Source of the DNA: Toxorhynchites rutilus septentrionalis
Taxonomy: Eukaryota > Arthropoda > Insecta > Diptera > Culicidae
DNA: 64,000 bases
Direction: 5' to 3'
NCBI RefSeq assembly: GCF_029784135.1
Contig: NC_073745.1
Span: 40,566,420 to 40,630,419 of the forward strand
The position numbers and the translations under genes were made by a program. The notes under the pieces are model-generated. The model ran no database searches and was not told the DNA's origin. It saw only the letters and a list, made by a program, of their open reading frames with translations. Positions 1 through 64,000 of this stretch are shown here, piece by piece. Numbering within the stretch: position 1 is the first letter of the stretch; every line of letters begins with the position of its first letter.

Positions 1-1640
1 CATAGTGTAATTTTTTATATATATTCTGGTAATGGCTGTCATACGGTGTGTAGAAAGATAACATTTACAGAAAATATATAATATATCACATTAATCCATG
101 TACCTTATTTTTGATTTGATTATTTGATTGCCAATTGAAATTCTGTAAGATTTGTTCGATATAAATACTATACATTACGATTCTCTAATTCGTAAATGGT
201 TTAATCTGAAGAAGTGGTTAAGAAATGTGGAATAACGGTGCTGTGTCAACTCCGAAGAAGACCTAGCACCCGTGTAAAAGAAAACCTGGATGTATGGAAA
301 GGTCCTATAGGAACGTTAATTGGATTTACTGTCGAGTTGGTTAACAAAAAAATGTGTTAAGAAATCGATGTTTTATTTCATCCAGATATTGTTGTCCACT
401 ACACCTACATGCAACAAGATAAAAATATGTGCGTAGAACACTCAAAGTAGTTGAAGGAATTATGTGTATCCAGTAGAGATGAAACGGATATCCGGTAACC
501 GGTGATCGATCTGAAGCAATACACAATACACAATGCCAACGCTTGACTCAGTTCTCCATGCATTCCTGGTAGGCTGACGAAGGGATGGCCTTTAGCTCCC
601 TCGTCGCAATCTCTTTCATCTCCTCGATCGACTGAAATCTCTTCCCACGTGAATTCTTTCAGGTGAATACGGTGCTTGCTCGATGGTATTTACTTGGTGT
701 ATGGTCAAATAATACAGTACAATTCGGGCTCGGTGCGATGGCACGTAATCATCATGCAAAATCCAAGAATTGTCGGCCCACATTTCCGGCCGTTTGCGAC
801 AAACAGGCAGACACTAACGATCGAATGTCAATAAAACCTGACATATTTGCGTCCCAAAGTCGTACCAAAATAAGAAGAGAACATTATGATGTGGGGGTGC
901 TTCTCCTGGTACGGGGTTGGCCCCCTGTGCTGAGTGGATAAGATCGTGGATCAGTACCTCTACGCCCATATTCTAGGAGATGTTATGCTGGCACACGCCG
1001 AGTGGGAAATGTATTTGCATTTCTTCGAACAATGCAAATACATTATTGTAAATGGATTGAAGCACTGGATTGGATTATTTTTTCTCAAAGTTTTGTCACT
1101 TTCTTTTTATTGCTTGAGCAGTGGTCTTAATGTTTTGTCCGACAGAGTAAGAAGTAGCAGTTGGATCTTCCACGAGTACTTCAAATATTTCTATTTAGAG
1201 ATTTTATTTCACTGATCACGGTGATGTTTTTGTGTTTTGTTTCGATATTCCAAGTTAATTTTTTTCAAACGTCTAAACGAAAGTGTCATTTTATCGACGA
1301 ATTAGGCCAGAAGTTCCCCTTTTTCACAAAAAAACTTAAGGATTATGAGGACTGAATGAATCGCTGCATATGCGATTCATAAGTTTCGGTGGCTCTTAAC
1401 GGTATTTAGATTATACCATACTGTTGAAACAGGAGTTTTAAATCAACAAAGATACATTACAGGAAGATCTGATTAGGAAAAGCATATCCAAACACCGCAA
1501 CATTACCAGAATATTCGGTTGGCATCCACTTCCAAATCCATGCTGAACTGTGTGGTAAGAACGCCAAAAAATTTCCTGTGCTCGTAAAAGGGCAGAAACC
1601 ATCATCTCCGGAGTTTTTTCACCGCATGGATAGCCCAAGA
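1..1640. other. Unassigned AT-rich sequence
   Basis: No gene or known repeat is recognised here. Open frames are short (at most about 93 codons), lack recognisable domains and look fortuitous. The right edge abuts the terminal tract of an R1 repeat. Confidence 0.5.
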
Positions 1641-2923
1641 AATATCTATATATATTAAAATGGATTTCTGTCTATCTGTCTGTCTGATTCTTATGGACTC
1701 GGAAACTACTGAACCGATCAATATGAAAATTGGTATGTAGCGATTTTCGGGGCCGGGGATGGTTTTCGTGATAGTTTGAGACCCCTCCCCCCTCTCTAAG
1801 GAGGTGCTGCCATACAAATTAAACACAAATTTCTACATTGCTCGGGAATTAATCAAGCAAATGAAACGAAACTAGGCAAATTGTGGTTTTAGGGTACAAT
1901 AAATGTTTCTATGATGGTTAGACTCTCCACCCCCCTCTCTAAGGGTTGGGGGGGGGGTCTGCCATACAGATGAAACACAAATTACTGCATTACTCGAGAA
2001 CTATTCAAGCAAATGAAACCAAATTAGGCATATTGAAGTTTTAGGGTACAATAAATGTTACTATAGTGGTTAGACTCCCCGCTATCTAAGGGGGGGCTGC
2101 CATACAAATGAAACACAAATGTCTGCATTACTCGAGAATTATTCAAGCAAATGAAACCAATGGGGTTGCTGCCATACAAATGAAACACAAATTTCTGCAT
2201 AACTCGAGAACTAATCAAGCATAATTTGGGATGTGAGGGTTTTTGGGTATGAGAAATGTTTTTATAATGGTGCGACACCCCTCCCTCCTCTGGAATCCCA
2301 TAAAATATTACACATTTTTCAACCAAAAATATTCCAACCAAACATGACAATTTAAACATTTTGGAAAACTCTGAAGGAAAAAGGGAAAATACGGAAAATT
2401 AAACTCCCATTCCCTACAATTACATAGTGACAAGTGCTGTTAGTTCATTTGCCCTAGCGAAATTGATCTTTGTTCGAAACTAGAAATAGATTTTAGTGTG
2501 ATGAAAAGCACTTCTATTTCTTCTTCTATCTATACCAAAAAAAAAAGGATCGCCGGATATGTTGATAGGAGCGGAACTCGAGGAAGGAATTGTCCGATTC
2601 AAGTTTGTCTTTAGCCCATCATATTTTCTGTATAAAACATTTATTCCATGTAATGGAGAAACATGTTATTTGCAAGTGGTGGAAAAATCTTGAACGAGAA
2701 TTGTGTCTGAAAATAATCTGATATTATAATGATGAGTTTTGTTAGAAATACTAGGAATTTTATAATGAAAGGTAAATTCAACGGGGTCGAATAGAAGATC
2801 AATCAATGAATAGTTCTGCGATTGGACCCATGAACTTGCTCATAGTAAGGAAACGTGAATGTTTGAAGGTATTGATAACAAAAAACAAATTTTGGGCGGG
2901 ACGAAGTGTGCCGGGTCAGCTAA
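1641..2923 (-). repeat. R1 interspersed repeat, near full length
   Basis: Unclassified mobile repeat read on the minus strand. Its minus-strand start is the conserved terminus CTAGCTGACCCGGC (here mutated to give a plus-strand gccgggtcagctaat at 2911-2925). Its other end is a run of tatatata followed on the plus strand by a short TCTG-rich tract (1668-1690). The middle holds several divergent tandem units, each containing a 'gccatacaaatgaaacaca' core and a G/C-run pair able to form a hairpin (for example near 1785-1800 and 1930-1955). Further copies lie at 7150-7600, 12103-12147, 27765-28643 and 61190-61481. It has no coding capacity. Terminal CTAG and tandem repeats recall non-autonomous Helitron/Helentron elements, but this classification is only a suggestion. 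Confidence 0.7.
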
Positions 2924-3152
2924 TGTTAAATAAAGTAATTTCAGGTGTTTTTATTTATTGATATCTCAAAGAATCACAATGATTTTGTTATAAACGTAAC
3001 TGTGACAGGTGTCCTGGTTTTCAACTCCGACCAGATAGTATCCCTATCACTACACCCGAAATTAATTTCTAGTGCATGTTTTGGCATCCAGATTTGTTAC
3101 ATTAAGTGAGCCCAAAAATAATAGAAAAAATAATATGCGTTACTCCCCAATA

Positions 3153-3975
3153 CAGGTCGAACTCGATTATATGTGATTCGATTATACACAATTTTGGGCT
3201 CAATTATATACAGTTTGAAAACAAAATAACATTCACATATGACTTACTTCAAGAAAAAATGTAACCTTTCAGCGTTAAGGTATAATTTAAGTGGCTATTA
3301 TAAGTACAGGGGGTAAAAATCGCGATTTTTGAAGATCTTGCTTGAATTTTCACCAGGAATTGTTTAAATCGATATTGCAGCGAAATTAAAAAAAAGATAG
3401 AAGTTGGATGCAAAGAACAAATTGTAGAGTGATTTGAGAGCTTTAATTTAATTGATAGAAACAATCAAGTTTTATGTGAATTTTTGGGATAAAATGAATA
3501 ATTATACATTAAAAAAAAATACTAACTATCCAGTTTTCACTTCCAAAATGTTATTTAATTCCACTAATCTAGATGTTCCACTACTCTTTTAAATGAAAGC
3601 AACAGAACTCGGTTACGTAGCGTACTTTTTAGTGTAGAGCCAGTTTGAGGCAACAGAGTCTAAAACAAAAAAAGTTCTATAACTCAGTCATTGTTGAAAT
3701 TCGAACATACAAGTAGAAGGATTTTTATCATCAAATATGATCATCTATCATCTCCTGAGAGATTCTGGAAAGAAATATTTTTTTCATGTGAGAAAGATGT
3801 ATTCTGACTTTAGGGGGATGAATCAAATAATAAATTCTTTCTTTATTTTCAATAAACGAAAAATATATGCATAAAAACGAATAAAAAAAACATTTTTCTT
3901 GACTCGATTATATGCAGGATTCGATTATAGACTGTGAAAATAAATCGGAGACTGTATATAATCGAGTCCGCGCTG
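3153..3975. mobile_element. Pogo/Tigger-like TIR element (823 bp, non-autonomous)
   Basis: Terminal inverted repeats: left CAGGTCGAACTCGATTATA, right the complement of CAGCGCGGACTCGATTATA, with a TA dinucleotide on each side (3151-3152 and 3976-3977). The CAG...CTG ends with TA duplication fit the pogo/Tigger group of Tc1/mariner elements. No transposase frame remains, so it depends on a helper elsewhere. The sister repeat at about 22.70 kb shows the uninterrupted target around a single TA, confirming the boundaries. A second member is at 49596-52197 and a single end at about 60841-60859. Confidence 0.8.
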
Positions 3976-4187
3976 TACTTGTACATCATTTGTATCATAT
4001 ATATGCTATTTGAATATAAAATCAACTTGAGGGAGCGAAACAGGAGACACATTGCAAATAAGACCAGACCAGACCGAGAAAGCTATAATTTCTCGTTTAT
4101 GCTCTTCTTTTTACTCTTAGAAACCCCTTTTCAACTTCATTTTATGATAAGGTGTAATATTATCATGTATTTGTGCAACAGTACCAG

Positions 4188-4270
4188 TAGCTATGTGGAT
4201 AGCGTGGTCGTGTTAAACAGCCTTGTATTACATCTGGCCTTGGTTCGATCCCCGTTGAAATTGTATGGAC
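4188..4270 (+). repeat. tRNA-derived SINE head (family C)
   Basis: A box-like TAGCTATGTGGATAGCG (4188-4204) and a good B box, GGTTCGATCCC (4242-4252), are spaced as in pol III type-2 promoters. The same head is at 25257-25322. A purine-rich tail follows. It could instead be a tRNA pseudogene embedded in repeat E; because it occurs in both E copies, I treat it as part of the repeat. Confidence 0.6.
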
Positions 4271-4450
4271 TTTTCTGTACAATTCCAAAATTCCAAAAAA
4301 AAAGCGAAAAAAGAAAAGAGAAAGAGATGCTCCTATACATACAAGAATTTTAAAGCTTTCAAGACAGCTCATTATTTGCTCACTTGACCCTTCAGCACAC
4401 GAAAAAGCATTATTGTTGCCAAAGATGAAATGTTTTCTGCCAACGCTAGT

Positions 4451-6429
4451 TTGGGTTTAGTATCCAGTCTTTAAGTGTTGATTTATCATTAAGTTATCAA
4501 AATCACTTATTTTTTTCAGTCGAGTGTATAAGCATACTTCATATACGTTATGTTCCTGATGTTTCTAAAAACTGCAGATACAGACCACATTTACGGTATT
4601 TGAAGTCATGTCACGATCTATGAAGACACAAAAGTCATTTTCACACTATGCGTGATTGCTTATTTCACATCATTTAAACTACTAGATTGCAACTGCAAAA
4701 TGATATTTCTAGCTGAAAAAACATCGTACATCGTCCCTCAATTTGGAAGGCAAACGTACACTATGGCTCCATAAAAATGCGTTAATCAAACACCCAAATG
4801 TTGCCCTGAGGCACACGTCGTTGGATTTTTTTTTTTGTTCAATGACAATAAGGCGTAGAGGAAGACCGTTACTTCCGCAGTGTATATCCAATTAGTTAAT
4901 CAATCGGTCCGCTGCTAATCCGCAGTAACAAGCGGACATCCCATCGATTTGTATCGACTGTATAGACTGATCGTATCAATTTTTATAGACTGCAAATTAT
5001 TCTGTCATTCCGAACAATTTTGAGTGTGCAATAAAAATTATATTGATCAGCGGTACAGTATGAGATTATCCTTGAACTTTGAGTGACGCTGAGCTTTGCT
5101 CTGTTATTAGCGCATCCTCCTCTCATCACCATTATCATCCGTGAAAGAGGATGTCAAAATGAGGAAAGACGACGCGTGGCATAATTATTCGCACGCATCC
5201 GCTGAGTAAAGTTGGTTATTATTTTGGCCACACAGATAATCAGTTTTGAAGAAGTGCGTGCGAACACAGAAACTCTAAACCTCAGCATTGTTTACGCGAT
5301 TATTGGACATTCACGTTTTCTACCAATCAAACTGGGACAATATGTGGACACAGCTGTTCCATAAGAGCACGATTCGTTTATATACTCGTATGCGGGAGTA
5401 CCATTACCGGGTCACAGCTATCAATTAGCAAACTGATTATGCAAGCTGAATGGCTCGATGACCTCTCCCGGACCCCGCGTCATTTAATCTCGTGGCCTCG
5501 TTTTCATGTGAACTCGGGGCAGTATAACCGCCATTATTGTTATTATTATTTTAACGACACGATCATTTCCCTAACCACTCTATTCCGACATTTTTCTCTT
5601 CGCAAGAGAAACTGCTCACAGCCTCAATAACAACAACAACAAAAACAGTGCAGGGCGGTAAGGTTCATGGCACGGGTTCCTCTTACCATAAGTCATTAGA
5701 CGGTACACCGAGATTTTCCGTTTGCAAGCCTGCCTCCAACTGCGGCAGCTAAATGACAGTAACCTTATGCTTCAATCCAACGAAATCTAAATCATCAATT
5801 AGATTTGCATATTTGAGAACACGGTACCGCACGCTTTGGAGTGCACCATTGCTGACGCAGCAGAAAAGCGATAGTTTGTCATTAATTCTACCGCACTTGA
5901 CTGCCACACAACACTCGCGTTCGCGCTTGATCATGTTTGGAAAGCGTGCAGCGGAAAAAGAGTGGGTGAAACCCACGAACACCCTAATGGGACTTTCAGA
6001 ACGAGGAAATTGCAGAATGCAGCATGGTATTTCATAAGGTACACCGGGTCGAGTTTGAAACGGAAGGCTCAACTTCCTCCTCAAGTGATGAAGTGTTGTG
6101 ATTTAACCAAAAGTTCTACTAAACGAACCTGTTGACTGTCATAACCGGACGATTTATTTGTTTATTTTTAGTTGATCGTAAAATCAAACCGAACATGCCA
6201 TGATTGAATTGATTAAAAATAAAGATTTCCATCAGTTTTATCCTTGTAACTGCATATCAAGTAATGGTTAGGTTCTGATTAAATGTATTGATTTAAAAAA
6301 ATAATTTTCATCCGTAATTTTTATTCTAAAACTGTGTTTAGTCTATTTAAATTCTCAACACACTATCGAGTAGCCACAGTGAAGCTTACATTGCATTTTT
6401 TTTTCTCGAATCGCATTCAGGAGAAAAAC
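4451..6429. other. Unassigned intergenic sequence
   Basis: No recognisable gene or repeat. The part 4900-6090 is richer in GC than its surroundings and lacks the long A/T runs of the repeats. It holds open frames on both strands (for example 5749-6084 minus, 111 codons; 5753-6037 plus, 94 codons) that overlap each other and show no domain. It may be single-copy host sequence. Confidence 0.45.
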
Positions 6430-6884
6430 AAGGTTTGAAATCCCTTCCGACTGGTAGTGACCAATTTCAGAACAAATTGTATCCAATTTGTATCCTGACA
6501 TGCAGAATCAGCGTTACGATCGTTGTTATCCTTTGCGTAGTATTCATGTGAATCTGGATTTCCTACATTGCTGCTGATGGGAACACCATAACAGAGTGGA
6601 TATCGAAGATGACATGAGGTGTGCTTTTCGACAACGCTCTCAAGAATTACGATTTTGACGGAAATCGTTCAGGCGCAATTCAGGTGCCATACTGACTTTT
6701 TATACCTTTTTTTGTAATCAGATACAAGTAAAAAATCAAATTTGTTGCGAATATAACTTGAGAACCGTCTGTATTATATTATTTTACTGAGAATACAGAT
6801 TTTCTTACAAAATACTAATAGAGAGAAGCACTGGGATCAATTTTCGTAAAGGGGGAATGAAACAAAAAAGGTTGAAAACCATTG
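6430..6884 (-). mobile_element. hAT-like element fragment
   Basis: Inverted, diverged copy of 36229-36700. Its right end GGTTGAAAACCATTG (6870-6884) is the complement of a hAT-type CAATGGTTTTCAACC terminus, matching the CAGTGGTTTTCAGCC end of the copy at 36.2 kb. The opposite end is not visible, so the copy is truncated. No transposase frame is recognised. Confidence 0.65.
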
Positions 6885-7149
6885 CTCTAGAAGTACACCA
6901 GTAGAAATATTCGTTCCTTTCGTGGTGGAATCAATATATTTGAGCAAAGAACAATAAGCTGTGATCATCTGTGGATTACTTCAAAACCCCGTTTGAAGAT
7001 CAGATCTCAGGAGAAGACCACTTCAAGAACTTCAGTCAACGGCTCGGATGTTCTACGTACCGTCCCTCCCGAGAGAGTCTACAAAATTTACAAAACTAAC
7101 TTTTAGTTTGGATAAATGAAAATTTATAATCCATAAAATCAAAAATGGA

Positions 7150-7600
7150 AGGCCAAATGTGTTGCTAAGCGCGAAATTCGAGGAAGAAATCATCCGATTT
7201 GAGCCATCTTTATTTTGTTGTATTCGTCTCTGCCGAGTATCTTGAATTAAGCTCCGTGTTCCGTTGCTGTGAAGCGGAAACGGCAATAGATTCTCAGGTG
7301 CTTGAAAATAAAACTTGTGAATGAAAATTTACTTCTCTGTATCAATCATGTATTCCATGTTAAAATGTTATTTTCAAATGAATCAAGAATCTTGAGTGAA
7401 AATTGTGTCTGAAAATACATTTATATTACAATGACGAGTTTTGGTAGAAGTACTAGGAAAATTATACTAGAAAGAAATTGTAAAGGGCCAATCCAAAGAT
7501 CAATCATTGAAGTGTTCTGCGATTGAATCCTCGAACTTTCGCTTAGTAAGTAAACGTGAGTGTTCGAATGAATTCTTATCAACAATTGTATGGGGTTGCA
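7150..7600 (-). repeat. R1 repeat fragment, degenerate
   Basis: Aligns by eye with 2560-2900: a block with gaattgtgtctgaaaat-type sequence (7398-7418), then the 'ttctgcgattg' block (7511-7525). The CTAGCT terminus has been lost or has decayed past 7600. Confidence 0.6.
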
Positions 7601-7759
7601 TCGAGGACACCACCGCATTTTCCACGTAGAACTACTAAATTATATAATATTATTCAATCCGCTTGTGTATCACTTCAGATAATATTTTAGAATGTACCCA
7701 AATTTTTTAAATAGTCGTCAATACTGTAGATCTACATATTACCTTCCCTTTTTTTATAT

Positions 7760-7847
7760 TATATTGACTTTCAACACATTTTGCCTGGTTCGTCACATTT
7801 ACTTCAATTTTTGAAAGAATGTCGGGAGTGGCAATCGAACATATTAG
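7760..7847 (-). repeat. SINE family B, 3' part only
   Basis: Matches the non-tRNA body of the family B SINEs at 15295-15450 and 54470-54625 (shared 'ctggttcgtcac' and 'gactttcaacac' blocks). The tRNA-like 5' part is missing; the sequence is cut off where the long foldback begins at 7848, suggesting disruption by it. Confidence 0.6.
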
Positions 7848-9871
7848 ATGACGAATTTCATGCCAACTCGACTGGCCGTTGGCAGCACCACCTCAGATAG
7901 CAGTGAAACGTTGTGGGTGTAAAGACATGGGTCATTTAAGCAGCTTTGCATACTTGAAATATTCGAAAAAAAATTAGACAACTTTTTGGAAAAAGTCATT
8001 TTTTTTCTTAAATTTATACAAAAATTTATAACTTAAAAGCTATGATACCTAAAAAATTCATGTCAAAGGATGAAATGTAAATTAAATTTTTACGAAAAAT
8101 ACCAAAAAAAATTTTGGAAAAAAATTTCGCTGACAAAAAAGTTATTTCAAAAAATTAAAATTCATTTTTCTCAAAAACGTATTTTTTTTAAATTCCCAAA
8201 AATATATATATATATGAATAGCCCTTACAATACATCGTCCATACATCGGAAGATGGGCACTTTTACAGGGAAAAAGTTTTCTAACAACTTTTTTATATTT
8301 TCTTTGAAAAAAATACAACTAATCCTAATTTTGTTTAAAGTCAAGATAGCGATATAGTGTATTCGACAAAGTTTTAGATCTTATTAAAATGTGATCTTTT
8401 GTCGAAGATGTCAAATATCTATCTGTTATAGTTTTTGGAATATAAGTCATTTCTGTATGAAGACTCCTGAAGAAAAATAATGTTTTGCTCGTAACATTTT
8501 TGTGTGCAAATTCTCACGTTTGACATGTTCTTGAGATGTTTCTAAATAGAGTAAATTTAGCAGAGCTTGTAAATTGCGATAATTTATACATAAAAATGGC
8601 GAGTTAAACATTAAAAGTATTTTTTCAAAAAAAAAATTGAAAAAGTTGTTGTTCGAAAAACTTTTTCCATGTAAATGTGCCCATCGTAAAATGTATGGAA
8701 AACTTGTTGGAAATTCTGAGGGCTATTTACATCTATTTTTTTTCAGAATTTTAAAAGCATATGTTTTCGAGAAAAATTAATTTTAATTTTCAAAATATTT
8801 TTTTTCCAATGAAATTTTTTTCCAAAAAATTCTTTGATAATTTTTAATGGAAACCTAAGTAATTTCCTACATTTCATTCTCTGACCATCTTATTGTGCTT
8901 ACAAAATTCTGAAACAAAAAGATATAAATAGCCCTTTAAATTTTTAACAAGTTTTCCAAACATCGGACGGTGGGCACATTTACATGGAAAAAGTTTTTCG
9001 AACAACAACATTTTCATGTTTTTCTTTGAAAAAATGCTATTAATGTTTAATTCGCCATTTTTATGTATAAATTATCGCAATTTACATGCTCTGCTAACTT
9101 TTCTCTATTTAGAAACATGTCAAGAGCATGTCAAACGTGAGAATTTACACACAAAAATGTTACGAGCAAAACATTATTTTTTTCAAGAGTACTTCATACA
9201 AAAATGACATATATTCCAAATACTATAAAAGATAGAAAGTTGATGTCTTCGACAAAAGTTTATATTTTAACAAGATCTAAAACTTTGTCGAATACATTAT
9301 ATCGCTATCTTGACTTTAAACAGAATTAGGATAAGTTGTATTTTTTTCAAAGAAAACATGAAAAAGTTGTTGTTCGAAAAACTTTTTCCCTGTAAAAGTG
9401 CCCATCTTCCGATGTAAGGACGACTTGTTGAAAATTGTAAGGGCTATTCATATATATATATTTTTGGGAATTAAAAAAAAAATTTAATTAAAAAATTTTT
9501 AATTTTTTAATTTTAAAAATAAGTTTATTTTTAAATTAAAAAAATTAATTTTAATTTTTAAAATAACTTTTTTGTCAGCGAAATTTTTTTCCAAAATTTT
9601 TTTGGTATTTTTTTTTGTGAAAATTTAAACAATTTCCTATATTTCATACTTTTACAAGAATTTTGTAGGGATCATAGTTTTCAAGTTATAAATTTTTGTA
9701 AAAATTAAGAAAAAAAATGGCTTTTTCCAAAAAGTAGTCTAATTGTTTTTCGAATATTTTAAGTATGCAAAGTTGCTTAAATGACCCATGTCTTTACACC
9801 CACAATGTTTCACTACTTTCTGAGATGGTGCTGCCAACACCTGAGACGCGTTGGCATGAAATTCGTCAGAT
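7848..9871. repeat. Long foldback element, two arms of about 1 kb
   Basis: The segment from 7848 rightward is repeated in reverse complement from 9871 leftward. Matching landmarks include GACGAATTTCATGCCAAC, GTGGGTGTAAAGACATGGG and TTTCGCTGACAAAAAA on the left arm with their complements on the right. The symmetry axis lies near 8830-8890. Each half contains a smaller palindrome (about 8215-8735 and 8930-9450), so the block 'gatgggcac...aaaaagtttt' occurs four times in alternating orientation. No transposase or other coding sequence is visible. It resembles a foldback or MITE-type element built by inverted duplication; by-eye arm identity is roughly 85-90 percent. Confidence 0.8.
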
Positions 9872-11317
9872 ATAGAACATATTAGAAATATAATATATTG
9901 TATATTAGATATAGAAAGATTATTTTTCATTCATTATTTTCATCTTGAAAGTGTGTTCATTCCACCTAAAAATCCATTATAGTCTTTGTAGCTTTAAAAA
10001 CTTGTGATAGAAAACTCAATGTCATCAATGGGAATTGACCTTCTCTCTCCAAAAACAAACATCTCCGCTTCGTCTGTGCTGCCGCTCCGTACTGAAAACC
10101 CGTTATGTCTGACAATATAAATATATCATGTATTTGTCGTCTCGTGCCAATACGTGTCTGATAAAACCGTGTTTGTTCTCTGTGTACAATATAATTCATA
10201 GAAAACCATCATTCCATTCAACAACAATCAACTTTTGCACAGAATGTTTGCACGGAGCTACGCGATTAGAGATATTTTCTATCGGATGATGCAAATATCT
10301 CGGCGAACTATCGAAAAATAGCGAAGCTTAATCGTGTATGACATATATGTCAGCCACTTTGGGTTCCTCTACAACAAATTACTGATGAAGAAAAATGTCG
10401 AAAACTATCAGCGCTTTTCATTTATTTGGTTCCATCCTCACTTTACGATTGAACTGCGTTACCAACTCGCACCAGACCGTCTCCATCCCACTTGAATATC
10501 GAGCACAATCTATAAACACCTTTGCTCCTATATTCCGTTTGAGGTGGGATCGAACCCCAGAACATGCAACAGTAAGATTTTCCTACTGGAATCAGGAAGC
10601 ATATTTTCATGAAAGATATGTTGTATTTGAATGAATCCTGTGTATGAACGTATTCCAAAATTCTGGATACTCTTCCATATCCGCACTTGCACAAAAATTT
10701 TCCGTATACTGCTGACACCTTCTTTGTCGCAGCACACTTTGATACAGAGAGCTTTCTCTTCTTCGAGGATGTGTAGTGAATGTGTTTCGCTGTATCTTTC
10801 ATTCATTCCATTCTTCTTTCGGACTGTGGGTATATGTGTGTGAAATCATTAGTAGGCATGAATGATGGCCGCTTGTTGTTTTATGCTTACTAGTTCGCTC
10901 GCAATTGTGGTTTCATTCCATTCCATTTTCGTTTTTAAGATGTTTTAAACTTCTTCAGTTCATTCGCCTCTAGCCCTGAAAAGGGCGCTTGTGGAAAGAA
11001 AGTCTACTCCATACTCCTCCTTCTTGAGGAAGACAATCCACTCCCGCTCGACGCTCACCGGCAACGATGTTGCATCAATGACCACCAAACGATAGAGTAA
11101 TGTGGTTTCAAATCGCGGATGGCTTCATACCAAATAAGTTGAAAACGGACAAAAACGAATATATCAGTTATTGATGGTACGGGTAGGAATAGCACACAAA
11201 TTGGTAGAACAAATGTAATTTCATGTACTTTCATCACACATTAATTTGAAACTGGAAGAATTCTCTTTGTATGATGAAAATACATGAAAATACATTGAAT
11301 ATACTGTTTAGGGAATA
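9872..11317. other. Unassigned intergenic sequence
   Basis: No gene recognised. Small overlapping open frames on both strands between 10395 and 10843 have no domain signature. At 10545-10562 the plus strand reads as the complement of a GGTTCGATCCC B box, a possible decayed SINE. A histone-type 3' stem-loop motif sits at 10973-10986 on the minus strand (listed separately). Confidence 0.4.
10973..10986 (-). other. Histone-mRNA-like 3' stem-loop motif
   Basis: On the minus strand the sequence reads GCCCTTTTCAGGGC: a five-base-pair stem around a TTTC loop, the core of the replication-dependent histone 3' stem-loop. The outermost canonical pair is mismatched (C opposite T). No histone coding frame was recognised upstream on that strand, so this may be chance or the stump of a histone pseudogene. 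Confidence 0.3.
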
Positions 11318-11934
11318 CACCCATACCACGCTATACGGCCGCTCTTTATAAGGCATTTCGCTATAACGGCCTTCTTCAATTCAGGCACGTTTTCGATTTA
11401 CGGCCTAAAATGTTTCATTATTTTTTTTTGATCCCATTTATTTATTTAAGGCTCATTAGCATTTCAGCTGTAACAGAGCCGAATTTTAATCGTGTACATG
11501 TCACATGGTTATCATATCTATAATTAGCACATTACACAGTTGCCGTTCGCCAGTATTCCTTCTTTTCCATTACATATGGTACATTCACACAGTAGCCATT
11601 TAGGCGTAAGAGTATTCTTTCTGTTCTTCCATTATCCAAGTTGGACCACCGGACAGCGGAGACAGTTGACAGTTTTTATGTTTGTATGTTGTATTAATTT
11701 TATGTTTTTTGTTTATGTTATGTATGTATTTTTGATTTAAATGAAATAAATTCAATTTTTGATTCGAATGAAATAAAAAGATAAAATGCATTTTGAATGA
11801 TAAACCATGTTGAATGTTGAACCATGATTGAATTTGTATGAATTTTGTATTAGAATAATTGATTCTTTATACGGTTTTCGCTTTGCGGCCAAATTTCGTG
11901 GTACGTGTCTAGACCGTAAAGCGAGGTACGGGTG
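11318..11934. mobile_element. TIR element with TA duplication (617 bp), disrupted
   Basis: Left end CACCCATACCACGCTATACGG and right end, read in complement, CACCCGTACCTCGCTTTACGG, each flanked by TA (11316-11317, 11935-11936). The ends and TA target fit a Tc1/mariner or pogo-type MITE. A retroposon tail at about 11421-11670 is inserted inside. No transposase is visible. Confidence 0.7.
11421..11670 (-). mobile_element. 5'-truncated retroposon tail (SINE D 3' part)
   Basis: Reverse complement of 13735-13972: ends in the tail AAATAAATAAATGGGAT followed by a poly(A) run (T-run 11421-11429 on the plus strand). The shared unit includes a TCCGCTGTCCGGTGG block at its 5' limit. It lacks the tRNA-like head seen at 13493, so it is either a truncated SINE or the 3' end of the LINE that shares this tail. 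No clear target duplication was found. Confidence 0.65.
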
Positions 11935-12102
11935 TAGAGACTTGTAAGGTATAACATATCAAACAAATCTTAGAGAATTTCCGATTCGATTGGTATGCAA
12001 TTCATCACAAATCGTTCGCTAGTTACTAACGTTAATTTTAATTCATAAAAACGTTACCTGTTTTCAGATTTGGTACCCTTCCTGGAAGACGTAGTTTTGC
12101 GT

Positions 12103-12147
12103 CAAAAAACAATTTTGAATGGGACGAAGTTTGCCGTGTCAGCTAGT
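12103..12147 (-). repeat. R1 terminal fragment
   Basis: About 45 bp of the conserved R1 end, reading GGGACGAAGTTTGCCGTGTC then AGCTAG on the plus strand. Only the terminus survives. Confidence 0.6.
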
Positions 12148-13447
12148 AATATATAATTTTCAATTGATTTTTGTTTATTCGGAATATTAAAAGATTTTAA
12201 ATCTATGTTTGTATGATTTATTTTGTGAACATCGAAAGCTGAACTTTTCAAGAACCGTTTCAACTTGTCACGGTGTTCCTCATGAGAGTTAATATCATCG
12301 GAAGTACGATGACATTTCGCTATCCAAAAAAAAAACCATTCAAACACCAAAATGAAGCTTCAGTGGCGCATGGAATTCAAATGGCAAATGTCAAACAAGG
12401 CATTCCCCAAACGCATGAGAAGTACTCATTGGAGCCATAATTCTCAACGTGAAAAAAAACTGTTTACGTCTTCGCGCGTCGTATGGCGTTTCCTTTTCCT
12501 ATTGTGTGACGCAGCGGTGTATCGAATTGCCGAAAATAATACCCCCCAAATCCGGTTCGATCTAATCAAGAAGAATGATCAATCAACCCATAAGATCCCG
12601 AGTCGCCGCCGCCGCCGCTGACATCTACCTATCAATCCTCGCGCGATTGATAAATTGGGACCGTTGGGTCGATGGTTGCGAGCGTTTCCACGTCGTTATT
12701 GGGGTGGCTGTGACTCAGATCATTGTCGCGCCCACCTCCTCCTCTCAAGCACGCTCAGACAAGTGGCCATTAGATACATTTTATGAGGTGAGCCGGTAGA
12801 GCCACGTGGTGATCCAATGTTACACACGTACCATTTATGTAAGTACACGTAAAAAAAATAATTACCACTGTTGGACAAACGGTCAAAATTAAATTGTTCA
12901 TTTGTTTCATTAGCCCATTTTGAGATTGATCACCGCTTTTTTTCTTCTTCGTCTTAAATCGGGATTGTTGTTTATTGCTTTGGGAGGTACTTTGTCGGTT
13001 TGGACGCCCCGAAAGTTGAAACGATTGTGCCGTGGTCTTTTTTCCGAGAAGGCAGGAAATAATCGGATGGTGGCGGTATCAACTTCGCTGTGAAATAGAC
13101 GAATAGACCACCGCGTCGATAAATGCTATGCTTCTTGGAGAACGTAATTTGTCAATCAATTATAAATCAGCAAACTCTACACTGGGGTTTGGTTGTCGCT
13201 TTTTGTTATGGGGACAGAGATTGATCGTTACATAAGTTATAAGGGAAGAAAGCTACGAGAATCGTCGACTTAAGGCTCGATGCAGATAAGTCGGGGAGGT
13301 CTTTATATTTTATGTGTTGTTACGTAAATCGAGTATATTGATTTTCTATTGCCATGTAAAGTGTGACCCAGGGGTTAACACTTGCCTAAGAGCTAATGTC
13401 ACGGATCATGTCGGTGTCGTAAAAAAAGCTTTATTATGTGTTTATTC
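12148..13447. other. Unassigned intergenic sequence, part GC-rich
   Basis: No recognised repeat. The segment 12350-12800 is GC-richer, contains a CGC repeat run at 12602-12617, and has two overlapping plus-strand open frames (12352-12621 and 12575-12799) without known domains. It may be single-copy host sequence; no coding call is made. Confidence 0.4.
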
Positions 13448-13461
13448 ATAGCAAAAGACAT

Positions 13462-14222
13462 CTTTTTTGGATGACATTAACATTCCCAGTGGGGGGGTCT
13501 TCGTAGCCACATTGGTTGCGCGTTCGCTTAGTAAGCGATCGATCGTGAGTTCAAAACTCAGGGCCCTCATTGACCATCTTTGTGTTGTTACAGAATAGCT
13601 ACGTCCACGCAACAATCATCAGCGATGGAGATCGATCCACGGTCGAAATAAGATCGATTCATCCATACAACTGCTCTGCTCTGCAAGACACATCGGGCTG
13701 CTGTTCTATTAATAACTCAACAATGATCAATCAACTGTCTCCGCTGTCCGGTGGTCCAACTGGATAATGGAAGAACAGAAAGAATACTCTTACGCCTAAA
13801 TGGCTACTGTGTGAATGTACCATATGTAATGGTATAGAAGGAATACTGGCGAATGGCAACTGTGTAATGTGCTAATTATAGATATGATAACCATGTGACA
13901 TGTACACGATTAAAATTCGGCTCTGTTACAGCTAGATTGCTAATGAGCCTTAAATAAATAAATGGGATAAAAAAAACATTCCCAGTGGAACTTTTGCCTT
14001 CTCAACGTAGGTATTACTTGCGTCATTTTCATTAGTAGTCTTTAGTTGAGATTTCTATGCCGAATAACAGCGCCTGGAATGTATTCTGGAGTGGCAATCT
14101 CTACAATACGCGTGACCAAAGTGCAAGTCGGAGGAATTCCCCAGACCAGAACGGGAATCGAATAATGTGTGACGTGTGACGATAATGTGTGACGCTAACC
14201 ACTCGGCCACGGGAGCACACTT
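13462..14222 (-). mobile_element. Feilai-like tRNA-derived SINE (family A), interrupted
   Basis: Flanked by a perfect 14-bp duplication ATAGCAAAAGACAT (13448-13461 and 14223-14236). On the minus strand the 5' end carries an A box TGGCCGAGTGGTTAGCG (complement of 14193-14209) and a B box-like CGATTCCCGT (near 14152-14162), typical of a tRNA-derived pol III promoter. The body is shared with 49514-52392. A second SINE (13493-13974) is inserted near its 3' end. The tRNA-like region has a small local duplication of 'aatgtgtgacg'. Confidence 0.8.
13493..13974 (+). mobile_element. tRNA-derived SINE D, full length with target duplication
   Basis: Bounded by a perfect 14-bp target duplication AACATTCCCAGTGG (13479-13492 and 13975-13988) lying inside the family A SINE. 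The 5' end has an A box-like TAGCCACATTGG and a B box-like GAGTTCAAAACTC; the 3' end is AAATAAATAAATGGGAT plus a short poly(A). The last about 240 bp are shared with 11421-11670 and the last about 125 bp with 24554-24682, which suggests a tail borrowed from a partner LINE. It encodes no protein. Confidence 0.8.
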
Positions 14223-14499
14223 ATAGCAAAAGACATTCAATCTTCAAATTGTATTTCCAAAGAAATTGTAAACAAGCTGGTTTAATTTAATCTAGTATTT
14301 TTACATTCCATGTTACATGACGGTCTCAGTCGACGGCAAATCAGTTGGCAGTTAGTTTAGGTGGCTTCACATAAAAGTCCTGGACTACTAAGTCACATCC
14401 GCGTTAATGGCTTTTGCATATTTTTATATTTAGTAAATTAGTAGCGATGTGATGTTTTACGGTGTTCGAAAACTTGAAATTGTATGGTTGTTATTACTA

Positions 14500-15193
14500 T
14501 ATTACTAGATAATGGACCGATTGAAACGCTGGAAACCAAGTTCGCCACAAAATTGAATAAGTTTCGAGAAGATTGCTTGCATTTGGAACACATTATTATC
14601 GATATCCTGTATAGTTTTTTCGAGCTCCGTAAAAATAAAACAAAGAATATTTATAGTATCCATTGTACCATTATTTGTTTATCTATCTTTTAGCAATAAA
14701 ACAAAAATTGAACGGGAAAAAATATTCATAATTAGAATAGTCACAAGCTGATGAAGTAAGGGGGTTAAAAAAAAGGTGTATCATGGCGTTCACGATTCAA
14801 TGTTCAGCCCTTCTGGTTATCTGAAACAAAAAATCGAACAGATTCTGAATCAGTAAATATTTCGCTGTCGCATGAACCTTCGACAAGTCAAAAACATCTT
14901 TTTTGACAAAATAGCGGTAGTTTGAAGGAAAAAACGCAGTTTTAAACATTTTCTCTTACGTTTCCCTTTTTTTTTTAAACCCAGTTCAAAAAAACTAGTT
15001 ACGAGAAAAACGCGTTTGAAGTTCATTGTTATGGCCGTACCAGGTTAGATACCGCATTACTTAAATTGCTCTACCTCGGTAAATAAAAGGATTTTCGGAA
15101 AGTCCTTTCTACGGTATATTCTTAAATGCATAAACTTCACAAATATGAAGAAAAAAATTTTGTTTTTTTTAATTTCTAGAGTAGAATACTGCC
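14500..15193 (-). mobile_element. hAT-like MITE D, long member
   Basis: About 300 bp (14660-14960) is the reverse complement of the element at 46644-47017, with shared blocks such as GATTCTGAATC and a stretch around 14692-14745. The right end reads TAGAATACTG (15184-15193), complement of the CAGTATTCTA terminus at 46644. The left end near 14500 is approximate. No transposase is visible. Confidence 0.55.
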
Positions 15194-15197
15194 CTAA

Positions 15198-16016
15198 GGG
15201 GGGACCCCTGTCTGGAAAGTCGGAAAACAATAAATTTTCGTGATTTTTTTTCGGGTGTTAGAAATAAAGCTAAATGCTCGAGTATTTCGGTTATAATTTT
15301 TTTTTTTAATCTGTATTATAGTGACTTTCAACACTTTTGGCTGGTTCGTCACTTTTACCTTCCATTTCGGAAGAATGTCTGGAGTGAGAATTGAACTCAT
15401 GATGTTTAGCGTGAGAGGTATGGATGTTACCACTACGCCAGATTGCCTCCTATTTCGGTTATTGTTTTAGGTATGTTTGAAAATGTATTTTTTTGAGTGC
15501 ACGAATAATGATTATTGCGTTGTTGACAGCTGGATGCGTAGATGCTGTCTGAACATCGATACCTAGTTGGTGGTATCGGTTCCGAAGCAACGGGGTGTCG
15601 CAAAACGAATTCTAATGAATATTATGAAACTTTAGGACAATACCTCTAGCGTTACATAAGGGTTTTTGAAAATTTGAAAAAAATGCCAAAATGGATTTTT
15701 TGTTGAAAATGAGTTTTTTTTTTAAATCGCTGATTAGAGGCCCATAACAAAAATTTCATCCAAATCGGTCGAGTAGATCCTGAGATATCGACACCACCAG
15801 TAGAAAAAACGTGGTTTCGAGAAAAGCGCGTTCAAAAATTCGCACAGCAATACTATATCCTTGAGGTGACTTCATACTTTTGGCTATAACTTTCCAACGA
15901 CATCAAATATCGAAAACAACAACAACAAATATAGGACAACATTTATGAGGGCATAAGCTTCCCAAAAATGCAAAAAAAAAAATCGATTTTTTCGATTTTC
16001 CAGACCGGGTCCCCCC
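15198..16016. mobile_element. TTAA-flanked TIR element (piggyBac-type MITE), carrying a SINE
   Basis: Ends are inverted repeats: left GGGGGGACCCCTGTCTGGAAA, right the complement of GGGGGGACCCGGTCTGGAAA. The right flank is TTAA (16017-16020); the left flank is CTAA (15194-15197), one base from TTAA. A TTAA target and TIRs suggest a piggyBac-mobilised MITE. No transposase is visible. A family B SINE is inserted at 15295-15450. Confidence 0.65.
15295..15450 (-). mobile_element. SINE family B with perfect 12-bp target duplication
   Basis: Flanked by TATTTCGGTTAT (15283-15294 and 15451-15462). On the minus strand the 5' end has an A box-like TGGCGTAGTGGTAAC and a B box-like GAGTTCAATTCTC; the 3' end is a poly(A) run (plus-strand T-run about 15297-15308). 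Other copies: 54470-54625 and the fragment 7760-7847. About 156 bp in length. Confidence 0.8.
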
Positions 16017-16034
16017 TTAAGATAAATCATAAAA

Positions 16035-17360
16035 ATGACCTTTTCATATGCCCTTCCGTTGATCAATCACCTATTTAATTCCATAGTTTCAACATCTGTG
16101 TTCCCCCAAGCATGGAAAATGGTCAAAATTATACATAAAATACGTCTACTAATTGATCCTATGCTTCTAATCTTAGACCAATTAGCATTTTCAGTGCTTT
16201 GTCGAAAGCATTCGAAAAGCTGCTTAAATCTCAAATGTCTGATTTCATAAGCGACATGAGCTTATTAAGTGATGTTCAATCTGGGTTCCGGAAAGGGCAT
16301 AGCACTGAAACGGCGTTATTAAAAGCACATGATGACATTGCTCGTGTTGTTGACAAAAATGGAGTTGTTGTTGATTGATTTTGTCAAAGCATTCCATCGT
16401 GTTTCCCACGCTAAACTCTTAAAAAAAGTTGCATATAAGTTTGGTTTCTCTCGTGGTCGTTGGTCGTGGTATGTGGTCTGCCACATACTTGATCAAGTCG
16501 TATATTTGTGATAGAATTCAAGCAGTGTTTGACAATGAAGTATTGTCAACACCAATTTCTTCCGGTGTTGCTCAGGATTCCGCTCTGAGACCACTCTTAT
16601 TTTCTCTATTTATTAATGATTTACCGTCGGTTTTGAAATATTGCAGTATACATCTTTATGCTGATGATGTTCAAATTTATTTATGCAGTATTGCTCATTT
16701 AAGTGTGGCCGATATCGCTATGAAGATCAATGACTGGTCCCTGAAAAACTAACGCAATGTTGATAACAAGGTTGAGAACATCACCTGCCTTACCTACACT
16801 AACAATCAATATTGAACCAATCCTATTTGTCAACAAATTAAACAATCTTGATGGTATGTTTACGTCCAATTTAAGTTGGAGATCAAATATTTATTCTCAA
16901 GTTGGTAAACTTTTTGGTATGCTTAAACAATTACATTTAGTTACTAAACATTTAGCAGTAAAAGTTAAACTCAAACTATTCAAAACACTACTTTTTCCTC
17001 ATTTTTTGTATGGTGAATTTGTACATACCAATGCCACTCAACATTCAATCAACAAAATTAAAGTAGCTTTAAACTGTTGCATAAGGTATGTTTTCAATAT
17101 TCCAAGATTGAGAAGAGTCTCGCATTTACAAAAGCAATTATGGGGGTGTCCATTCTTCCAGTTCTATAAGTACAGAATTTGTTCTATTTTGTTTCGCTTC
17201 ATAACAACAGAAATACCCAATACAAGTAATACAAGTTCATCACTTTGTAATTTCATATCATTCATCATACTATTAAAATCAAACGCTGTTCTGTAGAGGC
17301 ATAGTTTTTTGGAATCAGTTACAAAATAATGTCAAAAATTATTCATCTAAACAATGATAC
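16035..17360 (+). pseudogene. CR1/Jockey-group non-LTR reverse transcriptase remnant
   Basis: Decayed reverse-transcriptase ORF split over several frames. In order: an upstream segment ending in VFPQAWKMVKII (from 16035), an FRKGHSTETALLKAHDDI block in another frame (about 16288-16340), a degenerate A motif (LLIDFVKAF), the B region GVAQDSALRPLLFSLFINDLP, the catalytic YADD box in HLYADDVQIYL (YADD about 16657-16668), then a thumb/C-terminal region in the frame 16757-17296 (LLFPHFLYGEFVH). The QG of the PQG box is mutated. There is a stop after KINDWSLKN (16750). It ends near an A/T-rich stretch around 17350-17370. It lacks endonuclease and any 5' region, as expected of a 5'-truncated copy. 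It cannot be functional. The exact clade (CR1, L2, Daphne-like) is uncertain. Confidence 0.8.
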
Positions 17361-17374
17361 AATAAATAAGTTTT

Positions 17375-17809
17375 TTTTTAAACCAAAACCAAACTTTTTA
17401 TTTGTTTGATGTAAAAATAAGCGATGTGCTGCACTAAGAATTAACTATTAGTTAACACATACACGTACGCGGTTGTAAAAACCCAATTTATCCCCCAAAC
17501 CCAAAAAGCAATTTTATTAATAATCACTACCTTACTAGCACTAGGTCGTCACGAGAAAGAGGCAGAGCACTGCAAGTGCTCGCCTTTTATTGTGATAAAG
17601 TGTTTATTCAGCTTATTTGTCTAATGACGCGCCGTTTTGGCGCGAGCTTATCTAATTGGCTAGTTACTGCTTAACATAATCCCTAACGATTTATCCTTCA
17701 AGTAGAAACGCACAAATATAGATGAGACGCAAACAAGCTAAATCACTAGTTATGTAACTTATAGAATATCTCTAATATATTGTAGATTCCACTTAGTTAT
17801 GATTGTGGA
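17375..17809. other. Unassigned sequence
   Basis: No gene or known repeat recognised. A short inverted motif GCACTGCAAGTGCTC lies near 17567-17582. Confidence 0.4.
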
Positions 17810-20628
17810 CAGGGCTGTGCAAAGTCACATTGAACTGGGGATAGTCAGAGGACTATGAAGCCACCGATCGTCGCATTCAATTGGAAATGAGTTTTTGCTT
17901 TTTTCAGCAGTTCTCCGTCAACATGAATCGACAGTCATTCGGAACCTCTTCTCGCTTACTGTTCTAACGAAGCTCCGGCTCATTCTATTCTTCACCGTCA
18001 AATGGACTTCACGGCAAATCGAATGGATTCCCCCAGACTGAATTCAATTCTCTCTCTTGTATCATGCATGCATGTATCAACGTCAATAGAATACTAAGTA
18101 TATTACATCGCTTGTGTGATACACATACTCTCCAATATAAGGAAGCTAATTTCGAAAACACTGTACAACTGTTATGTTGAAATTATTTTTTTTTTCTATG
18201 CCTACCACCAGGGCCCGAAATCTTCGAAGATGAAAAATGAAGATCGACTCTCTTCTCAGTAACTTTGCTTCGACTAGGACTACTTCGGCATTCGCCGTGA
18301 ACAGAAAGTGAATTGTCTAGAAAATGAATTGACAAGCGTTGAGAACGAGGATGACTGATGAACTATTCTAGTCAATACTAATTCTAATTGATGTGACTAA
18401 TTAATACAAATTTGTCTCTTCTTCAATGCACATTTCTACTTCCCCCTGACACGACTCTCTTTACCCGCGTACACAATCTTATTTTACGTTCATGTAAAGT
18501 GAAACGAAAACTTGGTTTCTGATGCAAAAATACACTATTAATGGACGGTTCAATGCCTACCCACTGTGAACTCAACCCATCGAAATTAGACGGTTATTAG
18601 GTATGTTATAAAGGTCCTCGCGTTAGTATTAGTAAATGGCGTGCAAAATAGCGTTTGAGAGGAATTCTAAACAAAATTTTAATTCCTTTGTCTCCGAGTT
18701 CAATTCTGTGAAAAAAAACATGCAGAAAAACGGGTTTATTTCAACAAAATTCACAAATTTGTCAGTAGTACTGAACACAACACTACACAACACTATTTTA
18801 TACTTGTGAGTAATTTTAGTGTACGATACAAAAAAAACTTGCTCACCTGTAGTATATGTCAACCTCGTTGAACGCAAACATCGATACATACGTACGAAAT
18901 ACATGAGAGAGAGAAACGAATTCATTTTGGGGGGAATCTCTTCAAAATGCAATGAAGTTCATTTGACGGGGAAGAATGAAATGAGATAGTCGAGTCGTAG
19001 AGGGAGATAGCGATTAAACCCTCGACTGACTGTTGAGTCATGTTGACGGAGAAACTGTGTTGAGAAGCCAAAAGTCATTTCCAATTGAATACGAAGGAGA
19101 ATTTCTTCATAGTCCGCTGACTTTCCTCAGTTGAATATGACTATGCCGAGCCCTGCCTACCACTACATGAAAAAGCGTGGAGTAATATACTTGGTATTCT
19201 ATTTACGTTGTGCATGTATAAGTGTTTCAGTTCACTCTGGGTAAACAATGGAGCCGTCCATTAACTCCTTCGTGTACGATTTAATTTTCATAAAAGCGGA
19301 CCAAATGCAAACACTTCGATGAGACACATATCGAGTAATTTCACTACTCTACTGAGCGTCTTAGCGCCTTGTGATATGTAACCATGAGAGATACTCAATG
19401 TTGTACGTGCAAGGGTTAAGGTGAAGGTGGAAACTAGCCATTGTAGTAGTATAGGTAAACCCATGTGTAAAAATGGGGTAATAGTGTTTGTGAGAGAAGA
19501 GCAAAGCACATGTAAATAGATCAATTCACTTATCAGACTGTGTGGCGCTTCATTGATACGAGTCTTTGAATACATTTGAAAAAAAAAACTATTCAATACT
19601 GAAGTTAAATGTATGAACGATATGTTCCGATGAACAATTGCAAATACAAATATATATAGAAGGTGCATTTGCATATGAAGTAAAATTCTGATTATACGCG
19701 AGCGTAACATGAGCAAATTTATAACACATGCGAATTGGGGCTCTTTTGATAATAACAAGTTCTTCCGCATAGTAACTCGATGCTGATAATTCATTAATAT
19801 TTTCCTTCGTTGGTCGTATTGTTTTCACATATTCACGTTGGAGAGCCTTAACCCTTCTCTTCGTTGGCCGAAATATTTTGATTGAATGTAATACTTTTCC
19901 GTTTATTGTTTTTGAATGCATAGGCAGCCGTGGCAGTGTTCCGAGCTCTGCAATACAATTTTCTTACCCAATGTTAAAGTTGCTAAAACTTACATCATAG
20001 ACCCATTAAACGTAAAAATTATTGTATTGATATCAACACAATTTTATTCTATTGATTTTCATAACATGAAACGCTATGATTCAGGAATAACATTTTATTG
20101 AGTAGCTGTTTCGATGATGTTGTCTGGCATCAGTGTCGAAAAAATAACGATGCTTCCACCAATACAAACAAAACCATTGCCGAAGATTGAAAAATGAAAA
20201 TTTAACTTTCAGAGCACTTGCTCGAGTTTTCCGACGTTTTTCACTATACAGTGCGACAGCATATGAAAATTTAATATCTTGTGAGTAATCGATTAGAACT
20301 TGGTTGATATTACTTGATGGGAAGTGTGCGAAAAGAATTCAAGTTTTCGTTTCACTTCAAATGGACGTTGAAATAAGATTGTGTGCGCGGGTAACGAGAT
20401 TCGTGTCAGGGGGAGTAGTAGTGTGGATTGAAGTCAGGGTGACGGAAGAGTCAGATTTATATATATAATCATTTGCTAGAATAGTTCATCAGTCATCCTC
20501 GCTCTTCAAATAATTTCTAGTCAATTCAAGTCATGTTGACGACGAATGCTGAAGTAGTCCTAATCGAAACGAAGTGACTGAGAAGAGAGTCGATTTCATG
20601 TTTCGCCTTCGAAAATATTGGACCCTGA
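17810..20628. mobile_element. hAT-like outer element, interrupted
   Basis: Starts with CAGGGCTGTGCAAAGTC (17810) and ends with a complement of CAGGGTCCAATATTTTCG (20628). Arm 17810-18080 is repeated inverted at 18885-19155, and arm 18209-18510 is repeated inverted at 20335-20628. The simplest reading is two related elements in opposite orientation, the inner (18209-19155) inside the outer. The outer flanks ATTGTGGA and ATTCTCGC agree at only 5 of 8 positions, so the outer limits are uncertain. Open frames inside (for example 19288-19794 minus) have no transposase signature. Confidence 0.5.
18209..19155. mobile_element. hAT-like inner element (947 bp) with perfect 8-bp duplication
   Basis: Flanked on both sides by CCTACCAC (18201-18208 and 19156-19163), the 8-bp duplication expected for hAT transposition. 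Ends are CAGGGCCCGAAATC and, in complement, CAGGGCTCGGCATAG: short terminal inverted repeats starting CAGGGC. No intact transposase is visible, so it is non-autonomous or decayed. Its two subterminal arms are repeated, inverted, in the flanking outer element. Confidence 0.75.
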
Positions 20629-22560
20629 TTCTCGCTCGCTCGCCAAAGCAGTTTGTTCTCCCTCGCTCGTTTCCATTCTATTGCCGATCAGAACGGAAGC
20701 TCTAGGGAAAAACGAAGTATCGGTGATAATTCGATGCGTATCACGTACAAACGGGCAATTGGCTGGATTCAATAGCGGTGAAAACGAAATGTTTGATATG
20801 GGGTGGAGAATATTTTACCATATCTAAGAAACCGCTTTATTCGATAAAAGCAACAGTGCCAATATTGAATGTTTACGAAAGCTCTATGAAGATTGGAGCG
20901 GATTTGTTTAAAGAGCCGTTCGTTAGAAAAATAAACTAAATATGAAAAAAAATTGTTTTCGAATGTTTAATGATATGTGACTACTTTCTAGTCGAATTTC
21001 TGACTATTTTCTTCTTATTTAATGGATATCTTTGGGAGCGGAGACCGACACTGATAATAATGCGGGTTAAATGGAAAGCGTAGCAAGAACAATTTGGGGC
21101 TCAACGTGTTGATTCTAAAACATAACTATGTGGTTATCAAAAAAAAATCGTTCAGCCCTTCAGATCGATATGAATAAGATTCATACTGGTTAGTTATGAT
21201 ATAACCATTCAATATAGATACTAAAGAATGGATCAAATACCTCACACTTATTAGCTTCCACTAATAAGTTAGTCTTCCAAATCACACATCAGCTCTGACC
21301 TCGCCAAACTTTACCATTAACCCGAGGCACCGCATGGAGCTACATTGAAAAATGAAACAAATCCTTTCATTAATTAACGTTTCTAACACCTTCGCCTCTC
21401 TGCCCTCAACGTCTCTCAGTGCCCAAGGCCCAATATGGTAAATGATCGGGTGCCCAATGGCCGCCCCGCATTTACACACCCCGCGTATACTCGATCAGAT
21501 CAAATGAAACTTCGACCTCCAACTATGCCGCTTACTGTTTACATTCGTTTTCTAGCACCACAACAAACTCTGACCACTCTCCGGTTTGCCCAGAAGAAGG
21601 AAAAACGATTGGGTGTGGGCCGGGTCGCGAAACCGTGTGTTGATATTTTTTATTATCCATTCTCAAAATTAAATCAAACATCTAGTCCACGCTCGGAGAT
21701 CTCGCAAGATCTTGACGACGCGTTCTGTGCGCGACACACGACCACTCAACAGCGATCCCGTTTTTTATCGCATTGGGTCGCAGCTCTAGGGGTTGAGAGG
21801 TGTTTCAGCGGTCCACAGTGCACGATCGGCGCTGTCATATCGCGGTCCGCGTTGGTCACCGCCCGCGTTGGTTCGATTTGAATGTGTGCTGATTTTTCCC
21901 TAACCAAACAAGCGTTCGCACTTAATCATTGCTTAATTTCCACCCAGTCAGCATGGCATTGTGGTTAACAAGCTGAGCGGAGGAGAAAATTAGATCGCGC
22001 TAAGCTGAAACGAACTCCAGCAAGCCAGCCCAAAGGGGCGCGATGGGCGGGAAATTTATTCATAACCGCGAAACAGTGTACCGTTTGGCGTGTGGAAGAT
22101 TCGAACCGTGTGAAGGTAAATGCGGCAGGCGTCAAACAATTTGTCTGTATTTACCCAGATTTTGAATAGTGGAAATTAGATGTGTAGCGCCAAACAGTGA
22201 GTGGAAACCGTGATTGGTGATTGTCGACGTGTATGTGCATGTGTACATTTAATTCGAAATGTGATAATGGTGAAATTTGATCGATACGGGAACTGTTCAT
22301 GTACCGTAGAATTTTCTTTATTCATTTTGAACAGTTTCTAATACAGGTAATTATAAATTCAAGAAAACAATATAAATACGATGGAGTTGTTGCTAATTTT
22401 TTGACCAAAATTTACTACTGACACCACCTGAGGGCAGGTTTTAATTTTTGGTTCTCAATGATGACATATATAGTATGCTTTTCAATAAATATTTTCCAGT
22501 ATCGGATTAGTCTACAGTTTCAAACCTTACGCAGTTTCAACGAATAACAACCAAATTCAG
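20629..22560. other. Unassigned; GC-rich island 21400-22130
   Basis: No repeat recognised. The GC-rich part holds a 148-codon plus-strand open frame (21435-21881) with no domain and unusual composition, which I do not call as a gene. The region 21800-22120 (repeated GCGCGGTCCGCG-type CpG-rich words, TCAG-type initiator candidates, and a splice-donor-like GAAG|GTAAAT near 22115) would fit a promoter or non-coding first exon; this is inference only. Confidence 0.35.
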
Positions 22561-23587
22561 TTTGTAGAGTCTTATTGTAGCAAATTACGGGAACTACTGA
22601 AGGATCATATCTACACCCAAAATTGATTTTTAGCTCAAGTTTTGCCATCCCGATTCATTACATTAAATGTGCCTAAAATAACAGAAATGTCATGACTCTC
22701 AAATACTGGTAAGCATTTGTATAAAATATATGGCTCAGTAATATAATATTAATTCGAGCGAGCGAAACAAGAAAAACGTTGCAAAAAAACACGCATTACT
22801 TTGCCACATATGTACACGGCCCAGACTGAGATGGATATAGACCTCCTTTCCTCCTCTTCCTTTGTACTCTTAGAAAACACTTTCCAACTTTATTTTGTAA
22901 TGAGGTGTAATTTTATCTCACATTTAGAGCTCCCGCAGACTGCAGAGTTTTGTCGGCCAATAGATTGTTCGGACGACTTAATCAGTATGGAGCGATATGC
23001 ATATGCGCACACTACACCGATTCAGTACCGGCCGATAAAAAAGTTTGATAGGCTTCCCGATTGCATTCATACTATTCGGTCGGTCAACTATCGACCGTCC
23101 GTTTAATCAGTACTGATTAGCATCGATCTACGCACACACGACGATTGTTTATCGGCCTATAGTTCAATTTGCTTTCAATTCGGTCTCAATTTTGGCATCC
23201 GACATACGAGCCGCCCGAACCAATGGGATGCACCCAATGCTCTCTGAATCTCTTTTTAAATTTCCTTCGCCGTTTTCTCTTCCGTTGTCAACTGGGTTGC
23301 CAAAAATATTTTTTCAAAAAACTGGAAGATTGTTCTTAAAAAAAACTGGAAGAAAACTGGATCCTGAAAAACCGTCTTATTTTAAGAAGATCGGCTTAGA
23401 TTTATCTAAAATCATTCTTTTTATTTTCTTTAGGAGCCTTGTAGTTTGACTGAAGTTCATGGAATAACGAAATAAACCATTCATTATTCATATCATTCGA
23501 GCAGATCAAAATGACGTTTTCCGCCACTCGAATATTACTGTTAAACAATATTTGGGGAACTTCTTTTCCAGAAATGCTACAAAATGT

Positions 23588-23770
23588 ACAAGATTTTAAA
23601 CTTTAATGACTCTTTACCCGGCTGAAAGGAGTGGTATAATAATCACTTCATTCGAATGAAAAAATGTCAATGAGTTATTGGTCCAAAAATCATTTCAATA
23701 GCTTAAAAATTGCTTTGAAAACATGCTATTGGAATCATAACAATCTAGTTCATTGCTTTTCTGGTGATAC
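23588..23770 (+). repeat. Fragment of the H3-carrying TIR element family
   Basis: Matches 37330-37510 and 50160-50520: 'cacttcattcgaa', 'aaaatgtcaatgagttat' and the 'tttcaatagcttaaaaa' block, ending at 'catgctattggaatcataac'. The TIR end and the histone part are absent. Confidence 0.6.
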
Positions 23771-24553
23771 GGTTTGATTTAGGTAAAACTTGAAAAATCT
23801 CGTATTTTTTTCTCTATGTCCGTAAAATCGCTGATAGAATATCGTCGCAAAACTGATTGTCAATTTGATTAATTAAGTTGCATGGAGACACGGTTTCTGG
23901 TTATAGATCACTGTATCGAGCCTGACCTCAATCCTTTGTTCTTTTTCTACTAACGCGAATTTTGACCATCTTCATTGTAATATTTTTCGCACTCACGAAG
24001 ATTGCTAGAAAATGTTAAAGGTAAAAATTTTTCCTAAAAATAAACGAACAACATTTCTTCCATCAATAAATGCTAGGTCCAACTGACATTTTGGCAGGAA
24101 TTATTTGGAGGATTTTCAGTATTATTGATTTCAAAACTTCTCTAAACTTAATTATAATTAAATTTCATTAAAACAACTGAAAAGTACGAATTACACAAAT
24201 TACCACATTTATTTCATTCGAGTGCATTCAAAAAATAGAAAATCAGGATCAATGCATAACATTTGAATTAACATATTTCGGATGTCAGGCTTTATCAGGC
24301 GTATAGCAGAAATATAGATAATCTTTCTTGGGTGAAATTCTGGTTCGGCCAAAAAGGTAAATAAACAAAGCCCGAGTCACAAAAACGGTTGTGTTTTTTG
24401 ATCGGAGAAACATTTGACAGAAAATGCATGTGAAATAAGGTGCAAGAATTTGTAGGAACTTGAAAAATATATTTGATTGACTCCACATGGCCTAGATTAA
24501 TACCAATTCTTTGATAGAATATCTATTGTAACAAATACAAACTTTACATTCTT

Positions 24554-24682
24554 TTGTTTTTTTTATCCCATTTATTTATTTAAGGCTCATTAGCAATCTA
24601 GCTGTAACAGAGCCGAATTTTAATCGTGTACATGTCACATGGTTATCATATCTATAATTAGCACATTACACAGTTGCCATTC
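24554..24682 (-). mobile_element. 5'-truncated retroposon tail with 14-bp target duplication
   Basis: A 129-bp insertion flanked by AACTTTACATTCTT (24540-24553 and 24683-24696). It contains the last about 125 bp of SINE D or its partner LINE on the minus strand, with the poly(A) as a plus-strand T-run at about 24555-24564. Clear target-primed insertion. Confidence 0.8.
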
Positions 24683-25256
24683 AACTTTACATTCTTGCTC
24701 TTCTTCGTTTTTCCTGGCACACCATTTAATCTATTCGTACATTGTGTAGTTATATTTCAACACTTTTCGTAGCCAGTATACCTTTCATCATAATGTTTCT
24801 CAACCTGTTTCTATTCTTCGATCTGTCGAGTTTCATTCAGAAAAAGTTCTTTCCGCAGTTTACGCAGGGATAGCAAGGGTGAGTGAGGGATAATGTTTAT
24901 ACATTGTTAATTGATTTTACATAAAATAAGTAAAAATGAAGCCAAAATATTAAAAAAAAAACTGGATAATATTTGAAAAAAACTGGAAGATTTCAGGATT
25001 TGACTGTTTGACTGGAACGAGAGAAAAAAAAAACTGGAAGAATCCAGTTTAAACTGGAACATTGACAACGCCGGTTGTCAAACACAAATTAAATACAGTC
25101 TTTCCAGAATATTCGGCCGACAATTGGCTAGTATGCGCACACTTTGCCAACACGACTGTTTGGTTGGCTCGGTGTGCGCACTAGCAACCCAACCCGATCA
25201 AACTATCGGCTGGCAAAAGGCTGCAGTGTGCGGGGACTCTTACTCAACAGCATCAT

Positions 25257-25330
25257 TAGCTATGTGGATAGTGTGGCCGTGTAAAACATCCTTTGCATTC
25301 CAGTCGGCCTAGGTTCGATCCCCGTTGACG
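25257..25330 (+). repeat. tRNA-derived SINE head (family C), second copy
   Basis: TAGCTATGTGGATAGTG (25257-25273) and B box GGTTCGATCCC (25312-25322), same spacing as at 4188-4252, followed by a purine-rich tail around 25365-25390. Confidence 0.6.
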
Positions 25331-25520
25331 TCGTTTTGGCTTTTTTTGGGTGCAATCCCAAAAAAGATGAAGAAAGAAAAAAAAAGAGATGTCTGCTTCC
25401 ATACATACAAACATTTTAAAACGTTGGGAGACAGATGATTTTATTTGTTCATTTGACGCTTTAAGACACGAATATTTAGGCATGTTTTCTACCGAAAATG
25501 AAAATGTTTTCTGGCAACGC

Positions 25521-27186
25521 TAGTGTACGCTCGTAGTAGCGTTGTCCGTGTCCCGTGATCGGGTCCCAATGGTAGAGTCTGTCCAAGGATGATTTTGTCG
25601 AGAGTGAATAAAAGCACGTCCGTTTTCTGAGAACTTTATTCCGATAATGGCAGGAAAAACTGGGTTCCCCAGTTGAAAAAACCTGCATCTTTTCATCTAT
25701 TCTTCTCTATGTACAGTTCATTGTTTTAAATTGTATAAATTCGTAGTGTGAGTTCATTGTTACAATTGTTTTTAATTCTTGTGTAATTCGATTGGCGATT
25801 TTAATGTGTTGTGTTTTTGTTGTGATCAACTGTGATATTTTCGTTAAGTTATCCTAGTTGTGCATGGTAATAGGGTTGTGTAAAATGTGTACTGTGGGTG
25901 TTACAAATATAAATTATATGTGTGTACTGTCCTATGTACTGTGAATGTAACAATAAGGAATTTTATTTTATTTAATTTATTGAGATGGAACAGCTAGTTT
26001 GGGTGTACAAAGAAAACCTTCCCATGTTCAGATGGAAAATGTAATGAATCCGGGACTCGGCACTTTATGAATTGTTTTTCTTCACTGTGCATGATTCCAT
26101 GAACATGATCTAATCAGCATAATGAACGTTCCATCTGCTTCAAATACTTATTGAGTTCTGTACACAGCGTTGCAAAAATAAAGTTATTCTTAAGCTGATA
26201 TTATTACAGCCACACGCCAGACCTCAAAAATACACAAACGCGCAGGCAGTCGCACGCGCGGCTATCCACCGTGCGCTTCGGACACGACGAAAATTAAATT
26301 AGCTAAAAAACTCCGTAAATCGACCCGTCAGCCGAGGACCTGATTTATTTCACTCTCAGCCTGTCTGTTGGAGGACCTAGATGGTGTTTCGCGGGTAGAG
26401 GCGAAAATAAATCGTCGGTATTACACCAGTCCCGCATGTGCCGCGGACCTTTCGCGCGATTATGCGACAGAATGCAAATGTCGTTGAGCAGACTGAACAA
26501 ACGGACGGTGGCCAGCGTCGAATTTTCCGCTGTATGTAACGGAGATCATACGGCCGATCCGCAAGGAAACAGTACCGACCCAGCCGATATGATCGCGTGT
26601 TGTCTATGCGAACTATACCTCGCTAATAACTTTGTTTCGGCCAAAGCATTCGGCAGGAATACCAATTTCAATTTATAGGCCTTTGGCGGGAAGGCGCCAG
26701 CCGAGAAAGCGAGTACTTGATATGCCACGCGTCGTTCAGGACTTCCGTTACAGAAATTATGAATGGTTTGATGTATGCAGAGCGAATCGTCAAATGAATC
26801 GATTTATGAGAGAATAGACATGCATTTTTCTGTATTTCATTTGTGACCGATCACCTGTTTGTTCGGATTTTCGAGGCTTGGTTTCGTTCCATGGTATTCA
26901 ATAAATCTAATTTAATTTATAGCAGGGGAAACACACATTATTCCTATATTCAGATTCGGTGGATTCAACCCGAATATCATTTAGCGGGCAGGTGATACTT
27001 CCGCCATGATCGACTCACCGAAATGATTGAGCCACCAGACGTGCTCATAAAGAAAAGTCATATTAGATTCCTGATTGATAAGTGGAAGTTCCCATCTGGT
27101 ATCATTCGGACGAAAGGTCCATAATTTCAGTGGTATTTTGCACAGTGATTATAATCTGCGTTTCAATCATCAGATAGCGTAAAAGT
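25521..27186. other. Unassigned; GC-rich part 26200-26800
   Basis: No repeat recognised. The 26200-26800 stretch is GC-richer and not seen elsewhere in the window, with short overlapping open frames (26436-26678 plus, 26546-26728 minus) lacking domains. A TGTACT/TGTGTAC-rich AT segment lies at about 25850-25960. Confidence 0.35.
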
Positions 27187-29930
27187 GTACCGTTCTGAAT
27201 CATATTCCGGACATTTTGTTCTAATATCTTGAAATGCTTAATGCACTGATGATATAACTATAAAATTATTATCAGAACAAGAGCTTGGACACATTGAGCT
27301 TGTTAAGCAATATTGAAAATAGATTTTTATCAGTGTAACGCGGTTATTTTGCTTGTCGATGCTGTCATTCATTCATCGTCCAACAAATTCACAGCTTTAT
27401 TCATTCAAATTCATTCTGTGCTATCTGAGCTTCCATTAATGTTCGAGTCATGAGAATTCATTCACATTTATTCATTGCCATTGAATTGTCAGGAATGTTG
27501 TGACAGTTCATTTTCAATATCTCGATAAGTGTGTGATTTTCTCATTGAGACAGTGCTTTGCTTATTCAGTTATTTTTGAAGTTATTCCGAAATGGTAACG
27601 CAAATCGGTGGTGCAAGCGGGAATGCTAAAAAAAGATTTGCTGTTTAATTTTCATCATAGAACAAAATATAGCTATACCTATTTGACTCATATTTCGAAC
27701 AGACTCAAATTTCGAACACTTCATTTTGAAAACTAAATTGATTGAACAACAATAATATAAATAACTAGCTAACCCGGCAAACTTCGTCCCGCCCAATCGC
27801 AGAACTATTCATTGATTGATCCTCTAATCTACCCTTTAAAATTACCTTTTACTGTAACATTCCTAGTACTTCTAGCAAAACTCGACATTATAATATCAGA
27901 TTATTTTCAGACACAATTCTCGTTCAAGATATTTCAACCACTTGCAAATAACATGTTTCTTCGTTACGTTACATGCTAAATTTGGTTTTATTTGCTTGAT
28001 TAATTCTCGAGTAATGCAGAAATTTGTGTTTTATTTGTATGGCAGCCACCCCTAAGAGAGGGGGGAGGGGTATCTAACCACCATAGAAACATTTATTGCA
28101 TCCTAAAACCTCCACATGCCAAATTTGGTTTCATTTGCTTGATTAATTCTCGAGTAATGCAGAAATTTGTGTTTCATTGGTATGGCAGCCCCCCCTTTGA
28201 GTGGGGGAAGGACTGTCTAACCATCATAGAAACATTTATTGCACCCTAAAACTTTCACATGCCAACTTTGGTTTCGTTTGATTGATTAATTTCCGAGTAA
28301 TGCAAAAAATTGTGTTTCATTTGAATGGCAGCCCCCTCTAACAGAGGGGGAAGGAGTATCTTATCACCATAGAAACATTTATTGCATCCTAAAACTTTCA
28401 CATGCCAACTTTGGATTCGTTTGCTTGGTTAATTTCCGAGTAATGCAGAAATTTGTGTTTTATTTGAATGGCAGCCCCCCCCCCCTTAGAGAGGGGGGAG
28501 GGGTCTCAAAATATCACGAAAACCTTCCCCGGCCCCAAAAACCCCTACATACCAATTTTCATGTCGATAGGTTCAGTAGTTTCCGAGTCTATAAGAATCA
28601 GACAGACAGACATACATCACTCCATTTTTATATATATAGATAGATTGGATAATGAAAACCCTGATATACTCTTAGCATATACCCTTCAGTATAACAACAC
28701 TTATAGGTATCAAAATAACATTAATGTTCAGTAAATTTAGCTTTTAAAATGAAGTGTTCGGAATTTGGGTAAAAAATTAGGTGTTTGAAATTGGAGCCAA
28801 AACGGCACTTTTTCACATCGGAATTGGAGTCTTTTGACGCATTTCTGACAAATGGAATTGGAACTGCATATTCACTATGTAAAATGAGAGCATTTTAACT
28901 GAGACGAAAACCTTGCTTGCTCGAACAGTTTAAAAACGCCTCTTCACATTTACGCCTCACATTTACGACTCCATCACACTCCGCAACGCTATCCTAATTT
29001 GTTGTCACGATTATGAATTTCCTGTACTTCCTTATCTTCCTCAACGAATTTCACCGTTCCGTCAGTGTCCGAGAACGATGTTGATATTGAGTGAACTGTT
29101 TATTAATATCAATGAATGACAAAACTAAGGATATTTCCTTTTGCTCACATTCCGTGAACGCAGAGCAAAACGAAAAAGAGAATGAACGAAACTGAATGAA
29201 TCAACTGTGAGTGGCCTGCTGTGATTGTGAGGCTTGGCGTTGGTTCATTTTCGGTATCCCGAATAAAATGGAGTATTGATCAAATGTGATCTGAAATTGA
29301 ACTGAAAAGATTGATGCGGAAGAGATATTTCCAAGCACTGATCCCAACTGCTTCTTTAGAGTAATCCCTTGGTTTCACTATCACTTCATTTGTGAATTAC
29401 ATTTGAATTATTACATAGTAGGAAAAAATCCAACATCACTACTCATTATCGTTTCTGTTTGACGTTTGCTTAGCGTGAGCACTTAGAATTTACCCCTTCA
29501 TCAATATTTAAATTTCTTTCGTGTTTCATCAGTTCTCATCATCGTTATCAGGTTACTGTGATTGCTTGGTAAGTGTTTCGCAGTTGACTATAAAATATAA
29601 TAGTCAACTGCGAAACACGTAAACGTAATGTAATTTTCGCTCAAAAAATTACAAAATAAAGTGTCCGAAATTTGAATTCAGTCTGTCCGAAATTTGATTT
29701 TTTTATAAATAGTTTATAAAACTTTGATTCTTATTCTTATTCTTTTGAATAGCTTTTTTTCGATGATTTTTTTATGTTTTCATTCAAATAGGTACCAAAG
29801 AAGAAAACTTAAAAGCATATTGAACTAATTTTTTAAAAACATCAACCAAATAATACTTGTGCAAAAAGTTTAGATCTGTTTTCTGCATCATATGCCTTAA
29901 GCGTCCGAAATATGATTCAGAACGGTACAT
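27187..29930. mobile_element. TIR element with TA duplication (about 2.7 kb), interrupted by R1
   Basis: Left end CCGTTCTGAATCATATTCCGG, right end in complement CCGTTCTGAATCATATTTCGG, each beside TA. The words 'caaatttcgaacac', 'gtgttcggaattt' and 'gtccgaaatttga' recur in both orientations through the body (27705, 28752, 29660, 29685). An R1 copy (27765-28643) is inserted. A perfect hairpin is at 29573-29618. No transposase frame is visible. Probably a Tc1/mariner-superfamily non-autonomous element. Confidence 0.6.
27765..28643 (+). repeat. R1 interspersed repeat, full length
   Basis: Runs from CTAGCTAACCCGGC to the TATATATATAGATA end. Contains an exact-period tandem array: units start at 27972, 28115, 28258 and 28401, each 143 bp later. 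Every unit holds a C-run/G-run pair (for example the plus-strand C-tract at 28472 and G-tract at 28490) that could form a hairpin or, on the G-rich strand, a quadruplex. A short TCTG-complement tract (CAGACAGACAGA) precedes the end. No coding capacity. Confidence 0.75.
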
Positions 29931-32026
29931 AGCGAATAGAAAAATTTAAAAAAAAAACAAATAACAGGTGACAACTAAAATTTGAAATTCCACAGACAAA
30001 GCTACACAGATTGTCAAATAAAATTTTAAACATACCTCGATAAAAATAAGATAGTCCGCAAAATATGCCTGATTGACGTAATCATCAACACCGCTCAGTG
30101 TCGGAGTTTGTTTTATTTATGTTGTATTAGTTTCATTTTTGGGTCAGAGGGGTTTTATTATTTCTATTATTTTAATTCAATTGAAAATCGCAATTAGCGC
30201 TTATATCAACCATGCATATTTGGGTAGTAGTGTATGTACATTGTCATTCTTGAGTGGTGTGCTTCTGAGGCATGGTACAAACCTAGAGGTTTGGTTATCA
30301 ATGAAAATATGTAGGGGAAATCAGGGTAAAACCAACTCCCAATGATTTTTCCTTCATTCTACAAATTTGCTGATATCGCCTGTACATACTTGTCATTTCT
30401 TACGTTTCGAGTCACCCTGCAGAAGTCGCTTTACTGTCATAACAAACTACAAAACAAAACCGATCAGCAAACTATAAACGGTCCGTCTTGAATTTCGCTA
30501 GTGAAATTTAAGTGGTTAAGTGGTAGATCTAATTTAACGTTTCCCGCATTTGAATAACGTGACAATTGCCACACGCTTCTCGTACAGACCGAACTTTATC
30601 GTTGCTAGGAAACAGGAAACAAATACTGATGAGACCACAAAACTTGGTGAAAGTGAAGGGGAACATCGACCTACACGATCTAACACTGCAATTGGGGGTT
30701 ATTCTGAGAGTCAAGTCGGTATAAGTGACATTTTTCCCTTCGGAGTTATATGACATTCTCACCAAATTCTAAGAGTCGAGTGACTCGGAAGTACAATGAG
30801 AAATGAAAAGAGTTCATTGCACCTGGATTTTTTTCAATTACGCCGATTCTCAGAATACAAACACGTGCGCAAATTGACTGTCACGTCGTGAAGCGACTCT
30901 CGGAATAGACCCCTTTGTGTAGGTCGATGGTCCCATTCACTCTTTTCTTCGCTCCAAATTTTTCTGTTGAGAGCAGTCGCGATTTTACTGACAGAATTAT
31001 GGCTATACTTGATAAAGTGCATACGGTATCACGATTAAATTGGACGTTCTTTCAATCGTCAAAAAGTTTCTACAATATTTTTTGTTTGTTTCAATAAAAA
31101 AAATCCTTAAATACAAACGTACTCCAACAACGTTTCGATTTCACTCGAACTACTTTTCTTGAGCCATTTTATCTAAATCAGCTTGAATGTGAGAGAGCGT
31201 TGCGAAGCGTATTTTCTAAATGACTATCTGCGATTCTGTTCATTGACTTTGATTACACTTTTTTCATGACTGAAAAAATTGCTAGCAAATATTTGTGGTT
31301 TCAAACAAAGAAGTAATAAAATGAGTATTGGCAAGCCAATTCCTCGGTAACTTCGAAATCCTTCTCTCACCTTCCACCACTGAATAAAATACATAGTTGG
31401 CAGCTCGTTCTTCCAAACTTTCAAACAAACAAATTTCTAACTTAGTCAATTTTCCAGCACAGGATTTGTCAATAAACTTGTCCATTTTTGATGCATGTTT
31501 CGACTCATTCTCGTTTCAGATTGAACCTTCAAAACAGCAGCAGCTTCATTACAAATGAAATAAAACATGATTTACGCACGTAAAAAAATATATTTCAGAC
31601 ACTTTACACCCCCCTCCACCCCCCATTTTCCTTCGTCAGCCACTTTTGCAGGCGAAAACACGAAATTTGACATTTGATTTTCATGTATGAGGCTGCTCGC
31701 AACCGAAGTGTTTCAAAGTTTTTTGGCTACTCACCCGTTTACCCTATACATACAAATTAAATGTCAAATTTCATGGTATGGGTACGTTCGTAATTCTTCG
31801 GATCGTCTGACGCTTACTCGCATCCGAGTAACTGAGTAACAGAACCAAAAACGTGAAAAAGTTATTTGAGTCCTAACAAAAACACTTGTCAGAAGGTTGA
31901 ATTAGCATGGGAAAAACGGAAAAGAAAACAGAGAATGATCAGCTTGGATACACGCGATTAACAAGAATTACTCACAAAGTTATTATTATTCAGTTGTATG
32001 GAACTATATTCTTAACTTCGCTCATA
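29931..32026. other. Unassigned, with two small inverted repeats
   Basis: No gene recognised. Inverted repeat arms at about 30640-30715 and 30893-30955 share CATCGACCTACAC and a GGGG-TATTC-GAGAGTC block, suggesting a decayed MITE of about 320 bp. A second pair at about 31660-31690 and 31742-31775 shares GAAATTTGACATTT. Confidence 0.45.
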
Positions 32027-32755
32027 CGAGGGTCACTATTTATATTTCGGGAATTGGCAACACTGATGTGATGTGAGTCCATCTGACGGTTCCATCGTAA
32101 AGTTTGACATTTTTGACGATATACGTACTCAGAACATATTGTCATACGGACGCTATTTGTTTATTTTATATTTAGTTGAAAGTTTGGTCTCGGCAAAAAA
32201 ATGGAACTGAATCGTGAACATTTTCGTGCGATGATTTTTTACGACTTTCAACGTGGATTATCACAACAAGAGTGCGTCAATCAACTTAATTTGACTTTTG
32301 GCGATGAAGCTCCACCAAAAACCACTGTGTATCGCTGGTATAGTGAATTCAATCGTGGTCGTAGTTCGCTGTCCGACGAGTTTCGTGAAGGTCGTCCAAA
32401 ATCGACTGTAGTGCCAGAAAACATCGATGCTGTGCACGAAATGATTAAGCAAGATCGTCATGTAACCTATTGTGAGATTGAGGCATTCCTAAGCATTAGT
32501 TCCACCAGCATATATGCGATTTTACATGAACACTTAGTTGTGCGAAAATTATGTTCACGATGGATCCCACATAATTTGACAATCGCTCAAAAAAAAGGCT
32601 CGTGTCGATTGGAATAAATGCTTTGACAATTGGTTTAAGCGCATGCAAAAGTGTATCGATCATCGTGGCGAGTACTTTGAAAAACAATAAAAATATATTC
32701 GCAGCTTAACTATTTGTTTTTGTTCCTCTTCCCGAAATATAAATAGTGACCCTCG
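32027..32755 (+). mobile_element. Internally deleted mariner (729 bp)
   Basis: Terminal inverted repeats of about 26 bp (CGAGGGTCACTATTTATATT...) are identical at both ends and flanked by TA (32025-32026, 32756-32757). The perfect TIRs and TA mark a precise mariner insertion that still has transposase-binding ends and could be moved by a helper transposase. The internal part is a truncated transposase gene (next entry). Confidence 0.9.
32201..32692 (+). pseudogene. Mariner transposase, catalytic core deleted and frameshifted
   Basis: The start MELNREHFRAMIFYDF is the mariner N-terminus. Residues 1-130 retain the paired helix-turn-helix DNA-binding region, with the VYRWYSEFNRGRSSLSDEF and GRPKS linker motifs, up to SRWIPHNLTIAQKK. 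One extra A in the run at 32587-32595 shifts the frame. In the corrected frame the sequence goes straight from a RVDW motif to the family's C-terminus (FKRMQKCIDHRGEYFEK, stop near 32690). The whole DD34D catalytic domain, about 200 residues, is therefore missing. It cannot catalyse transposition; a DNA-binding fragment might be encoded if expressed. Confidence 0.9.
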
Positions 32756-32757
32756 TA

Positions 32758-34421
32758 TATATTTTTTTTCAAATCAGGCTGCGGGCCGCTTGAACAAGGC
32801 TGGAGGGCCGCAGGATGGCCACCACAGGTCTAATTAATCTCAGGTCATTGTTCAGTGTATTTTGTGAAACGGTAGGTGGTTTTGTTGCTTATCGATGCCC
32901 AAAAACTTTGTTTCGAAATTTTAAGTTCATTTGGAGTAAAACCGACACTTGGTTTGTCTTTCACTGGTAGGAAAAATACGTCCTTACTTTTTGTAGATGC
33001 CTTGTGTTTATGTTCGGAAGAGAAAAATGACATAGCAAAATCATGTTCAGCTGAAAAAAGAGATGAACCAGCCTGAGATTGGAAATCTCTATAATAAAGA
33101 CAAGAAAAATATTCAGCTGAAAAGAGCCAACCAACGTTGGGTTGGGAAACCATTTCAATAAAGAAGGCTAATCGGCCACATCTCCGATTAATGCTCACCC
33201 AAAGTGGAATCAAAACTATTTACTCCTGACTAGGAGCAGGAGTGTTTTCGTCACCGTCAGAACCGTTTCTATGAGGTCCTTATTACCAATATCAGTCGTC
33301 TGGCCTTTGAATTGGCAACAACGTGAATGATGTTTCAATAAGAAAAAGTAGAAAGTTCTGTGCCTAGCGGCTGGACAGAAATTTGACATAGGACTTTGAA
33401 GATAATTGCTTTTGAAACGAAATCCGTGGCCCCAGAAAAACCGTTTGTTATAAACATTCAACTTAACTTCAAACAGGTTGTAAGAATTGTAGGATCCAGA
33501 ACCATTAATCAATCATATTTTCTATAAAGTATTAAAGAAGAACCAGATAGATATTCCAACATTAACACGAAAATCTCGACATTTTCGACAACACCAACGT
33601 ACTTAAAATCATATCCTACATGACAGAGACGTGAATTGAACACGATATGATTGGATAACAACCTTTCTAATAGAATTCTCTATTAACGTTTAACGCTTTA
33701 AACCAGACTCTCGTCGAAACTTTAGTGATAATAGAGTGTCGGCATCTTCCAAGTCATCTCCTCTCCTTTGATTCTGACAAGTATCTGTAATCGGCAAATG
33801 TAGAATAATTCTTGATATGCATCGGCTCACCTTGTCTGTGTAATAACGAAAAAGGAAACCAGACGAGGGAGCAGAAATGGGCAAAGCAGTTCATTTTGAT
33901 GAACGACTCAGTCACTAACTGTTCACCTGAGTGAACCAATTGTTTTAAACCGTTAATTCGCTCTTTCGTTCAGCAGTATCCATACCGGTATCCAAATAAC
34001 ATTGAATGATTTGGAACCATAGACAGCTTCATGTCCTGCCATTGATATCGTTGAATTGGGGAAATAAAATGTGATTCTTCTTTTTAAGTTGCAAATTGTA
34101 TGTGAAAAATGTTTCTCACCAAAAATGATGTATGTAATAATTTGATTCGCCCAATTTTTCATATTTTCTGTTGGTACTCAACCTAGGTTCATATTTAATA
34201 ATAGTTCAATCGGAGGAAAAAATCTCGTAACGCCTTTTTTTAAATTTTCACAAATAATCCGATTACACGTAGTGGAGGTGGGGGTAATATATTGTTTTTC
34301 GACTTAATTGGCCAAATGTTTTTAAAAAACAGTGTTTTTCAAACAGACCGAAAAGTACAACTTTTTTTTCATTTCGGTCATATGGACATATAGTGGGGAA
34401 TATGAACAAGTTTGTATTTTA
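32758..34421. other. Unassigned, with possible hAT end
   Basis: At 32776-32827 the sequence reads as the complement of a hAT-like terminus (near CTGTGGTGGCCATCC with GGGCCGC words), a single end without a partner. The open frame 32845-33213 (minus, 122 codons) has no recognised domain. The rest (33500-34420) shows nothing recognisable. Confidence 0.4.
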
Positions 34422-35706
34422 ACGGGTGTTAAATAAAAAATGAGAATTTTTTCAATCACATATAAAAAAAATTTTTTTTTTCTTCGATTTCAGTATTTTT
34501 TATTGATAACATAATGTATTTTCTTCAAAAAAATGTCAGTGAATGTTTGAGTAAGGGCCGTGGTCTGCTGTTCGACACAACTTTGTCGCGATGCTCTCAC
34601 AAGAACGTTGTACGGCACTTACGTCCATTTTCCGGATACAATTCCGGATTCTTGTAGTTAGTTGCTTCGTGTCCTTGGCCCTCCAATTGTTTTTATACAC
34701 TAGGGCACTGAGTGAGCCAAAGAAATCCTCTATTGGGCGGCACTGGGGCAAGTTTGTTGGGTTACGATCTTTCGGCACGAACGGTATCTTTTTCTCCTCA
34801 AGATACGCCAGCGTCTTCTTGGCGTAATGGGAAGACGCCTTGTCCGGTCAGAAGACGTACTTCCCATCTGCGTGATCGTTCAGGAACGGCAGCAGGATTT
34901 TATCGAGGCACTCTTCTCGATAGATTTGTTGGTTGATTGCCAGACCGCTCGGCTTAAACCAAGGCTTTGAAATGCCCCGGTCGGAAATGGCGATGTACAA
35001 AATAACCTTTTTTTCAAACTTGTGCTTGAACTTGTATTTCACTTCAGGCGGCGTGGATGACTTGTCGCTGGAGTAGTAATTATCATTTCCTGGAATATGC
35101 GTTTTGGACAACGGAAAATAGCTTTCGTCGCCCAGAACGAAAGACGTCCCACGGTATTTTTTGGTCATCCACCGACACTGTGATTTAACCGTCTCAATCT
35201 GCTCCTCCGTGTACTCCGGCGACCTTGTCTTCTTCCTGCAGACGATTCCTTCCATCTTGAGGGTCCGATGGATCAATACGTGGGAGCAGCCATATTTCTG
35301 ACCGGCGTCACGCAGGCTGGTTGCGTCCTTGTTGTCAAACAGCTTCTTTAACGATGTCTTCCTCTGCTTCGTCATTATCGTCACCGGACGCCCACTTCCG
35401 ACCTTCCGCTCTTCGTTCAGGGAACCCAAGATACGATATACCGCACTGACAGGTACATTCTCTTCCTTAAAATGTGCCACCGTGAACTTTTTTCCTTGCT
35501 GGAAATGCGTTTCGTAGGACCGTACAATGCGTTCGCGGAGCACGTGCTGTTTCGATGCCATCTTTGCTTTGACTAAATTCAAACTAGCAAAACCAAACAC
35601 GCCTACTGTTTCTAGGGACCCCAAAAAGCGATTTTCTTGGAGAAAGAAAATTTTACGCTCTTTATTTGAGTTACTGAAAGGTATTGATTTTTTATTTAAC
35701 ACCCGT
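34422..35706 (-). mobile_element. ITmD37E transposon, near-intact (1285 bp)
   Basis: Terminal inverted repeats ACGGGTGTTAAATAAAAAAT (34422-34441) with an exact complement at 35687-35706, flanked by TA (34420-34421, 35707-35708). It contains one transposase gene on the minus strand broken only by a nonsense codon. ITmD37E elements are a Tc1/mariner-superfamily lineage best known from mosquitoes. Confidence 0.9.
34536..35561 (-). pseudogene. ITmD37E transposase with one in-frame stop
   Basis: A cut-and-paste transposase of about 341 codons. I choose the start MASKQHVLRERIVRSYETHF at 35561; the 47 upstream codons run into the terminal repeat. The N-terminal helix-turn-helix region contains VYRILGSLNEERKVGSGRP. 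The catalytic triad is preserved: D in VLGDESYFP, D in the PDKASSHY segment and E in RPIEDFFG, with 37 residues between the second D and the E (DD37E). The only lesion seen is TGA at 34848-34850, where the family has a tryptophan codon (GKYVF-stop-PDKAS); the frame then continues to a normal stop at 34536. The upstream open part therefore lacks the last two catalytic residues. One base from being open. Confidence 0.9.
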
Positions 35707-36228
35707 TACGAAGCGCTTATCGTTCGTGAGAGGAATAATTTTATTCAACCAAGGTCTGAAAAATTGAATTAATCCACCAAGAAATGTTATTGTGCTTTTC
35801 TGCAGTATGAATGGACAGATCCTCAACTATTTTGCTTTTGGTTCCAGTCAGCTTCTAGACAGTCCATCATTTGGGATTTGATTTTCCATTTACAGACGTA
35901 GGTAATTCTGTAGGAATAGATTGAATAGACAGTCCATCTCACTGCCACTGGCAAATATCCGTTTCACCCCACCAGTACAATTATTTCCAAAATTTAAATT
36001 TTCCACTCACACATAAATTTACTTTTCCGAACATACCTAATATCGCTTCTATGTTAATTCACAAACCGAAATACCGAAAAACCGAAACATCATCGGCGAA
36101 TTGAATTTTGATATTAATCCACTCAAAATGCTTAACATCGAAGCCGCTGAAATTACATCCACACGCGGAATCATTTACGATTTTCGGTTTTTGTTTCCCT
36201 TTTCCACTTTGGTTTAACTGTTATAGAA
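35707..36228. other. Unassigned sequence
   Basis: AT-rich spacer between ITmD37E and a hAT element; nothing recognised. Confidence 0.5.
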
Positions 36229-37053
36229 CAGTGGTTTTCAGCCTTTTTTGCCCAATTACCCCCTTTGCGGAATTTAATCCCAGTGCTTCACCCCTCTCAG
36301 TATTTTGTAAGAAAGTCTGTAGCATATCAGTGAAGTAAGAATACAAATGTTTTTCAAGTTATATTCGTAACGAATTTGATTTTTTATACTTGTATCTGAT
36401 TACAAAAAAGGTATATAAATTTTTGGCAAGTCAGTATGGCACCTTCGCCTGTACGATTTGCGCCTTTCGTAATTCTTGAGAACGTTGTCGAAAAGCACAC
36501 CTTATGTCTTCGATATCCACTTTGTTACGGTGTTTTGTAGGAAATCCAGATTCACTTAAATTCTAGGCAAAAAACAACAACACTCGTAACGCTTATTCCG
36601 CATATCAGGATAAGAATCGATCATTTGTAGATTGATGAGTTTGTTCTGAAATTGATCCGAAACCTTTGTCACTGCCACTCGGAAGACATTTCAAACCGTG
36701 TCCACATTTGTTCTTTGATATGAGGAAAACATGTTTCAAGTTTACACGGGAGTAGTCTTGACAAATGCTGTACAATTTCATTTTTTTATAGTCTTCTGTA
36801 CTGTTTCGTCGTCTGTTCCATCATCATTCACTGACGAAAGTCTTTCAAACATTGCGAAGTTGTTCAATTGAACATTACATTTCAGATTCAGATCGCAAAT
36901 TTGAGCGTATCCAATAATGTTTTTGTGGCAATTTTTGCTAATCATTGTCATCTTCAAAGCGAAGTAAATGTGCAATATTCCCTTGCACAATTTCCCCCTT
37001 TTAATGACCAAATTTCCCACTAGAGACGATTTCCCACCGGTTGAAAATCACTG
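36229..37053 (+). mobile_element. hAT-like element (825 bp)
   Basis: Ends CAGTGGTTTTCAGCC (36229) and, in complement, CAGTGATTTTCAACC (37053). Flanks TTATAGAA (36221-36228) and TTATTGAA (37054-37061) form an 8-bp duplication with one mismatch, as expected of hAT. The copy at 6430-6884 covers its left half. An 80-codon minus-strand frame (36778-37020) has no hAT signature. Non-autonomous. Confidence 0.75.
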
Positions 37054-37251
37054 TTATTGAATAACATGTAGAAGGTGTTCTCATTAACAGAAATCTGAAA
37101 TTCAAAATGTAACCATACAAATAAACCACCTGTCCGTATTACCCGCACAAACAATGGATTGAAAGCAATGAAAAAAAAATATAATTTGTTCTTTCATGCG
37201 CTGTTCCAGACAAGGATAATACGAACGAGGCAACGAATGAATAAATATTTT

Positions 37252-37510
37252 TGACGTAGGACTACGTCTTTCATATCTGTACTGGGGTGTAAGTTCAAAG
37301 TTTCGAAAACGCGAGAGTGACGCCGGAGTGCAAAGTTTTAAACGTTTAATACCTCTTTGTCGGCTGAGTGGAATTGTATGGCAATCGCTTTATTCGAAAA
37401 ACAAAATGTCAATGAGTTATATGATTGTTACGTATTGGTCCAAAAAATCGTTTCAATAGCTTAAAAAATGCTTCGAAAACAAGCTATTGAAATCATAACA
37501 ATCTAGCTCA
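37252..37510 (+). repeat. Left part of the H3-carrying TIR element family
   Basis: Starts with TGACGTAGGACTACGTCTTT, as at 50079, and follows that copy through GTTTCGAAAACG, the 'cacgccggag'-like block and 'caagctattgaaatca', then diverges just before the histone-derived part. No right end is visible nearby. Confidence 0.65.
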
Positions 37511-38368
37511 TTGATGATGTTTGCGTTTGTGGTAATGTGTTCCCGAACACGGACGCATAATCAAGGCACCTGAAGAAACCGTCATCGTCATGTGATTTGT
37601 TTCACTCGCTTGTAAATGCGCACATTCGGTTCCCGTGATGCAATCGTATCCAAGACCATCAATTTCTGTTCTGCTTCCGCGTGAAGTGATCATGAAAACT
37701 CTCGTGTATTATTATCGCGAGAACAAAATAAAATTATGTATCAAACTTCATCAGTTGCTTTTGCAAAACCACGCAAACCCAACGGTTCTTTTCTGGCCCA
37801 CCAAGTTCGAATTAGGTGAATTTCATGTTGATAACAATTTCATACTCATACTCATCCACTCACACACTAACAAGGAAAACTTTCAGAAATCTTTAGAAAT
37901 TTTCAGAATTTTTTTTTCTTTGAAAAAAATACTAGGGTAGGGCGGGGCTAGTTGGTCATTTTTGAATAAATTTGGCTATAACTTTGTAGTACGAAGTTTT
38001 GCGTTAGAATGTTTTGTACCAAAACGAAGCTTACCTTTTACCCTTTCAATGAAAAATAACCAGAGAATCAATTATTTGATTTTTTTCTTTTACTTAACGT
38101 ATTTATATTTCAGAATGAATTGACCAACTAACCCCACACACGGGGTAAGTTGGTCAATGATAGGCATGTTCTTTTTGAGCAAAAAATACGCGTTTTTCAT
38201 TAGAATTTTCCTTCATTATAAATTAATGAATTAAAACAAAACAAAAACAGTTCACTAATATCATGTAGCAAGTAAAAAAACAAATTAATGAAAATTTCAA
38301 ATCTTTGTTGGAAATTAGTCAGGCAATCTTTTCTAGCGACTTTGTCTCTCTTCCATTTTGAGGCGCAC
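37511..38368. other. Unassigned, with a MITE-like hairpin
   Basis: At 37934-37957 the sequence GGGTAGGGCGGGGCTAGTTG occurs, and at 38120-38157 a hairpin with 16-base arms (TTGACCAACTAACCCC against GGGGTAAGTTGGTCAA, one mismatch) repeats the GTTGGTCA word in both orientations. This suggests a decayed MITE, limits unclear. Confidence 0.45.
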
Positions 38369-38943
38369 CAGAAATGCCATGTTTAAAGACATGTCTTCAT
38401 TTTGAAGATATTTAATTTTGTGAATACATTTTGAAGACATTGTGAAATACGGGAATACACTTCAGTATGATACCGTAGGTGGATTTTTAAAAGATATTAC
38501 TTCCATGAAATTCTAAAAATTCTCCGAAAATATCGGACAAAAAAGAAGGGCTTAAGTCTCAGCGAAACGTTTGAATATATAATGTCTCTAGAAGACATTA
38601 GTTCGTTTGCGCTTGAAAATTTGAATGATTAACCTATGATTAACAATAGATTAACCTAGATCTTTTAATCGACCACTTCACAAATCGAAGGTTTTCCGGT
38701 TACATACTTTTTCAACAATTAGTTTCATGGATATGGTTTGAGTTACAACCAAAATTTCAATGCTGAAATAAACAAATATAATTATCACAGTTCCGCTTTT
38801 GTGTGAACAACTTTCCTCCGATATTATGGTGAAGGCATTTGGAGACATTTTCTCGTACCATGTAAGATTTTAAAGTCTCTTTAATTCAATACCTTCCTTC
38901 GTACCATGTGGAGACATTTGAAAAAATTCACCTGGCATCCCTG
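38369..38943. mobile_element. hAT-like element (575 bp)
   Basis: Ends CAGAAATGCCATG (38369) and, in complement, CAGGGATGCCAGGTG (38943). Flanks AGGCGCAC and CGGCGCAA agree at 6 of 8 positions (common GGCGCA), consistent with an old 8-bp hAT duplication. The words GAAGACAT and GGAGACATTT recur inside. No transposase. Confidence 0.6.
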
Positions 38944-41905
38944 CGGCGCAAAACCGGTTTCTTGCTTGCATTTGTTTTGATGACATTTGTACCGTTCGCC
39001 CCAAAGTATATAGAAATAATCTCCAGGTATGCTACATTACTCGATGCATTATTGTGAGTTCAGATTCAATGTGAGCGTTTATTATATTGAATGAAAATTT
39101 AACAGTGAAAAATATGAAAAAAAATATGACAATTATATTGCAAGTGATTTTGTGCGGTGGTTGGTATCAGGTTGTCTGGTTTCAAAAACACTGGGTTTAG
39201 CAGTAAAACGTATGCTACAAATTTTTTACAGTCGAAATACATGAATCTGCAATGCAATCTAATTAATATCCCTCCTCATCGAGTGTCTACATATGGATAA
39301 TCTCTTAGTACTTCTAAAATATTGTAACAAGTTTTCATTCGATTTTTGCAAGGGATCGATTTTACCCGCACTCCCAATTATTGTACCTGAAAACATCATT
39401 TTTTGAATGCTATCAAAATTCAAATTCTACTCTACAAATGGTTTAGGTTGAGTTTAAGAGTTGATCTGTAACGATATGAAGTCAAAGAAACATGGGAGAT
39501 CTTAAAAATATGTGGAAATCCTGAGGGTATCGGTATTCACCCTGAATTCCCCTATTATTTGTGCCGTACAGGGCTGTAACCAATCTGATGTAGTTTCACG
39601 TACAAAAGGATTCTGAAAATTGAAACCGCTCCGTAGAACTCCCGGTCGGGGCGAATTAAATCCAATTACTCAAGTGGTATGATCGATTTCGCCAGCGTGA
39701 TTAATGGATAGTGCGATTACTATTCTGCTCCAGATAAAAGCAGGTTTCAATGCTTAACGGTAATTGGCCCGATAGCGAAGCTAGACAAGCATGACAAAAT
39801 CCATGCGCCTATTTCCCAATCAATCAACGTTATTACCCAAACGTGCGGCCCACTGGAGAGAGATAATGACGGTGGCTCGCGACTCTGTCCAGCATAAACT
39901 CCTATTTTTCATTCAACAATAATTGAATGTTATGCTGCCGGAGTGTACACACTTACGAGCTCGCAAAATGAGAGATAAAAACACAAAATGTCAAATGGAG
40001 CAGTGCTGGAGAGCGGAGGACTGTATAAATAAGCCACGATCATATTTAGACACGTACATCTAACGCATTTGAGCAATTCAATTAGATATATTTATGTTTG
40101 AATTTGGACGTGACCGCGTTCATTTTTTTTTTTGCTTCATTCGAGAGGTTCAAGCACCAACAGAAGGTGCATTCGGGCACCCGTTTGAGAAGGCGGTTGA
40201 ACTGGCCAGCTGAAATGAAGTGATTAGTGGTTAAAAGTATAAACTCGCCACTCATTCGCAATTAGTTTTTTTATTCATGTGCTACTGCCGCCACCGCCTC
40301 AGTTCTGCAAGTCGCATTTCGCATCGGAAAACATGTATGCGATGTAACAAATAGCGGATATGGATTACATATGCACTTTTCTGCGTTCATTCGCCATAGT
40401 ATCGGCGGCAGTGGATTTCAGCACTACCAGCAAATTGACTAAGCACGACTTATAATAAGCATAGTTTCGATTTCCGCTCACCGAGAGCTGTATCGTACAA
40501 GCCCTTCTAGAAAGGGATTGGCGCAGTTCGTACCGAAAAATATGTGACCCATGATTCATCCCTCATTAGCCAACTCAGAAGAGACTCGCGTTTGTAAACG
40601 CAACCAGTCGGTGAACGCTCGAACCCACCAAACGATTGGAATTCTAAAATGGCAATAGCACCATAAAATTCAATTTATGCAGAACTGGAAGTGCAAATAG
40701 AACCCCAACCACTACGTGTGCACAGTCGAGCAAGGTGCTTGTTAACGGTAAGGTCACAAACGAAAGAATTTGTTGAATGTTTGAAATAAATTATCATCTA
40801 ATTACAGAATCTGAACAGAGCAAACAAATACCGAACAATTACTCGATACGGCACGTTCCGAAACGCAGTCTCGGGCGGTGCGCGGTTTCATCGTTTTCCA
40901 AGCGTTCAACGCTTATTACTCAAAACGAACCACTCTTGGGATCAACGCTTCCAATAATTAATCAAGCAAAACTAACGATCGGGGTTGCGCCTCGAGACTA
41001 CACACAGAGAAAAAAAACATAAAAACGCAAAACAAACAATCGCTGGCGTACGCATTCCCTGAACTCCACGGAATCTATCCGACGAGATTCGACGGCTTCA
41101 CACCTCGCTCAGTGGTTGCTTCGGATCGATGTGATTAAAACTGGAAATTTTGTTTGGTTTTTCAAATAAACCCCTGAGCTGAGAACAATACTATTCGCGA
41201 TTCGCAACGGTGATACAATACAGGGGGTGGAACTTCAACCCAAAGAATCAATAACTTAAACTGACACCTTTGCCAGACAGCGATTAGTTTACTTTCGCAA
41301 GCAGCAGCTCCGGAGGTGTTGATGGGTATCGAGGAATGTTCGATTGAGGGAAATGGGCAATAAATTTGTCCCACGATGCATTGAAACAAATGTAGGAAAG
41401 AAACTCAAGATGGATTCGTGAAGCACCGTTCCATTGTGTGATCGATCGCGGATCGTGGAGATTGATTGAGTACTGTGTGTTTCAATTGTTATCGTGGTTG
41501 TGGCGAAAACAAGTATGACGATTAACATTTTTGGTCAAAAAATTAAAGAGATGTGATAACAAAAGAGATCTTCACTTTGTTTCGTAATCATATATTTGTA
41601 TTTTTGTACTGATGGGAAAAATCTCGAAGGCTAGAGGCAAAAAAAATGAGCTAAAAGCAATTGAACTATAAGATTTACAAATTGAAATCCCCCTTTTTCG
41701 TCGAACAGGATATTTTTTCGCAATGCACATTCTTGATAGTATCGTCCGTCCCTAGCCACACCTTTTTCTCATCTTTCGGACAGTGTACATATTCCTCATC
41801 TGAAAAACTATTAGTCTCTTTGAAACAATGGAACTGCTGCTCAGCTAGACTCAGCTCATCGATCAGAACAAATGTGGTTCTTCCCGTTCCGTAAGAGAAT
41901 ACATA
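38944..41905. other. Unassigned intergenic sequence
   Basis: No repeat or gene recognised over about 3 kb. The part 39620-41140 is less AT-rich and lacks homopolymer runs. It resembles single-copy intergenic sequence, but no open frame above 86 codons has a recognisable domain. Confidence 0.4.
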
Positions 41906-43197
41906 AAGGGCGAACACGAAATTATTGCGACACATTCAACAGGGCATAACTTTTTTTACCATTGGGTAAAAATAAACCAAATTTTGCACACTTTCTCATT
42001 GATGTGTATTGTATACATGCTGTCAAACTCGAAGTCGTGTTTTTCGATTCAACGAAAATGGAGGTGAACGAACGCGAGTCGAGAGAACAAATTCTTTCCA
42101 AACACCTGGAATTTCCTGACCTGTCGCACCGGCAGTTGGGAAAAATGTTGAATATTCACCATTCAACCGTCCCCAGAGCGGTTCCAGGAGCGGTTGACGT
42201 TGGACCACGGCAAAGGAGCTGGAAGAAAGCCGTGACCAGAGAACAAAAAGACGGAGGGAAAGGTAAAGCGGATGATTGAAGCAAATCCCAACGTCTGCAG
42301 CCGTGATTTGGCTAAAAAGGTCGGCATGTCACAGAGCTACGTCCAGAATGCAAAGAAAAGAGCTGGACTACATACATACAAGGTACAGAACTTCCCAAAC
42401 CGCGATGAGCGGCAACAATCGACGGCTAAAACTCGGGCACGGAAGCTCTACGAGAAGATGCTGACAAAATATGGCTGCTGTGTGATGGACGACGAAACGT
42501 GTATAAAAGCCGATTTGAAGCAAATTCCGGGGTTGGAGTTTTTCACCGGCAAGAGCATGTTCGATGTGGACGACAAATTTAGGAAGAAGAAAATGTCGAA
42601 GTTCGCCTCCAAATATCTCGTTTGGCAGGCCATCTGCTCTTGCGGACTGAGGAGTGAGCCTTTCGTGACAAAGGGCACAGTAAATGGCGATATCTTCAAA
42701 TCTGAGTGCCTCGAGAAGCGCCTTTTGCCGTTCTTGCAGCAGCACGACGAAGCTCCGCTATTCTGGCCAGATTTGGCTGCATGCCACTATTCTAAAAGTG
42801 TCCTGGAGTGGTATGAGGCCAATCCTGTCCATTTTGTTCCAAAGGACATGAACCCGTCAAACTGTCCGGAGCTGCGCCCGGTGGAGCAGTACTGGGCAAT
42901 AATGAAGCGGGAACTTCGGAAGAGCAAGAAGACAGTCAAAGACGAGAAGGACATGTTAAGAAAATAGAAAAAAAAAACTGAGAAACTGGTACCGGATGAC
43001 ACTGTAAAGACTTTGATGGAGGGCATCAAGCGAAAATGCGTTCAATGTTACACTCTAGGCTCCATCGAATAACTTTTCTTTTGATTTTTGAAGTAAATAT
43101 ATGTATAAAACTATCCTAAAATTTTGGTTTGATTCTAAACATTATAAGAAAATTGGCATGACATTTTCGGTGTCGAAATAATTTCGTGTTCGCCCCT
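41906..43197 (+). mobile_element. ITmD37E-type transposon, second lineage (1292 bp)
   Basis: Terminal inverted repeats: left AAGGGCGAACACGAAATTAT, right in complement AGGGGCGAACACGAAATTAT, flanked by TA (41904-41905, 43198-43199). It carries a mutated transposase on the plus strand. Different in sequence from the element at 34.4 kb but of similar size and the same catalytic spacing. Confidence 0.88.
42058..43072 (+). pseudogene. DD37E transposase, one frameshift and two stops
   Basis: Start MEVNERESREQILSK (42058). The N-terminal helix-turn-helix includes LSHRQLGKMLNIHHSTV. A frameshift near 42165-42175 changes frame; the continuing frame has a stop near 42235, then a long open segment from 42272. 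The catalytic residues survive: D in VMDDETCIKAD, D in FWPDLAACHYS, and E in RPVEQYWAIMKREL, with 37 residues between the last two. A TAG at 42965-42967 replaces a codon in the LRK-stop-KKKTEKL stretch; the same frame then runs to the family C-terminus and stops at 43070-43072. At least three lesions, so inactive. Confidence 0.9.
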
Positions 43198-43199
43198 TA

Positions 43200-43570
43200 T
43201 GTTGTACATGTACACTGACTGGTGTAATTTTTCTAAAACATGTCGTTTACTACAAAAAATCGTCACGCACCCTGTACTGCTGCCGTGATGTCTGATGCGC
43301 TCCGAAAAAAGTCACATTTGTGAAAGGAAATATTCCCCTTCATCCTCGGCGAATTGATGTAGTGTACGTGTAGCAAAGAACGACGATAACTCCAACCTGT
43401 ATGTAACTTCTGTCATATTATATTTAATTATCGGGCCATTCTTGTTAATTCTCCATAATACACGAAGGAGAGGAATCATATTAGCCAACCATATAACGAG
43501 ATATTTGCGGAGACGGAACAGGATATTGAAGAGACTACCAACGGAGATGTTTTGACTATTTATTTCATAA
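43200..43570. other. Unassigned sequence
   Basis: Short spacer between the ITmD37E element and the scrambled retroelement/hAT island. Nothing recognised. Confidence 0.5.
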
Positions 43571-43574
43571 TTCG

Positions 43575-43640
43575 TTTTTTTTTTACAGGCTCAGTGACAT
43601 AGGTTTTAATAAGCCAAACTCTTAATAATAATACAAATAT
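43575..43640 (-). mobile_element. Tail fragment of the I-superfamily non-LTR element
   Basis: Minus-strand match to the 3' end of the element at 61482: AAGAGTTTGGCTTATTAAA then GAGCCTGTAAAAAAAA, with poly(A) as a plus-strand T-run at 43575-43584. Only the last about 65 bp are clear. Confidence 0.6.
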
Positions 43641-43739
43641 TTGATTCACAATTCTCTTGTCCTCAATTTGCGTTTCTGCAAACTGATTTCTATACGTAGT
43701 TAACTATTTCAATTAACTATATTGGTTTGGGTTTTCATA

Positions 43740-44070
43740 GGAGGTAGTTATTAGGCGAAATCTTGAGCTATTTGAAGAGCTCAAACTATTCTTTTCGTTT
43801 CAAGTTAAGTATGACCATAATCAATCCGCCAATCGTATATTGACTCATTCAAACAATCCTATGGCTAAACCTTTATAATGAGACAAGAATGTTTTTGTTG
43901 ATCATGTTGGGTAATTTATGTTTGGAGAGCTACGTGCAACGATTCGCTAATGCTGCTTGTAAGACTCTTTTTCAGCGTGTGTTGAGCGAATATTCACGTT
44001 TTACAATGCCAACAAAATAAAGGCCAGAAATCGGTTGACACCCAAAATTATAAAGCTTCAAGAATGACAT
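43740..44070 (+). pseudogene. hAT transposase C-terminal remnant (left copy)
   Basis: In one plus-strand frame the sequence near 43968-44066 encodes SACVERIFTFYNANKIKAR followed by NRLTPKIIKL and a stop. This is the hAT dimerisation-domain pattern (S-x-C-x-E-R-x-F, then a conserved R/L segment). Upstream, 43740-43945 is the inverted copy of 47560-47845. Relative to that copy it jumps at 'gctaatgctg' (43948-43957), so it has an internal deletion. Not functional. Confidence 0.65.
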
Positions 44071-45021
44071 TGATGACAAATTTAAAGACACAGTTCAACA
44101 AAACTTATTTATGAATAAGAAATATAAGTTCAAAGTGAAAATAAACCTTTATTTTCATTTTTTTTCCCTTAACTTTTCGATACAGATTTTTTGGCTAAAA
44201 ATACAGATATACAGTTTTTTTTAAGAAAATTTTACAGAATTAAATGTGGTAACTCTGTTTACAATGATTCATAAATCCATTATGATTTCTCACCGTGCAA
44301 CCGTGCAATTTTGTATTGTGAATCATGTTTTAGTGATGAAAGTCTTGAAAGAGTTGTATATATATTTCGACATGTCGTTTGCCCCTTCATTGATAAAAGT
44401 TTGTTAAAAATACTTCTTTATTAGACATATCCTGCAAGCACGTTCTTATGGATACACATAACTGTGTGGTAGTTCATTCGTCGAGTTATACTTTTAGCTT
44501 TTGTTCTACTTATAATTGTGTTTCATGACAACAACGACTTTTTTTTAATCAAAACAATGATTTCAGATTCATTGTTAAAATTTTCAAACAATAATTCTCC
44601 TGATGCAACAAAACTCCTTTCATCGCCTCCAAAAGGCTTCTTATGCTTTAATAAAATTTTCATTTTCATGAAAAATAACTCATTTTCAACAAAGAAAAGT
44701 TGCATTTATTCGGATTTTCAGAAACCCTTATATGACGTTTTGAGGGATTGTTGTAAAGTTTCAAAATATTAATTGGGATTCGTTCTGCGACACACCGTTG
44801 CTTCAGAACCGGTACCACCAGCAAGGTATGGATTTTTAGACAGCATCTACGCATCCTGCTGTGAACAGCCTAATAATCATGCACTTAAAAAATGGAAAAT
44901 ACATCTTTAAATATCCATTAAACATTAACCAAAATACCCGGATATTTCACTTTATTCCTAACATCCGAAAAAATATCACGAAAGTTCATTATTTTTCGAC
45001 CTTCCAAACAGGGGCCCGCTC
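44071..45021. other. Unassigned AT-rich sequence in the hAT island
   Basis: Nothing firmly recognised. Presumed remains of hAT non-coding sequence, since hAT pieces lie on both sides; open frames up to 84 codons have no domains. Confidence 0.35.
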
Positions 45022-45025
45022 TTAA

Positions 45026-46287
45026 CACTCCTATACTCGCGCATTGGTCTGTCAGACCGAGAAATCAATAATTTGATCATTTCTCAGAAAACATCAACAC
45101 TACGACTTTTCAATTCTCTCTAGCTTCGTTGTTCGTCGTTCGTCATCGTTTAGCGTATCACATGTGTTGGTACAAAGGGGACGGGGCCACTTTTTTAACA
45201 CTTTCGGTCTGACACACCGACGCGAGTATAGGAGTAACTTTTTTGGACAAGTGTCTTTCTTCATATTCCAGAATATTGTTGAATGATGAATGTTAGTGGC
45301 GTGGAATTTTTATTGAATATAATGCATAAGATCATTACCAGACTATTCTTTTTTGATTTCAGTCCCTTTTGTAACTGGATTGAACGGCTCCATATATTAA
45401 CTATTTGTCGATATATTCGTCGTTATATTCATACGTTCAAAAGCAAAATATAAATGTTTGCAAAATATAAATTTCGCTAAATATAATAGTCATACGTATA
45501 CACACTTGTGAAATAATTTCACTTGTGGAAGAATTGCAAACAGTTAACTATGAACTAATCGGTGGTTTATGGTAATTTTTAACAGTTACAGTTTCGGGGA
45601 TATTTTTTTTTATAATGAACAATATCGACAAGAAAACAAGAAAAAGAAAAGGAAGTACCTAGAAATTGTTATTATATCATCTTTTTATACCCCATCTAAA
45701 AAAAGGCATTAATTCTTAGTTTACCAAGAATACAAAGACAAAGAATATTAGAAATATGCAAACTTTATGTTCCAGAACCTTTATCATCTGATGATTATCT
45801 AGAAGGTCGTTATACATTCTTCTCTTCGATAAAAGTCCCAAAAAACAGACAACAACTGCATGGAATGTAAAAAATATGTTTGTTTCGAGCATGCAGTTAT
45901 GCTATGTTCTGTTTCTAACTCCAATGAAACCACAATCGATTAATACGTTTTTATGTTATTTTATATCTCTTTATACTTCCATGAATTATATTCAGTTGCC
46001 TACTTTTTATTAATAACAGAGAAAAATTCGAATTTCGTTATTTATGTTGGAGTATCAAAAATTACTGTTTTGAGGAGGCTGAATTAGATGATATATTAAG
46101 ACATAATAAAGACGAAGAAAACATATTTTTTGGAGTTTTTTCCATTTAATAATACCCTTTTCTTCAAATAAATGCCAATTAAGCCTGAAAAATACACAAA
46201 GGCAACATTACAGAGAAGTTCAATGTTTGGTCTATGACACCGTGCGCGAGTATACGTGTTACGATTTTGCACGCGAGTACAGGAGGG
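45026..46287 (+). mobile_element. piggyBac-like element, decayed (1262 bp)
   Basis: TTAA on both sides (45022-45025, 46288-46291). Ends: left CACTCCTATACTCGCG, right in complement CCCTCCTGTACTCGCG. Additional inverted copies of the end motif occur at 45213-45232 (with GGTCTGACACACCGACGCG, complement of the 45046-45060 region) and at about 46228-46258. The interior encodes a cysteine-rich tail typical of piggyBac transposases (next entry). Most of the transposase is missing. Confidence 0.7.
45846..45945 (+). pseudogene. piggyBac transposase C-terminal cysteine-rich domain remnant
   Basis: Frame reading NCMECKKYVCFEHAVMLC, with a stop about 12 residues later. The C-x2-C ... C-x2-H ... C pattern, close to the C-terminus, matches the RING/PHD-like cross-braced zinc domain that ends piggyBac transposases. 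Upstream the frame is broken by a stop at about 45830 and the DDD catalytic core is not recognisable. Supported by the TTAA-flanked ends around it. Confidence 0.6.
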
Positions 46288-46299
46288 TTAAGCATTAAC

Positions 46300-46561
46300 T
46301 GTTAAACAACACATAGGATGGAAAGGACGCCCAGGCATGCGTTGCGATAAATTGAAGATGTATTGGTGTAATGTAATGTTGGGTGTTTCAATTTTGCGAA
46401 AATCAAAAAGAGATTATTGATTTCATGTACGGCCAGAAGCAGCTACTCATGAAATATAATACGGTGAAAAAATTGCAATGGAAAATTCTTGGATTTTGGC
46501 GCCCCAAAGGGTCAGCGCCCTCGGCAAATGCCGGATTTGCCGCCCGCACCATACGCTACTG
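46300..46561 (+). mobile_element. hAT element right end
   Basis: The segment ends in ...CCATACGCTACTG (46561); in complement it begins CAGTAGCGTATGGTG and carries GGGGCGCC and GAGGGCGCTG words. These match the end at 48744 (complement CAGCGGCGTAGTGAG, with GGGGCGCC-type words). It is followed directly by GGCCCGAG (46562-46569), the 8-bp target sequence. Confidence 0.65.
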
Positions 46562-47330
46562 GGCCCGAGGTAAGTGCCGTTGAGGAATGTGTTCGCACGG
46601 TTAGACCTCGATTACATGTCCCAAACATGTGTTTTCCTTGAAGCAGTATTCTAGTCAACAAATTTAAAAAAAAAACTTTTTTTTGTCAAAACAAATTTTT
46701 TCATTTGTCATTTTGTCAAAAAACATGTTTTTGATTTGTCCGAGGTCCATGAGATAGCGGCATCTTTACCGATTCAGAATCTATTCGATTTTAATGTTTC
46801 AGATGGGCTGGAATCGTGTACGCCATGGTACAACTTTTTTTTTAAACTCCTCGCTCCAACAGCTTGAAATCAGCTTGAAATTCTAATTATGATTTATTTT
46901 TTCATTCAATTTTTATTTTATTGTTAGAAGATAGATAAACGAATGGTATAAAAATGTTTTAATTTTTTGGGAGCTTGATAAAACGTTCCTAATTGGTGCC
47001 TCTACACTAGAATACCCCCTTATTGCTATCGATCTACTTGTGTGATTGTCCTTATATCCTGATACCCTCTTTTTCTTTTTTTCGCGAGCAATCGGTTTGC
47101 TTGTTACAAACAATAGAATAAGTTGAAATGTAATTATATAATAGATATTGATTTAATTAAATTAATATCTATTATATCTATTAGAATTGATTCAAAAAAT
47201 TAGTGTAATCATTAACATTGTAATCATTGTAATCAAACATTGTAATCGACCGCGAGTAGTAGGTTTCCTACCTTATTAACCATAGAAATAAGGAAAAAAT
47301 TTCATGTATATTAGTGTAGAAAAAAATATG
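46562..47330 (+). pseudogene. 3' end of I-superfamily non-LTR element, interrupted
   Basis: Starts within the C-terminal coding region (WARGK, then a frameshift, then a segment equivalent to LDLDYMSQIYVFLKA at about 46608-46643). It is split by a hAT-like MITE (46644-47017) and resumes at 47026 with GCTATCGATC-type 3' UTR, ending around 47330. It is homologous to 61490-62000 on the other strand. Non-functional. Confidence 0.7.
46644..47017 (+). mobile_element. hAT-like MITE D (374 bp)
   Basis: Begins CAGTATTCTAG (46644) and ends with a complement of GGGTATTCTAG. Comparison with the uninterrupted retroelement at 61.86 kb shows the target CCTTAAAG; here the two flanks are CCTTGAAG (46636-46643) and CCTTATTG (47018-47025), an aged 8-bp duplication. 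Related to 14500-15193. Non-coding. Confidence 0.65.
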
Positions 47331-48744
47331 GTTTGGTAGTTTGACGAAATTTTGAGGGTTTATCAAGGCCGCAGTTATGTTTCACCAATTCAATATAGAA
47401 GGCACGACAAATCGATTTGAAGATCAACTTTCTAGCTGCATCCAATCCTTTTTCAGCTGCTTCTGCATCGATACCAACGCAAACATCCTCAGGCTTCTCC
47501 AGAATGTTTTCAAAATCTTTCACATCAAAGTCAGCATTAGCGAATCATTGCACGTAGCTCTCCAAACATAAATTACCCAACATGGTCAACAATCACATTC
47601 TTGTCTCATTATAAAGTTCGCAAAATTGAGAAATTTCTGATCGCAAAGTGCAATTGTCATCATTGATTAGGAGTAGAACAAAGTTTAGGAACAGCATAAT
47701 CGGTTTAGCCATAGGATTGTTTGAATGAGTCAATCTATGATTGGCGGATTGATTATGGTCATACTTAACTTGAAACGAAAAGAATAGTTTGAGCTCTTAA
47801 AATAGCTCAAGATTTCGCCTAATAACTACCTCCTATGAAAACCATCTCGTTCCGTTGCGATCATCTTTTTTTATAAACCAAGGTATCTATGTATGCGCTG
47901 CAACTTATTCAATATTTAAAATTTAATTTATTAAAAAAAATCTGTAAATTCTGTATTTTTACTGAAAATCTCTAATTCTGTATTTGAAATTTGGCTAAAA
48001 ATCTGTAAAATACCCTGATTTATTACCCTGATTGATGATCATATTCCAGATTTTATCAATTACCATTGTATCCTTATTATTACACCCTGGAATGCCAAGT
48101 TTTTTTGAAGAATTAATGGCAACTGTCGAGAAATAATATCCTAAATAAATGATTATGAGTGGGTGCATGATCTCGTTTTTCATTGTGTCATCCAAGCGAA
48201 GAAAAAGGAATTAAATATGAAAGATCAAGGAAAAGAATTAAAACACTCTAACAAGCACAATTTAGGAGACGAAATTCAAAGCAATTCGAAAATATTGTGA
48301 CTAAATCAGCAGATTAAAACACATGAATACGATCGTTATGCAGATCAAATTTCTTCGTTACGAAATGAGTTCGACTGAATATTTGAAGATATTTTAAAAA
48401 TAGACGACATAATATAATTCATGTCATTTCCATTCAATGATGCAATTAACATTGGAAAAATATCAATGAAATTAAAAAGCATTAATTGAAAATGAAATCT
48501 TCAATTTCAACAGCGATATATTTTTAGATCAAGAGAGATGAAGATTTACTGTACTTGTTGGAATTTAGTTTGTGAGAAAAGGTGTTGCATTTTTGAAAAC
48601 TTTTTTCGGATATACTTATACCCGAAAACAATATTTTCCACTATGAATACATTCGAAACAGGCACAAATCGAAAAAAGTGGTACTGCTTGGGGCGCCATT
48701 TTCATAGTTTGCCGGGGGCGCTGTCTATTCTCACTACGCCGCTG
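47311..48744 (-). pseudogene. hAT transposase remnant and left end (inverted copy)
   Basis: Reads leftward from the CAGCGGCGTAGTG terminus at 48744. The frame 47311-47523 (minus) encodes a 70-residue piece with DVCVGIDAEAAEKGLDAARK; upstream on the same strand 47560-47845 duplicates 43740-43945 in inverse orientation. I attribute it to a hAT transposase because the paired copy carries the hAT dimerisation motif. Stops interrupt it, and its ends are in scrambled order. Confidence 0.5.
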
Positions 48745-48960
48745 CTCGGGCCCAAAGGGAGTTTTCTAAACTCGATCTGGCGACAAGATTCATCTCGCAC
48801 AACCAAACGACGTCTCGATGTCGTGGTGACTTTGGCCACAAACGCAGAGCTTTTGCCGACAAGAAAAGTAGAACGAGTTTCGACTATTATCGGAATTGTA
48901 AATACCATTCCTACAAACAAAGAGCCTGGCGCTTACGCCGAGCTATGCGAACAAATGTTA
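48745..48960 (-). pseudogene. Coding fragment of the I-superfamily non-LTR element
   Basis: Begins at the hAT end with CTCGGGCC (complement of the target GGCCCGAG) and follows 61975-62100: the region downstream of the RNase H domain with the H/C-rich motif. Matching words are AAAGGGAGTTTTCTAAA and GATCTGGCGACAAGAT. Frameshifted, non-functional. The homology fades around 48900. Confidence 0.65.
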
Positions 48961-49513
48961 ATTGAAGTGATTGATTGTCCGTATAAATTGACGTAAGCAT
49001 TTTCCAAATGGAACAAATATGTATCAATTCACAAGATCTACTTGGCCCTGTTTTTACTGACAATACTCTTTAACTGGAAAAATTATTCAATTGAAAATAT
49101 GTATAATTATGGTTTTAGGCCAAAAAAGAACAAACATGCGTTTTTCCAATACTAATCGTGTTCGTGATTACGTCAACTATGCACTGATTGGCAGTATACA
49201 TTCTAATGCCGAGGTCGCCAAAAAACAAGAATTTTATGTGATGAATGACCGTTACAGTTTAGGGGGTCGGGTCAGGGTCACCTTCCCGTATTCACTAGGA
49301 TTTGTTTTATTTCATTAGTAGTCGTTTTTTCAACTCTCTCATCCGTATGACAGAGCTGTGCATAGAGCCGCCAAATTAGTTAATGAATCGCCGCACATAC
49401 TACAACACAAAAATATGTTTTCTTTCTCTATTTCTCACATTCGTACTTATCGTTTTCTCAGTATTCTCCCCTTCCTTTGTAGTCACCTCCCTCCTTCTTT
49501 GTACCGGAAGTTT
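48961..49513. other. Unassigned sequence
   Basis: Nothing recognised between the retroelement fragment and the SINE-based nest. Confidence 0.45.
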
Positions 49514-50326
49514 TCTTCTTGGATGGCACCAACGTTCCAGTGAAAATTTTGCCTCCTCAACGTATCATTACTTGCGTCTTTTTTATTAAATAGTACAGGT
49601 CGGACTCGATTATATATGAGACGATTATATACAACTTTGGACTCGATTGTATATAGATAATATTTTTTTTCATATTTCAAAATTGACTTATTTCTAGCAA
49701 AACTTTAACCTTTCAACGTTAAGGAGAAATTTAAGTGGCTGTTACATGTACAGTGGGGTTGAAATCGTGATGTTTGATGATTTTGCTTGAATTTTCACCA
49801 GAAATGGTTTATTTCGATATTGCAGCCAAATTAAGATGTTCAGATGTTCCACTACTATATCCTGTACTCAATTTTCTCATCTTTCAAATGAAATCAACAA
49901 AATCGTCTTCCGTAGCGTACTTTTTGATGTAGAGCCAGTTTGAGGCAACAGAGTCCGAAACAAAAAAAAAGTTCTATAACTCGGTCATTGTTGAAAATCG
50001 AACATATGCGTAGGAGAATTTCTTTCATCAAACAGGATCGTCTATCACTTTCTGAGAGAATCTGGATAACTTTATTTTTGACGTAGGACTACGTCTTTTA
50101 TTTCTATACCGGGGTGTAAAATCAAAGTTTCGAAAACGAAAGCGTTACGCCGGAGACCGAGGTTTTGAGTGTTAATAGTTCTTAAACAACTGAACGAAAT
50201 GATATGATAAACACTTCATTCGAAAGATAAAATGTCTACGCGTTATATACTTGTTACTTTTTCATCCAAAAACTTGTTTCAATGTCTTAAAATGCCTTAA
50301 AATTGCCAATGCCAATGTCTTAAAAT

Positions 50327-50479
50327 CTCGAGTAAACCGCGAGTAATCGGTTTTCCACCTTACTAACCATAGTGCTAGGAAAATTATTTATGTATAGTTT
50401 TAAAACATATATTTAAGAATTCGGCTCCTTTAAACTAATGTAACTGAGCCTGTAAAAATAAACGATTTATATAAAAAAA
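50327..50479 (+). mobile_element. 5'-truncated non-LTR tail with 13-bp target duplication
   Basis: Flanked by AATGTCTTAAAAT (50314-50326 and 50480-50492). The 153-bp insert matches the 3' UTR end of the element at 61.48-61.65 kb (ACCGCGAGTAATCGGTTT..., GAGCCTGTAAAAATAAACG) and ends in A-run. A clean target-primed insertion and the innermost level of the nest. Confidence 0.85.
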
Positions 50480-50533
50480 AATGTCTTAAAATGCCTTAAT
50501 TGCTTAAAAGAAGCTATTGAAATCACCAGTCGG

Positions 50534-50568
50534 TATATAAGCGAGCGCCGCTCGTAAACCCACTCAGT
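50534..50568 (+). promoter_or_regulatory. TATA box plus arthropod initiator
   Basis: TATATAA at 50534-50540 and TCAGT at 50564-50568 put the initiator A about 31 bp after the TATA start, the standard insect core-promoter geometry. It lies upstream of the H3-derived sequence and probably descends from a histone gene promoter. Activity is unknown. Confidence 0.5.
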
Positions 50569-50629
50569 TATAATTGAACAGCGATAGAAGCATGTTGTCG
50601 CTGTTGTGATGAAGCTATCTTCGTATATC

Positions 50630-50843
50630 TTCACCGAATTGCTGATCCGCAAGCCACCTTTGCAGCATTTGGTTCGTGGAATTTCTCAGTACATCAAAAC
50701 CGACTCGCGCTTCCAAAGTTCCGCGGTTATGACGCTGCAGGAGGCCTATTCAAAGATACCAATTTGTGTGCTATCCATGTAAAACGCGTCACATCATGCC
50801 CAAGGACATTCAGCTGACCCGTCGAATCCAAGGAGAGCGTGCT
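50630..50843 (+). pseudogene. Histone H3 pseudogene (C-terminal part)
   Basis: Encodes a diverged H3 alpha-N/core segment from [18 protein letters not shown] through [12 protein letters not shown] (H3 residues about 58-95). It then lacks about 8 codons (residues 96-103), resumes in another frame as [15 protein letters not shown] (about 104-118), loses one base, and ends in the third frame as MPKDIQLTRRIQGERA (120-135). The N-terminal tail and first helix are absent. H3 is nearly invariant, so the many changes (L65P, F67L, R69H, E73G and others) show decay without selection. It is part of the TIR element 50079-52009. Confidence 0.85.
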
Positions 50844-50867
50844 ATATTAGCTTATCATATAATCAAC

Positions 50868-50883
50868 GGCCCTTTCCAGCGCT
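50868..50883 (+). other. Degenerate histone 3' stem-loop
   Basis: GGCCCTTTCCAGCGCT lies about 25 bp after the H3 C-terminus, preceded by ATCAAC. It differs from the canonical GGCCCTTTTCAGGGCC at three positions. Its placement confirms that the source was a replication-dependent histone gene copied from DNA with its 3' processing signal. Confidence 0.65.
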
Positions 50884-50984
50884 CCAAATTTGATGGATTA
50901 GAGTTCAGAAAAGTTTTTTACAGGCCGAACTGAAAGGAATATTTCCGTTTGGATGCCATTCAGCATCGAGAAAATTCCGGAAAG

Positions 50985-51850
50985 ATCTAATCGTTGCTGA
51001 AAAATAATCTGCCAGTTCCCCTGGAAATTGAAAAATACATTCATGTAAAAGAGTTTATTTTAATGTTTTCTAACCATATTTTGACACAGCGACCAAATAA
51101 TTTGATTTCGTAATTTTTCAATCAAGTGTAATTAGCTGGAAAGCCTCTGAAGATTATTGTATTGTATTGTACTATTGTATATTGTATGCGCGCGCAACGG
51201 AAAATGTTTCGTATCGCGAAAATTATATAATTTTCAATCGATTATTGCTCAGTCGCCGAAAGTTTCAAACTCAGAGAGTTCATTTCCCTCCAGTTTGCCT
51301 TCCAAATTGCCATCGTAAACCACACCTTCTTTCGATTCAATCACGCACGAAAAGCATACTTAAGCGATATTCTGGTGGTGAAACCCATTCATTTTTCGTG
51401 AGGACATCGACAAGACAACATCGTTACTGAACGAGCTGAACGAGCTGGACGGCGAGGGATCGAGGGATTCATTACCTGGCCTGACCTGACCTGAAATGCA
51501 ATCAGTTTATTTTAACTGCGCAGAAAAGCCGATCGATCAGAAGGAGAAGGGAAGGTGACCAAGAGAGTATCAGCATCGAAAAACGGTTCCCCGGGAAGAC
51601 ATCGAAGTAGCCGCCACACACACATACACGCGTGCAACTCTTTTCTGGTTATCGAGAAGAAACCTGGAAAAAAGTGATCGTTGCTGAAAAATAATCTGCA
51701 AGTTCCCCTTGAAATTAAAAATTACATTCAAGCGAGTTTATTTTAATGTTTTCTGTCCATATAATACTGCGACCACATGTATTTGGATTTGTGATTTGTC
51801 AATCAAGTGCAGTTAGCAGGAAAGCTTCCGAAGATTATTCTTCAGAACAA
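50985..51850 (+). repeat. Direct duplication inside the H3-carrying element
   Basis: The segment 50985-51150 (with GATCGTTGCTGAAAAATAAT-like start and GAGTTTATTTTAATGTTTTC) is repeated at 51677-51850, about 690 bp later, in the same orientation. The intervening 51160-51676 has GAACGAGCTG and CCTGACCTGA short tandem repeats and no recognised gene. Confidence 0.65.
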
Positions 51851-52392
51851 GGTTTTTTGTATCCAATATTGAATGCATAAAACCTTGAGCCTCCAACGTA
51901 ACGCTCTCGTTTTCGAAGTCCCCCTAATATTTATTTATTCATTCATTCAGAATGGATTTAGATTCAACTTCAAACAAATGATCTCTAAATCAACGATAGT
52001 TCTACGTCACCCTTGCGGTTATATCATAGATATAACCCACTTCCTGTTTTTTTCACGTGAGAAATTCAAATTTTTCTTTTTTATTCAAAAAACGAATAAT
52101 ATATGCATAAAAAAACGAATAAGAAAAAACAATTTTTTTGACTCGATTATATACAGTGAAATGAAATCAGAGACTGTAAATAATCGAGTCCGCGCTGTAG
52201 TACTTGGTTGAGATTTCTATGCCGAATAACACGTCTTGAATTTATGCGGGAGTGGCAAGCTCTAGAATACGCGTGACCACAGTGCAAACCGGAAGAATTT
52301 TAATTGACGAAAAATCCCCCGGCCAGACCGGGAATCAAACCCGAACCCCCAGCATGATAGTGTGGGACGCTAACCACTCGGCTACGGGAGTC

Positions 52393-52874
52393 AAGTCACT
52401 ATTATTAATTTATTATTGAATTTAATTAGTTTTTTTTTTAAACAGTATATTTCAATTGTTTTTTTTTCCTGTGTTAAATAGACTACACTCCAATATAATC
52501 CACTCCAATATCTCCAATATCTAACAACTTTTTTTTACTAAAAATGGAAATAAAAATCGAAAAACATTGTTAATTGCACGAGAAAAATTATGAGATTCAA
52601 TATATTGAAGAAAATGTCATTAATTTTGATACGTTTTAACAAAAAAAAATAAAAGCTTTGAATTGAGGTATATTTTTTTTAATAATAACCCTTTGCGGTC
52701 GTAATAAATTTAGAAAAGGGTGTCGTATTAGTCGGATTTTTTTTTACTTGAAAAAGTAGTGATGTGTAACTTTGTGAGATTGCGAAAGATGAAAAATATG
52801 TTTTTTTTTGTAAACTTTAGATAAGTTTTTACGGAACAGTGTATTTTAATATATTATTTTCAACAGAAAATATA
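52393..52874. other. Unassigned AT-rich sequence
   Basis: Long A and T runs, nothing recognised. Confidence 0.5.
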
Positions 52875-54157
52875 TTGGGTTGGGGAAAAAGAAGTGTCGT
52901 ATATTGTCAATATATGGCAACACTTGAACATATCTTGTGTTGTACTTATCGCATTGGGTCATACTATACGGCTATTTAAAGACGACAATCTGTGCTAAAA
53001 GTGTCGTTTTGACAGTGTTGTGATTGTCCTTTTCAGTCTCAGGTTATAGCGCGTCAAAGATGGAGTCCACCAAGCAAAAAATTCGCCATATTTTACGCTT
53101 TTACTACCTGCGAGGTAAAACTGCAACGAAGGCGGCCGGAAAAATTCGTGTAGTTTATGGACCCGATACTGTAACTATTCGCACAGCACAGCGTTGGTTT
53201 GATCGATTTCGTTCTGGTGTTGTGGCTGTCGAAGATACACCCCGTACTGGTAGGCCAATCGTCGTGTAAACCTATAAAATCGTTTAAATCATCCAAGTAG
53301 GCAGGCATGTGAGCACTCGCTCGATTGGCCGGGAACTGGGTATAGACCATAAAACCGTTTGGAACCATTTGCAGAAGATTGGATTCCAAAAAAAAAACCT
53401 GGATGTATGGGTGCCACACGGGTTGAGGCAAAAAAATCTTCTAGACTGAATCAACGCCTGCGATGCACTGCTGAAACGGAACGAACTCGACCCATTTTTG
53501 AAGAAGATGGTGACTGGTGATGAAGAGTGAATCAGGTACGACAATCTAAAGCGAAAAAAGTCGTGGTCGAAGCGCGGTGAGCCGGCCCAAACCATCGCCA
53601 AGCCCGGATTAGCTGCCAGGAAGGTTTTGCTGTGTGTTTGGTGAGATTGGAAGGGAATCATCCACTATGGCCAGACCCTCTACTCGGTTCTCTACTGTGA
53701 GTAGCTTGACCGTTTGAAGCAGGTGATTGACCAGAAGCGGCCAGAAATGATCAATAGGAATGGTGTTGTTTTCCACCAGGACAACGCTCGGCACATCTTT
53801 GATGACCCGCCAGAAGCTACGGGAGCTCGGATGGGATGTTCTATTGCACCCACCGTATAGTCCGGACCTGGCTCCAAGTTATTATGATCTCTTCCGGTGC
53901 ATGAAAAACGCTCTTGATGATACTAAGTTGGCCTCAAAAGAGGATTGAGAAAACTTCTGAGTTTTGAGCCTGTCTGAGTTTTTTGCAAATAAGGAGGAGC
54001 GGTTTTATAAGGGGGGGGAGAATGAAGTTGCCTTCTAAATGGCAACAAGTTTGCGAACAAAACGGCGCATATTTGACTTAAATTGGATAATTTTAAGTAT
54101 GTCAAATGAAGCGTCAAATTTAGATCAGAAATACGACATTTCTTTTTCCCCAACCCT
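52875..54157 (+). mobile_element. mariner element, full length but decayed (about 1.28 kb)
   Basis: Terminal inverted repeats: left TTGGGTTGGGGAAAAAGAAG, right in complement TAGGGTTGGGGAAAAAGAAA, flanked by TA repeats. Contains one transposase pseudogene. Confidence 0.88.
53060..54090 (+). pseudogene. Mariner transposase, multiple stops
   Basis: Start MESTKQKIRHILRFYYLRGK (53060). The N-terminal helix-turn-helix part runs to RTGRPIVV, then a stop at 53267. Further in-frame or shifted pieces follow: RSIGRELGIDHKTVWNHLQ; the first catalytic D in TGDEE followed by a TGA in place of tryptophan; a GEPAQTIAKPGLAARKVLLC block; the second D in VFHQDNAR; and YSPDLAPSYYDLF, where the third catalytic D is replaced by Y. 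Several stops, frameshifts and a lost catalytic residue make it inactive. The stretch corresponds to a full-length mariner (about 345 residues). Confidence 0.88.
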
Positions 54158-54282
54158 ATATATTATAATTTTCCCTCGTATGATATCTAAAAAATGAACT
54201 AAAATGAAGTCCTGGTTTTGGCATGCATTACAAAAATAATTAGTTTGTCGTTTTCAGCCTTTTATGTTTCTGTTTGAACATA

Positions 54283-54459
54283 CAGGAAAACCTGTTTTTG
54301 TGCGGTTGCTTTTTGTGCGATTTCTGGTTTGTGTGACTGTTTAGGTGCGATATTATTATTTGTGCGATTAGTTTGTGTGATTCAAGACCCGATGTCATAA
54401 TAAAATCGCACAAACGAGGAATCACGCGAGAAGCGACCGCACAAAAACAGGTTTGCCTG
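54283..54459. mobile_element. MITE with TA duplication (177 bp)
   Basis: Ends CAGGAAAACCTGTTTTTGTG (54283) and, in complement, CAGGCAAACCTGTTTTTGTG (54459), TA on both sides. The interior repeats TTTGTGCGAT several times. CAG...CTG plus TA suggests a pogo-type MITE. Confidence 0.75.
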
Positions 54460-54469
54460 TACTGAAAAA

Positions 54470-54625
54470 TACTCCCGGAGGCGATCTATCGTAGTGATAA
54501 CATCCATACCTCTCACACAGAGATCACGAGTTCAATTCTCACTCCCGATATTCTTCCAAAACTGGAAGTAAAAGTGACGAACCAGCCTAAATGTGGTGAA
54601 AGTCACTATAGTAGAGAAAAAATAT
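54470..54625 (+). mobile_element. SINE family B
   Basis: Same family as 15295-15450, plus strand: A box-like ATCGTAGTGATAAC, B box-like GAGTTCAATTCTC, body with GTGACGAACCAGCC, and an A-rich tail. The flanks share an ATACTCCC-type word, an imperfect candidate duplication. Confidence 0.7.
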
Positions 54626-54629
54626 ACTC

Positions 54630-57170
54630 CCAACATTTATAGAGTGCCGCAATACATGTAGTTTTCCTATAAGCCTTTCCTCAAGCATGAAAAACAACTT
54701 TCATTTATACTGAGTACCGTTATCTATTATTCATTGGAGCACCGTTCAGATTAGTGAACAACTTCACTAAACATTAAAATTCGTTTAAAAATACTGATAT
54801 ATTGTTGCATAAAGTATAAGATTAGTATACTTCCTTGCTGTGGTGGCTGAGAGAAGACAAACGACCACAAATTTTGAATAGTTCAATAATTTTTTTTCCC
54901 TGGAGAAGTTCTTCGAAAGGCAATTTTTGGCAACTTTCTAATTCAGGAGAAAAATTACATTAACAATGATTAAATCATGATTTATGTATTTGTACAATCA
55001 GCTCTATCTCCGTTCAAAAATAATCGCTCCATTTTTAGACAGAAAAACAAAATAAATTGGCTAACAAGAAGTCATTATGATATAAACAGAAACGGATGAT
55101 AATCGTGGTATTTCAATGGTTACTCGAGCTAAAGCTTTACATATAGAGGTGTGTCAATGCTGATATTTATTTGCATCTGTTCTCATTGCAAACAAGTCTA
55201 ATGGACAACAATTTAAGTCTCAAAACCGAAGGAAATTGACAACTGCGAATGTGCCGGAAATTTGAACTAATTTTTGATATCACCCCGCGGAGATCTAGGC
55301 AAATTGATCCATAAACATATCAATATCTCACACACAACCAGTAAGACATCCATTCACTTTATTATTATTGAATTATACTTTTGCAACTACGGTCTATCTT
55401 GGAAATCAATCCACCACGGTTCGGAAATCATATCATTAAACCATTATAGTATCCCCCGATTCAACCGCTCGCTTCTTGGGCGCCACCATCTCGGGCCGAT
55501 CAAATCGAGCAATAGAAACCACACCACGCGCTACTTGGCCGCACTGTCCCCGCCGCCGAACGACAAGGTTGGACTAGGAAACACCATTCGAAAGTTCGTA
55601 GCTCGTAGCCAAGGCAAAATTCCTCCGCTCGGCTAGGCCAAACCGTGGGTGTGTGGATACGGTGATTTGTATATGCACTCAGCCGGTGCGGTGCGGACGC
55701 CCCGACTGTACACGGACTGGCGGCCCGTTAACCATGGAACCGTACCGGAATTCGAAACACACTGGTTCCGATTCGCAATTCTGATTTGCAGATTGTCAGA
55801 TTGGTAGGAAAAAAAATTATCGGATCGAACTCAGGGGTCACCCTTGAGATGGATGAAGTTTTTTTTCCCCAATGCTCAGTTCAGGAGCCATGTCAAGTGA
55901 TTTGAAATTAATGGTCAGCCGTCACATTGTTTGATTACGCCGTGAAAGGAAACGGATTGATTAATTATGATGTTTCAGTTGTATGTGGTTCACAAAACGG
56001 GAGTTACTCATCTGAGCAAACACTTTTCAGACGTGCCGAAATGTACACTTTTCCGGGTGTGAGGGCATCAGGATTTTTCGCATGAGCTGCTTTAGGTGGA
56101 AAATTTATTCGTTCAACTCGCTGATTTGTTTGTTTTACATGTTTAACTTTTTTCTAACACAATGTGGCGGAAGTCTACTTCAACGGAAAGTAGAATCGAA
56201 CACTGAAAATTTAAATATGCAGATTAAACCAAATATTAAACATATTTTTGTCAAGTTCTTGCTTTATTTGCAAGGCATTACACTCTTTGGTCTCATCTGT
56301 AAGATGCAGTTCCATTCCGCGTTTGATGCTATTTCATCGTGACCATCTTTGTAGAGTGACCTCAAATTCTATCCCGATATCACACTATCACTTACACCCA
56401 CGAGCACAAGGTTACAAGGTGAGACACTCCAGTGAGAGGGCCCATCCGAGCTGGGTTGGACTGGTTCTTAATGGCATGTACATTATAGGAACAAGATTAT
56501 CTTTGCGCTTTGCTCCGGGTTGTCGTTGTTGTTTTCGATCTGCTCAGCATCATTGATGCAGAAAAGTGATCGAAAAAAAAATGCTACGCTCACATCTCGC
56601 AAGCCGGTGTCAAGGCATCAGGACGGTACCACCATTGTGACCACCGCTGAACTGGACCAACAATAGTCGTTTAGCGAACGACCTTCGGGTGCTTCATTTC
56701 GCCACTCGTAAAGGAATCAACGGCGGGATTGAATGACGTCGCGATTAATTTAATCGGCCAGTTAACAGCGACCTAAACGATAAATTATCGACGATCGAAC
56801 AAAGGGGTTCGCTCAACCGATGAACATTTGGTGTAATAGTTTGAACACTATCATGAACTTTAAAATGTGTCATGCTCACTTGGCTTAAACCTAAGCTTAC
56901 TAAGCTCTGTTATTTCACACTTGACATCTCAACACGCAGCTGTCATCTTCCATAGAAAGGTCACTCTGTAATTGAGCAACACAATAACCTGTCGATGCTA
57001 ACAATCGATGATTCGATACGCACCCAAATGCGTTCCGTGATTAATGAAAACATCTTTCCAATCAACGAGAGCACACGTGCAAGGTTATTCTTTATTCTGC
57101 TAAATGAATCAAGTGGAAAATTGATTACGCACCACTCATCTTGCTCTTTTTCTCTCTTCTTTTTTTTCAG
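54630..57170. other. Unassigned; GC-richer 55420-56700
   Basis: No repeat recognised. A 120-codon open frame at 55274-55636 has no known domain and starts in AT-rich sequence. 56248-56556 has a 102-codon frame, also featureless. This could be host single-copy sequence. Confidence 0.35.
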
Positions 57171-57351
57171 GTAAATGATTCACAAATTGACAAGTGGTCA
57201 TTTTTGTTGGCAATAGTTCGCATCAAGTTCTTCTCTGGCGCTGAACAGCAAATTCGAATTCGAAAGCGAAACGGTCATTGTGGCCAAATTCGGGACGGTT
57301 GGGTTTGCGTGTGTTTGATGAGATGTGGAGAAAAAAAATCATAATTGTCAA
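57171..57351 (+). other. Candidate non-coding or short exon
   Basis: A strong acceptor context (a polypyrimidine run of about 25 bases ending in TTTTTTTTCAG at 57170) is followed 180 bp later by a consensus donor AAAAAG|GTAAGT near 57352. The spliced segment has no recognised protein homology. It is speculative without transcript data. Confidence 0.25.
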
Positions 57352-58204
57352 AAAGGTAAGTCAAGACGGCTGTTGTCTCGCAATGCGGCGTATTTATTGG
57401 GAATTAGTTCGAGATGGCGTGTGCTACCTCTTAACGAAGTTATGTAATGGATTTGTCGCAAAAGAAACCCGTTTGCCTAACACTGTAAATTATTATCGAG
57501 ACACACACGGTGGGCAAAAATTAACTCCATTCGATCCGAAAAGACAAATATTGCCATTCATCTTTACCGAACTGATGAGATGGGAAACATGAAAACAATT
57601 AAACGTATTCAGATTTTGTATCGCTTCCAGTGCGAGCTATTAATACTCTATGTTTGAAATTTGCCGCTTAATGGTCGGAATATTTGGTTTCGAAATGTAT
57701 TCCGATTTTTTGAAATTCGACCTTCACAAAGGTTTCAGTTACATATGACATATTTCTTGTGGAATGCAGTAGCACTAGCTTACTGAATGATTTTTCCCTT
57801 GGAATATAACAAGTTGAATTATTAATCGTACTATTTCAAACTCATTGAGCCCTGCATCGGTCACCGAGAACTGACACTGAGCATTAAGCCTTATTCTTAC
57901 CGGTCTTTTCTAGAGATCATTCGCACTTATGGAATTCGCTTCCCTGAAATATTTTTTACTTCTTCACACGCCTATATTCGACAATTGTCCTAAGTTTCAA
58001 CTTTTTATAGCAACTTTTTCCAATTTGAAATCAAGTCAATTATTATGTTTTATCTAACGATTGTTTTTTTTTCATTTCATTCATCGCCAGATGGTGTCAG
58101 TATCGCAAGAGAGATTACTTATCGTGTAGTATACTCTCGTAAACAGCTACTGTCTAAATTTGAACCGAATCGGACTCGTAGTTTTGCTTTGACCGTGTGT
58201 GGAA
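57352..58204. other. Unassigned sequence
   Basis: No recognised repeat or domain. A 104-codon open frame (57278-57592) is featureless. Confidence 0.4.
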
Positions 58205-59365
58205 GCGGGAATGTCGCGGATTTTAGAAAAATGGAAAAAATGGAAATTCCGCCGTCGCCACTGCCAAATTGGTCGAATTGCACTACGAACTGCTGCCCCT
58301 TCCACCGTATTCTCCAGATTTGACCCCGTGCGACTTTTGACATATGACCATGTCTTTGATTTCTATGTAGGGGGTAACTCTACGAAAAATGTAACGATTC
58401 ATTAAGAGTTTTCAAACGCATATTACTCAAAATCGTTAATGCGACAAATGTTGTGTTGTATACCATTAGACAGGAAATTTATCCAACATTTTTTGCTTGA
58501 GACATGAACAGTGAATATAGAGGAAAAAGTTACTAATTTGACAATTAAAATGGGAATCTTTTTTTTCGATTTTACTAGCCAGACGTTTTCCCCCACAATG
58601 CAACGAGCAATCTTTCTGCCTATGATTCGGCGTTAGCTCACAATGTGATTAGATGCGTATTATGAACTACTCTCGATTTACCGATAATAGGCATTTATCC
58701 GTTGGCAGAATCAATGAAGGAATGATCTAGGAATAATCTTGAAGATGATATTGGATGGTTTCACTCTATTCTCCCCAAAGATTTGACGAGAGCCTGGCCC
58801 AATAGGTTGAACGTTGATAGAGATTTTATTAGATTGAAGCACAAGTTGTTGTCCAATCAATTTGTGCTCAATTCACGTTTTCTCGTGTAGGTCTTGCTAC
58901 TAACAATTTATGTAATTGTGGTCCAGCATGTCATTATATCGATCATGTTGTTTACTTATGTAAAATGCAATGCAATTAATTATTTTAACTGGCTGCTGAT
59001 TTAGAAGTTCAGAAGGGTATACTCACGTATATTTTTCAGGGGCTCCATTCAATGTATCAAAAGAGAAAAAAATTGAACAATGAAAAACTCGATTCAAATG
59101 CAATTACTACCCACACTCACAGTCCTATGTCAAGATACCGTGCGTGCCCCTAGGCCCAACCCCATCAACTTTTTTTTTGTTTCCAAACTTGAAAAAGTCA
59201 CTCGCCGGGCAGAAATTTGAGTCGAATGAGGAGTCGCCGCCACGGAAGCCTACTTTGCAGACCTCGAGAAAACACATTTTGCAGATGTATTAAAGAAGTT
59301 GGAGCATCGCTGGGTCAAGTGTATCGAGCTAAAAGGAGACTATGTTGAGAAATAAATCGCCATTT
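58205..59365 (+). pseudogene. Mariner transposase fragment, split by an insertion
   Basis: The first part (58205-58340) contains AKLVELHYELLPLPPYSPDL then TPCDF, the third-catalytic-D region of a mauritiana-type mariner. The second part (59169-59355) continues with FPNLKKSLAGQKFESNEE and ends LKKLEHRWVKCIELKGDYVE-K and a stop (59353-59355). About 830 bp (58341-59168) is inserted exactly between the CDF and LFPN codons. The N-terminal two thirds are missing, so it is dead. Confidence 0.8.
58741..58980 (+). pseudogene. C-terminal remnant of a second non-LTR retrotransposon
   Basis: Frame pieces DDIGWFHSILPKDLTRAWPN, then RLNVDRDFIRLKHKLLSNQF, then (shifted) NNLCNCGPACHYIDHVVYLC. This mirrors the region after RNase H in the element at 62 kb (CGCGHGYHDIEHVVWSC). 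It belongs to the insertion that splits the mariner. Diverged and frameshifted. Confidence 0.65.
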
Positions 59366-59434
59366 TCAAAAAAATATGTTTTTTTTGTAGGCTAAGTACT
59401 TAATCGGCCTTGTAAAATGAATCAAACTGATTAA

Positions 59435-59571
59435 CACGTTGAGTACCATGTCAGCCATCGATGACCGACACCGAGCTTTCCGTTCAGGTCGTGTCAGTCA
59501 CCGGTGTGTAATAACGACCGGAACGGAAAGCTCGGTGTCAGTCACCGATGACTGACACGACACTCAACGTG
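59435..59571. mobile_element. TTAA-flanked palindromic MITE (137 bp)
   Basis: TTAA at 59431-59434 and 59572-59575. Almost complete inverted repeat: CACGTTGAGTACCATGTCAG against the complement of CACGTTGAGTGTCGTGTCAG, with GAGCTTTCCGTTC in both arms. A further copy of one end lies at 59640-59678 beside another TTAA (59675-59678). The TTAA target suggests mobilisation by piggyBac-type transposase. Confidence 0.75.
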
Positions 59572-59689
59572 TTAATTAACATCATTAAAGTTTTCTGGAG
59601 AAAAAATAAATTTTCACCTTCATTATCATATTTTATACTGTCAGTCAATGGTGACTGACATGGCACTCAACGTGTTAAATAAACATTTC

Positions 59690-60860
59690 CATCGAGTAAA
59701 TTCCAATTTGTCAATACCGTTTTGTCTCAAATTCCGAACACTTAAGCACACTTTAATGGCCATCAACATTAAACAGTGTCTCATTACTCAAAATGGTACT
59801 TTTTCGCGAAATTAATTTGATTTTTCGATACAATAGAGTCTTCTTTTTCATTTGACTTTAAAAATATTGATTTGCAAATATATTTTCATGGTGAAAAAAT
59901 AAAAATTACATTAATCACATTTGTCTCAAATTCCGAACACCATTTATGTCACTGATTCATATTCCGATCACTGTTGCCTCAAACTCGCAACAGCAAAAAT
60001 GGATTTGTTTATAAAATTCATAACTTTTGAATTACTGGACCGGTTCAGATGATCGACATATTAAATTGAAGCGAATAAGCTAGTCTTTTGTGGAAAAATA
60101 TTTTACTCGCAATAAAATGGGATTTGGTTTTCATCATTATCGATTGTGTTCGTTTTTTCTAGTTTACATGGTTACGGGACCAAGGGCGCTATATATTCTT
60201 ATATTTTTTCTTGAAAGCTGAGGATTTTTCACATAACATGTGGAAAAATCAGAGGTATGTTTTTTTATCGTTTTTTAGTTATTATTTTTCAAAGTTATGA
60301 TGATTTAGTCTTCGTTCGATATTCCTATGCTACTAGACGAGTTCTATGCGAATAGGATTCCAGTTTTTTGCAAATCCAATATTTTTTCAAAGAAGACTAA
60401 CTCATGGGATATGTTATGTAAAAAATCCTCAGCTTTCAAGAAAAAATAGAAAAAGAATATAGCACGCTTGGTCCCGAGACCATGAAAACTATGAAAAACA
60501 AGACGTATCATGAAAATGAAATTCAAATTTTTCAAATTTGCATATGTAGTATGTTCTCAAAAAAGACCAGCTAACTGGTTTAATTTGATATGCCGATCAT
60601 CTGAATCGGTCCAGTAGTTCAAAAGTTATGGTTTTATGAACAAAAGTAATTTTTGGAAAAAAAAATTAGAAAAAATGAACTTTTGAACCACCTTAAAATG
60701 GAAATGGTCACTTTAACAAAAAAATAAAAAAATACGGGTGTGATATTTTGCGATAAAGAACGAAACTACCACTTTTCACGGAAATCGGAGAACCACTATA
60801 TCGAGTTGGCATGGAATGGCTGTATAATAGAATCAGTATATAATCGAGTTCGACCTGTTA
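59690..60860. repeat. Foldback with one pogo-like end
   Basis: Arms 60000-60245 and 60405-60655 are inverted copies (landmarks ATAACTTTTGAATTACTGGA, GGTTCAGATGATCG, GAAAGCTGAGGATTTT with their complements). At 60841-60859 the complement of CAGGTCGAACTCGATTATA marks a pogo-like end; the opposite end is not found. CAAATTCCGAACAC words occur at 59733 and 59938, as in the 27.2-29.9 kb element. Confidence 0.6.
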
Positions 60861-61189
60861 CTTCAGGACCCCGGTTTTATTAGTTGAAAACCTGGCTAAG
60901 AAAATCAATTTTACTCTCGTTGGTTTGCACCTGCGATCTGCGTATTGCAAGAAAAGAGCTTGCAAACATTTGTTAAAAAATGGTCTTTTTATATTGTTGC
61001 TCCAGAATTGGATTGTCCTTGTACCCCAATTTGTGAACTATCGCTGTATTTGCCGGAAAATAGCGTGTTCAAACATTTTATTTCGGAATTCGATTCATGC
61101 GTCGAAACTTGATTCAAATTACGAACACTACTTTAACGCTAATTTTAATAAAGATATCTGCATAAATTATTTGAACAATTTATAGTAGA
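60861..61189. other. Unassigned sequence
   Basis: Short spacer with a 'caaattacgaacac' word near 61115, otherwise nothing recognised. Confidence 0.45.
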
Positions 61190-61481
61190 CTAGCTGACCC
61201 GACAAATTTCATTATTTTTTGTTATCAATACCTTCAAACATTCGAGTTTTCTTACTATGAGCAAGATCATGTGTACAATCGCAGAACTGTTCATTGGTTG
61301 ATTTTCTAATCGACCCCGTTGAATTTACTTATAACTATAAAATTCCTTGTATTTTTAACAAAACTCAATATTATAATATCAGATTATTTTCAGACACAAT
61401 TCTCGTTCAAGATTTTTCAACCACTTGCAAATAACATGTTTCTCCGTTACATGGATTAAACGTTTTATGCAGAAAATATGA
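61190..61481 (+). repeat. R1 repeat, interrupted by the retrotransposon
   Basis: Starts CTAGCTGACCCGACAAAT and matches the complement of 2640-2923 block by block. It is cut at 61481 by the poly(A) end of the non-LTR element, so R1 is the older insertion. Confidence 0.75.
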
Positions 61482-64000
61482 TTTTTTTTTTTATTAATCC
61501 GTTTATTTTTACAGGCTCACTTACATAAGTTTAATGGAGCCAAACTCTTACATATATTTCAACTAGCATATATCAACATGTTGTTTCCTTAATTCTATGG
61601 TTAATGAAATAGGAAACCGATTACTCGCGGTCGACCCGAGTTTAGAAGGATGACACATTTTCATTAGGAAAAGGATGGGATGTAAGGAGATGTGTGTTTA
61701 CACTCGCACTCACATTCACATTCACATTCTCATTCACACTGACACTTCACACTCAATTCTTAAAACTATCCTTACATCTAATATGTATTTACAATTTAAC
61801 TTATTCTAATGTTAGTAGGAAGGGAACCGATAGCTCGCGAAGGACGAAAAGGATGTATGAACAATCACACTCGAAGATCGATAGCTTTAAGGAAAACATA
61901 TATTTGGGACATGTAATCAAGGTCTAACCGAGCCAACATATCTCTCACCGGCACATTGGGCTGCTTTCCTCGAGCCCAAAGGGAGTTTTCTAAATTCGAT
62001 CTGGCGACAAGATACAACTCGCACGACCAAACAACGTGTTCGATGTCGTGGTAACCATGGCCACAACCGCAGAGATTGCTGTCGGCAAGATTAAAACGAA
62101 AAAGCAGCGCGTCTAACGAACAGTGATTGGACATGAATCGGGAGAAGGTGCGAATAAAGTCCCGACTCAAGTCCAGACTTTTGAACCACGGATTGAGGCT
62201 AACCTTAGGGATAATTGAGTGGAGCCACCGGCCCAATTCATCTTCGTTCCATTTGCGTTGCCAGTTAACGATGGTATTTTTACGAACTAAAGAATAAAAT
62301 TCATTGAAGGCGATTTGACGCTGATAAATTTCGCCTTCAATTGCACCTACCTTTGCTAATGAGTCAGCCCTCTCATTACCCGGAATTGAGCAATGTGAAG
62401 GGACCCAGACAAAGGTAATGACATAACAGCGTCTGGATAAAGCACTCAAAATTTCTCGTATTCTCTCAAGGAAGTACGGCGAGTGCTTTTCCGGCCTCAC
62501 TGAACGGATAGCTTCGACAGAGCTCAGACTATCCGTTACAATGTAATAGTGTTCAACAGGTCGTGAGGCGACGCTGTCCAGCGCCCAGTGTATTGCTGCC
62601 AATTCAGCAATGTACACTGAGCAAGGATACTGAAGACTGTGTGAGGTGCTAAAAAATTTGTTGAACACTCCAAATCCTGTGGACTCATTCATAGAGGACC
62701 CATCAGTAAAGTACATATTATCACAATTGACACGCCCATGCTTTGCTTCGAAAGTCGTAGGAACGATCCCCGATCGATGATAATCTGGAATTCCATGGAT
62801 ATCCTGCTTCATGGACAGATCAAAATGCACAGAGGAATTGATGTAGTCAGGGAAACAAACACGGTTGGGAATATACGAAGAAGGATCAACCTGCATGGAG
62901 ACGAATTCATGATATGAGCTCATGAATCCAGAATGAAAATTTAGCTCGATCAGCTGCTCATAATTTCTGATCACCAATGGATTCATAACCTTACACCGGA
63001 TGAGGAACCGAAGAGATAATAAATTGAAGCGAACTTTTAGTGGGAGTACGCCTGCCAAAATCTCGAGACTCATGGTATGCGTTGAGGGCATACATCCCAA
63101 CGCAATACGGAGACAAAGATACTGAATTCGCTCGAGTTTAATGAGGTGTGTTTTGGCAGCTGATTGAAAACAGAAACTGCCATACTCCATCACTGAGAGA
63201 ATAGTTGTTCGATACAACATTATAAGATCTTCTGGGTGGGCTCCCCACCAGGTGCCGGTAATTGTACGGAGAAAGTTTATTCTTTGTTGGCATTTTTTAC
63301 TCAGATACCTAATATGGGCCCCCCAAGTACATTTGGAGTCGAACCAGACCCCAAGATACTTGAATGACATAGCATGAGTGATCGGTTTACCCAAAAGTTG
63401 AAGCTTTGGTTTTGCTGGTCTATGCTTCCTAGAAAAAACCACCATCTCTGTTTTCTCCGTGGAGAATTCGATCCCTAGACCAATGGCCCAGGCTGAAAAA
63501 TTGTTCAAAGTATCTTGTAAGGGTCCTTGCAGGTCGGATTCGTTTGATCCTACGACAGACACCACTCCATCATCTGCAAGTTGTCTTAGGCTGCAATTTT
63601 GTGTAAGGCAATTGTCGATGTCGCTTACATAGAAGTTGTACAAAAGGGGGCTTAAACATGAGCCCTGGGGGAGTCCCATGTAGGAGACCCGAATTACTGT
63701 CGAATCCCCGTGAGAAAAATTCAAATGTTTCTCACAAAGCAAGTTATATAACGTATTATTCAATAGAGGCGGCAGACCCCGAGAGTGTAATTTGTCTGAC
63801 AGGACCTCTATTGAAACTAAATCAAAAGCCCCCTTCATGTCCAAGAATACTGAAGCCATTTGTTTTTTTTCGGCGTAAGCCATTTGAATTTCTGAAGAAA
63901 GCAACGCAAGACAATCATTCGTCCCCTTGCCCCTGCGGAACCCATATTGTGTATCTGAGAGTAGGCCATTCGTTTCAACCCAACGATCAAGGCGAAACAA
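61482..64000 (-). mobile_element. I-superfamily non-LTR retrotransposon, 3' portion
   Basis: Runs leftward from beyond the window edge to a poly(A) tract (plus-strand T-run 61482-61492). The 3' UTR (61493-61864) contains short CACATT/CATTCA tandem repeats at about 61700-61750 and ends in GAGCCTGTAAAAATAAACGG. Shorter copies of the same tail lie at 43575, 47026-47330 and 50327-50479, so the family has been active repeatedly. The 5' part and target duplication lie outside the window. Confidence 0.9.
61865..64000 (-). CDS. Non-LTR retrotransposon ORF2 (RT-RNase H), partial at 5' end
   Basis: Continuous open frame of 711 codons entering from the window edge, with no stop or frameshift. Reverse transcriptase: template-binding FRRGKGTNDCLALL (residues 21-34), catalytic D in VFLDMKGAFD (D54), GLPQGSCLSPLLYNFY (109-124) and LADD (141-144, in place of the usual YADD). 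RNase H: D433 in YFTDGSS, E466 in IAELAAIHWAL, D490 in VTDSLSS, and VPSHCSIPGNERAD (533-546). The C-terminal zinc-like motif is CGCGHGYHDIEHVVWSC (644-660). RT joined to RNase H is typical of the I superfamily (I, Loner, LOA relatives). The protein would copy the element's RNA at a nicked genomic target. The endonuclease half and ORF1 must lie outside the window. All visible catalytic residues are present, so the copy may be young. Confidence 0.92.
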   Translation of the reverse strand: MFRLDRWVETNGLLSDTQYGFRRGKGTNDCLALLSSEIQMAYAEKKQMASVFLDMKGAFDLVSIEVLSDKLHSRGLPPLLNNTLYNLLCEKHLNFSHGDSTVIRVSYMGLPQGSCLSPLLYNFYVSDIDNCLTQNCSLRQLADDGVVSVVGSNESDLQGPLQDTLNNFSAWAIGLGIEFSTEKTEMVVFSRKHRPAKPKLQLLGKPITHAMSFKYLGVWFDSKCTWGAHIRYLSKKCQQRINFLRTITGTWWGAHPEDLIMLYRTTILSVMEYGSFCFQSAAKTHLIKLERIQYLCLRIALGCMPSTHTMSLEILAGVLPLKVRFNLLSLRFLIRCKVMNPLVIRNYEQLIELNFHSGFMSSYHEFVSMQVDPSSYIPNRVCFPDYINSSVHFDLSMKQDIHGIPDYHRSGIVPTTFEAKHGRVNCDNMYFTDGSSMNESTGFGVFNKFFSTSHSLQYPCSVYIAELAAIHWALDSVASRPVEHYYIVTDSLSSVEAIRSVRPEKHSPYFLERIREILSALSRRCYVITFVWVPSHCSIPGNERADSLAKVGAIEGEIYQRQIAFNEFYSLVRKNTIVNWQRKWNEDELGRWLHSIIPKVSLNPWFKSLDLSRDFIRTFSRFMSNHCSLDALLFRFNLADSNLCGCGHGYHDIEHVVWSCELYLVARSNLENSLWARGKQPNVPVRDMLARLDLDYMSQIYVFLKAIDLRV

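Follow-up and report, generated by a model that had tools for sequence, protein, structure and literature searches.

Histone H3 DNA in a Helentron-type element and a candidate histone 3'-end signal behind Helentron Rep/helicase frames in the mosquito Toxorhynchites rutilus septentrionalis

We consider a repeat of the mosquito Toxorhynchites rutilus septentrionalis that carries the remains of a histone H3 gene, together with the elements that may move it. The account as a whole, which we hold to be probable, is that the repeat is a non-autonomous Helentron-type element (HINE) with a passenger H3 doubled in an inverted repeat, that it is moved by Helentrons, and that the Rep message of these Helentrons is processed by SLBP and U7. 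Somewhat less firmly, yet with the balance in its favor, the sequences suggest that mosquito Helentrons took over the histone 3'-end signal (stem-loop plus U7-type box) for their Rep/helicase message, which would confine the replicase to S phase and leave the message without poly(A); the capture of histone DNA by HINEs would then be a by-product. The window, by which we mean the whole stretch of 64,000 nucleotides that was analysed, lies on a 345-Mb contig of the 902.6-Mb genome. The features of the element in the window are the following.

50079..52046 (+): non-autonomous Helentron-type element (HINE), an internal-deletion derivative of a 3.4-kb form, with boundaries read from 17 left and 20 right ends
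50079..50095 (+): 5' terminus with the palindromic subTIR GACGTAGGACTACGTC, its anatomy matching that in the accessible part of PMC4067079
50301..50479 (+): retroposon 3' tail of 179 bp inserted in the window copy, missing from the full element (L010)
50520..50629 (+): stretch containing TATA and Inr sequences, the element's own left part, also in copies without H3
50633..50843 (+): histone H3 pseudogene (tblastn), codons 59-136, with a deletion at 95-102 and a frameshift at 119/120, lesions common to other copies
50864..50887 (+): degenerate histone 3' stem-loop, 20 of 24 positions against an insect consensus
50965..51158 (+): internal repeat unit, the first of two in the window copy (three in the full element)
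51651..51839 (+): second copy of the internal repeat unit, 80% identical
51997..52009 (+): 3' subTIR TAGTTCTACGTCA, lying 37 bp in from the 3' end; the "right TIR" of the preliminary description
52017..52037 (+): 3' palindrome GGTTATATCATAGATATAACC, ending 9 nt short of the 3' end

We begin with the boundaries of this element, which the preliminary description had read as a MITE-like transposon between terminal inverted repeats (TIRs). The hallmarks of HINEs, as given in the accessible part of PMC4067079, are palindromic subTIRs of 12-15 bp, set ~2-4 nt in from the 5' end and ~38-60 bp in from the 3' end, a palindrome ~8-35 bp from the 3' end, and T-rich targets entered without target modification; the same source notes that some DINE-like elements were once annotated as MITEs. 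T runs lie on both sides of the window element, GACGTAGGACTACGTC stands directly behind one of them, the 3' subTIR lies 37 bp from the final G of CTG (more if the T run is counted to the element, as in the accessible part of PMC4067079), and GGTTATATCATAGATATAACC is found 9 nt from the end. The inverted motifs TGACGTAG...CTACGTCA are present, as is an inner inverted repeat (50129-50166 / 51880-51917). The window and 20 fetched loci yield 20 readable right ends from 19 of the 21 sequences (none from L019 and L024, two from L029), and at all 20 the motif CTACGTCA, which occupies 52002-52009 in the window copy, is internal: 37 further shared bases lead to ...CCCACTTnCTG before the flanks diverge. 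The 3' end of the window copy is at 52046. Between 2 and 7 T precede GACGTAG at all 17 left ends read and 5-9 T follow 19 of the 20 right ends, the remaining one reading TGTTTTT; no target site duplication is seen by eye in any of the 14 elements with both ends. In its anatomy the stretch 50079-52046 matches a HINE rather than a TIR transposon. The preliminary description had itself held that the element call fails if the TIRs do not bound the repeat, and since the right one does not, the call fails on those terms. The retroposon tail within the element is flanked by a 20-bp target duplication (50281-50300 / 50480-50499). The stretch 51159-51650 was considered as a second H3 unit, and its similarity is not above that of shuffles.

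The C-terminal half of H3, reported earlier from the letters alone, is indeed there. The tblastn blocks cover residues 59-96, 103-123 and 120-136 (combined E=3e-20), and a frameshift-aware alignment gives 56 of 69 aligned codons identical. The degenerate stem-loop that had been noted downstream also stands: CAACGGCCCTTTCCAGCGCTCCAA begins twenty bases past the last H3 codon of the window copy and agrees at 20 of the 24 positions of an insect histone stem-loop consensus, with 0.016 such sites expected by chance per window on both strands. Rfam gives no histone match in the window, either here or at the second stem-loop described below (37780). The form CTTTTCAGGGCT of the stem-loop occurs in 18 of the 27 H3 arms examined, some of which end before that site. 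As for the TATA/initiator pair claimed upstream, the sequences exist (TATA and TCAGT at ~50533 and ~50564, by eye), but they are ruled out as the promoter of H3 because the stretch GGTATATAAGC that holds them is found in all five fetched loci without H3 (L022-L026), and in 16 of the 21 sequences overall. The deletion junction of the window copy lies at 50629/50633 and joins element position 551 to H3 codon 59. Histone coding remnants were sought in 37500-37790, 50890-52009 and 23700-24300. Eleven of 12 comparisons do not rise above shuffles; the remaining one (H4 in 50890-52009) scores 31 against a maximum of 29 in just six shuffles and is discounted. An H1 candidate in the element (best E=0.03) was not accepted.

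The genome search that the preliminary description had proposed, with 50079-52009 as the query, gives at least 124 match rows, 40 of 7,792 candidates being scored. Twenty copies were fetched by choice, not at random, and copy numbers are lower bounds. H3 matches are found at 15 of the 20 chosen loci, so the H3 segment is not a local insertion; the five loci without it were picked for their short shape (~1.6 kb in the four with both ends). The full element in L010 is 3,406 bp long. Its two divergent H3 genes form an inverted repeat, 90.5% identical over 1,173 alignment columns, each arm having a 5' spacer, codons ~4 to 136, the stem-loop GGCCCTTTTCAGGGCT and ~60 bp past it. Because the arms hold these ~60 bp, which are missing from mature histone mRNA, the captured H3 is genomic DNA rather than a copy of an mRNA, taken up by a mobile repeat that multiplied it. 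The conclusion of the preliminary description thus survives, but its argument, the order of promoter, coding part and stem-loop, is a by-product of the internal deletion.

Of the 23 H3 arms that cover codons 95-102, 22 have exactly the same deletion and one differs from it by a single substitution. For the frameshift at 119/120, 20 of 24 arms agree exactly, and in four the shortened frame persists alongside additional changes. Since both arms, like the copies examined, carry these main lesions, H3 was already dead when it was doubled and spread; it was a passenger, and its disabling lesions predate the amplification. No intact H3 is seen. Over 0.9 kb, 20 sequences differ by 2-5% from their consensus. 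The stem-loops of the H3 element reach 23.9-25.2 bits with Rfam Histone3, under the cut-off, and AAAGAG is absent from the 50-base string tested after the stem-loop. Four loci (L018, L019, L023, L029) show nested or tandem arrangements, with elements beside or inside copies of the same family at T runs; in L019, for example, the element sits right after an H3 stem-loop region.

Two related partial copies in the window had been described as lacking the histone part as far as they extend.

37252..37900 (+): second HINE subfamily with the same 5' end, 77% identical over the left 215 bp, 3' end missing
37780..37803 (+): histone-like 3' stem-loop of this subfamily, 21 of 24 positions, not reported by Rfam
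23588..23775 (+): fragment of the left end of a third copy, with approximate limits

For the fragment at 23588 this is correct as far as the stem-loop is concerned, the top score in 23501-25500 being 15/24. It does not hold for the copy at 37252, whose stem-loop at 37780 is the top score of the window (21/24), with no such site in 2.1e8 simulated positions. The genome search with this subfamily gives at least 74 match rows, with scores for 40 of 4,813 candidates, and its right end is seen in L036 and L037. The stem-loop is kept with variation in six of eight aligned subfamily rows, the window copy counted; the remaining two are without this stretch and have a related right end. Rfam reports nothing at the matching place in L030-L035.

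A search of the genome for the Helitron_like_N (Rep) domain gives 132 matches. By the motif that separates the two groups (accessible part of PMC4067079), L043-L047 have the Helentron form RGSPH, L042 has the Helitron form RGLPH, and the other loci have neither. In L048 and L049, open frames of 1,564 and 1,674 aa, counted stop to stop, each match Helitron_like_N, PIF1 helicase and a C-terminal endonuclease in one frame and contain RGSPH, the combination expected of a Helentron; the endonuclease score is 24.2 bits in L048, just under the 24.5 of Pfam, and 31.0 bits, over it, in L049. The two proteins are 67% identical over 1,549 aa. The last 126 bp of L048 are 81% identical to the end of the H3 element (E=6e-30), and because of this terminus the L048 family is the best candidate for the machinery of that element. 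The likeness is limited to the 3' terminus, and 81% lies below the 84-99.9% identity of the two mite HINE/Helentron pairs in the accessible part of PMC4067079. No 5' terminus with a matching subTIR is found in the 10 kb of either L048 or L049, which may start further upstream or be degenerate at the 5' end. Among viral and other genome contigs no Helentron relative is confirmed, and the element patterns are absent from viral and prokaryote contigs; a 17-mer match in a viral contig (L001) has nothing else alike by eye.

It is behind these frames that a histone stem-loop reappears. In both L048 and L049 it lies on the sense strand between the Rep frame and the 3' end, and ten further 3' regions have it in six cases and lack it in four (L053, L057, L058, L059). 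These four have no matching element end either, and may be interrupted, fragmentary or of another type. The copies with the stem-loop fall into family A (L048, L050, L051, L056), family B (L049, L052) and family C (L054, L055, which are tied to Rep matches 4.4 kb upstream by position only). Because the members of a family are near-identical or close relatives, the eight copies are taken as three observations.

The stems read GGTTCT/AGGACC in A, GGTTCT/AGAACC in B and GGCTCT/AGAGCC in C, with a compensatory pair change, judged by eye, between the last two. In one representative of each family, AAAGAG starts 14 nt past the stem, a candidate for the purine-rich downstream element with which U7 pairs. 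Rfam Histone3 (RF00032, cut-off 34 bits) scores family B at 40.5 bits (L049, L052) and family C at 38.1 (L054, L055); family A stays below at 22.9 bits in three copies, and L056, with a stem mismatch, is not reported. The proteins of the three families are 65-71% identical to one another, and in each of the three comparisons of their 3'UTRs the terminus and the stem-loop block match best, the distance from stem-loop to 3' end varying from ~150 to ~260 nt. AATAAA/ATTAAA motifs occur in family B at +363 and +571, with the stem-loop at +476; there is none in A past its stop and none in C within the 320 bp examined. In a weak control of two Rep loci without RGSPH, whose 3' ends are not located, L042/L061 with the Helitron motif (4.5 kb downstream of L042 covered) and L038/L060 with neither motif reach 16/24 and give no Histone3 match.

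The histone stem-loop of metazoans is the binding site of SLBP, U7 snRNA pairs with the box that follows it, and processing by this route gives a cleaved mRNA that has no poly(A) and is limited to S phase. If the signal behind the Helentron frames works in the same way, the SLBP/U7 machinery would cleave the Rep/helicase pre-mRNA downstream of the stem-loop and so yield a Rep message without poly(A) that is restricted to S phase, and the output of replicase would coincide with the replication of the host. The Helentron proteins would move the H3 element as well. How histone DNA came to be captured is a guess: copying may have run on beyond the 3' end, or switched template at histone loci undergoing replication. 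Our odds for the mechanism rest on the comparison of the three families, and repeated histone capture in the group (H3, possibly H2A, and the histone fragments of Culex) agrees with it.

The stem-loops behind the Helentron frames might instead be inert leftovers of captured histone genes with no part in RNA processing, a reading that we consider unlikely though it deserves real weight. The same group carries H3, H2A pseudogenes beside such repeats and, in Culex, histone fragments, and four of the ten further 3' regions have no stem-loop. Leftovers ought to decay, however, as the H3 arms have, whereas the stem, loop, flanks and AAAGAG spacing are kept in three families whose proteins are only 65-71% identical and most of whose other 3'UTR has diverged; moreover, L048-L061 contain no histone coding sequence at E<=0.01 except H2A in the flank of L051.

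We find it a good deal less probable that the stem-loop has its role at the DNA level, forming a hairpin that starts or ends the rolling circle, and resembles the histone signal incidentally. Its site near the 3' end of a rolling-circle element would suit such a hairpin, and Helentrons do have a 3' hairpin (accessible part of PMC4067079), but that place is already taken in this element by the terminal palindrome. A DNA hairpin would also leave aside the conserved loop and flanks that Rfam Histone3 scores, the position of AAAGAG outside the hairpin, and the variable distance to the 3' end. Most improbable of all, to the point that we give it hardly any weight, is the capture of an H3 gene by a MITE-like TIR element: the inverted TGACGTAG motifs and the inner inverted repeat speak for it, but the internal position of the right motif at every right end read, the T-run targets, the lack of target duplications and the 3' palindrome all speak against it. 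We thus retain a HINE with passenger H3 and a histone-type signal, probably functional in RNA, on the Rep message of the Helentrons.

The closest known case is Helentron-Cq-32A of Culex quinquefasciatus, which has histone gene fragments with frameshifts in eight copies; its authors regarded such capture as undocumented in other organisms (PMC4067079, accessible part). The two have in common a mosquito element, amplified histone pieces, palindromic subTIRs, a 3' stem-loop (the terminal palindrome) and a TT target. Unlike the Culex fragments, the H3 of the HINE described here is nearly whole and doubled in inverted orientation, H3 being present in the window and at 15 of the 20 loci fetched. Two findings go beyond that case: a second HINE subfamily has a histone-like stem-loop, and in autonomous-type Helentrons the histone 3' signal follows the Rep frame. 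The accessible part of PMC4067079 describes no histone 3' processing signal for Helentron-Cq-32A. A literature search, mostly without subscription papers, found nothing that joins Helitron and SLBP, and no other Helentron-histone paper besides PMC4067079 among the matches listed.

The element has the structural hallmarks of HINE / DINE-1 elements and differs from them in carrying host gene DNA and in resembling its Helentron, at 81%, in the 3' terminus only. A histone hairpin defines another group, the eight Tm1-HH DNA transposons of Meloidogyne incognita, for which a host origin was suggested; they belong, however, to the Mutator/Foldback superfamily, have a 9-bp target duplication and no histone coding part described, and the transposase-encoding Tm1-A is a class separate from the hairpin-bearing Tm1-HH (PMC3169594, accessible part). 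Pack-TIRs are likewise DNA transposons with pieces of host genes in animals but, unlike the H3 element, they are TIR elements, and the accessible part of the survey has none in its insect genomes (PMC8277862). With RF00032, the 3' end of replication-dependent histone mRNA, the Helentron signal shares stem, loop and flanks, B and C lying above the cut-off; it differs in following the Rep/helicase frame of a transposon where RF00032 follows a histone gene, and in family A it falls below the cut-off.

A second mosquito with an H3-carrying family and nearby H2A pseudogenes suggests a lasting link between Helentrons and histones. If the Rep/helicase message does end in the histone manner, this would offer a testable answer to how rolling-circle transposons are timed to host replication; a non-histone class would then join the metazoan mRNAs that end in the histone stem-loop.

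Several further observations concern histone-like pieces near these elements. Beside the Helentron copy L051, minus-strand pieces at L051:1101-1240 and L051:752-798 comprise a degenerate H2A gene with its 5' leader and a stem-loop with an A run behind it (GGCGCTTTTCAGGGCC...CCAAAAAA; Histone3 23.9 bits, below the cut-off). The latter abuts the 3' end of this Helentron, which seems to have entered the T/A run that follows a histone stem-loop, and a similar 3' piece (20.1 bits) flanks L052. An H2A pseudogene (L005:314-524, minus strand) is found ~1 kb from an H3 element, and a right end like that of family C, CTACGTCAACAATGCGGTCGTA, at L005:1246; this is possibly a HINE that captured H2A. In the window, a histone-stem-loop-like site, CAAGCGCCCTTTTCAGGGCTAGAG, is located at 10991 on the minus strand (19/24; 0.12 expected per window by chance).

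Other repeats are also seen in the window. Remnants of Mariner/Tc1-like transposases lie at 32201-32617 (match to the Mos1 HTH) and 42272-42967 (match to a DDE domain), and a third at 34848-35702 is recognized by eye, with no Pfam match. A tRNA-like stretch at 52310-52400 (CCGGGAATCAAACCCGAACCCCC...GGCTACGGGAGTC, by eye) is perhaps a tRNA-derived SINE; the only tRNA that ARAGORN gives in the window is a tRNA-Arg at 5543-5638 on the minus strand. On the minus strand at 61481-64000 there is an I/Jockey-type LINE with RT and RNase H, its frame matched over 70% of its length at 92% by a Toxorhynchites rutilus septentrionalis protein, and the retroposon tail at 50301-50479 resembles (76%) the DNA just past this frame.
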